DNA of 36,830 nucleotides. It comes from an uncultured bacterium (lineage in GTDB: Bacteria > Cyanobacteriota > Vampirovibrionia > Gastranaerophilales > Gastranaerophilaceae). The DNA lies in contig CACWHC010000016.1 in assembly GCA_902760645.1 (NCBI GenBank), positions 1-36,830 of the forward strand. The letters are read 5' to 3'. This document shows, piece after piece, positions 1 through 36,830 of the stretch; within the stretch, counting starts at the first letter, position 1; every line of letters starts with the position of its first letter. The notes under the pieces are model-generated. The model made no database searches and was not told the DNA's origin. It saw only the letters and a program-made list of their open reading frames with translations. A program made the position numbers and the translations under genes.

Positions 1-188
1 AGTCCGGCAAATCTCTACACTATAAATCTGCCTCAAATCCCCGACAATTCGGCATCATAGCCAACAAAAACGCATCTAAACTGTCCTGAAAACCTATACT
101 CTGCTCGCTCCTCGCTTGAACCCGGACCGAACTTCGTTCGGTGGGGTTCTGCGTCCCTTACGCAAATATTTTATACTTTGTATAATAA
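1..188. other. gene-free structured flank 3' of tRNA-Leu
   Basis: No gene is supported here. The stretch lies just downstream of tRNA-Leu (minus strand). A nested hairpin at 118-149 has an outer stem GAACCC/GGGTTC and an inner stem ACCGAAC/GTTCGGT closed by a TTC triloop, which reads GAA on the minus strand. A second hairpin follows at 150-164 (TGCGT/ACGCA) and a third at 172-184 (TATAC/GTATA). Positions 1-117 show nothing I can name. GAA-triloop stems also occur in the repeat next to tRNA-Arg at the other end of the window. Confidence 0.4.
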
Positions 189-269
189 TGTCGATGGGGG
201 GACTTGAACCCCCACGGATTTCTCCACACGCCCCTCAAACGTGCACGTCTACCATTCCGCCACATCGAC
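189..269 (-). tRNA. tRNA-Leu (anticodon GAG)
   Basis: Read on the minus strand, the acceptor stem is GTCGATG (269-263) pairing with CATCGAC (196-190), with an unpaired A discriminator at 189. The D arm has GCGGAATGGTAGAC. The anticodon stem CACGT/GCGTG closes the loop TTGAGGG, which gives anticodon GAG. A long class II variable arm precedes the T arm GGGGG-TTCAAGT-CCCCC. The long variable arm and the anticodon identify a leucine tRNA reading CUC/CUU. No CCA is encoded after the discriminator. Confidence 0.95.
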
Positions 270-575
270 TGATATTTTTCAAATATCGTCGATGTACCGG
301 ATGTTGTCTTTGACAACCCTCTCTCAAAAATGATACTCAATCATTTTTGTTCGGCAGAGTGCCACATCGTCTGATACCTTTTCTAGTATCTCAACATTCC
401 GGATGTTGTCTTTGACAACCCTCTCTCAAAAATGATACTCAATCATTTTTGTTCGGCAGAGTGCCACATCGTCTGGTACTTCTGCAAGTATCTCCGCCAT
501 TACGGATGTGTCTTTGACAACCCTCTCTCAAAAATGATACTTAATCATTTTTGTTCGGCAGAGTGCCACATCGAC
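270..575 (-). repeat. three tandem 102-bp units carrying the tRNA-Leu 5' end
   Basis: The units are 270-371, 372-473 and 474-575, exactly 102 bp each. Each ends (plus strand) with gccacatcgac or gccacatcgtc, the complement of the first 11 nt of the adjacent tRNA-Leu. Each unit contains a 9-bp hairpin AAAAATGAT/ATCATTTTT, a stem TTGTC/GACAA (imperfect in unit 3), and at its start a hairpin whose sequence differs between units while pairing is kept (GATATTT/AAATATC, GATAC/GTATC, GGTACTT/AAGTATC). In minus-strand order the array lies directly upstream of the tRNA and would be part of its leader if transcribed. Confidence 0.9.
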
Positions 576-611
576 TGATATTTTCCTATTTAATTGTCAA
601 AATACAATATC

Positions 612-640
612 AACATAACATAAAAACAATTCTGTGTAAA
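612..640 (-). promoter_or_regulatory. possible promoter of tRNA-Leu and its repeat array
   Basis: On the minus strand, TTTACA (640-635) lies 17 nt from TATGTT (617-612). The -35 matches the sigma-70 consensus at five of six positions and the -10 at four of six. It sits between the surE terminator and the array, so a transcript from here would include all three units before the tRNA. Other AT-rich hexamers nearby could serve instead. Confidence 0.35.
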
Positions 641-670
641 GAAAAAAGCACGTATCTCACCTGCTTTTTC
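641..670 (-). terminator. intrinsic terminator of surE
   Basis: Read on the minus strand, GAAAAAGCA (670-662) pairs with TGCTTTTTTC (650-641) around an 11-nt loop, and the T-run lies inside the 3' arm. It begins about 18 nt after the surE stop. Confidence 0.6.
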
Positions 671-687
671 TTCGTTAATATGCAGTT

Positions 688-1479
688 TTAAAACCAGTCA
701 CAGAAATTTTCATTACACAAAATACTGTTTAAATCGGACATTGTCGCTGTTCTTGTCATCTCGTAAGTTACCGGAGTTATTGAAATTTTATTGTTTCTGA
801 CTGCCGCAATATCCGTATTAGCCCCCTCCGGCTCAGAAATTAATTCACCTGCCATCCAATAATAAATTTTGCCCCTCGGATCAATACGTTTTTCGTAATT
901 ATCAGTAAACATTTTACGACCAAGCTCCGTAATTGCCACACCTGCAATATCATCAGCATCTAACGAAGGTACATTCACATTCAATATTGTCTTTGGTGGA
1001 AATTTAAAATCCTTTAATCTTTTCAGCATTTCATTGACAAATCTTCCTGTATGCTGAAAATCTTCATAATCACACTGCATACTTGCCAAAGAAACGGCAA
1101 TACTTGGAATACCCATCATTGCGCCCTCCATTGCACAACTTACCGTTCCTGAATATAATATGTCCGCACCCAAATTTGGACCATGGTTGATTCCTGATAT
1201 TACTAAATCCGGTTTTTCATCATCTGATAATATCGCATTTATACCTATTTTTACACAATCTCCGGGAGTACCCGTCGTTACCCAAGTTCGTTTTGCCCCA
1301 CTTATAGATTCTAATTCTTCCACACGAAGCGGTGTATGTAAAGTTAAAGAATGACCTGCTGCCGAACGCTCCCTGTCAGGAGCAACAACATATACCTCAT
1401 GATCTTCCGATAAGCATTTTGTCAATACTCTTATACCGTTTGCCGCTATACCATCATCATTCGAAATTAATATTTTCAT
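688..1479 (-). CDS. surE: 5'/3'-nucleotidase SurE
   Basis: SurE is a cytoplasmic, metal-dependent nucleoside monophosphate phosphatase. The product of 263 aa begins MKILISNDDG, the family signature in which the paired Asp residues and the following Asn bind the metal. Further family blocks are visible: APDRERSAAGHSLTL, GTPGDCVKIG, and SGINHGPNLG followed by YSGTVSCAMEG. An in-frame start eight codons upstream is possible, but the chosen ATG has AGGAAAGGG four nucleotides before it and starts at the conserved N-terminus. Length is normal for the family. It stands alone, with its own terminator downstream. Confidence 0.95.
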   Translation of the reverse strand: MKILISNDDGIAANGIRVLTKCLSEDHEVYVVAPDRERSAAGHSLTLHTPLRVEELESISGAKRTWVTTGTPGDCVKIGINAILSDDEKPDLVISGINHGPNLGADILYSGTVSCAMEGAMMGIPSIAVSLASMQCDYEDFQHTGRFVNEMLKRLKDFKFPPKTILNVNVPSLDADDIAGVAITELGRKMFTDNYEKRIDPRGKIYYWMAGELISEPEGANTDIAAVRNNKISITPVTYEMTRTATMSDLNSILCNENFCDWF

Positions 1480-1639
1480 ATTACCCTTTCCTAAAGAAAC
1501 CAACTATTAACATTCTTATTCTAATACCTTTTCAGCCTTTTTCCAAGACTGTAAATAAAATATATTAAGTATTGTAACAAATACAAAATTTACCTAAAAA
1601 ATATAGCAATAATATATACTTAAAATTTTTTATATATAT

Positions 1640-1765
1640 GAACACGAGGAAAGCTTAAATTTGAGGAATCAACAAAAATTTAAGCACACACACTACACTT
1701 CACACTATTTGAGGAATGAATGAAAGTTTATTCCAAAGCTCTCCCTAAAAAGAGGGCTTTTTGTT
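1640..1765 (+). ncRNA. candidate small RNA ending in an intrinsic terminator
   Basis: No ORF fits this plus-strand stretch, yet it ends in a good plus-strand terminator and no plus-strand gene lies upstream in the window. It has a 10-bp stem GCTTAAATTT/AAATTTAAGC (1653-1685) and a second stem GGAAT/ATTCC near 1710-1735. GAGGAA appears three times (about 1646, 1662 and 1711), in or beside the loops. Repeated GGA-containing loops recall RNAs that titrate CsrA/RsmA, but no such regulator is seen in the window. The promoter is unclear in the AT-rich DNA before 1640. Confidence 0.3.
1735..1762 (+). terminator. intrinsic terminator
   Basis: AAAGCTCTC (1735-1743) pairs with GAGGGCTTT (1752-1760) with one G-T pair and an 8-nt loop. 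A T-rich tail follows on the plus strand. In the other orientation it could stop transcription from the transporter gene ending at 1773, but the T-run is weaker there. Confidence 0.6.
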
Positions 1766-1772
1766 TGCTTTA

Positions 1773-3125
1773 TTAATTTTCTTCTTCCAAAGCCTCATCT
1801 TCATCAGAATTTAGTCTTACAATTTTTAACTTAGTAATTCTGGCACCATCAATTTCACTTACAGCAAAACGGAAATTTTTAAACTGAACTTCATCATTCA
1901 CCTGAGCAATACGTCCCAACAACTTAACTACAAGACCGCCTAATGTATCTACGTCCTCTTCTTCTATGTCATTATCAAAATTAAAGAACTCTGAAAATTC
2001 ATCAAGACGCATTCTTGCATTTGCAATATATTCATTCTCAGCGACTTCTTTTATATCAGATTCTTCCTCGACATCAAATTCATCCTGAACATCCCCTACT
2101 ATTTCTTCAAGGACATCCTCTAACGTTATCAACCCTGAAGTACCGCCAAATTCATCTATAACAATTGCCATTTGCTGCCCTTTATTCTTTTTAAATTCAA
2201 GCACAAGTTTATCCATTGTAATTGTTTCAGGGACAAGCATAACCTCTCTCAAAATATTTTTTATTGGACATACTTCATCTTTTATTGATAATGAATACAA
2301 ATCTTTTACATGCACAATCCCAACGATGTCATCAATATCCTCATTATAAACAGGATACCTGGTATATTGCGACTCTGCAGCAAGTTTATTTAAATCCTCC
2401 AGCGTCATATCAATAGGAATACATACCATATCAGTTCTCGGATGCATTACCTGTTTTGCAGTTAAATCTGAAAATTTAAACATATTATGCAGCATATCTT
2501 TTTCAGTTTCATTTAAAACACCGCCGTTATAACTGGCATCAACAAGCATGTCTAATTCTTCCGTAGAATGGACAAGAGAAGATTCCCTGCTTCTTGGAAT
2601 ATTTAATATCTTTAACACAATATTACCAAAACCGTTCAATAACCAAATAAAAGGCGTAAATATTACGCTTATGCCATGCATAGGTCTTGCAACCCATAAA
2701 GCAGTTTTTTCGGTATATTCCAACGCTATTGATTTTGGAATAAGTTCCCCCAATACAACATGCAAAAAAGTAATCAGGCAAAATGCAATGGTCACGGACA
2801 CAGTATGAGTTGCCAATGTCTTTGATATTCCGGGTAAAAATGCAAATACAGGGTCAATAATTCTTGCCAAAGTGCTTTCACCTACCCAACCTAAACCAAG
2901 ACTTGATATAGTAACACCCAACTGAACTGCTGCAACAAATTTATCCAAATCTTGAATTGCCTTCATAGCCAGCTTTGCATTTGAATTTCCTTCTTTAACA
3001 AGCTGTTCAATACGGGTTTTTCTTACTTTTACCATGGCAAATTCAGATGCCACAAAAAATCCGTTTGAAAATAATAAAAGTACAATAACCGATAAATTAA
3101 ATATCAATCCTATATAACTGTCCAT
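1773..3125 (-). CDS. CNNM/CorC (HlyC/TlyC) family transporter, DUF21-CBS-CorC_HlyC
   Basis: A 450-aa membrane protein of the CNNM/CorC family, linked to magnesium or cobalt efflux in other bacteria. Residues 1-200 form the DUF21 transmembrane domain: an N-terminal hydrophobic helix, then the conserved FVASEFAMVKVRKTRIEQL block and several more helices, including one around LHVVLGELIPKS. A CBS pair follows at roughly 215-335 (VMHPRTDM, VIDEFGGTSGLITLEDVLEEIVG). The acidic C-terminal CorC_HlyC domain (about 350-445) includes DTLGGLVVKLLGRI. The ATG has no nearby ribosome-binding site. Instead TAAAAT (3137-3132) ends 6 nt before it, so the mRNA may be leaderless. Old hemolysin names for this family are misleading. 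Confidence 0.92.
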   Translation of the reverse strand: MDSYIGLIFNLSVIVLLLFSNGFFVASEFAMVKVRKTRIEQLVKEGNSNAKLAMKAIQDLDKFVAAVQLGVTISSLGLGWVGESTLARIIDPVFAFLPGISKTLATHTVSVTIAFCLITFLHVVLGELIPKSIALEYTEKTALWVARPMHGISVIFTPFIWLLNGFGNIVLKILNIPRSRESSLVHSTEELDMLVDASYNGGVLNETEKDMLHNMFKFSDLTAKQVMHPRTDMVCIPIDMTLEDLNKLAAESQYTRYPVYNEDIDDIVGIVHVKDLYSLSIKDEVCPIKNILREVMLVPETITMDKLVLEFKKNKGQQMAIVIDEFGGTSGLITLEDVLEEIVGDVQDEFDVEEESDIKEVAENEYIANARMRLDEFSEFFNFDNDIEEEDVDTLGGLVVKLLGRIAQVNDEVQFKNFRFAVSEIDGARITKLKIVRLNSDEDEALEEEN

Positions 3126-3197
3126 TAAATAATTTTATACCCTCATATGATGTTATAAAACAAATTATAATATTACGAAAGACAAAAAGCAAGCACA

Positions 3198-4004
3198 TTA
3201 ATGAAAATCGACTTCTCTAATCTGCGTATATATCATAGGGGAAAATCCCTTTGTCGTTACAATATCAATTATTTTATAAGGATTTGTAACTGCAGCCAAA
3301 GACGGAGAACTTATATGATAAATACCATTTTCCATTTTTTCTTTATTCATGTGATAATGACCTGAAATAATCGCAATAACATTATTATGCTTGTTTAAAA
3401 CAGCATAATAATTTTCGGGCTGATAAACTCTGTGAGACTTCAAATCACTTGGCGGTAAAATAGGGAAATGCTGCATAATAACAACTTTACGGCGTTTATT
3501 TTTAGTCAATTGTTTATCTAACCAATCTAACGTAGCTACCCTGTAGAAACCTCCGGGTCCCGGGATAGTTTCCTTTGCACCATCAAGACCTATAAAGACA
3601 AATTCACCCTTTTTTAGAACAAAATTGCGTTTATTTTGTCTTGAAAAGAAATTATACTTGCGGACAATTTCATAATATCTCTGCTTAGAAATGCCATTAG
3701 TCTTAAAGACGTCATGATTTCCTAAAATAATATAATAAGGCACATTCAGCTTCTTAACTATTTTTAAAAACTCTTCAAGATTTTGTTCGTGTGAAGAATC
3801 AATATTATCGCCTGTGAATACAACAAATGATATGTTAGGCTGTTCATTAATATCCTTTACTGTTGCTTTTAAAACATCAGCAGTATATTTGCTTTTTACG
3901 GTAAAATGGACATCAGTAACCTGAACAAACTTAATTTCACCTGCGAACACGGAAGTTACACTAAAAAATATAAACAAAACAAAAATAAATAACTTATTTA
4001 ACAT
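3198..4004 (-). CDS. secreted calcineurin-like metallophosphoesterase
   Basis: 268 aa with a clear signal peptide (residues 1-21, hydrophobic core ending VFA). The metallophosphoesterase signature motifs appear in order: DVH near residue 31, GDN near 65, GNHD near 97, a His in MQHFP, and GHYH near 216. These residues form the two-metal active site, so a hydrolase acting on a phosphoester outside the cytoplasm is likely. The substrate cannot be told from sequence. GAGG lies 4 nt before the ATG. It is divergent from rqcP with about 70 bp between, which should hold both promoters. Confidence 0.88.
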   Translation of the reverse strand: MLNKLFIFVLFIFFSVTSVFAGEIKFVQVTDVHFTVKSKYTADVLKATVKDINEQPNISFVVFTGDNIDSSHEQNLEEFLKIVKKLNVPYYIILGNHDVFKTNGISKQRYYEIVRKYNFFSRQNKRNFVLKKGEFVFIGLDGAKETIPGPGGFYRVATLDWLDKQLTKNKRRKVVIMQHFPILPPSDLKSHRVYQPENYYAVLNKHNNVIAIISGHYHMNKEKMENGIYHISSPSLAAVTNPYKIIDIVTTKGFSPMIYTQIREVDFH

Positions 4005-4075
4005 ATTACCTCTACTTTTATTTAAATTATATCACGGATTTAAAACTTATGCTAAAATGTAAAAAGAGGTTAAAT

Positions 4076-4321
4076 ATGAGATTAGATAAATTTTTAAAAG
4101 TATCCAGATTAATAAAACGAAGAACCGTTGCCAATGAAGTTTCTGAAATGGGCAGGGTGTTGGTAAACAACAATCCCGCAAAACCTGCAAAACAGCTAAA
4201 AGAAAACGATATAATAACAATTGAATACGCAAACAGAAATTTACAGGTCAAAGTTTTAAAAATTCCCACAGGTAATGTCAGCATACAGGAAGCACCGACA
4301 TTATATGAAATTCTTGAATAA
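4076..4321 (+). CDS. rqcP: S4-domain RNA-binding protein, RqcP/YabO-like
   Basis: 81 aa, essentially one S4 RNA-binding domain starting MRLDKFLKVSRLIKRRT and containing GRVLVNNNPAKPAKQLKEND. Length and sequence match Bacillus YabO (RqcP), which helps RqcH add C-terminal tails to stalled nascent chains on 50S subunits during ribosome quality control. The start was moved nine codons downstream of the first possible ATG because the domain begins here and AGAGG lies just before it. Hsp15-type S4 proteins are the main alternative. No rqcH is present in the window to confirm the pathway. Confidence 0.8.
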   Translation: MRLDKFLKVSRLIKRRTVANEVSEMGRVLVNNNPAKPAKQLKENDIITIEYANRNLQVKVLKIPTGNVSIQEAPTLYEILE

Positions 4322-4327
4322 ACTTCA

Positions 4328-6136
4328 CTAAGCGGAATACATTTTTAAAGTACGTTCCGTATTTTTTGTAATAACAGCCTTTGCAGATTCATATTCCTGT
4401 TGAAGTGCGGAATGCTCAGTATCCAAAAGTTTAAGAATACTGTTATACTTTCTCTCTTTTGACTCAATTTCTTTGGTTTTTTGCTCGTACTCAGCTTCTG
4501 TTTTTGCTATAGCATTTTCATCAATCTGTTCTGATATATCAAGTGCATTTGTATAAATTATTGATGTCCACGTTGCGTATTTTAATCCTGTACCATACTC
4601 GGTAGGATTTGTATAATTAACTCTTTCCATAGAGACCGCACCGGTTTCAAGTGCATATTTCAACCAGTCTTGACTGTTATACAAGCCATCCTCTAAAACT
4701 TTCCATCGTGGAAATGTTTTTGTATTAGTTATAGTCGTACTTGGATAAAGCGATGTCGTTCCGTATTCGGTAGTAGTAACATTTGTAGCAGTAGTTGCAG
4801 TAGTCATCTTGTCGTCTTTTTTTTGTGACGGACCATTCATTCTGTGCCACAAATTTACATACCACTGTGCTTTATCGGAATCAGTATAAGTATAAACTTC
4901 TTCTTCCAGGGTTGCAGGAATATCCTGCATAACAGGTTCACTTTCGAGCCATTCCTGATAAGCCGGATTGTCAACACGCTCATAAACAGCCTCATGTTCA
5001 ACATATTCATCAGGCAAAACCGAAGTGGTAGCAGGATGTTCTACTGTAACTTCAGGATGTTCAACTTCTTCCCACTTACATAAGTCAAAATTGACAATAT
5101 GCCAAAACGTAGCAACATGCTCCGGATTTGAAGGTCCACCGGTTGCACTGCCAATTTGATAATCATCATGGTATTCCCACAACATATCAACGAGTTTTTG
5201 ATAAACTGTCAAACCCTCAGAACAGTCATCATCCTTACACCAAGCACTGTATGTAGTTCCATCACCCAACGGCATATCTACATATTCATCATGGACATGA
5301 CCACATGCATACTCATGCCTCAAATCTTCTTTTAACTGATCAGAAACAGGATGCTGGTCTGTATTCCAACACCAAAAGTTATTGTGCTCGCCGCAATTTT
5401 CATCTTTGGCATATACATGAAAAGTATCGCCTCCTGATGTAGTGTGCTCACCCGATCCTATCAAACTTGAAACCACATGCATCCAACAATTCTTACCATC
5501 CATTGTAAAACTGATACATCCCGTCTGCATTATACGATCCCACCAGCCTGTAGTGTCGACTCTTTCTGTATATGCTTCCTGAATAACCTCAGTCCACGCA
5601 TCATCATTTGTCACGGTTTCACCCGGAATAACTTCTGTCCATGCAGGTGAAACTAATTTATCAATATACTTAGGAGGTTCTAATTCAGCCCATCTGGCAT
5701 GCTCCTCTGCCCACTTTGTATAAGCATCAGAATATGCAGGATTTTCAACAGTTTCTGTCACACCTGTAGGTATAGGTGCTATTCCGTACTTGTCAAGAAA
5801 TTCGTTTATATTCTTGCTGTTTTCGTAATTTGTACCGTCGAGCTCAGACACTAGCACTTGTCCGTCAAGATTTACAAGTGCATATTGGTTTTTTAAAGGT
5901 CCGTAATTGGAAAGCTGAGCAGCAGTTAAATCAACGTAAACTTTATCCCCATTTTCATCGTAAGTTCTGTATATATAAGCATTTTGATTTAGAGCATTTG
6001 TATATTCTCGACTGGCATCAGATGTTTGATTTGCAAGGGCTAATTTAGCAGCAGTAACAGTCTGAGAACGCATTTCGTTATCAGAAAGCCTTGAAGTTAT
6101 GCTTAGTAATTTTGCTTGTGATGCTGCTAAACCCAT
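4328..6136 (-). CDS. large Cys/His/Trp-rich protein with conserved helical ends
   Basis: 602 aa, no function recognised. Three parts are visible. An N-terminal helical segment begins MGLAASQAKLLSITSRLSDN and continues to about residue 55. A large central insert (about 120-440) is acidic and rich in Trp, His and Cys (GCIS, NCW, NCG, WCW, ACGHVH, WCK, DDCSEG, LCK) and repeats short phrases such as EHPEVTVEHP and DNPAY. The C-terminal ~75 residues are coiled coil (EYEQKTKEIESKERKYNSI, then LDTEHSALQQEYESAKAVI). There is no signal peptide. Short helices at both ends around a variable middle resemble flagellar axial and other appendage proteins in layout only. GAAAGG lies 7 nt before the chosen ATG. 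I recall this end-motif pair from gut Gastranaerophilales proteins, but cannot verify it. Confidence 0.75.
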   Translation of the reverse strand: MGLAASQAKLLSITSRLSDNEMRSQTVTAAKLALANQTSDASREYTNALNQNAYIYRTYDENGDKVYVDLTAAQLSNYGPLKNQYALVNLDGQVLVSELDGTNYENSKNINEFLDKYGIAPIPTGVTETVENPAYSDAYTKWAEEHARWAELEPPKYIDKLVSPAWTEVIPGETVTNDDAWTEVIQEAYTERVDTTGWWDRIMQTGCISFTMDGKNCWMHVVSSLIGSGEHTTSGGDTFHVYAKDENCGEHNNFWCWNTDQHPVSDQLKEDLRHEYACGHVHDEYVDMPLGDGTTYSAWCKDDDCSEGLTVYQKLVDMLWEYHDDYQIGSATGGPSNPEHVATFWHIVNFDLCKWEEVEHPEVTVEHPATTSVLPDEYVEHEAVYERVDNPAYQEWLESEPVMQDIPATLEEEVYTYTDSDKAQWYVNLWHRMNGPSQKKDDKMTTATTATNVTTTEYGTTSLYPSTTITNTKTFPRWKVLEDGLYNSQDWLKYALETGAVSMERVNYTNPTEYGTGLKYATWTSIIYTNALDISEQIDENAIAKTEAEYEQKTKEIESKERKYNSILKLLDTEHSALQQEYESAKAVITKNTERTLKMYSA

Positions 6137-6208
6137 GGATGAACCTTTCAGACATGAATAACGGAACAACACCACAAAAACATAAATTTTATTTACAAAT
6201 ATTTACAA

Positions 6209-7537
6209 CTAAACTAAATATCTAAAATACAGATATATCGAACTTAAAGTAAGTGCAACTACCGTAACAATAGCACCATATTTCAAAAATCTCATAAATG
6301 ATATGGCATGACCTTTTGAAGCTGCAGTTTCACTGACAAGTACATTAGCAGCAGCACCGATAATAGTGAAGTTACCGCCAAGACAAGCTCCTAATGCCAA
6401 TGCCCACCACATAGGATTATGACCTGCACCGTGATACGGAATTGTATGCTGAACCTGATCAATCAGAGGTGCCATAGTAGCTGTGTACGGTATATTATCA
6501 ATTATACCTGATAAAATACCTGAACCCCACAGAATCAGCATAGTAGCAAACTTTAAGCTGCCATGAGTTAATTCTATCATCTTATTTGCTAAAAATGCGA
6601 TACCGCCATTTGCCTCAAATCCGCCAATTATGATAAATAAGCCGATAAAGAAGAAAATTGTCAGCCATTCAACATCTTTATAAATTTCTTTTGGTTTTTC
6701 AAACAATAATAAAACACTTGCACCTGCAACAGCAAAGACATACGCAGGAATACCCGTTTTATCATGTGTCATAAAACCTAATATTACAAAAAATAAAACA
6801 ATCAGTGAACGAATCATTAAATTTTTATCCGTGATAGTCTTTGAATTATCAAGATTTGCAATATGCTCCATTTTTTCCGGAGTCGCCTTTAATTGCTTTT
6901 TAAACATTAAAATTAAAATTCCGATAGTCGCAAAGAAAATGATTGCAACAATCAAAGAAAGCTCCTGCAAAAATGCCATAAAACTTAATCCTGCCTTCGC
7001 ACCGATAATAATATTGGGAGGATCGCCTATCAATGTAGCAGTACCGCCTATATTTGACGCCAAAACTTCAGTAATCAAAAACGGTATAGGATCCATATCA
7101 AATTCTTTTGCAATAACAAATGTAACAGGCATAATTAAAACAACAGTTGTTACGTTATCTAAAAATGCCGAAGCTACAGCCGTAAATGCAGCCAAAGCAA
7201 ACAATACCATCTTTGGATGACCTTTGGTAAGTTTTAACAACTGAATGGCAATCCACTTAAAGACGCCGCTTCTGCTTGCAATATGAACAATAATCATCAT
7301 ACCTATCAGCAAAAATATTACATCAAATGCAATGTATTCAAATACCGAACGCACATATTCGCCCGACTGTTTATCAATATAACCCTTAAAAGGTAATAAA
7401 CCGAACAACATCGTCAATGATGCACCCACTAAGGCAACAACTGACTTCGGTATTTTTTCTGTTGCAATAAAAATATACGCTATAAGTAATATAGCTCCTG
7501 AAACCAACATTCCATGCGTAGATATATATTCTAACAT
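6209..7537 (-). CDS. ArsB/NhaD-type (SLC13-like) ion permease
   Basis: 442 aa with about eleven or twelve hydrophobic helices, an inner-membrane secondary transporter of the ion-transporter superfamily. The diagnostic half-repeats are present: FLDNVTTVVLIMPVT, then NIGGTATLIGDPPNIIIG with the GDPPN loop, and in the second half IDNIPYTATMAPLI and LGGNFTIIGAAANVL. The family includes arsenite exporters, NhaD sodium/proton antiporters and P-protein relatives, and the substrate is not decidable here. The start is the ATG preceded by AGGAG 8 nt upstream rather than the in-frame codon 21 residues earlier. No ars genes are adjacent. Confidence 0.88.
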   Translation of the reverse strand: MLEYISTHGMLVSGAILLIAYIFIATEKIPKSVVALVGASLTMLFGLLPFKGYIDKQSGEYVRSVFEYIAFDVIFLLIGMMIIVHIASRSGVFKWIAIQLLKLTKGHPKMVLFALAAFTAVASAFLDNVTTVVLIMPVTFVIAKEFDMDPIPFLITEVLASNIGGTATLIGDPPNIIIGAKAGLSFMAFLQELSLIVAIIFFATIGILILMFKKQLKATPEKMEHIANLDNSKTITDKNLMIRSLIVLFFVILGFMTHDKTGIPAYVFAVAGASVLLLFEKPKEIYKDVEWLTIFFFIGLFIIIGGFEANGGIAFLANKMIELTHGSLKFATMLILWGSGILSGIIDNIPYTATMAPLIDQVQHTIPYHGAGHNPMWWALALGACLGGNFTIIGAAANVLVSETAASKGHAISFMRFLKYGAIVTVVALTLSSIYLYFRYLV

Positions 7538-7628
7538 TTTTAATTCTCCTGTTTCTCTCAGTCTAACACAAAAATAAATTAGTGTAAAAAATACACACAA
7601 AATATTTACAAATTAGACAACCGGCTAA

Positions 7629-7731
7629 TTGAATAAATTACACGGAAACCGTTTAATATAATTAATCTTTTTCATACTTCCAGCTATTCTTAATTCCAAC
7701 CGAGGCAGACATCGTTTGCCTCTTTTTTTTT
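7629..7731 (+). ncRNA. candidate small RNA, promoter plus terminator, no ORF
   Basis: On the plus strand TTGAAT (7629-7634) and TTTAAT (7652-7657) are 17 nt apart. A strong terminator follows at 7702-7731. The transcript would be about 65-70 nt, roughly 7665-7731, without a plausible coding region. No plus-strand gene precedes the terminator for several kilobases, so a short RNA is the simplest reading. It lies just upstream of, and divergent from, the ion permease gene. Confidence 0.35.
7702..7731 (+). terminator. strong intrinsic terminator
   Basis: GAGGCA (7702-7707) pairs with TGCCTC (7717-7722) around a 9-nt loop, followed at once by a run of at least eight T. Confidence 0.75.
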
Positions 7732-7743
7732 ATTTTTCACTCA

Positions 7744-8004
7744 GCCACCAATATTTCCGCAAGACTTCACTGTTTTTCCGCATTTTTATCTCAGCCACCA
7801 ATATTTCCGCTTTTTTCACTTCGCTACCACATTTTCCGCTTTTTTCACTTCGCCACCAGAATTTCCGCACTTTTATCTTCGCCACCAGTTTTTCCGCTTT
7901 TTTCACTTAGCCACCAGTTTTTCCACAAGACTTCACACTTTACACACATTATAAAAAACAATCCGGTAGGCTAGCCTACTTTTCTTCGCCACCAGTATTT
8001 CCGC
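7744..8004. repeat. 29-bp minisatellite
   Basis: The 17-mer core gccaccaNNNTTTCCGC starts at 7794, 7823, 7852, 7881 and 7910, exactly 29 bp apart (one copy has gctacca, the last ends ttccac). Outlying copies start at 7744 and 7988, and a decayed copy is visible near 7765. The units are head-to-tail with no unique spacers. Open frames across it are only by-products of the repeat. Confidence 0.9.
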
Positions 8005-8050
8005 AAGACATCACTTTTTTCGTATAATTATTTCCCGACCGACCGGATTG
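7959..8050. repeat. inverted repeat CAATCCGGT...ACCGGATTG with internal palindrome
   Basis: CAATCCGGT (7959-7967) is mirrored by ACCGGATTG (8042-8050). Next to the left arm is a 14-bp perfect palindrome GTAGGCTAGCCTAC (7966-7979). Just past the right arm is a short hairpin TTGCC-TTTT-GGCAA (8048-8061) with an AT-rich tail. The arms resemble the inner arms of the element at 8071-8255, so both may be remnants of one repeat family. Confidence 0.5.
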
Positions 8051-8070
8051 CCTTTTGGCAAATTTTATAT

Positions 8071-8255
8071 CATGTCATTGCGAGCGGAAGCGAAGCAATC
8101 CAGCCGTTTCTTCGTTATTTGTAAAGTTTCATTATTTAAAATCTGCCCTGTTTTTTCATTTTTGAACTAATTACCTTGTCATTATATTTTACTGCTGTGA
8201 TGAATAAGCTGGATTGCCACGCAAATCAAGCCTTTGATTTGCTCGCAATGACATG
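8071..8255. mobile_element. MITE-like element with terminal inverted repeats
   Basis: The left end CATGTCATTGCGAGC (8071-8085) is the exact reverse complement of the right end at 8241-8255. The similarity resumes inside, with GCAATCCAGC (8095-8104) facing GCTGGATTGC (8208-8217). The element is 185 bp and has no ORF. CATTGCGAGC-type dispersed repeats are common in bacterial genomes. Target-site duplication is not clear. Mobility would need a transposase in trans, and none is in the window. Confidence 0.6.
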
Positions 8256-8319
8256 GTTAACTGTGCGTCAGCACCGATACGAACTGGTCACTGTTCCCTG
8301 TTTACTGGTCACTTAAAAA

Positions 8320-9258
8320 TCACTCCCCTACACAAAGGACCCAGTCTAGATTGAGCCTGCCGTCGCGCATCACGCCCCCAGTATCGAAAACAACGCACGA
8401 CGCGCCGTAGGGACCGTCCTCTGAGGAAGAAAAGAACCAGCCTGATTGTGGTAGGTTAGGGTTGCTTGCTTTTTGGGCAGCTATGTTCTTTAATGTTCCG
8501 ACATCAGGTAAGGTCATGCCAAGACTTGTACATTTGTTCTTTGCCGCTTGCCAAGTTAACTTTTGCCCTGTATTTACGACACAGCCTATACCCGAGAGTT
8601 CTGTGCCTGCACAGCCTTTTGTAAATCTTGCTGCGGTCAGGTTTCTTATATCGTGGTATACGTTATTTGAGGTTTCAGCATTCGGTGCAGCAGAACCGTT
8701 TACGTCTGTTACAAAGTCTATTGAAGCGGTTGCATTTGATGTATAAACAAACTCTTTACTTCTTCCGCCGCCGACAGGTAGTGATTTTTTTACTGCTACA
8801 ATCGCATCTGTTTCATCTACTATTCCACTATCAGGATTATAGTTTAATATTATTGATGCACCATCACCTAATATCAAACCTACGTTATTGGTGCTTGACT
8901 GCAAGGATAAATTCTTGCCTGTTTTAGCTTTACTTACTTCAAATTCATTTCCATCACCGTCTGTTACTTTATCGGTCGGCCAACAGTCGGCTATATGGTT
9001 TGCATCACATCTTTTGGATATTTTTAAATACTTTTGTAATTCATCTACAAAGGCTTCTGTTGTATCATAACGTCTGCCTAATTCACCATGGACTTTCATC
9101 ATTTCCATTGCCTGTGTAACTTTATACACAATATTTGCATGGCGTTCGGAGTTTTTTCTTTCCGTAACATTCTCTATCAATGCAGGTAACGTTATTGCAG
9201 CTACAACTCCGATAATACCCAATGTAATCAATACTTCTGCTAATGTAAAACCTTGCAA
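8320..9258 (-). CDS. pseudopilin with lectin-like C-terminus (out of frame with its start codon)
   Basis: About 312 residues of a type IV/type II-secretion pseudopilin. The N-terminus has the class signature G-FTLAEV with Glu at +5, then a 20-residue hydrophobic helix (LITLGIIGVVAAITLPALI). The middle is a globular domain. The C-terminal part has Cys pairs (CTSLGMTLPDVG..., ASCVVFD, VLCVGE) and resembles a C-type-lectin-like fold. The nominal start at 9258 is TTG and lacks a usable ribosome-binding site. The true start is probably the ATG at 9310, which has GGAGG 8 nt upstream but is out of frame because of a 10-G tract at 9282-9291. The last ~120 bp are far richer in G+C than the rest (see separate entries). 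Confidence 0.85.
   Translation of the reverse strand: MQGFTLAEVLITLGIIGVVAAITLPALIENVTERKNSERHANIVYKVTQAMEMMKVHGELGRRYDTTEAFVDELQKYLKISKRCDANHIADCWPTDKVTDGDGNEFEVSKAKTGKNLSLQSSTNNVGLILGDGASIILNYNPDSGIVDETDAIVAVKKSLPVGGGRSKEFVYTSNATASIDFVTDVNGSAAPNAETSNNVYHDIRNLTAARFTKGCAGTELSGIGCVVNTGQKLTWQAAKNKCTSLGMTLPDVGTLKNIAAQKASNPNLPQSGWFFSSSEDGPYGASCVVFDTGGVMRDGRLNLDWVLCVGE
8326..8440 (-). other. possible DGR variable region at the 3' end of the pseudopilin gene
   Basis: Positions 8341-8460 are 69/120 G+C by hand count, against roughly one third in the surroundings. The encoded end keeps a skeleton seen in DUF1566/Lcl-type targets of diversity-generating retroelements: SSSE-x5-A-x2-V-x-F-x2-G-x-V, then N and VLCV. 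The residues between are diverse (D, G, Y, C, T, M, R, L) and many are NNC codons, as expected if AAC/AAT codons of a template had their adenines replaced. No reverse transcriptase or template repeat is in the window, so this is inference. Confidence 0.5.
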
Positions 9259-9310
9259 ACCCTTACTGCGAGAGGTTCTTACCCCCCCCCCTAGGTGAAA
9301 ATTCGCTCAT
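9259..9310 (-). promoter_or_regulatory. 5' end of pseudopilin gene with poly-G phase-variation tract
   Basis: ATG at 9310 has GGAGG (9323-9319) 8 nt upstream. As sequenced, ten G (9291-9282, minus strand) lead to a 15-codon peptide ending at TAA near 9263. With nine or twelve G the frame runs MSEFSPRGGVRTSRSKGLQG and then into FTLAEV, a normal basic prepilin leader ending in Gly. The tract is therefore in an OFF length here, or its length is an assembly error. Confidence 0.75.
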
Positions 9311-9396
9311 AATAACAACCTCCGCTGTTTTTGTATCTACATTATCATTATAAACTATTTTCGGAATTTTTCAAGTCTTTTTTTATTTATTTATTA

Positions 9397-9402
9397 TATA
9401 AT
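9397..9402 (+). promoter_or_regulatory. -10 element of mnmE, leaderless start
   Basis: A consensus TATAAT ends 6 nt before the mnmE ATG, so transcription should start at or beside the start codon. There is no Shine-Dalgarno sequence. A good -35 is not evident. Confidence 0.5.
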
Positions 9403-9408
9403 CTAAAT

Positions 9409-10761
9409 ATGAACTTACTGGAAGAATTTGACACAATTACAGCAATAGCAACACCACTCGGCACAGGCGGAGTCGGAGTTATAAGAATTTCGGGTGATAA
9501 CGCATTTGAGGTAATTGACAAAATTTATAATAAACACAACCTTGAAGCAGGGAAAATTTCTCACGGCTGGATAGTAGACAACGGAAACAAAATAGACGAA
9601 GTAATTGTATTACCGTTTAGAAAACCCAACAGTTACACGGGGGAAGACGTTATTGAAATTCACTGCCACGGCGGAATTAACATTGTAAGGAACGTTCTTG
9701 AATTAACACTAAAAAACGGTGCAAGAATGGCAGAACGTGGTGAATTTACCAAACGTGCATTCCTTAATAAGAAAATGGACTTATCTCAGGCTGAAGCCGT
9801 AGCCGATTTAATACACGCAAAAACAAAGAATTTTGCAATACAATCCGCTAAAAATTTATCGGGTGTACTTGGAACAGAAGTAAATAATATAAAAAGTGAA
9901 ATTTTTGAAACGTTATCAAGAATAGTCGCAGGAATTGATTTCCCTGAGGATGTATCAGAACCTGAATACGATTACCTAATTGAAAAATTTGAAAACTCTT
10001 TAAACAGAATTAATAAGATTTTATCCTGCGTAAAAAGCTCGGATATATTAAGACAGGGAATAAAAATAGCTATTGTAGGAAAGCCTAATGTCGGCAAATC
10101 ATCAATATTTAATTCACTTTTAAACATTGAAAGAGCAATAGTTACGGATATTGCAGGCACAACAAGGGACGTAATTAAAGAAAATCTTGACTGGGACGTA
10201 CCGATAACTTTAATAGATACAGCCGGAATAAGAGATGGAAATGAAGTCGGAAAAGTTGAAGAAATAGGAATTGAATACTCAAAACAATCTGCTCAGGACG
10301 CAGATTTGATACTTTTTGTCTATGATACTTCGTCAGAGTTTACAAAAGAGGATTCTGATATATACGAATTTATCAAAGATAAAAAACATATAATAGCAGG
10401 GAATAAAACCGATTTACCCGAATACGAAAGCAATTTACCGTTTGCCGTTTCGGAAGTAATAAAAATTTCCACGACACAACAAACAGGAACAGAAGCCGTC
10501 AAAGAAAAAATCAGAAATTACGTCAGTGAATTTTCAACGGAAGAAACCGAATTTATAACAAATAAACGTCAGCAGGAATGTCTTGTAAAATGCAAAGAAA
10601 GCCTTGAAAGAGCATTAGAAGCCGCAAAAATTGAAGAATTACAGGATATGATATCAATAGACGTAAAATCAGCATTACTGGCTCTTGATGAAATCACAGG
10701 TGAAGTTATTACCGATGAAATTTTAGATAATATATTCACCAATTTTTGTATCGGAAAATAA
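9409..10761 (+). CDS. mnmE: tRNA uridine-5-carboxymethylaminomethyl modification GTPase MnmE
   Basis: 450 aa. With MnmG, MnmE modifies U34 of tRNAs that read two-fold degenerate codons. The N-terminal tetrahydrofolate-binding domain has TPLGTGGVGVIRISG and EIHCHGG. The G domain has GKPNVGKSS (P-loop, about 224), GTTRD, DTAGIRD and NKTDL. The protein ends in the obligatory CIGK with its catalytic Cys. The start is 26 codons inside the longest frame, because family homology begins at NLLEEFDTITAIATP and the upstream part is promoter-like. Its stop codon abuts the stop codon of ispE with no base between. Confidence 0.97.
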   Translation: MNLLEEFDTITAIATPLGTGGVGVIRISGDNAFEVIDKIYNKHNLEAGKISHGWIVDNGNKIDEVIVLPFRKPNSYTGEDVIEIHCHGGINIVRNVLELTLKNGARMAERGEFTKRAFLNKKMDLSQAEAVADLIHAKTKNFAIQSAKNLSGVLGTEVNNIKSEIFETLSRIVAGIDFPEDVSEPEYDYLIEKFENSLNRINKILSCVKSSDILRQGIKIAIVGKPNVGKSSIFNSLLNIERAIVTDIAGTTRDVIKENLDWDVPITLIDTAGIRDGNEVGKVEEIGIEYSKQSAQDADLILFVYDTSSEFTKEDSDIYEFIKDKKHIIAGNKTDLPEYESNLPFAVSEVIKISTTQQTGTEAVKEKIRNYVSEFSTEETEFITNKRQQECLVKCKESLERALEAAKIEELQDMISIDVKSALLALDEITGEVITDEILDNIFTNFCIGK

Positions 10762-11568
10762 TTATTCTTCAACAACAGTAACACCGCAGGAGGTGGTTTT
10801 TAAATCGCTTTTAACCCAAAAGCCTTTAGTATCTTCAAATTTACCGTCAATAATATAATATGTAGGACCTGAACCCGACATTATCGAAGCAGGGTATTTT
10901 GCTTTTACGGATTGCAATATTTTATAATCATCAATAACAGCCCATTCCAAATCATTAACAAATTTATCCCTGCCGCTTACATTATCTGCAGTTTTTTTTG
11001 AAAATTTAGTATATGCCTCCTTTGCACTAATTCCGAAATTCAACGGTTTTATTAAAGACAACTTCTGCTCTATAAATGGAACAGGCTCAAGGATTTCGCC
11101 TCTGCCCCTAGTTATTTTTGTTCCGCCTTCAAGGCAAAAATTCAAATCAGAACCTAATTTAGCACATAACGTATGAATATCATGCCTGCTCAAAGGCTCA
11201 TTAAACAAAATATTTAAGCCAAACAAAGTTCCTGCAGCATCAGTACTTCCGCCTGCAAGTCCTGCCGCAACAGGGATATTTTTTTCTATATTTATACTTA
11301 CTTTATATTCATCCGAGAACTCTAATTGTGCAAAAAATAATTTAGCAGCTTTGTACACAAGATTTGACTCATCATAAGGAATTTCACTACTATTCCCGGA
11401 AAGATGAATATTTAATCCATCATCAGGCTCAGCTGAAATCGTTATATAATCATAAAGATTTATTGTCTGCATAATACTTTCAATATTATGAAAACCGTCA
11501 GAACGTTTCCCCGTAACCTTTAAAGATAAATTGATTTTTGCAGGGCATTGGACTTTTATTTTACGCAT
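10762..11568 (-). CDS. ispE: 4-diphosphocytidyl-2-C-methyl-D-erythritol kinase IspE
   Basis: 268 aa GHMP kinase of the non-mevalonate (MEP) isoprenoid pathway, phosphorylating the 2-hydroxyl of CDP-ME with ATP. The N-terminus CPAKINLSLKV and the glycine-rich ATP loop PVAAGLAGGSTDAAG are diagnostic, and MSGSGPTYYII is the C-terminal GHMP motif. The ATG overlaps the end of rsmA by 8 nt (ATGCGTAA), which implies translational coupling. An upstream in-frame extension of 23 codons lies wholly inside rsmA and was rejected. Confidence 0.96.
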   Translation of the reverse strand: MRKIKVQCPAKINLSLKVTGKRSDGFHNIESIMQTINLYDYITISAEPDDGLNIHLSGNSSEIPYDESNLVYKAAKLFFAQLEFSDEYKVSINIEKNIPVAAGLAGGSTDAAGTLFGLNILFNEPLSRHDIHTLCAKLGSDLNFCLEGGTKITRGRGEILEPVPFIEQKLSLIKPLNFGISAKEAYTKFSKKTADNVSGRDKFVNDLEWAVIDDYKILQSVKAKYPASIMSGSGPTYYIIDGKFEDTKGFWVKSDLKTTSCGVTVVEE

Positions 11569-12400
11569 TACGCAGCAACTCCTCGGATAATTTTCCAAAC
11601 ATTTCAATCGACAACTTTTCCCCTCGAATGTTCTCATCCAAGTTTAAATCAGCCATAGATTTAATAATACTTTCTTTAGAAAATCCTCCGCTTAAAAGAC
11701 AGTTTTTAAGATTTTTTCTTCTCTGTGCAAATGCTGCTTTTACGGTTTTTCTAAAGTGTGCATAATCACTTAATTCAAGCATCGGGTTTTCCCTTACCTT
11801 TAAATATACAAGTGCAGAATTAACTTTTGGAGCAGGGAAAAATGACCTTCGCCCGACAAGTTCTTTAATTTCAACTTCTGCCCAAAAACGGGATAGCATA
11901 GTTAATAATCCGTACTGTTTTGCAGGGGAATTTTCGGTTGCGACCATACGTCTTGCAACTTCCTCCTGAACCATTAAAAGAATATCCTTTATTTGTTTTC
12001 TGTTTGCATTGTTTAAATCATCAATTTCTCCAAGAAGATGTGCAATAATAGGACTTGTTATATAATAAGGAATATTTGCAACAACCTTAACCTGCTCGGA
12101 ACACAACTCTGAAAACTGCGTTTTTAAAATATCTTTATGAACAATCGTTAAATTTGGAGCATCCAGCTTTTTTAACTCCTTAATTGCATCTTCATCCAAT
12201 TCGACCGCTATAACTTTTTTAGCTTTTTTAACCAATTGTTCCGTAACAAATCCCACACCCGGACCGATTTCAATTACGGTATCCTCTGAGGTTACCCCGG
12301 AATAATCAATAATATTTTGAATAACCTCACCGTTAATAAGGAAATTCTGACCTAATCTTTTCTTTGTCTTAAAATATTTTGCCCGTTCAAAGTAATTCAT
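11561..12400 (-). CDS. rsmA: 16S rRNA dimethyladenosine transferase RsmA (KsgA)
   Basis: 279 aa. It dimethylates the two adjacent adenines in helix 45 of 16S rRNA during late small-subunit assembly. The N-terminal KKRLGQNFLI, the SAM-binding motif EIGPGVGFVTEQL, the acidic EL at the end of the second strand, and the catalytic NIPYYITSPI are all present. The C-terminal RNA-binding domain has FFPAPKVNSALVYL and AFAQRRKNLKN. Length is standard. The rsmA-ispE pairing is common in bacteria. Only a weak AGG precedes the ATG. Confidence 0.97.
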   Translation of the reverse strand: MNYFERAKYFKTKKRLGQNFLINGEVIQNIIDYSGVTSEDTVIEIGPGVGFVTEQLVKKAKKVIAVELDEDAIKELKKLDAPNLTIVHKDILKTQFSELCSEQVKVVANIPYYITSPIIAHLLGEIDDLNNANRKQIKDILLMVQEEVARRMVATENSPAKQYGLLTMLSRFWAEVEIKELVGRRSFFPAPKVNSALVYLKVRENPMLELSDYAHFRKTVKAAFAQRRKNLKNCLLSGGFSKESIIKSMADLNLDENIRGEKLSIEMFGKLSEELLRNA

Positions 12401-12493
12401 ATTACCTATAATAATACCACAAGCAGGATAATGTTTTAAACAATAACTTTTGTTAAATTAAATTGGTGATATAATAAGTTTACGGAGGTTGTT

Positions 12494-13825
12494 GTGAGCA
12501 GCACATTAATAAAGAGTAACACAAAACTTGAATTTGAAGATATAAAAAAAATCTACACCTCAGGTTTTAAAAATAAAACAGATTTAAAGGTAGGAATTGA
12601 ATACGAAAGATTACCTGTATATGATGACAGCTATTGTGCGGCAAGTTACTACAACAAAAATGGCATTTGCGAGTTTTTAAGAGCATTCGCAAGAAAAGAA
12701 AACTGGGATTATATTACCGACAATTTAGATATAATAGGGCTTAAACAAGGACATACCACAATTACACTTGAACCCGGATGTCAAACCGAATTCAGTATTG
12801 AACCCAAAAATAGCATATCGGAACTAAAATCTAAAATAGATGAACTTGATTCTAAAATTATACCTGTTTTAAATAATTTTGGTATTAAATTTTTAAATTA
12901 CGGAATATCACCTGTATCTACATACAAAAATATAAAATTAATACCCAAAAAAAGATATCATATAATGGCAAATTACCTGTGGGGAATTTTATCGGACGTA
13001 ATGATGAGAGAAACCGCAGGGATTCAGGGAACATTTGATTTTACTTCAGAAGAAGACTGCATTGAAAAATTTAAAATAGCAAATATGTTATCTCCTTTTA
13101 TGACAGCTTTGTTTGCAAATTCACCCATAAGAGGAGGAGTAGACACCGGTTATAAATCATTCAGAGCTTTAAGCTGGCTGAATACAGACAACGACAGATG
13201 CGGTTTTTGCTGCAACTTTGATAATAATTACAGCTTTGATGAATATATTGATTACATAATGAATATACCAATGCTCTTTATTGCAAGAGATAATGAAGAA
13301 ATAGTTATTGACGGCAAAATCAGCTTTAAAGAATTTATGGACAGGGGATTTAATAATCATATTGCAAATCTTGATGACTATCTGTTACAGGCAAATTTAG
13401 CATTTCCTGAAGTGAGAATAAGAAACTTTATTGAAGTCAGAAATCATGATTGCGGAAATAAAGAATCAATTTATGCAATGCTTGCAATATATAAAGGGAT
13501 TTTATACAACAAATCCGCAAGAGAAAAAGTCCTTTCATTATTTAAAAACAGGAAATTCAATGAATTTGCAGAGCTCAGGTACAATATTCCAAGATATGCA
13601 ACCGAAAGCCTTTTTAACGGAGCAAAAATAAAAGATTACATTAAAGAAATAGTCAATATAGCAAAAATATCTTTAAAAGAACAATCAAATAATGAAGAGA
13701 AATACATTGAACCTATTGAAAGTTTGGTTACGGAAGGCATCAGTCCTGCTGATATAATTCTGAAAAACTGGTACGGTTCTTGGGATAAAGATATTAATAA
13801 ACTGATTAAATATATTTCTGAATAA
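12494..13825 (+). CDS. gshA: glutamate-cysteine ligase, GCS2 (plant/proteobacterial) type
   Basis: 443 aa, GTG start with GGAGG 5 nt upstream. The sequence follows the GCS2 family: the substrate/ATP region KVGIEYERLPV, then GHTTITLEPGCQTEFSIEP, GIQGTFDFTSEEDC, ANSPIRGG, and EVRIRNFIEVRNHDCG. The enzyme joins glutamate and cysteine to gamma-glutamylcysteine, the first step to glutathione. No gshB is nearby, so the end product in this organism is open. Proteins of this family can also make gamma-glutamyl compounds other than the thiol, so the symbol is given with moderate confidence. A bidirectional terminator follows. Confidence 0.82.
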   Translation: MSSTLIKSNTKLEFEDIKKIYTSGFKNKTDLKVGIEYERLPVYDDSYCAASYYNKNGICEFLRAFARKENWDYITDNLDIIGLKQGHTTITLEPGCQTEFSIEPKNSISELKSKIDELDSKIIPVLNNFGIKFLNYGISPVSTYKNIKLIPKKRYHIMANYLWGILSDVMMRETAGIQGTFDFTSEEDCIEKFKIANMLSPFMTALFANSPIRGGVDTGYKSFRALSWLNTDNDRCGFCCNFDNNYSFDEYIDYIMNIPMLFIARDNEEIVIDGKISFKEFMDRGFNNHIANLDDYLLQANLAFPEVRIRNFIEVRNHDCGNKESIYAMLAIYKGILYNKSAREKVLSLFKNRKFNEFAELRYNIPRYATESLFNGAKIKDYIKEIVNIAKISLKEQSNNEEKYIEPIESLVTEGISPADIILKNWYGSWDKDINKLIKYISE

Positions 13826-13827
13826 AA

Positions 13828-13852
13828 AAAGTCCCTCATTAAGAGGGACTTT
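13828..13852. terminator. bidirectional intrinsic terminator
   Basis: AAAGTCCCTC (13828-13837) pairs perfectly with GAGGGACTTT (13843-13852) around a 5-nt loop. On the minus strand seven T follow, so it serves the 455-aa gene ending at 13867. On the plus strand the tail is TTTATAT and it can also end the GCS2 ligase transcript. Confidence 0.8.
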
Positions 13853-13866
13853 ATATACTATGACTA

Positions 13867-15234
13867 TTATCTGCTTTTAATAAGCTCTTGAGCTTTTTCT
13901 CTTGTTGAAGCTGAACCAATGTATTCGCCGTCACAAGTTCTTACTGTAATCGTTCTTGAACCGAGTTTCATATTCTTACCGCCGGCTTTTGTCTTCATAG
14001 ATGCAACACGTTTTTCAATTTCCTTTTCATCCGCCAGACAAACTTTTGTACCGTCACTAAGAGTTACTTCTTTTCTCAATACCTTTGTTTTCCAGTTATC
14101 ACCATTTTGAAGTGATGATGCTTCGTGTCCAGGTTTAAGTAATTGTGTTAACTCTTTAATTTGCTTATTATTAAGCGGTTTACCGGTATCACAATCATTG
14201 TATAAGTGAGCATAATGCCAATAACCACCGTATAGAATTGTTTTAACAGCAACACCTTCGTCCATAGTGTAACAAGGTCCGTCGCAAGGTTCAGGTGTCG
14301 GTTCCTTAGGAGGTTCCGCCGGTGCCGGTGCCGGTGCCGGTTTAGGTTCGTCCTGCTTAGGTTCAGGTTTTGGTTCCTGATGATATAAATTAGCCGCATC
14401 CTGACGTTTATTAGTCTTGCCATCTTTATCTCTTATGAATGGGATAGTACCAGCCGCAGCTGCTGCACCTATTAAACCACCTAAACGAGAGGTTGCAGTT
14501 GCTGTTGCAGTATAAGTATTACATGCAGTTTCTGCCACAGCCGTAGCTGTTGCCGCCGAAACTCCGAATACCAGAGCCGCTAATGCTGCTGTGCCTGCAA
14601 GTGTTCTGTATAGTCCGGTATTATCTCTTCTGTAATCAATACCTGCTGCTTTTATTGCATTCTTTTCGGCAGTAGCAGAAATACCACGTTTTGAAGCTGC
14701 TTCCTTTCTTTCCTTTAACTGCAATTTATTGTCTGTACCTACATCTTTTCCAAACTCATTTTTGAACTTGTCGGAATCAAATACTTCGTTTCCGTTTTCA
14801 TCTTTTGTGAAGTATAAATCTTTATTACCATTAATCAAATTAAGGACTTCTTTATCTTTAATCAGATTAAATGTGTACAAATTGTATGTACCATCTTTTT
14901 TAGCCTGTGCAACAGCTTCATTATAAGATTTTTCATCAATAAATGTCTTGGTAGTCTGAGCTTTTTTCTGAGAAATTTCATTCTCTAACTGTTGTTTAGA
15001 TGCTTCTACAGCCTGTTTATAAGTAAACAAACTGTTGCCCTGTTCATCCTTCATTCCGAGTAAATATGCAGCTAACTCTTCCTGACGAGCAGCTCTTGCC
15101 TTTTTATTACTCAAGAAATCCTGAATTTTTTGAGCTTCTTCTTTTGAAGCTGTAGAATAATCATTTTCTTTCATAAATTCTACATTGTGATTTTGCACAA
15201 CGTACTTAGCAACGGTATCAACGTTTAATTTCAT
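13867..15234 (-). CDS. hypothetical protein with helical N-terminus, Ala/Thr hydrophobic centre and Pro-Ala linker
   Basis: 455 aa, family not recognised. Residues 1-200 are charged and helical, without a signal peptide. Residues about 210-270 form an Ala/Thr-rich hydrophobic region with two membrane-helix-like segments (TLAGTAALAALVFGVSAAT and LGGLIGAAAAAGTIPF). A Pro/Glu/Lys linker follows (QDEPKPAPAPAPAEPPKEP), encoded partly by a perfect 6-bp tandem repeat. The C-terminal ~140 residues are a compact domain (DGPCYTMDEGVA, GGYWHYAHLYNDC, NNKQIKELTQLLKPG, TVRTCDGEYIGSASTREKAQ) with an even number of Cys. A membrane-spanning protein with an exposed C-terminal domain is plausible. The start is set by GGAAAGGGG 4 nt before the ATG. 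Confidence 0.75.
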   Translation of the reverse strand: MKLNVDTVAKYVVQNHNVEFMKENDYSTASKEEAQKIQDFLSNKKARAARQEELAAYLLGMKDEQGNSLFTYKQAVEASKQQLENEISQKKAQTTKTFIDEKSYNEAVAQAKKDGTYNLYTFNLIKDKEVLNLINGNKDLYFTKDENGNEVFDSDKFKNEFGKDVGTDNKLQLKERKEAASKRGISATAEKNAIKAAGIDYRRDNTGLYRTLAGTAALAALVFGVSAATATAVAETACNTYTATATATSRLGGLIGAAAAAGTIPFIRDKDGKTNKRQDAANLYHQEPKPEPKQDEPKPAPAPAPAEPPKEPTPEPCDGPCYTMDEGVAVKTILYGGYWHYAHLYNDCDTGKPLNNKQIKELTQLLKPGHEASSLQNGDNWKTKVLRKEVTLSDGTKVCLADEKEIEKRVASMKTKAGGKNMKLGSRTITVRTCDGEYIGSASTREKAQELIKSR

Positions 15235-15386
15235 AATTCCCCTTTCCTTTCCCCGTGAAAGATTAAATTTTTCCCTGTACATTTATAAACATTTTTTGCA
15301 CGCAAAAATTGCCTGCCGAAGATAAATTAAAAAAACACAACTAAACATATAATCAGTATTTACAACATATACAGGGTCATAAAAAT

Positions 15387-16439
15387 CTATTTACATTTCT
15401 TAACAATTGAGAGTAATGCACGCTGTAACTTATGTATCTTTTTGCTGTCAGTACCAATACCGCACAGCAACATTGAAGAAATCGAATTTGTTTTTTCATC
15501 TTCAATTCCATAATCACCATAAAGCATTTCGGACAAATCATAACCTGAAAGTCCCTTAACCTTAACGAGGATTTTTGTTATATCATTACCGCCAAAATCA
15601 CATTTCGTACAGTTCTTTCTTAATCCGATAATTGAATCTATCAATTTGTTAATACATTTTTGACCGCGTTTTGAATTCAAAAACCTGATATTTGCCTCAA
15701 TAGAAGCCAGCAAAGGATATGACGGGGATGTGGTATTAATCTTGGACAATGCCGAATTTATATCCAATTCCGTATTGGTATGAAGAAGTGCCGTCGGATT
15801 AAGTCCTCCTGCAGTTTTATGCAAAGACTGAACAACGAAATCGGCAATATTTACAGCACTTTCAGGCAATCTGTCAGAAAACGGATACAAAGCTCCGTGT
15901 GCCTCATCCACGATTAAATATGCACCGTATTTTTCACACAAATTTTTTATACTTTTTACATCAGCTGCAAATCCCTCATAAGTTGGGGAAGTAATAATAA
16001 CAGCACTTATACTGCATTTTTTAAAATACGGTTCAAGTATGTCAGCGGTTACAGCAAGATTCACACCCCACTCTGAACTGTATTCAGTTTTGTAATATAG
16101 GGCATTTGCACCTGCAAGACTAACCGCATTATAATGGCAAGGGTGAGCATCCTCCATAATCAATACATTTTCACCTCTTTTTGTGCAAGCCAAAACTGAT
16201 GCGATAACACCTGAGGATGAACCGTTTGTCAAAAATTTGGTACACTTTGTCCCGTAAACCTCGGAAGCACATTTTTCCGCACGCAATAAAGCCTCCTGAG
16301 GATTATGTGTATCAGTTTCCGAAATATCAAGTTTGTACAGATTCCTGAGTTTTGAAAAAATAAAAAACTTTTGAGAATGAGAAGGAGTAGTAAATAAAGT
16401 AGTTCTGCAAGTTTTTCGCAACAAACTGATTAAACTCAC
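15387..16439 (-). CDS. short PLP enzyme, Orn/Lys/Arg decarboxylase major-domain type
   Basis: 350 aa, GTG start. It matches the PLP-binding major domain of the Orn/Lys/Arg decarboxylase family: a start like FTTPSHSQ, TNGSSSGVIAS (phosphate-binding turn), DAHPCHYNAVSLAG, DEAHGALYPF with the cofactor-contacting Asp, and SLHKTAGGLNPTALLH with the Schiff-base lysine. Bacillus-type relatives are about 480 aa; this protein has a reduced C-terminal part and no wing domain. The catalytic core is intact, so it may be an active decarboxylase or a related PLP enzyme, but the substrate is unknown. It starts 7 nt after the PilZ gene stop, so the two are probably co-transcribed. Confidence 0.8.
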   Translation of the reverse strand: MSLISLLRKTCRTTLFTTPSHSQKFFIFSKLRNLYKLDISETDTHNPQEALLRAEKCASEVYGTKCTKFLTNGSSSGVIASVLACTKRGENVLIMEDAHPCHYNAVSLAGANALYYKTEYSSEWGVNLAVTADILEPYFKKCSISAVIITSPTYEGFAADVKSIKNLCEKYGAYLIVDEAHGALYPFSDRLPESAVNIADFVVQSLHKTAGGLNPTALLHTNTELDINSALSKINTTSPSYPLLASIEANIRFLNSKRGQKCINKLIDSIIGLRKNCTKCDFGGNDITKILVKVKGLSGYDLSEMLYGDYGIEDEKTNSISSMLLCGIGTDSKKIHKLQRALLSIVKKCK

Positions 16440-16446
16440 AATAACC

Positions 16447-17040
16447 CTACTTATTACTTATCTCAATACTTCTTTTTGTACAATACTGAATTAATGTCAT
16501 TCTGTCATGGTTATCATTAAATTCAAATCTGCCGGAATGATAATAATACCCGTCATCAGCACGCTCTATTCTTATAGGACAATAATGGCACGAAATCGAC
16601 ATTGTTTCCGTCAATGGCAATACAATATCATACTTGCCTGCAATATCAATATTTTCAGTAGTTTTGAACTTCATACCGCCTGCGGATATATCCAAAGTTG
16701 TAATAGAATAATCTCTGCCATCTTTAGAAACAGTCAAATCATAAACGAACTTAATACGGGTAAAACGTCTTCTCTGCAGAAATTTATGTTTAGCCGGATT
16801 TGCAATTTCCAATACATTGTTATCGGAAATAAATTTTGCATAAGACTCAAAATACAATGTACCATGTTTTGTATCGGTATAAAACTCACAGTAAGTATTC
16901 TTCAAAATTCCGTCTGCCGGATAATCCAGCTTCAACGTGAAGCCCTCAGGAGAAACCTCTGTCACAGTACCCTTATTCGCAAATTTAAAATCTGCCGGGA
17001 TAATCGTTACACGTTGTTCTTTTTCAATTAATTCTCTCAT
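16447..17040 (-). CDS. PilZ-domain protein (YcgR-like), cyclic-di-GMP receptor candidate
   Basis: 197 aa. The N-terminal half (about 1-85) looks like the YcgR-N beta domain. The C-terminal half is PilZ, with the basic QRRRFTRI (the RxxxR motif, about 90) and DISAGG (D/N-x-S-x-x-G, about 118) that together bind cyclic di-GMP. It is likely a cytoplasmic receptor coupling this second messenger to motility, pili or envelope functions. The ATG two codons after an alternative TTG is used because AAGGA lies 7 nt before it. It precedes the PLP enzyme gene. No cyclase or phosphodiesterase gene is in the window. Confidence 0.88.
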   Translation of the reverse strand: MRELIEKEQRVTIIPADFKFANKGTVTEVSPEGFTLKLDYPADGILKNTYCEFYTDTKHGTLYFESYAKFISDNNVLEIANPAKHKFLQRRRFTRIKFVYDLTVSKDGRDYSITTLDISAGGMKFKTTENIDIAGKYDIVLPLTETMSISCHYCPIRIERADDGYYYHSGRFEFNDNHDRMTLIQYCTKRSIEISNK

Positions 17041-17127
17041 GCTCAAATCCTTCTTATCTTATATATGTGAATTATATATTATTATCTGAAATATGGCAAG
17101 CTGTTAAGACGATTACAAAAAGGAAAA

Positions 17128-17147
17128 GCCCTCACAAAAGTGAGAGC
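17128..17147 (-). terminator. hairpin, probable terminator
   Basis: On the minus strand GCTCTCAC pairs with GTGAGGGC (one G-T pair) around TTTT, with tail TTTTCCTTTTT. It lies past the secY terminator and before the PilZ gene, so it would stop read-through from secY or end a short transcript from 17150-17277. I see no gene in that stretch. Confidence 0.5.
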
Positions 17148-17277
17148 AAAATTGAGCAATCAGAAGAGTTGAGGATTTACATTCTTATGGTACATATTTT
17201 CTAAAGAATAAACATTACCAAAAATATTAATCTTTAAAAATTATCTAATCCTTTGGCATAACTAATTGTTTGCACTA

Positions 17278-17311
17278 AAAAGGCAGGTAAATAAAAATTT
17301 ACCTGCCTTTT
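17278..17311 (-). terminator. terminator of the rpsE-secY cluster
   Basis: A 15-bp perfect stem AAAAGGCAGGTAAAT/ATTTACCTGCCTTTT with a 4-nt loop lies 18 bp beyond the secY stop. The A and T runs at both ends make it usable in both directions. Confidence 0.8.
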
Positions 17312-17329
17312 AATATACTGAAATCAAAT

Positions 17330-18664
17330 TTACTCTTTCAAGAACGATTCATAGTTGCGTGCTAACAAGTGTGTACGAACCTGATTGATTAAATCAAGTG
17401 CAACACCAACCATGATGATTAAGGAAGTAGCACCAATACCCTGAATTGTTTTTATGTTTGTAACATAACTTGCAAATGAAGGAATCAATGCAACAATACC
17501 TAATCCCAAAGCTCCGATAAATGTTGTTTTAGTCAAAATTTTATCCAAAGCTTCAGCTGTCGGTTTACCCGGCTTAATACCCGGAATTGATGAACCGTAT
17601 TTTTTCAGATTTGTAGCAATATCTTTTGGCTGCATATTCGGCATGATTGAAGCATAAAAGAACGTTAACGCAACAATCATCAAGAAGTACAACACATAAT
17701 ATGTTATGCCGTCAGGACTCATTATGTGAGTCAAGCGAACCACGAAATCCTGAACAGCAGGGTTTTTAAAGTTTGCCTGCCCTACAAGACTGAGTATTGT
17801 AGACGGGAATAACAATATTGCTATAGCGAAGATTATCGGCATAACGCCGCCCGGATTAAGCTTGAACGGGATATATGAATTCATACCGCCGTAAACTTTA
17901 TTACCTACCTGACGTTTAGGGTTAATTATGATAACCTTTCTGACAGCTTCCTGCATTATAACAATCAAAATCATAGTTACGAAGAATATAAGTAAAAACG
18001 CAACCAAACCTAATTGCATAGCAGTGTTGTGTGCAACAACCTGATAAGTTCTTGAAGCATAAACCGGAATACCAGAAATAATACCGATAAAGATGATTAA
18101 AGACCCACCGTTACCGATACCTCTTTCTGTAATAAGTTCCGAAATCCACATTACCAACACAGAACCTGCTGTTAATACAAGTATTGAACTTATATAAAAC
18201 ATAGTATGCGGAACTGTTGCAACAATAGAACCCGGAAGATGTCTTAAAAACATCATAAAGACTAATGACTGAAATACAGCCAATACAACCGTAAATAAAC
18301 GGGTATATTGAGCTAATTTACGTCTGCCGGCTTCGCCTTCTTCCTTCTGTAACTTTTCCAGAGAAGGAATAACTACAGAAACAAGCTGAACTATAATTGA
18401 TGCGGTAATGTAAGGACCGATACCCAATGCAAAAATGGATACACTGCCCAACGCACCGCCTGTGAATAAGTCCAAAAATCCGATTATATTGTTACCTGCA
18501 GCAATATTTGAGAACACGGCATTGTTTATACCAAACAACGGCAACTGTGCTCCGAATCTGAATGCTGCTATCATTAACAAAGTAAATATGATTTTTTGCT
18601 TTAGTCCCGATGCATTCCACATGGACATTAAATCATCGGTACTCGGCATTCTCATTTGTGCCAT
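17330..18664 (-). CDS. secY: preprotein translocase subunit SecY
   Basis: 444 aa, the ten-helix channel of the Sec translocon in the inner membrane. Recognisable blocks are FRFGAQLPLFGI, LFTGGALGSVSIFALGIGPYITASIIVQL, GIGNGGSLIIFIGIISG, IPFKLNPGGVMPIIFA, DIATNLKKYGSSIPGIKPG and the C-terminal region ending QVRTHLLARNYESFLKE. Its ATG overlaps the rplO stop by one base (TAATG), so translation is probably coupled. Downstream, adk, map and infA, which usually follow secY, are absent. Confidence 0.98.
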   Translation of the reverse strand: MAQMRMPSTDDLMSMWNASGLKQKIIFTLLMIAAFRFGAQLPLFGINNAVFSNIAAGNNIIGFLDLFTGGALGSVSIFALGIGPYITASIIVQLVSVVIPSLEKLQKEEGEAGRRKLAQYTRLFTVVLAVFQSLVFMMFLRHLPGSIVATVPHTMFYISSILVLTAGSVLVMWISELITERGIGNGGSLIIFIGIISGIPVYASRTYQVVAHNTAMQLGLVAFLLIFFVTMILIVIMQEAVRKVIIINPKRQVGNKVYGGMNSYIPFKLNPGGVMPIIFAIAILLFPSTILSLVGQANFKNPAVQDFVVRLTHIMSPDGITYYVLYFLMIVALTFFYASIMPNMQPKDIATNLKKYGSSIPGIKPGKPTAEALDKILTKTTFIGALGLGIVALIPSFASYVTNIKTIQGIGATSLIIMVGVALDLINQVRTHLLARNYESFLKE

Positions 18665-19116
18665 TATACTAACTCAACCTTTCCTCCTGCAGCTTCAATT
18701 TTAGCTTTTGCAGACGGTGTAACGTAGCTTGCCTTAACTGTAAGTGCAGATTTAATCTCACCATTACCAAGAATTCTCAAGCCATCAGCTGACGGATGTG
18801 CTTTTCTTGCTTCTTTAAGAGCTTCAAGACTGATTTCCTTCAAGCCCAAAGCATCAAGTCTGCCGACATTAATAGCTTCATATCTGAGTTTATTGATAAT
18901 CTGGAAGCCTTTCAATTTTGGAAGTCTTCTGTATGCAGGCATCTGACCGCCTTCAAAACCTCTTTTAGATGCACTTCCCGAACGCTGACCTTCACCGTTA
19001 TGACCACGGCAAGAAGTTTTACCATGTCCTGATGAACGACCTCTGCCTACTCTCTTTGATTTGTGAGTAGCACCTTCGGCAGGTCTTAAATCTTCTAATG
19101 TAATTGTATTTGCCAT
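18664..19116 (-). CDS. rplO: 50S ribosomal protein L15
   Basis: 150 aa. The basic N-terminal extension typical of L15 is clear (LEDLRPAEGATHKSKRVGRG, then SSGHGKTSCRGHNGEGQRSG), followed by GGQMPAYRRLPKLKGF and a globular C-terminal domain ending GGKVELV. The start at MANTITLEDL has GAGGAA about 8 nt upstream and fits family starts. It is the third gene of the rpsE-rpmD-rplO-secY block. Confidence 0.98.
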   Translation of the reverse strand: MANTITLEDLRPAEGATHKSKRVGRGRSSGHGKTSCRGHNGEGQRSGSASKRGFEGGQMPAYRRLPKLKGFQIINKLRYEAINVGRLDALGLKEISLEALKEARKAHPSADGLRILGNGEIKSALTVKASYVTPSAKAKIEAAGGKVELV

Positions 19117-19194
19117 TTTATTTTTCCTCATTTCTAATTTTAATTTAAATATAATGAACTTTTATATTACTCAAAAGGATAACTTTTGAATAAA

Positions 19195-19389
19195 TTAGTC
19201 AACAACTTTTACAAGGTGCGGAACTTTGTTTACCATACCCATTATTGTTGGAGAGTCATAATGTTCTACGATTTGATCTTTCTTTGTCAAACCCAGACCT
19301 CTTACGACTTTTCTTTGAGCTTCGGAAGCTCCGATTAAACTACCTGTTAGTTTAATTTTAATTTGTTTATTATCATTTTTCTTAGCCAT
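19195..19389 (-). CDS. rpmD: 50S ribosomal protein L30
   Basis: 64 aa, a normal L30 (KIKLTGSLIGASEAQRKVV, GLGLTKKDQIVEHYDSP, MVNKVPHLVKVV). A bacterial-type L30 is absent from many cyanobacteria and plastids, so its presence here is worth noting if the organism is a relative of Cyanobacteria. It lies between rpsE and rplO with 60-80 bp spacers. Confidence 0.97.
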   Translation of the reverse strand: MAKKNDNKQIKIKLTGSLIGASEAQRKVVRGLGLTKKDQIVEHYDSPTIMGMVNKVPHLVKVVD

Positions 19390-19452
19390 TTTAAATTTCC
19401 TTTTCTAGTAAGCTGACAAATCAATGTCAACAATTATCATACCTGTCAAAAA

Positions 19453-20091
19453 TTAATTCAGCAATTCAGCCATTGTTAAGCCGCGTCTTTTTGCAACATC
19501 ATTAAACGGTGTAAGCTTTTTCAACGCATCTAATGTAGCATTTGCAGCATTCAACGGTGATTTTGAACCTAATGATTTTGACAGAATATTTTCGATACCC
19601 GCAAGTTCAAGTACTGAACGAACAGCACCACCTGCAATAATACCTGTACCTTCTGAAGCAGGTCTTAACATAACAGCACCTGCGCCTGATCTGCCTGTAA
19701 TTGGGTGAGGTATTGTAGTTTTGAAGATAGGAACCGTAATAAGATTTTTTCTTCCGTCAGCAATTGCTTTTTGAATAGCAATAATAACTTCAGAAGCCTT
19801 TGCACAACCTACGCCTACCTGACCTTTTTGGTTACCGACAATAACGATTGCACGGAAGCTTAATTTTTTACCGCCCTTTACAACCTTTGTTACACGGCTG
19901 ATTTGAACTACTCTTTCAGTCCATTCTGACTGCGGTTTTTCTTCAACTGCTTCTATCTTTTGTTTTTTAGCTCTGCCTCTTTTCTTGGCAGGTTTTTCTT
20001 CAACTACAGCTTCTTCTGCAGCAGCTTCTTCTTTAACTTCTTCAACTGCTTCAGTTTCAACTGTTAATTCTTCTTTTTGTTCTTCAGACAT
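19453..20091 (-). CDS. rpsE: 30S ribosomal protein S5 with acidic/basic N-terminal extension
   Basis: 212 aa. The conserved S5 body starts near residue 57 ([23 protein letters not shown]) and includes [52 protein letters not shown] and the C-terminal GLTMAELLN. Before it lie about 55 extra residues: first acidic (Glu/Val/Ala), then basic ([12 protein letters not shown]), then acidic again. Typical bacterial S5 is near 165 aa, so this is a true extension; GAAAGG upstream and the unbroken frame support the start. It is the first gene of the block: rplR, rplF and rpsH, which usually precede rpsE, are not here. Confidence 0.97.
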
Positions 20092-20183
20092 TGTAAATTT
20101 TACCTTTCGTTTAATTAAATTAACTTACTTTTAACAATGCATATTCGGAAATCAATTCCGTTTATCCTGTTATTAAATAAAAT

Positions 20184-20230
20184 GAATACGCCAAAAAACA
20201 CGCTAATTAAAGCTATTTGGAATCGTATTC
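20184..20230 (-). promoter_or_regulatory. long hairpin in the rpsE upstream region
   Basis: GAATACG (20184-20190) pairs with CGTATTC (20224-20230) and CCAAA (20191-20195) with TTTGG (20216-20220), leaving a 3-nt bulge on one side and a 20-nt loop. A smaller hairpin CGGAA/TTCCG lies at 20146-20160. Both are between rpsE and the next gene upstream, so they could be a 5'-UTR control element for the ribosomal block or the terminator region of the lectin-like gene. No T-run follows on the minus strand. It does not match any ribosomal leader I know. Confidence 0.3.
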
Positions 20231-20336
20231 GGGTTTTAACTTTTCTGACAAGTCTATGCTAAACCAAAAACATAACAAAATCAAGTACTTTGTTACATTT
20301 ATTATTATTTCAATATTAAGAAATCAAAAAAAATAT

Positions 20337-20912
20337 TTACTGTTTTTTATATGCAACGCATCTTACCCCAAAATTCGAAGTATTATCTTTATATGCACCT
20401 ATTTTACCGGAATAGTAATTAACTGCGTAATGTTCACCATCATCTGCACTATCTTTCAGCCAAAAACTTCCGTTTTTATATTGCGATGACAACGGGAATT
20501 TAATTTTTGACTCAACGCAATAGTTTTTGACATTTTTAGCTGAGGTATTACAAAAATCTTCTCCGCAATCACGTTTAAAATAATTCTTATTTTTAGCTAC
20601 CTCCTGATTTGAAGCAAAAGCCCTCTGACAATTTTCAGATGCAATCCATATATCCCATGCATCATCTAAGGTCGGCAGTGACATTCCTCTTTTGCTGCAA
20701 AGAGAAGAAGCCTGATAATAATCAAGTCTTAATCCTGCATCTTCAGCCAAACAAACTCTGTCATTTATAAAGATACATTTCCCGGAATTCGTATGCAAAG
20801 GCAAACCCTCCGACAAATTCCAAAAAATATCGGATTTGTAAATAAATACTATAACAAAAATTATAATAAGTAAGCCAAACAATAAAACAAACTGCTTCTT
20901 AACTTCTTCCAA
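20337..20912 (-). CDS. membrane-anchored protein with C-type-lectin-like domain
   Basis: 191 aa from a TTG start. One N-terminal helix (FVLLFGLLIIIFVIVFIY) follows a short Glu/Lys-rich cytoplasmic stub, with no prepilin motif. The exported part has eight or more Cys and lectin-like phrases: YYQASSLCSKRGMSLPTLDDAWDIW, FKRDCGEDFC, NGSFWLKDS and FGVRCVAY at the end. The same LCxxRGMSLP and RCV phrases occur in the pseudopilin at 8320, so these domains are related. The longer ATG start (20963) was rejected: a strong promoter overlaps it, and GAGG lies 5 nt before the TTG. Ligand unknown. Confidence 0.7.
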   Translation of the reverse strand: MEEVKKQFVLLFGLLIIIFVIVFIYKSDIFWNLSEGLPLHTNSGKCIFINDRVCLAEDAGLRLDYYQASSLCSKRGMSLPTLDDAWDIWIASENCQRAFASNQEVAKNKNYFKRDCGEDFCNTSAKNVKNYCVESKIKFPLSSQYKNGSFWLKDSADDGEHYAVNYYSGKIGAYKDNTSNFGVRCVAYKKQ

Positions 20913-20934
20913 AATTACCTCACTAAGTGTCCTT

Positions 20935-20963
20935 ATTATACTTGCATTTTTTCGAAAAATCAA
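20935..20963 (-). promoter_or_regulatory. sigma-70-type promoter of the lectin-like gene
   Basis: TTGATT (20963-20958), a 17-nt spacer and TATAAT (20940-20935) on the minus strand. Transcription should begin near 20928, about 16 nt before the TTG start and its GAGG. Confidence 0.7.
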
Positions 20964-20994
20964 ATAGAATTGTTACAGGTAAGGAGAGTGTATC

Positions 20995-21675
20995 ATGAAA
21001 TTTAAACTATTGAGTATTATACTATCACTATTTTTATTTGCACAAACAGCAATATCAGCACCTTTTAATGCAAATGCAAAAACGAAAAGAATTCCAGCAG
21101 GGACAGAATTTGCACTTCAATTATTAAATCCTATAACTTCAGCTACAGCTGAAGGTACCGAATTTTCGGCAATATTGGTTACAGATCAGAAGGAAGATAA
21201 TGACATAATTCTTCCGTCAGGTTCACTTGTCAGAGGTACGGTAAAAAAGATTATCGCATCAAGACGCATGTCCAAAGGCCCTGTTGTATATCTTGATTTT
21301 GACCACGTTGTAACCCCTAACGGCAGACAATTACCGCTGTCACTTTCTGTTATAGGTCGTACCGATATGACTTATGACGGAGGAATCACAACTACAAAAG
21401 GTTATGGGGATGCCGTAAAACAAAACTGGGCTCAGACAAAAAAAATTGCAAGAAACGCAATGGATTGGGGAAAAGATGCAGGTGACTTCTGGGACGGATA
21501 CGGTAAAATTCTTACTGTACCTGCAGGTGTAATAGGAGCTGGATTTGGCGGCGGCGGCTACTTTGTTGGTGACAGCGTTGCTGATTTAATCAGGAAAGGT
21601 GCCGAAGTCAAAATTGAAAAAGGAACTAATTTAAGAGTTATACTTGTAGACCCGATAGATGTTCCTGTTATATAA
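20995..21675 (+). CDS. secreted conserved hypothetical protein
   Basis: 226 aa with a signal peptide (residues about 1-21, hydrophobic core then AISA). The mature part starts with a beta-rich region: IPAGTEFALQLLNPITSATAEGTEFSA, then DIILPSGSLVRGTVKKI. That pattern recalls the soluble beta domains of TrbI/VirB10-like or SLBB-like envelope proteins, but I cannot assign it. A central segment resembles an amphipathic helix (KQNWAQTKKIARNAMDWGKD) and a Gly-rich stretch (AGFGGGGYFVG) follows. AAGGAG lies upstream of the ATG. It is divergent from the lectin-like gene. Confidence 0.75.
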   Translation: MKFKLLSIILSLFLFAQTAISAPFNANAKTKRIPAGTEFALQLLNPITSATAEGTEFSAILVTDQKEDNDIILPSGSLVRGTVKKIIASRRMSKGPVVYLDFDHVVTPNGRQLPLSLSVIGRTDMTYDGGITTTKGYGDAVKQNWAQTKKIARNAMDWGKDAGDFWDGYGKILTVPAGVIGAGFGGGGYFVGDSVADLIRKGAEVKIEKGTNLRVILVDPIDVPVI

Positions 21676-21695
21676 TTTTATAAATTAATAACTTA

Positions 21696-21730
21696 TTAAA
21701 GCCGGCAAGTTTGACACTTATCGGCTTTAA
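21696..21730 (+). terminator. terminator-like hairpin
   Basis: TTAAAGCCG (21696-21704) pairs with CGGCTTTAA (21722-21730), and inside it AAGT pairs with ACTT. The tail is AT-rich but not a clean T-run. Confidence 0.5.
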
Positions 21731-21814
21731 TTTAAAAATAAAGGTTTTATAAAGATAATTAATTTCATGATATAATTTATTTATGGTTTAAGATTAATGG
21801 AGAGATTTTAAGAT

Positions 21815-23659
21815 ATGTGTGGAATAGTCGGATATATTGGAGATAAACCCGTTGCAGATATATTACTTAACGGATTAAGCCAGCTTGAATACCGCGGATA
21901 CGATTCAGCCGGTGTTGCAGTACAAACAGGTACAAAAATTAACGTATATAAAGCTGAAGGCAAACTTGAAAATCTGAGTTCTGTATTAATGCAGCACAAA
22001 GGAGAATTCGCTCAGTCAACACTTGGCATAGGGCATATCCGCTGGGCAACACACGGGGCTCCGAACGTAATAAATGCACATCCGCACACCTGTAACTGCG
22101 GAAATCTTGTTATCGTACACAACGGTATCATAGAAAATTACAAAGAATTAAAAGAAGAATTAGAAAAAAACGGTGCTAAATTCAAATCACAAACCGATAC
22201 TGAAGCTGTCGCACATTTAATTGCATATCAATACGAAAAGACAAAAGATTTGACGGAAGCCGTAAGGATTGCAACATCTAAAGTTGATGGAGCGTACGCA
22301 TTATGCATTATGCATAATGATGAAAAGGATAAACTTATTGCAACGAAAAGAAATGCTCCGTTACTTGTAGGGGTCGGAGAAAACGAATACTTTGTAGCAT
22401 CAGATGTTCCGGCGATAATTCCTTATACAAAACGGGCAATGTATTTAAATGACAATCAAATCGTTACACTGACCCGTACTAACATGACTTTAATTGACAA
22501 AGACGGGAATGAATTGCCGCAAAAAGTCGAAGTATTACCTTGGGAACCTGTTGCTCTCAGCAAAATGGGCTATAAGCATTTTATGCTGAAAGAAATCCAT
22601 GAACAGCCTGACATTATAAGGAACATTCTTGTAGGTAAACTTCGCTCAGCCGAAACTCCTATTGAGCTTGACGAAGTTAAACTTAACAAGGACACCCTCA
22701 AAAATCTTAACAGAATACAAATTATTGCCTGCGGAACCTCATTACACGCGGCAATGATAGGTAAATATATTATAGAAGACTTTTGCGGTATCGCAGTTGA
22801 TGTAGAAGCTTCCAGCGAATACATCTACAGAAAAACCGTAACGGATGAACATACACTTGTTATAGGTGTATCCCAATCAGGGGAAACCGCAGATACCCTG
22901 ACAGCTATAAAACAGGCAAAGGCAAAAGGCTCACATATATTGATTATTACGAACAGACCGGATAGTGCAATGGCAAGAGAAGCAGACAGCTTAATCCCTG
23001 TAAATGCCGGGATTGAAGTATCCGTTGCGGCAACAAAATCTTATATAGCTCAGCTTGTTTCATTCTATCTGCTTGCTTTTTATATGGCAGAAATTAAAAA
23101 TTCAATGAATAGTGCCGAATTACAAGCCTTAAAATCTGAAATGATGCTTGTACCGCAAAAAATAGAACAAATACTTTCTCATAAAGAAACTATTCAAAAA
23201 TGCGCCCAACATTACGCAAATACAAAAGATTTTATATATGTTGCAAGAGGGATAAACTACCCTACGGCACTAGAGGGTGCATTAAAATTAAAAGAAATCA
23301 GCTATATAAATGCAACCGGTTATCCTGCAGGGGAACTCAAACACGGACCTATTGCAATGCTTGATGATTCAATGCCTGTATTATCAATTCTTATGAAAGG
23401 AAGTGTTTACGAAAAAATACTTTCCAACAGCGAAGAAGCAAAGGCACGTAACGCAAGAATGATTGCTCTAACCAATTCAAAAGATGAAAAATTAAAAGAC
23501 TTGTTTGAGTTTATTATTGAAGTACCTGAAATTCAGGAATATTTATCACCGCTAATAGCAATGATTCCGCTTCAGTTGATAGCGTATTATATCGCAGAAT
23601 ACCTCGGTAAAGATGTTGACCAGCCGAGAAATCTTGCAAAATCGGTTACGGTAGAATAA
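21815..23659 (+). CDS. glmS: glutamine-fructose-6-phosphate aminotransferase GlmS
   Basis: 614 aa, first enzyme of the UDP-GlcNAc pathway: fructose-6-P plus glutamine gives glucosamine-6-P. Met1 is followed directly by the catalytic Cys (CGIVGYIG) of the N-terminal glutaminase domain, with LEYRGYDSAGVAV and IGHIRWATHG. Two SIS isomerase domains follow (ACGTSLHAAMIGKYI; GVSQSGETADTL; EGALKLKEISYINATGYPAGELKHGPIA), and the protein ends DQPRNLAKSVTVE. Length is standard. No glmS ribozyme core is visible in the 140 bp upstream. Its stop shares a base with the next start. Confidence 0.98.
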   Translation: MCGIVGYIGDKPVADILLNGLSQLEYRGYDSAGVAVQTGTKINVYKAEGKLENLSSVLMQHKGEFAQSTLGIGHIRWATHGAPNVINAHPHTCNCGNLVIVHNGIIENYKELKEELEKNGAKFKSQTDTEAVAHLIAYQYEKTKDLTEAVRIATSKVDGAYALCIMHNDEKDKLIATKRNAPLLVGVGENEYFVASDVPAIIPYTKRAMYLNDNQIVTLTRTNMTLIDKDGNELPQKVEVLPWEPVALSKMGYKHFMLKEIHEQPDIIRNILVGKLRSAETPIELDEVKLNKDTLKNLNRIQIIACGTSLHAAMIGKYIIEDFCGIAVDVEASSEYIYRKTVTDEHTLVIGVSQSGETADTLTAIKQAKAKGSHILIITNRPDSAMAREADSLIPVNAGIEVSVAATKSYIAQLVSFYLLAFYMAEIKNSMNSAELQALKSEMMLVPQKIEQILSHKETIQKCAQHYANTKDFIYVARGINYPTALEGALKLKEISYINATGYPAGELKHGPIAMLDDSMPVLSILMKGSVYEKILSNSEEAKARNARMIALTNSKDEKLKDLFEFIIEVPEIQEYLSPLIAMIPLQLIAYYIAEYLGKDVDQPRNLAKSVTVE

Positions 23660-23823
23660 TGATTTTATCAAAAAATATTAAACTAAAACTTAATAAACCG
23701 ATAACGAACCAAGCAATTGAATCCGAGCTTGAGGCAAAAGGATATAACGTATTACGCTGGGCGATAACTGAAATTAACGGGGATGAATATACCGTAAGAA
23801 TATCCTATACTGAGGCAGAGTAA
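23659..23823 (+). CDS. small 54-aa protein coupled to glmS
   Basis: The ATG overlaps the glmS stop (TAATG). The ORF runs 54 codons: it starts MILSKNIKLKLNKPITNQ, has ESELEAKGYNVLRWAITEIN in the middle, and ends RISYTEAE. It has a mixed alpha/beta look, no signal or membrane helix, and no family that I recognise. The stop is 3 nt before the start of the first DUF3137 gene, so it forms an unbroken translational chain glmS, small ORF, DUF3137. Codon use is like its neighbours. Tight packing on both sides supports a real gene. Confidence 0.7.
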   Translation: MILSKNIKLKLNKPITNQAIESELEAKGYNVLRWAITEINGDEYTVRISYTEAE

Positions 23824-23826
23824 ACT

Positions 23827-24756
23827 ATGTCTGATTCTATTGAAACGTTTAAACAAAATTTTTATGATACATATAATCAATTTTTGGCACCGTATTTAAA
23901 AAATTATGAGCCCATACGCAAGAAACACCTGAGAAATGCTATATTATGGAATATATTCTTTTTGGTAATTTATGTATATTTTATTGTGGTATCTCTGTTA
24001 GAAAATGCCAATATACTTTTGCTTGCATCGATTACAATAATAATTTTAATAGTAACGTCAATAGCAATATATGCATGCGAGAAAAAATATTTTGAACAAA
24101 AACTTAAAGATGATATTATGCCGCATATTTGCAGATGCTTTAAAAATTTTCACTGGTATCCGAAATACCCGAATAATCACAAACTGTTTGCCCAATCAGG
24201 ATTACTGAAGGATTTTGATTTTGTATCGGAGGATGATGTATTTATCGGGAAATATAAGAACGTTAATATTTCCGTAATAGAAGGTTATTATGATGCAGGC
24301 AGCGGACGAAACAGACACTTCGTATTTAACGGACTTATATTAAAATTGGATATGAATAAAGATTTCAAATCACATACAATACTTGCGCCAACATCTTTTC
24401 TCAAAAAATCTTCTATTCCGGAATTAAAAAGAACAGAACTTGAAGATATCGTATTTGAAAAAGAATATGATGTATTTACGGATGATCCGGTAGAAGCCCG
24501 ATACATACTAAATCCGACATTCATTGAAAAAATTAAAAATATAAAAAACATATTCAAACGTAAAAAATTAAGATGTGTATTTTACAAGAATAATCTGCTT
24601 ATAGCTATGCCAAGTATGACCGGCGACTTATTTTCGATAGGAAGCCTGATAAGGCCTGCGGAAGATCCAAAACAATTTGAGGAATTACTAAATCAGTTTG
24701 TATCAATACTGGAGCTTACGGAATACCTTAAACTGAATGAAAAAGCCATTCTTTAA
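23827..24756 (+). CDS. DUF3137-type membrane protein, copy 1
   Basis: 309 aa. A helical N-terminus is followed by two membrane helices (about 38-60 and 64-84; phrases WNIFFLVIYVYFIVVSLL and ILLLASITIIILIVTSIAIY). A cytoplasmic domain with the DUF3137 pattern follows: DDVFIGKYKNVNISVIEG, FNGLILKLDMNK, then LEDIVFEKEYDVFTDDPVEARYILNP. Function unknown for the family. It starts 3 nt after the small ORF, and GAGGCAGAG upstream can serve as its ribosome-binding site. It is a paralogue of the next gene, with a near-identical LELEDxxFEKxYDVFTxDPVEARYIL core. Confidence 0.82.
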   Translation: MSDSIETFKQNFYDTYNQFLAPYLKNYEPIRKKHLRNAILWNIFFLVIYVYFIVVSLLENANILLLASITIIILIVTSIAIYACEKKYFEQKLKDDIMPHICRCFKNFHWYPKYPNNHKLFAQSGLLKDFDFVSEDDVFIGKYKNVNISVIEGYYDAGSGRNRHFVFNGLILKLDMNKDFKSHTILAPTSFLKKSSIPELKRTELEDIVFEKEYDVFTDDPVEARYILNPTFIEKIKNIKNIFKRKKLRCVFYKNNLLIAMPSMTGDLFSIGSLIRPAEDPKQFEELLNQFVSILELTEYLKLNEKAIL

Positions 24757-24809
24757 ACAGTTACAAGACTTTATGAAAGATGATATAATTTATATAAGGA
24801 AATTTGAAA

Positions 24810-25730
24810 ATGACAGGAAGTATAGAAGAATTTAGACGGAATTTCTATAATAATTACCACAATTATTTGGTTGGGGCACTTGAAGAATTTGAAAATAAAC
24901 GAAAAAGTAAACTGATAAAAGCTATTGTAATTTCCGTTATCCTCATATTGTCAGGTGTTATACTCGGATATATTGAACTTAAATATTCATCAAAACCTGA
25001 CGGCAGACTTGAATTTATACTTATAGCACTGGGATTTGGAACGTACCACACAATAAAAAAGAATTTTGAAAAAGATATAAAAAATAAAATTATGACATCT
25101 GTATGCAGATGTTTTAATGAATTTATAACATGGAGTCAAAGTTATAATAATCATACGGAATTTGTCAATTCGGGGGCAATACCGAAATTTGCCGATGCAG
25201 AAGTTGATGATGTTTTCAACGGAATTTATAAAAATGTAAGAATATCAGTAGTTGAAGCCGAATATTCAATAGGAAGCGGTAAAAACAGACGCACAACATT
25301 TAAAGGTGTTATAATCAAGCTGAATATGAATAAAAAATTTTCGGGGCATACAATAGTTTGTAATGATTCAATCATGCACAATTCACCCGTTAAAGAGCTG
25401 AAACGTACGGAACTGGAAGATGTAGAATTTGAAAAGAAATACGATGTATTCACGAACGATCCGGTTGAAGCGAGATATATTCTGAACCCGAGATTTATGG
25501 AAAAAATAAAAAATATAAAAGTAGCTTTCAAGTGTAATAAAATCAAATGTGCATTTCATAACAATAATCTGATAATTTCAATGGATACGGGGAATACAGA
25601 TTTATTTTCCATAGGGAGTCTTGTAAAACCCGTTGCAGACCCGAAACAATTTGAAGAACTTATGAGTCAGTTTATATCAATACTTGCACTAATTGACATA
25701 CTGGAACTAGATAAAAAAGCTTTGTTGTAA
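24810..25730 (+). CDS. DUF3137-type membrane protein, copy 2
   Basis: 306 aa, a tandem duplicate of the preceding gene. It has the same plan: N-terminal helix (SIEEFRRNFYNNYHNYL), two close hydrophobic segments (IVISVILILSGVILGYI and LEFILIALGFG), then the domain with DDVFNGIYKNVRISVVEAEY and LEDVEFEKKYDVFTNDPVEARYILNP, and the matching tail ending FVSIL-type helix and LDKKALL. The ATG is preferred over an in-frame TTG two codons earlier because AAGGA lies upstream of it. A TATAAT near 24783 in the 53-bp gap suggests it may also have its own promoter. Confidence 0.82.
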   Translation: MTGSIEEFRRNFYNNYHNYLVGALEEFENKRKSKLIKAIVISVILILSGVILGYIELKYSSKPDGRLEFILIALGFGTYHTIKKNFEKDIKNKIMTSVCRCFNEFITWSQSYNNHTEFVNSGAIPKFADAEVDDVFNGIYKNVRISVVEAEYSIGSGKNRRTTFKGVIIKLNMNKKFSGHTIVCNDSIMHNSPVKELKRTELEDVEFEKKYDVFTNDPVEARYILNPRFMEKIKNIKVAFKCNKIKCAFHNNNLIISMDTGNTDLFSIGSLVKPVADPKQFEELMSQFISILALIDILELDKKALL

Positions 25731-25795
25731 TATTGCGAGTCATTACAATAAATGTTATAATATATATGGATAGTTGGTAACTTTTCTGCAGGACT

Positions 25796-26833
25796 ATGGA
25801 CAAGAAAAAAGATAAATTTAACGAAGAAAATTATCTTCGCCTATATTATGACATACCCTTTGAAGGCTCAACCTCGGCAGGGAAACCTTTACGCAGGCTA
25901 AGAAACATAACCTGCCCGTACAGAGGCATAAAAATCATACCCGGAACAGCACTAAAACCGTTTGAAAGAGGACTTGCAAACTGCAAAACTTCAGCTGACG
26001 CAGTTAATTTATTGAGTGAATACTCAAAAAATCTTTTACCTACGGAACAATCCGTTTATGCAATAATTAAAGAGTTTTCGGCACTTAATCCGAACGATAA
26101 TATCCAAAATTGCCTGCAAATGATACATACAAACTGTCTTACTCGTCTGAAGTTAGAAGAATTTGAGGTACTTGATAATGTGGATTTGTTATCAAGGAAA
26201 CTTTCCCCGACAACAGCACTAAAACTGAGAGAAATTACAACGAAATGCCGTCAGTTAATACTTAATGACAGCAAAAAAGATACTTTTAAACGTAAGAATT
26301 TTCTTAACTCATTAGACGAAATACAACCGAAAGACAACGAAAAAGAAATTTTTGGCGATATAAAAAACAAAGCACTGTTTTTACCGACATCAGGAAGCAG
26401 CAAAAATGCCTTCGTCGTCAAATACTCAGCAAGAACCCAAACAGAAACAATCAGAAGAATATTTATTGCATCCACAGGCTCAATAGAGCATATAGTTCCA
26501 CAGTCACTCGGCGGACTGAATTCAATCGGGAATTTTCTCTGGACAACAGCAAGCGGAAACCGTTACAGAGAAAATATGCCGCTTCTGTGGTACATAAAAA
26601 GGTTTAACAAAATACCTACTTATATGCAAATGTATATTGATGACGTAATAGAAGAAATACATAACGGTAAACTGGAAGGGAACGAAACATATCCGTATAA
26701 AATAAAACAAAAAATGCTTGAAGCCTCAGAAGGCAGAGTTTTGATAAGTCTTTCCAAATACAAATATACAGAAGATGAAGCTGCGGAAAGAGAAAAAGAA
26801 TATCACTACAGATGGGAAAAATACCATAAATAA
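25796..26833 (+). CDS. HNH-endonuclease-like protein
   Basis: 345 aa, no signal or membrane segment. The C-terminal half has an HNH-type motif: STGSIEHIVPQSLGG (the Glu-His-Ile-Val-Pro core), then NSIGNFLW and GNRYRENMPL, the usual Asn and downstream positively charged part. A CPYRG near residue 41 sits in an N-terminal region (LRRLRNITCPYRGIKIIPG) that may bind metal or DNA, but no second CxxC is visible. HNH domains of this kind occur in restriction enzymes, phage and toxin nucleases, and DNA repair. No partner gene is adjacent, so the role is open. TATAAT near 25757 and a weak AGGA precede the ATG. Confidence 0.65.
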   Translation: MDKKKDKFNEENYLRLYYDIPFEGSTSAGKPLRRLRNITCPYRGIKIIPGTALKPFERGLANCKTSADAVNLLSEYSKNLLPTEQSVYAIIKEFSALNPNDNIQNCLQMIHTNCLTRLKLEEFEVLDNVDLLSRKLSPTTALKLREITTKCRQLILNDSKKDTFKRKNFLNSLDEIQPKDNEKEIFGDIKNKALFLPTSGSSKNAFVVKYSARTQTETIRRIFIASTGSIEHIVPQSLGGLNSIGNFLWTTASGNRYRENMPLLWYIKRFNKIPTYMQMYIDDVIEEIHNGKLEGNETYPYKIKQKMLEASEGRVLISLSKYKYTEDEAAEREKEYHYRWEKYHK

Positions 26834-26907
26834 TACTCCATTACAAATATGACAAATTGTAACCTTTCTTGACAAAAATTTACGTTGTGAAACATTTTGA
26901 ACTTTTT

Positions 26908-26921
26908 GGCATGGTTCATGC
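26908..26921 (+). promoter_or_regulatory. possible sigma-54-type promoter (GG-N10-GC)
   Basis: TTGGCATGGTTCATGCTA has GG (26908-26909) and GC (26920-26921) exactly 10 nt apart inside TGGCA...ATGCT, as sigma-54 promoters do. A consensus TTGACA at 26869 lacks a matching -10. No sigma-54 factor or activator is seen in the window, and the match may be chance. Confidence 0.3.
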
Positions 26922-26975
26922 TAGAGTAATTATACAAAGTTTAAAACACACTGGAATAGTTAAGGAGATTAATGA

Positions 26976-27737
26976 ATGTCGGAATTTCTGAGCAAAGAAG
27001 AGATTAAACAATGGAGAAGTTCTTTAGAGAGGATTACTTTAGAGGAATATGCTGCCAGATTAGGGAAGAAAATAGCCGATGCAAAACCGACTAACGATTT
27101 GGCGGATATAGTATTACACGGACAACCGGTAGTATCCACTACTCAGGACTGGGTACAGGCAAAAACCGAAAGAATAACAACAATTGCACAACGTGCATTT
27201 GACAGAGAACAGGAAATTGCACCATCACCATTTTCTATACAGAAGCTTAAACTCAGCTTAAGTGATGAATATAGTGATGGGAATAAAGATAAAAAATCAA
27301 CAAATAAGACTTCTAAAAAATCAGATGTAAAAGCTGCAAAAACAAATATTTCTTCTGATGTAACAGAAGAAACACCTGCTGTCAAAACATCAGCAAAGAA
27401 AACAACTGCAAAACCTGCGGTAAAGAAAGAAGTTAAGGCTCCTAAAACAGCAAAAGCAGTTAAAGCTCATAAAGAAGTACTTGAAGCAAGACCTACCGGT
27501 GACAGTCTGAGAGATGAAGTAAGAATCATCTTTAAGAAAGCTCTTACCGACAGAGAACAAAAAGTTTTTGATTATTTCGCAGAACATAAAAATGAAGTTG
27601 TTTACGCTAAAGATTTAGCAGTACTTCTTGATTTACCAAGAGATTATGTATATAAATACATCAAAAATTTAAGAGCAAAAATTGAAGGTGAAAAACTTGA
27701 AAATGCTGATAAAGGCGGTTTCGTACTTCACGTTTAA
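26976..27737 (+). CDS. Lys/Ala-rich protein with C-terminal winged-helix-like domain
   Basis: 253 aa, no signal peptide. Residues 1-90 are a small helical domain (LSKEEIKQWRSSLERITLEEYAARLGKKI). Residues about 100-165 are low-complexity Lys/Ala/Thr (KKSTNKTSKKSDVKAAK, TSAKKTTAKPAVKKEVKAP), like the tails of histone H1 or bacterial HU-like nucleoid proteins. The C-terminal ~75 residues read as a winged helix of the response-regulator output type (LTDREQKVFDYFAEHKNEVV, YAKDLAVLLDLPRDYVYKYI, then LRAKIEG and GGFVLHV). A DNA-binding or chromosome-organising role is likely. AAGGAG lies upstream of the ATG, and a perfect terminator follows. Confidence 0.72.
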   Translation: MSEFLSKEEIKQWRSSLERITLEEYAARLGKKIADAKPTNDLADIVLHGQPVVSTTQDWVQAKTERITTIAQRAFDREQEIAPSPFSIQKLKLSLSDEYSDGNKDKKSTNKTSKKSDVKAAKTNISSDVTEETPAVKTSAKKTTAKPAVKKEVKAPKTAKAVKAHKEVLEARPTGDSLRDEVRIIFKKALTDREQKVFDYFAEHKNEVVYAKDLAVLLDLPRDYVYKYIKNLRAKIEGEKLENADKGGFVLHV

Positions 27738-27757
27738 TTATAAAAAAGACATTATTT

Positions 27758-27789
27758 AAAAAATGACTTCAATATTGAAGTCATTTTTT
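27758..27789 (+). terminator. intrinsic terminator, 15-bp perfect stem
   Basis: AAAAAATGACTTCAA (27758-27772) pairs with TTGAAGTCATTTTTT (27775-27789) around a 2-nt loop. It is the cleanest terminator in the window and ends the winged-helix gene. From 27790 to the next gene I see only AT-rich DNA with a likely promoter (TATAAT near 27855). Confidence 0.9.
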
Positions 27790-27958
27790 ATTTGTAAAAA
27801 GATATAGCCTTAACCGTAAATAAAAAGTTTAAGATTATTGCAAATACTATACCTTATAATTACGCCAAAAGCAGACTAATCTGAAGAAAAAATATAATTA
27901 ACAAGATTAATAGCAAAAAATATTAACGAAAGTTACTCTGTATCTAAGGAGTTGCTTT

Positions 27959-28927
27959 ATGAAAAAAAACATACTAATTGCATTAATCTTAACAATGTTA
28001 ACAACGAGTGCTTATGGTGCTGCAACAGGTTATGACACGACAATCGGGAAAATAGAAGATTCCCTGTACGGATTTCAATATAACAGCGAAAATATGACAA
28101 GCCGGCTTAACAGGGTGGAGGAAGCTGTATACGGAAAAACTTATTCAAACAAAACAGAAAAAGAAAGACTCGCAAAATTAAGTATTGACTTATCTGCAAA
28201 AGAAATGGGAAATGAAATTCCGCCTGTAGAAGACACTTTTGCGGAAAATGATGCTTATATTGCAGAAGATTTGCAGGAAACTTCTGATGTAAGTTATCCG
28301 ATAATTGATGAAATGGAACAACAGGTATTCAAAGAAAAATATACGAAAGAAAATATAAAAAACAGACTCGCAAAACTTGAACAAAAAACTTTTAACAAAA
28401 CCTTCAATGATGACCTTAATACAAGAACAGAAAGGTTAAAAGCGGAATTAAAACCAAAATCATTTATGGATAACCGTATGGCTCAATCTTCAAATGTATT
28501 TTACGATGAAGATGTAGAACCGGTACAGTCAAATTATCATCTTGATAAATTTGTTCCCCCGGGGAACTTTGATTATGAGTACTACAACGACCAAAACAGA
28601 AGATTAGGTGATTATTACGATGATAATTTATCATCAAATAAAACTCACACTACCAAAAAGGCCTCAATATCAACAATCGAAAAAAAATTATACCACCAAA
28701 CTTTTGCCGGTGATACTACCGAAAACAGACTTGCACGACTTGAAAATTCAATGTTTGGCACTCAGTTTACAAATGATGATACGCAAACAAGAATAAACCG
28801 AATCTCAAGTGCATATCAGGCAGAAAAATCCGCAGGCAAATATGACTCAAATAAATTTACACAAAACCTTGCAACTGCAATGCAAATCGGTACACTCATA
28901 CTTATGGTACTTGCCTGCATATTATAA
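27959..28927 (+). CDS. exported protein with three ~43-aa tandem repeats
   Basis: 322 aa, with a signal peptide (1-20) and a C-terminal hydrophobic helix (MQIGTLILMVLACIL). Three repeats lie at about 32-74, 119-160 and 240-285. Each is two ~21-residue halves of the form E-x2-(L/V)-(Y/F)-G/x-x2-(Y/F)-x6-RL-x-(K/R)-(L/V), for example IEDSLYGFQYNSENMTSRL and LENSMFGTQFTNDDTQTRI. The repeats are separated by acidic and Asp/Tyr-rich linkers. This looks like an envelope protein, but I cannot name the family. AAGGAG lies 7 nt before the ATG. Confidence 0.75.
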   Translation: MKKNILIALILTMLTTSAYGAATGYDTTIGKIEDSLYGFQYNSENMTSRLNRVEEAVYGKTYSNKTEKERLAKLSIDLSAKEMGNEIPPVEDTFAENDAYIAEDLQETSDVSYPIIDEMEQQVFKEKYTKENIKNRLAKLEQKTFNKTFNDDLNTRTERLKAELKPKSFMDNRMAQSSNVFYDEDVEPVQSNYHLDKFVPPGNFDYEYYNDQNRRLGDYYDDNLSSNKTHTTKKASISTIEKKLYHQTFAGDTTENRLARLENSMFGTQFTNDDTQTRINRISSAYQAEKSAGKYDSNKFTQNLATAMQIGTLILMVLACIL

Positions 28928-28962
28928 TTTGACTTTAGAATAAACATCATTAATAAAATTAT

Positions 28963-29334
28963 ATGGATATTTTAAGTCTTTTTAAAATCAAAAAACAATG
29001 CCACCATGAAAAAGTTTCCCCCTGCGAAGACCTTGCATACTGTCCTGACTGCGGAGAACTTATAGAAAACCGCTGGTACATAACAAGGTGTGCATGCTGC
29101 GGCCTTAAATTAAAAGCTGTATTAAAAAATGGTGAAATAGTACCTGAAGAAAATTTCTGCCACAACTGCGGCAGCCACGAATTTGAGCCTGAACAGGTTT
29201 CAAAAATAAATTGCATAGATATAAATTATGCAGTTCTTGTCAGAACAGTTATTGAACCTTATGCGGAGGATATTACCCAAAGCTGGACAAACGTGCAGCA
29301 TTCACCTAATTATAAACTGCTTACGCATACATAA
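28963..29334 (+). CDS. zinc-ribbon protein with three CxxC knuckles
   Basis: 123 aa, cytoplasmic. It has three CxxC pairs: YCPDCGELI, RCACCGLKLKA and FCHNCGSHEF, plus single Cys/His residues upstream (QCHHEKVSPCED), enough for two zinc ribbons. The C-terminal part (INYAVLVRTVIEP) is helical. Function unknown. There is no ribosome-binding site before the ATG, and TTGACT with TAATAA 6 nt before the ATG may give a leaderless mRNA. The last 14 bp overlap the convergent spmB gene. Confidence 0.7.
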   Translation: MDILSLFKIKKQCHHEKVSPCEDLAYCPDCGELIENRWYITRCACCGLKLKAVLKNGEIVPEENFCHNCGSHEFEPEQVSKINCIDINYAVLVRTVIEPYAEDITQSWTNVQHSPNYKLLTHT

Positions 29335-29857
29335 TGTTGCAGACACTAACAGCTGCAATTATACCGACAATATCCGCCAATATCCCGACTAACATGGCAT
29401 ATCTTAATTTTGATATTTGCACAGCCCCAAAATAAACAGCAAGCACATAAAAAGTAGTTTCACTGCTTCCAACCATAACCGCAGCAAGAGTTGTTGCGTA
29501 ATTATCAGGTCCGAGAGAATGTGCAATGTCAGAAAATACTCCCAATGCAGCAGAACCTGACAATGAGCGTACTATCATTATCGGAGTAACATCAACCGGA
29601 ATATTAAATTTAGATAACAATGGCATACAGAAAACCCCAACTGCCTCAATCAATCCTGATGCCCGAAGCATTGATATTGCCACAATTATTGCCACCAGAT
29701 AAGGTATAATATTTACGGCGACCTTAAAGCCATCCTTTGCCCCGTCCGTAAAAACTTCGTATATAGGGACTTTTTTTATTAAACCGAGAGTAAGTATTAA
29801 TAACAAAACAACCGGCAATGCCCATAAAGAAATAATATCCATAAGGTGATGAAACAT
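29321..29857 (-). CDS. spmB: SpmB-like membrane protein (nucleoside-recognition/gate domain)
   Basis: 178 aa, four or five membrane helices. It matches SpmB by order and sequence: YEVFTDGAKDGFKVAVNIIPYLVAI, RSLSGSAALG, and the family motif VGSSETTFYVLAVYFG. In Bacillus SpmA/SpmB act in spore core dehydration, but the pair is widespread in non-spore-formers, where the role is unknown and transport through the Gate domain is suspected. The ATG overlaps the spmA stop by one base, with GGAGG just upstream. Confidence 0.85.
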   Translation of the reverse strand: MFHHLMDIISLWALPVVLLLILTLGLIKKVPIYEVFTDGAKDGFKVAVNIIPYLVAIIVAISMLRASGLIEAVGVFCMPLLSKFNIPVDVTPIMIVRSLSGSAALGVFSDIAHSLGPDNYATTLAAVMVGSSETTFYVLAVYFGAVQISKLRYAMLVGILADIVGIIAAVSVCNIMYA

Positions 29858-30459
29858 TATTCGTCACCTCCATCATTTGTCTGCGGCTTCCATAAATGCT
29901 GAAATATTTTTGCAAAAATAATTGCGGATACAAAGGCAATACTTGTAACAAGCAGGGTAGGTGCAATAATAGAAGTAGGGTTTTTATATCCTATACCGAC
30001 CAAAACGGCAATAACAGTAGCCGGTACAAGCTGAAATCCTGCCGTATTCATTGCAAGAAACATACACATAGCATCAGATGCACTCTTTTTATCCTTATTA
30101 TGCTTCTGCATTTCTTCCATAGCTTTTATACCTATAGGAGTTGCAGCATTTGAAAGTCCGAAAGCATTTGCAGCTAAGCTCATTGCAATATCGCCGACAG
30201 CCGGGGAATCCTCAGGAATATCATTAAATAACCGTTTTGTAACGGGCTTTATTAGCGTGGAAATTATATCAATTAGTCCTGATTTTTCGGCAATTTTCAT
30301 CATACCAAGCCAAAAAGCCATAATACCGATAAGTGAAATTGCAACCTTTACGGACAATTCAGCACCACTCAAAATTGCGTTAACGACATCTCCCAGCTTG
30401 CCATTAAGAGCCCCTGCAACAATAGATATTACTATTAGAAAATAAAATATATAATTCAT
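29857..30459 (-). CDS. spmA: SpmA-like membrane protein (Gate domain)
   Basis: 200 aa, multi-helix inner-membrane protein. The conserved parts are GALNGKLGDVVNAILSGAELSV, LIGIMAFWLGMMKIAEKSGLI, SLAANAFGLSNAATPIGIKAMEEM and MFLAMNTAGFQLVPATVIA. It is co-translated with spmB. There is no ribosome-binding site before the ATG. A good promoter (see entry) places the transcription start at the ATG itself. Confidence 0.85.
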   Translation of the reverse strand: MNYIFYFLIVISIVAGALNGKLGDVVNAILSGAELSVKVAISLIGIMAFWLGMMKIAEKSGLIDIISTLIKPVTKRLFNDIPEDSPAVGDIAMSLAANAFGLSNAATPIGIKAMEEMQKHNKDKKSASDAMCMFLAMNTAGFQLVPATVIAVLVGIGYKNPTSIIAPTLLVTSIAFVSAIIFAKIFQHLWKPQTNDGGDE

Positions 30460-30465
30460 AAAAAG

Positions 30466-30494
30466 ATTTTAGCATTTTGAGAATAATATTACAA
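30466..30494 (-). promoter_or_regulatory. promoter of spmA, leaderless
   Basis: On the minus strand TTGTAA (30494-30489), a 17-nt spacer, TAAAAT (30471-30466), then 6 nt to the spmA ATG. The -35 overlaps the stop codon of the XRE gene. Confidence 0.65.
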
Positions 30495-30704
30495 ATCTCT
30501 TAATAATTCATTTATATCAATCGACAAAACTCTTGCAATATCATAAACCAAGAATATAGAAGGTGTTTGTATTCCACGTTCTATTAAACTTATTGAACTC
30601 TCGCTAACATCAATTTTTTCAGCAAGCTCTGCCTGTGAAAAATTTTTTCTGTGCCTTTCAGCTTTGATATTCTGAGCAAGAATTTTATTACGATTATCTT
30701 TCAT
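30489..30704 (-). CDS. XRE-family helix-turn-helix regulator
   Basis: 71 aa, essentially one lambda-repressor-like HTH domain: LAQNIKAERHRKNFSQAELAEKI, DVSESSISLIERGIQTPS, then the helical ARVLSIDINELL. It lacks any sensing domain and should act as a dimer. The start is the second in-frame ATG because the first lies inside the promoter. It faces away from the second pseudopilin gene across 93 bp with an 8-bp inverted repeat, so it is the likely regulator of that gene and perhaps of itself. Confidence 0.88.
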   Translation of the reverse strand: MKDNRNKILAQNIKAERHRKNFSQAELAEKIDVSESSISLIERGIQTPSIFLVYDIARVLSIDINELLRDL

Positions 30705-30711
30705 AATAGAA

Positions 30712-30740
30712 ATTATCATGTATTGACATATTAATTACAA
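30712..30740 (-). promoter_or_regulatory. promoter of the XRE gene, leaderless
   Basis: TTGTAA (30740-30735), a 17-nt spacer and GATAAT (30717-30712) on the minus strand, then 7 nt to the ATG at 30704. No ribosome-binding site is present. Confidence 0.6.
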
Positions 30741-30751
30741 GAGTGTAAACT
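30723..30751 (+). promoter_or_regulatory. promoter of the second pseudopilin gene
   Basis: A consensus TTGACA (30723-30728), a 17-nt spacer and TAAACT (30746-30751). It overlaps the oppositely directed XRE promoter, so the two polymerases would compete. Confidence 0.65.
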
Positions 30752-30771
30752 ATCATTTATTAGTAGTTTAC
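30745..30771. promoter_or_regulatory. candidate XRE operator
   Basis: GTAAACTA (30745-30752) and TAGTTTAC (30764-30771) are perfect inverted halves 11 nt apart. The left half covers the -10 of the pseudopilin promoter, so binding there would block it. Confidence 0.55.
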
Positions 30772-30797
30772 TACGTCTAATAAGGAGGATAGTACTT

Positions 30798-31457
30798 ATG
30801 AAAAATAAATTAGCTTTTACATTAGCGGAAGTATTAATTACACTGGGAATAATAGGTGTAGTCGCAGCATTGACATTACCTGCACTAATACAAAACTATC
30901 AAAAACAAGTCTATGTAAATGCACTGAAAAAGAGTATTTCAACTTTGCAAAACGGATTTAAAATGGCATTAGCAGAAGACGGAGTCGATGAACTACAGCA
31001 TACAGAATTATTCGGCAGTTTAACTACGACAAACAACAACTATGTCTATAATACAACAAACGAAATTTTTGAAAATAACTTGAAAAAATATTTCCACATA
31101 ATCAACATAAAATCATACGAAAACTCATTCAAACCCTATAAAACACTTAATAATAATGATTACTATGAATTAAAAAAAGAAATATTTTTATCTGACGGTT
31201 CAAGTATTATATTGTTTGGTCCAGCACCTTTTTCTGGCTATTTCTCCAAATATGATCAAAATGTTCTGATAGACGTAAATACCAGTGCTAAAAATCCGAA
31301 TCAATGGGGAAGAGACTTATTTGGTTTCAAATTTGATACAAGAGGAAATATAAATGGTGGTGTATGGGCTTACACTTCAGAGGCATGCAACAAGAATAAT
31401 ACTGGTTTCTCATGCGGAGACTATTTACTTAAAAACAACTATAACATGGATTACTAA
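30798..31457 (+). CDS. pseudopilin (prepilin-type N-terminal domain)
   Basis: 219 aa. It begins MKNKLA-FTLAEVLITLGIIGVVAALTLPALI: a short basic leader, the prepilin-peptidase site and Glu at +5, then the long hydrophobic helix. The residue before the cleavage site is Ala, not the usual Gly, which some prepilin peptidases accept. The globular part has a conserved pattern (IFLSDGSSIILFG, VLIDVNTSAKNPNQWGRDLFGFKF, DTRGNINGG) and two C-terminal Cys (EACNKNN, SCGDYLL). It is likely a minor pseudopilin of a type II secretion or type IV pilus system. AAGGAGG lies 10 nt upstream. Its 3' end shows no G+C-rich, diversified tail, unlike the gene at 8320. Confidence 0.85.
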   Translation: MKNKLAFTLAEVLITLGIIGVVAALTLPALIQNYQKQVYVNALKKSISTLQNGFKMALAEDGVDELQHTELFGSLTTTNNNYVYNTTNEIFENNLKKYFHIINIKSYENSFKPYKTLNNNDYYELKKEIFLSDGSSIILFGPAPFSGYFSKYDQNVLIDVNTSAKNPNQWGRDLFGFKFDTRGNINGGVWAYTSEACNKNNTGFSCGDYLLKNNYNMDY

Positions 31458-31462
31458 TTATC

Positions 31463-32251
31463 TTATGGCAATAATAACAAACTCAGCCATATAAACAACA
31501 TACCCGAGATAATACCAACCATTGACAAATGCCAGTTTCCGTACTCTTTTGCCAAAGGTAACAACGTATCAAAAGAAATATAAATCATGATACCTGCAAC
31601 AGCCGCCATCGCAACTCCAATCATAATTTGCGGCATAAAGAAATGTAAAAGAAACATTCCTATAACTGCTCCAATCGGTTCACTTATTCCTGATAATGCG
31701 GCATATAAGGTTGCATAGCGTTTTTTACCGGTTGAATGATATATAGGCAACGCAACCGCAATACCCTCAGGGATATTGTGTATTGCAATAGCTAAACCGA
31801 CAGATATGCCTAATGTCAGATTATGAGAAGTAGTTAAAAATGTAGCCATACCTTCGGGGAAATTGTGTATACAAATGGCAACAGCCATTAACAATCCTGC
31901 CCTTTGCATCCTGTTATCCGAACTTACAACATCAGGATGCATAAGTTCTTTTTCATTAATATGATCCGGTATAAAATAATCTATTAAAACAGCAATCAGT
32001 ATACCTACAATAAAACCGCCATAAACAATCCAGCTATGCTTTGCAGGAAATGAAGATGATAGCATATCACCTGCAGCCGGAAGAATATCGGAAAAAGAAA
32101 GAAAAATCATTACTCCTGCAGAAAAGCCCAATCCGACAGATAATGCTTTAAGATTATCTTTTTTTATAACAAAAGCAAATACAGAACCTATTGCGGTAGC
32201 TAAACCTGCAAACAGAGTAACTAATAATGCTATTGCGTACGAATGGGGCAT
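31463..32251 (-). CDS. zupT: ZIP-family metal transporter, ZupT-type
   Basis: 262 aa, eight membrane helices, importing zinc and related divalent metals across the inner membrane. The metal-binding helices carry the family motifs CIHNFPEGMATF and IAIHNIPEGIAVALPI. The N-terminal helix region GLATAIGSVFAFVIKK is typical of the ZupT subfamily. The ATG with GAAAGGA 6 nt upstream is chosen over a codon five residues earlier. It converges with the pseudopilin gene with 5 bp between stops. Confidence 0.92.
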   Translation of the reverse strand: MPHSYAIALLVTLFAGLATAIGSVFAFVIKKDNLKALSVGLGFSAGVMIFLSFSDILPAAGDMLSSSFPAKHSWIVYGGFIVGILIAVLIDYFIPDHINEKELMHPDVVSSDNRMQRAGLLMAVAICIHNFPEGMATFLTTSHNLTLGISVGLAIAIHNIPEGIAVALPIYHSTGKKRYATLYAALSGISEPIGAVIGMFLLHFFMPQIMIGVAMAAVAGIMIYISFDTLLPLAKEYGNWHLSMVGIISGMLFIWLSLLLLP

Positions 32252-32302
32252 AAAAAATCCTTTCAATTACAAATTAATATTAACACAAAAAAAAATTTTG
32301 AG

Positions 32303-33130
32303 TTATCCTTTTACGCTGCCCTGCATAATATCATTAATAAAATATTTTTTACCTAATAAGAACACCCCAATTACCGGAATAGTACAAATAACAGAACACG
32401 CTAATAAATCACCCCACAAAGTGATTTCTCGAAAACTGCCCTTAAAAATTGCCAATCCGACAGGCAATGTACGCATACTCTCTGAATTTGTAACAATCAA
32501 TGGCCACATAAAACTGTTCCACGATGAAACAAACGTAAATATCGCAAGAGTAACGACAACGGGCAACGCAAGCGGTAATACAACTTTAAAAAAGCTTTGA
32601 AAAATATTACAACCGTCAATAATCGCAGCCTCCTCCAAATCTTTTGAATAATTCAAAAAATACTGACGCATCATAAATATACCAAATCCGCCAAACATAC
32701 CCGGCAAAATAAGTGCCGAATAAGAATCAATCAGGTGCAATTCTCTCATTATAAAAAATAGCGGAATAATATTAACCTGAGGAGGAACAAGCATAGTAAT
32801 CAAAACTATCAGAAACAACACATCCCGTCCTTTAAATTGCAATCTTGCAAATGCATACCCTGCAAGAGACGCAAACAATACCTGTCCGACTGTAGTAATA
32901 ACAGCAACGATTAAACTGTTCATAAAATATCTCGTAAGAGGGATTTGCGTAAAGACACTTTTATAATTATCCAAAGTCAAAGAATTATATATTAAATGTC
33001 CCGACTGAGAAAAAATCTGAGAATTAGGCACAAACGACAAATTCACCATTACAAAAAAAGGGTACAACATACTGACCGCAATCAGCACTAATATCAAATA
33101 ACCTAAATATACCCTGAATTTTCTTACCAT
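32303..33130 (-). CDS. carbohydrate ABC transporter permease (MalG/UgpE type)
   Basis: 275 aa, six membrane helices. It fits the inner-membrane permease of sugar or glycerol-phosphate ABC importers (CUT1 family). The ATPase-coupling EAA loop is visible as LEEAAIIDGCNIFQSFFKVVLPLALP, and the protein ends with the usual LLGKKYFINDIMQGSVKG. No partner permease, binding protein or ATPase is adjacent, which is unusual. The ATG has no ribosome-binding site but a good promoter 6 nt upstream. Confidence 0.88.
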   Translation of the reverse strand: MVRKFRVYLGYLILVLIAVSMLYPFFVMVNLSFVPNSQIFSQSGHLIYNSLTLDNYKSVFTQIPLTRYFMNSLIVAVITTVGQVLFASLAGYAFARLQFKGRDVLFLIVLITMLVPPQVNIIPLFFIMRELHLIDSYSALILPGMFGGFGIFMMRQYFLNYSKDLEEAAIIDGCNIFQSFFKVVLPLALPVVVTLAIFTFVSSWNSFMWPLIVTNSESMRTLPVGLAIFKGSFREITLWGDLLACSVICTIPVIGVFLLGKKYFINDIMQGSVKG

Positions 33131-33136
33131 AAAGAA

Positions 33137-33165
33137 ATTCTATAATAATTAAAAATCTATTGCAA
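33137..33165 (-). promoter_or_regulatory. promoter of the ABC permease gene, leaderless
   Basis: TTGCAA (33165-33160), a 17-nt spacer, TAGAAT (33142-33137) on the minus strand, then 6 nt to the ATG. This supports transcription of the permease on its own. Confidence 0.55.
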
Positions 33166-33170
33166 GAATA

Positions 33171-33785
33171 TCATATTTTTTCTTCATTAGTATCTACCAG
33201 TAAATTAGAACCATCAAAAGATTCCTCAGAATCAACCGAATAAAATTCACCATTTGCGGGACTATAAAACATAAGCTTCAAATTCTTTGCGAATTTTAAA
33301 TTTTTCCGAATTTCCTTAATTTTTTCATATTTTCTAAGGCTTGCAGCAAGATTAGAACCCCTATATACAAAAGCTAAACCTGATTTTAAGATTTGAACCT
33401 CATAACTTTTTCCGCCGTCATACATAATGGACATTATAGGACGATTATAATTGTCGAACGGCTTTTCTGCCGAAAAGTAAGCGTCAACAAATTTACCCAA
33501 AAGCTCTTTTTCAGCGTACTTTTTGCCAAGATACCCCAAAGTAAGCACTTCATTTAAAGAAAATCCGAAATTTTTCATTTGAGCATCAAGATGTGCTCCG
33601 TTATGAGTTTCAAAAGCATCTATACCGTTAAGTCTGACTCTTTCATTACTGTCAGGTTTCCTATTATTATTAAAATCAAGATATACAGTATCCCCGTCAG
33701 CTACTTTTACAACCAAATATTCCGCAGCCCGAACGGATAACGAAGAAACTAAAAGCAGACAAAATATTATAAGCACTCTAAACAT
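33171..33785 (-). CDS. secreted staphylococcal-nuclease-like (SNase) protein
   Basis: 204 aa with a signal peptide (FRVLIIFCLLLVSSLSVRA). The SNase fold is recognisable, with active-site equivalents VADGDTVYLDF (Asp), RVRLNGIDAFET (Arg, Asp, Glu in the usual spacing), and YNRPIMSIMYDGG (second Arg). It likely degrades DNA or RNA outside the cytoplasm. A Glu/Asp-rich tail of about 25 residues follows. The start is 46 codons inside the longest frame: the signal peptide begins here, GGAG lies upstream, and a terminator for the next gene upstream sits in the rejected part. Confidence 0.85.
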   Translation of the reverse strand: MFRVLIIFCLLLVSSLSVRAAEYLVVKVADGDTVYLDFNNNRKPDSNERVRLNGIDAFETHNGAHLDAQMKNFGFSLNEVLTLGYLGKKYAEKELLGKFVDAYFSAEKPFDNYNRPIMSIMYDGGKSYEVQILKSGLAFVYRGSNLAASLRKYEKIKEIRKNLKFAKNLKLMFYSPANGEFYSVDSEESFDGSNLLVDTNEEKI

Positions 33786-33812
33786 CAGTAATTTTCTCCA
33801 ATTTAAATTTAA

Positions 33813-33842
33813 AAAATGACCGATTATAAAATCGGTCATTTT
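33813..33842 (-). terminator. intrinsic terminator of the Met-rich gene
   Basis: A 13-bp perfect stem AAAATGACCGATT/AATCGGTCATTTT with a 4-nt loop and a T-rich tail on the minus strand, 22 bp past the stop. Confidence 0.8.
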
Positions 33843-33864
33843 ACATAAAAAATATTTCAAACTA

Positions 33865-34152
33865 TTAAGCAAAAATATTAAGTCCGCTGTTTTGCTTAAT
33901 TTCTTCGGAACACTGCTTTGCATAAGATTTTTCCATCAACGAAGCAATTTGGTAGTCCATCTGACTTTTAAACATGTCCATTTCTAATTTTTGATCCATA
34001 GCATGGAGCATACCCAAACTTGCACCTGAAAAAGCACCTGAACCGATACCATGCATCATTGATTGCATAGTCATGTGCGAGCGAAGCATATCGCTCTGTG
34101 CTTGTTGACGCATCCGCATTGCATTCATTCTTGCCATCATTGAAACTAACAT
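33865..34152 (-). CDS. small Met-rich protein
   Basis: 95 aa, with 17 Met by my count. Residues 1-35 are a Met/Arg/Gln helix (MARMNAMRMRQQAQSDMLRS, then HMTMQSMM), followed by a small-residue segment (GIGSGAFSGASLG) and a second helix (HAMDQKLEMDMFKSQMDYQI). The C-terminus has one Cys. GAGG precedes the ATG with 5 nt spacing, and it has its own terminator. No family is recognised. Met-rich helices suggest an RNA- or protein-surface-binding adaptor, a copper-binding protein or a coiled secreted effector, but none can be chosen. Confidence 0.7.
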   Translation of the reverse strand: MLVSMMARMNAMRMRQQAQSDMLRSHMTMQSMMHGIGSGAFSGASLGMLHAMDQKLEMDMFKSQMDYQIASLMEKSYAKQCSEEIKQNSGLNIFA

Positions 34153-34348
34153 ACTAACCTCAAAACATTTTTAACACAAAAATATTATAAACTATTTTTA
34201 CTGTTTCCGCAATCCTAAAAATTAAAAAAGTATGTAAAGTTTTGTAAAAAAAATCAAAAATACTGAAATTTTAATGAAAAAAAAAACTTAATAATTATAT
34301 AAGAGATATAAAGTATATATCACATGGATTAAGATAAAGGAGTAAAAT

Positions 34349-34540
34349 ATGTCCGGAGATGATTTAACAGTTGGCCAGGTAAAAAGGAAAAGACCGGAAT
34401 TCAGCGACTATAACTTAGCAGCACAAAAATCAAAAGCCGGTCAGGTAAACTTTCATGTACCTACATTCCAGATTGGGAATTTATTAGGTTCAGGGAACGT
34501 AAGCAATCCGCAGGTACGCTCAGCAGCAAATAACCTGTAA
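34349..34540 (+). CDS. small hypothetical protein
   Basis: 63 aa, hydrophilic, no signal peptide. It begins MSGDDLTVGQVKRKRPEF and ends in a Gly/Asn/Ser-rich tail (IGNLLGSGNVSNPQVRSAA). A strong AAAGGAG lies 6 nt before the ATG, which supports translation. The 196-bp gap to the divergent Met-rich gene is AT-rich with TATAT-type -10 sequences. No family recognised. Confidence 0.65.
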   Translation: MSGDDLTVGQVKRKRPEFSDYNLAAQKSKAGQVNFHVPTFQIGNLLGSGNVSNPQVRSAANNL

Positions 34541-34564
34541 TTTTGCAACGCAATAATGTTTGGT

Positions 34565-34600
34565 ATAAAATAATCCTTGAGAGTTCGAGGATTATTTTAT
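34565..34600 (+). promoter_or_regulatory. 16-bp hairpin covering the coaX ribosome-binding site and start
   Basis: ATAAAATAATCCTTGA (34565-34580) pairs with TCGAGGATTATTTTAT (34585-34600) with one G-T pair and the 4-nt loop GAGT. The 3' arm holds the GAGG ribosome-binding site and the first two bases of the coaX ATG (34599). It could be a translation-blocking switch or the terminator of the 63-aa gene upstream. TATAAA inside the 5' arm could also be a -10, in which case coaX transcripts would lack that arm. Confidence 0.5.
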
Positions 34601-35354
34601 GTTGTTAACAGCAGATATAGGAAACACAAGTATAACACTTGGTATATTTGAGGATAATGCACTTGTAGAGCAATTCAGAATTGCCTCCGATAAAGATTTG
34701 GAATTAGAAGAATACGTTGTTCTTTTGAAAACGCTGTTGAAAAAATTTACAGTAAATGACTGCATAATTTCATCAGTTGTGGAAGAATTAACCGACAAAT
34801 TCAAAAATGCAGTCAAAGAAGCAATTAATATTATGCCGTACATTTTAACAAAAGATTCAGCAACGGTGATAAGTTTAAAGGTTGATGAACCCAACGAAGT
34901 GGGAGCAGACAGAATTGCTAACGCAACAGGGGCAGCAGTATTATACAAACTGCCTGTAATTGCAATAGATTTTGGAACGGCAACCTCATTTGATATAGTA
35001 AATAAAGACAAAGAATTTATAGGAGGGGCAATAGCACCCGGAATAAATTTACAGTTAAAAAGTTTAAACAGCTTCACATCAAAATTACCCAAAATAGAAG
35101 CAGCAACTTCACCGAGGGCAATCGGCACAAATACGACAGATGCAATCCTTGCGGGAGTAATAAGAGGATGTGCAAGCATGATTGACGGACTTGTTGAGCA
35201 GAGTGAAAAGGAACTTGGGGAAAAAGCGACACTCATTGCAACAGGCGGATACGCCACAATCGTTGCAGACTATATGAAACGACCGTTTGATTTTATAAAC
35301 CCTACACTTACATTAGAGGGATTACGATACTTGTATTACCTGAATAAAAATTAA
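34599..35354 (+). CDS. coaX: type III pantothenate kinase CoaX
   Basis: 251 aa, first step of CoA synthesis, with ASKHA-fold motifs: DIGNTSITLGIF (phosphate 1), then ISSVVEE, NEVGADRIANATGA, AIDFGTATSFDIV (phosphate 2, with the catalytic Asp) and GGAIAPGINLQLKSL. The C-terminal TGGYATIV is the adenosine loop. Type III kinases need a monovalent cation and resist CoA feedback. GAGG lies 8 nt upstream but inside a hairpin. The last 4 bp overlap the convergent rex gene. Confidence 0.96.
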   Translation: MLLTADIGNTSITLGIFEDNALVEQFRIASDKDLELEEYVVLLKTLLKKFTVNDCIISSVVEELTDKFKNAVKEAINIMPYILTKDSATVISLKVDEPNEVGADRIANATGAAVLYKLPVIAIDFGTATSFDIVNKDKEFIGGAIAPGINLQLKSLNSFTSKLPKIEAATSPRAIGTNTTDAILAGVIRGCASMIDGLVEQSEKELGEKATLIATGGYATIVADYMKRPFDFINPTLTLEGLRYLYYLNKN

Positions 35355-35965
35355 ATATTATAAGTAAATTGAAGAAAATTTCCCATAAGATTTTCATTCC
35401 ATACCTGAACATCTTCGGGTACGGAAAGAACGGTTGGGGTAAAATTCCATATATATTTAATATTAGCATTGACAAGAAAATCCGCCATAGCCTGAGCCTG
35501 CTGTCTTGGGACAGTCAAAATGGCAATATCAACATTAGATTTATTTGAAAGATTCGGCAATTTATTAATATCCAAAATTAATTTATTATTTACTGTTTTA
35601 CCGATTTTTTCTTTTTGAATATCAAAAAGTGCGAGGATATTCAGGCCGTAATGTTGAAAATTATCATACTTGGCAAGAGCCATACCAAGATTACCGGCTC
35701 CGATAATAAATGCCTTTTTATTTTTGGAAAATCCGAGAGTTTTTTCAATAGAAGTACGAAGTTCAACAACGTTATAACCGACGCTGCTTTTACCTGAATT
35801 ATTCAAAACACTGATGTCTTTTCTGACCTGCGAATCATCAATTTTCAAAAGAGCTGCAAGTTGTTTACTGGGAATATACTCAACATTTTTCTCAATATAA
35901 TCTGTCAAGATACAATGATACAGGGTTAATCTGTTAATAACTTTATCTGAAATATTTTTATTCAT
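35351..35965 (-). CDS. rex: redox-sensing transcriptional repressor Rex
   Basis: 204 aa. The N-terminal winged helix includes TLYHCILTDYIEKNVEYIPSKQLAALL and DDSQVRKDISVL. The Rossmann domain binds NAD(H) through IIGAGNLGMALAKYDNF, and AILTVPRQQAQAMADFLV and IWNFTPT follow. Rex represses fermentative and respiratory genes and is released when the NADH/NAD+ ratio rises. Its ATG overlaps the stop of a 55-aa gene (ATGA), so the two are coupled and share a promoter that carries a likely Rex site. Confidence 0.95.
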   Translation of the reverse strand: MNKNISDKVINRLTLYHCILTDYIEKNVEYIPSKQLAALLKIDDSQVRKDISVLNNSGKSSVGYNVVELRTSIEKTLGFSKNKKAFIIGAGNLGMALAKYDNFQHYGLNILALFDIQKEKIGKTVNNKLILDINKLPNLSNKSNVDIAILTVPRQQAQAMADFLVNANIKYIWNFTPTVLSVPEDVQVWNENLMGNFLQFTYNI

Positions 35966-36129
35966 TTGTTAAATCCCACTTTTGCACTAAAATCTTCAGG
36001 GTGATTTGAATTAGAAAGCTTAATTTCATAGAACTCATTTTTATCAATATTTACACCCATATTATCGGTAGAGAGCTTAAACTGTTTTTTCTTATTTTTT
36101 AAAATATTATCAATAAAACTTTTCATCAT
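35962..36129 (-). CDS. 55-aa protein co-translated with rex
   Basis: The ORF starts MMKSFIDNILKNKKKQFKLS and ends PEDFSAKVGFNK. It has a Lys-rich start, acidic C-terminal half, and no signal or membrane helix. The TGA overlaps the rex ATG by the ATGA arrangement. Its own ATG has no ribosome-binding site, and TATAAT ends 6 nt before it, so it should be the first codon of a leaderless mRNA. I do not recognise a family. It may simply bring ribosomes to rex or be a small partner. Confidence 0.65.
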   Translation of the reverse strand: MMKSFIDNILKNKKKQFKLSTDNMGVNIDKNEFYEIKLSNSNHPEDFSAKVGFNK

Positions 36130-36147
36130 ACGTGAATTATATCACAA
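36130..36147 (-). promoter_or_regulatory. candidate Rex operator over the -10 of the rex operon
   Basis: Read on the minus strand, TTGTGATATAATTCACGT fits the Rex consensus TTGTGAA-N4-TTCACAA at most defined positions, with GTGA-N6-TCAC as the symmetric core. The -10 TATAAT (36141-36136) lies in its centre, and transcription should start at 36129. Bound Rex would cover the promoter, giving autorepression. Confidence 0.65.
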
Positions 36148-36174
36148 AGCAAAATATAAATTAAATAAAAACTC

Positions 36175-36203
36175 TTGAAAATAAATCTTGTTCTTGCTAG
36201 GAT
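36175..36203 (+). promoter_or_regulatory. promoter of tRNA-Arg
   Basis: TTGAAA (36175-36180), a 17-nt spacer and TAGGAT (36198-36203) with an extended TGC just before it. The start would be near 36210, giving a short leader before the tRNA. Confidence 0.55.
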
Positions 36204-36221
36204 ATTGAAGTAAGGACATAA

Positions 36222-36279
<58 letters not shown>

Positions 36280-36295
<16 letters not shown>

Positions 36296-36830
36296 AATAA
36301 AGCGGGATAGGGTATAATCCTATCTCGCTTTATTATGTCAGGAAGTATGAGAAGCTCTAATTTGGAGTTCGGCGGATTTGCGGACGGACGGAGTGAAACG
36401 AGTCCGGATAGCGAGGAAATTGAGCAACCTGCAACGAAGTTGCAAAAGCGAAACTTTCCGAGCGTGGAGCAAATCCAAGACGAATCTCTTCGGGCAAGGC
36501 GTAAGCCTTGTCAGGAGTTCGAGAGGATTTTTTGCAGAGGGCGAAGCCTTGACCGTAAGATATGAAATATCGTTACGGGCAAGCGTAGACCCGTTTAACG
36601 CAAAAAATCCGATACAATCTCTTCGGGCGTAAATAAAGCGGGATAGGGTATAATCCTATCTCGCTTTATTATGCCAGGAAGTATGAGAAGCTCTAATTTG
36701 GAGTTCGGCGGATTTGCGGACGGACGGAGTTAAACGAGTCCGGATAGCGAGGAAATTGAGCAACCTGCAACGAAGTTGCAAAAGCGAAACTTTCCGAGCG
36801 TGGAGCAAATCCAAGACGAATCTCTTCGGG
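36280..36830 (+). repeat. 336-bp tandem repeat built on the tRNA-Arg 3' end
   Basis: Copy 1 is 36280-36615. Copy 2 starts at 36616 and is cut by the window end after 215 bp. The offset is exactly 336, with only a few differences (tatgtc/tatgcc, gagtgaaac/gagttaaac). Each copy opens with aatctcttcgggcg, the 3' part of the tRNA, and the hairpin. The same tRNA fragment recurs inside the unit at 36481. Other stems in the unit are TGCAAC-GAA-GTTGCA, CAAGGC/GCCTTG, and CCGTAAGATAT-GAA-ATATC with TTACGG. The short open frames here are not supported as genes. Confidence 0.92.
36296..36334 (+). terminator. 16-bp hairpin after tRNA-Arg
   Basis: AATAAAGCGGGATAGG pairs with CCTATCTCGCTTTATT (one G-T pair) around a 7-nt loop. 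An exact second copy lies at 36632-36670 in the tandem repeat. It lacks a clear T-run after the stem, so it may stop transcription weakly or act as a processing signal. Confidence 0.6.

Follow-up and report, generated by a model that had tools for sequence, protein, structure and literature searches.

Why a long, nearly exact direct repeat should begin inside a tRNA gene and run up to the end of a contig is the question raised by this locus. The window, i.e., the whole stretch of DNA analyzed, corresponds to contig C16 in full (36830 bp), from a Gastranaerophilales genome assembled in 29 contigs (G000; 1.96 Mb, 99.8% completeness), whose relatives bear the names Candidatus Gastranaerophilales and Melainabacteria. 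Positions 36280-36494 and 36616-36830 form a direct repeat with a spacing of 336 bp and 99% identity over an overlap of 215 bp, which bears out the near-exact duplication of 336-bp period proposed in an earlier sequence-only reading of this DNA. The copies differ at two positions (36338 T/36674 C and 36395 G/36731 T), indicating that the second is not a mere echo of the assembly, a concern raised by the same reading. As had also been claimed, the repeat opens with the 3′ part of the tRNA; it starts at base 58 of tRNA-Arg, in the T-loop, between CG and AATCTCTTCGGGCGTA. Because the window and the contig end together, the array is cut off by the assembly, and its own end lies beyond the contig. 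In a near relative (L081), whose Rex protein is 96% identical, the bases past the tRNA-Arg array match the start of another contig, C20, with 98.4% identity over 886 bp. Since these post-array bases match it, contig C20 is likely the continuation of the array. The features of the array are given below; P1, P2, and P3 denote the stems of the folded element.

36222..36295, + strand: tRNA-Arg(acg), the anchoring gene, with no encoded CCA (ARAGORN; Rfam RF00005, 65.9 bits)
36280..36295, + strand: tRNA tail from A58 to N73, first copy, within the functional tRNA (repeat comparison)
36296..36334, + strand: long A/T-ended terminator-like hairpin adjoining the proximal tail, 16-bp, 94% complementary (inverted repeat; set against empty sites)
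36342..36371, + strand: element 1 (type A), P1 5′ strand, then P2, GAGAAGCTC / GGAGTTCG (sequence; anchor motif GAGAA; P1 pairing test)
36372..36481, + strand: element 1, P3 hairpin of type A, with CAAGAC at its end (sequence, folding, relatives)
36481..36495, + strand: internal copy of the tRNA tail, CGAATCTCTTCGGGC (tail-copy search)
36496..36521, + strand: element 2, inner hairpin of P2 (AAGGCGTAAGCCTT) plus GGAGTTCG (sequence, folding)
36525..36615, + strand: element 2, P3 hairpin of type B (GGATTTTTTGC...GCAAAAAATCC) plus GATAC junction (covariance model R1)
36616..36631, + strand: third tail copy, opening the second 336-bp unit (direct repeat, tail-copy search)
36616..36830, + strand: second unit, first 215 bp, cut at the contig end (direct repeat)

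Two stacked elements, which differ in their P3 hairpins (type A and type B), make up the 336-bp unit, and the order from tRNA-Arg is tail, long terminator-like hairpin, type A element, internal tail copy, type B element, and tail copy. The unit folded better than 100/100 shuffles (z -6.1). The 16-bp hairpin, the internal tRNA fragment, and the GAA triloops in the stems, all described earlier from the letters, are present. Covariance model R1 matched 36518-36619 with an E value of 8e-21, this sequence itself being in the building set of the model. P1 pairing at this tRNA-Arg was weak, with 4/9 pairs. An element with a tRNA-Arg(tct)-like tail was seen within the tRNA-Arg(acg) array both at C20:1-420 (L426) and in L081, as if moved from another tRNA locus.

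The repeat is one member of a family: small folded DNA elements of this kind stand behind tRNA genes of many specificities in one group of gut bacteria. Their layout is a tRNA tail (A58 to 73/76), a terminator hairpin, the P1 strand, P2, P3, CAAGAC, and a second tail copy; the minimal unit is ~190 bp, holds no genes, and is apparently non-coding. For 15 of the 40 tRNAs detected by ARAGORN in G000, the 3′ end is copied within 700 bp downstream, while shuffled tails gave 0 matches, and the tmRNA likewise has several tail copies. In our judgement, elements stand behind about 18 of ~44 tRNA/tmRNA genes in G000, a total that adds the tmRNA and weaker or more distant cases and is not the count of one tool. 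When G000 and its relatives were taken together, 64/193 distinct tRNA loci had a tail copy, in a set that is enriched for matches. The copies are 16-19 nt long, and leftward identity stops at A58 in 51 of the 64 loci and within at most two extra bases in 64/64. CAAGAC directly precedes the tail copy in 40/64 loci, and an exact copy of at least 11 nt was present at 36/49 loci of the relatives.

A covariance model of type B gave 20 matches in G000, of which 15 lie within 1.2 kb downstream of a tRNA or tmRNA on the same strand (P about 2e-23). That the unit might be equally frequent away from tRNA genes is thus refuted for type B. As for the remaining five matches, a tRNA-Gly-like sequence absent from the tRNA list precedes one, a tRNA-Leu(gag) tail closes another, and a third, located on C20, has a tail resembling that of tRNA-Arg; the last two stand at the end of a gene that appears to encode elongation factor G. 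At this gene end (L428, C1:146602-146807), two element-like hairpins have a direct repeat of their own. The model matched 12/12 genomes of the genus and 114/292 of the phylum, the 114 all belonging to one family. Together, tail copies and covariance-model matches support the proposal that tRNA-end-anchored structured elements have been amplified in this genome. Type A hairpins (L010, L013, L015) were found also away from tRNA genes, inside other palindromic repeats. In an Rfam search of the window and 10 loci, tRNA and tmRNA were the only real matches, and a literature search, thin on subscription journals, found no paper on such repeats in Gastranaerophilales or tying RtT to other tRNAs.

The structure of the elements was then compared across loci. 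The frame before the tail consists of the reverse complement of the first bases of the tail, GAYGAGAAC, a hairpin, GGTTCGAGCG, the P3 hairpin, and CAAGAC, and according to folding models each element can form a three-way junction of P1 (element strand plus tail copy), P2, and P3. P1 matched the tRNA tail of its own locus in 172/297 pairs, compared with 124.0 (sd 6.3) after permutation and a top of 145 in 5000 permutations; the pairing was clearest at position 59 (0.85 versus 0.43). Among the 27 pairs of P3, 19 were doubly compensated, i.e., changed on both sides, and comparison of the sequences indicates that P3 is conserved as a structure. Its internal loops are nearly invariant across the genus.

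Several features of these hairpins bear on whether DNA or RNA is the folded molecule. G-T pairs made up 1.0% of P3 pairs, whereas stems of the tRNAs from these genomes had 7.9% (P 5e-8), the counts using alignment-predicted pairs, which are biased towards good pairs. The hairpin loops of the elements are mostly triloops, and 34/65 of these are GNA versus 1/64 in control hairpins from the rest of the window; since the elements share ancestry, loop and pair counts are not independent. GNA loops form exceptionally stable DNA mini-hairpins (PMC4686876). In DNA folding, P1-P2-P3 was obtained for 2/3 of the Gastranaerophilales elements tested and for E. coli tyrT, and the tRNA-sense strand was always the more stable; the tRNA-Gln element folded no better than a tenth of its shuffles. 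The compensation in P3, the scarcity of G-T pairs, and the GNA triloops suggest that the elements may fold as single-stranded DNA. The main alternative for these palindrome features is templated correction of palindromes: replication errors that correct palindromes, or conversion between arms, could make G-T pairs rare instead of selection on a DNA fold.

The nearest likeness was found in the 178-bp repeats of E. coli tyrT/tyrV (RtT RNA, Rfam RF00391, RttR), in which the tail copy spans exactly A58-A76 (19 nt, at +160, +338, and +516) and so has the same A58 boundary. Both systems have the reverse complement of the tail, GAYGAGAA, GGTTCGA (GTTCG), hairpins, GNA triloops, and a tandem array, and the structure given for RtT by Rfam itself has P1 formed with the tail. 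However, RtT is tied to a single tRNA (Tyr), whereas the present elements occur at many tRNAs and the tmRNA with at least three P3 types. The RF00391 covariance model had no match at E <= 1 in the whole of G000, with a positive E. coli control, and none in the window or the 10 loci; conversely, model R1 (type B) did not find E. coli RtT, the P3 sequence being unrelated by model. The elements are RtT-like in architecture and new in sequence, target range, and abundance, and they are not RtT by model.

Filled and empty sites were compared among species. A given isoacceptor may have an element in one species and lack it in the next, and a single tRNA site may hold P3 of type A, B, or D depending on the species. 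At tRNA-Ala, the distal flank and terminator of the filled locus resemble the empty site of a relative. At tRNA-Asp and tRNA-Lys, the CCA encoded in empty relatives sits distally, and the proximal tail has no CCA. These three comparisons of sequence suggest that the present tail and terminator of the tRNA may have come with the element, the original 3′ end being the distal one. Across loci, CCA was distal only in 4 and proximal only in 2, indicating that new and old tails do not always stand in the same order. Proximal and distal terminators differ at several loci, and several loci repeat tail, terminator, and spacer jointly over 50-200 bp.

We were also interested in candidate enzymes. A general domain search of G000 found two intact Phage_integrase-domain proteins of Xer size (frames of 304 and 328 aa) and one fragment, none within the arrays studied. 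No intact dedicated integrase was found in this nearly complete genome, and none inside the direct repeats of the minimal units. At the tRNA-Ile island (C14:87382-89745, L077), a 110-125-aa piece of an integrase and a Fic protein lie beside a ~40-nt tRNA copy that starts at the anticodon loop, and the adjoining type A element has its own A58 copy; the two kinds of duplication thus differ. The first 27 nt of this tRNA are also copied 141 bp upstream. Duplication of an integration site by a mobile element, which the sequence-only reading had kept as an alternative while seeing no integrase, becomes less likely: G000 has no more than two intact recombinases of Xer size and a 125-aa fragment of an integrase, and the tRNA-Ile copy beside the fragment starts elsewhere than A58. 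The Y1 transposase (PF01797) was absent from G000 and found in 4/12 genus genomes, and no reverse transcriptase was found in G000 or G007, both of which are element-rich. A RAYT or a reverse transcriptase was rejected as the engine in G000, both genes being absent. Among viral contigs, two (L343 and L344) had the type B pattern. L343 was rejected as a carrier, as it is GC-rich and its match looks like chance. L344 is a prophage contig with endolysin, tail chaperone, and reverse transcriptase, and it holds an element with a tRNA-Val tail at about 1524-1584. The P2 pattern occurred in 75 viral contigs, one of which has a tRNA gene, and the E. coli P2 pattern in none.

The reading that we prefer, with a probability of roughly 0.45, is that the repeat is built from folded-DNA cassettes inserted at tRNA T-loops, the recombinase being hypothetical. 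The element would act and move as a folded single strand of DNA, namely the tRNA-sense strand, roughly in the manner of integron cassettes with their attC hairpins. Its insertion at the T-loop of a tRNA gene would be carried out by a recombinase of the host or of a helper, which would recognize the conserved T-arm together with the folded hairpin. P1 would have to match the tail of the target, so that P1 would track each tRNA. Further insertions, or unequal exchange between the tails, would extend the arrays and give the 336-bp tandem unit. However, a circle formed from the minimal unit (~190 bp) would be very small, no enzyme could be linked to the elements in G000, and the tandem cases that copy tail and terminator together fit simple duplication.

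Tyrosine-integrase attachment sites in tRNA genes (T-loop or 3′ sublocation) share with the elements the target position, the direct repeats, and perhaps the restored 3′ end. The elements might be remnants of such sites: phages or islands would have integrated at the 3′ ends of tRNAs, supplied a tail of their own to restore the gene, and later shrunk to their attachment arms, the hairpins being arm sites of the integrase. That the element seems to bring a new 3′ end and terminator agrees with this, as do the tRNA-Val tail on the prophage contig and the cargo that arrays can hold (a 201-aa ORF at tRNA-His, and the tRNA-Val region). We nevertheless consider it rather unlikely: the units are very small, a single element family, with an unchanging P2/P3 frame, is found at more than 20 different tRNAs and at the tmRNA, G000 lacks an intact dedicated integrase, and the tRNA-Ile copy beside the integrase fragment is the longer one from the anticodon loop. 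Less likely still is a unit acting at the RNA level like E. coli RtT, in which read-through of the tRNA operon would give a structured RNA with a tRNA-like tail for processing or regulation, the tail being kept for processing. The shared frame of the tyrT repeats and the near-invariance of the P3 internal loops over the genus speak for it, but at most loci a terminator-like hairpin separates tRNA from element, there are hardly any G-T pairs, GNA triloops are favored by DNA, and presence between species is patchy.

The joint repeats of tail, terminator, and spacer would also be expected from passive tandem duplication, in which hairpin-driven replication slippage copies the tail and its flank without movement between loci, and such slippage may account for the doubling of the 336-bp unit. 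As an account of the whole family this is improbable, because homologous P2/P3 occurs at dozens of unrelated tRNA loci and the proximal and distal terminators differ at several. Retroviral primer-site synthesis stops at methylated A58. The A58 boundary and the length of 16-19 nt would therefore fit an origin by reverse transcription, with a retroelement copying the tRNA 3′ end up to A58; this origin is most improbable, as two element-rich genomes have no reverse transcriptase and the copy is often without the CCA of the mature tRNA.

Recombination of folded strands is established for integrons and for some filamentous phages. If the elements are folded-DNA cassettes, they would form an attC-like system with tRNA genes as its targets. 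Integron attC sites and cassette arrays, as generally understood, resemble them in the folded hairpin, conserved unpaired features, variable stems, tandem arrays with a common boundary site, and an occasional cargo gene. The elements differ in that the target is the tRNA T-loop and in that attC R boxes, by their general consensus, were not seen in them. REP/BIME palindromes with RAYT transposases are likewise short structured intergenic repeats; unlike them, the present elements occur in a genome without a Y1 transposase, and type B is strictly anchored to tRNA tails. A broader proposal is that mobile folded-DNA cassettes form a general class, whose members invade T-loops, rebuild the tRNA 3′ end at each invasion, and carry a stem matched to the tRNA in which they sit; the class would be present at many Gastranaerophilales tRNA genes and, independently or by descent, at E. 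coli tyrT. We regard this as possible but doubtful. The 178-bp repeats of E. coli tyrT look like an oddity of a single locus; a clade in which dozens of tRNA genes share this frame, with stems matched to the target and sites filled in some species and empty in others, allows their origin to be approached by comparative tests. The frequent termination of contigs at tRNA genes in these genomes could also be explained by such arrays.

At the other end of the window, the tRNA-Leu(gag) locus (189-584) has 5′-end copies upstream, in a 102-bp array built on a hairpin of type CCTCTC...GGCAGAGT. This locus had been called a mirror of the tRNA-Arg repeat, a description that holds loosely: the 5′ end is indeed copied there, but the hairpin is of another, shorter type and the copies have other boundaries. 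CCTCTC...GGCAGAGT-like hairpins also abut tRNA pieces at the Met, Glu, Phe, Thr, and tmRNA loci. Elsewhere in the window, at 7774-7924, a 29/58-bp tandem repeat separates two long open reading frames.
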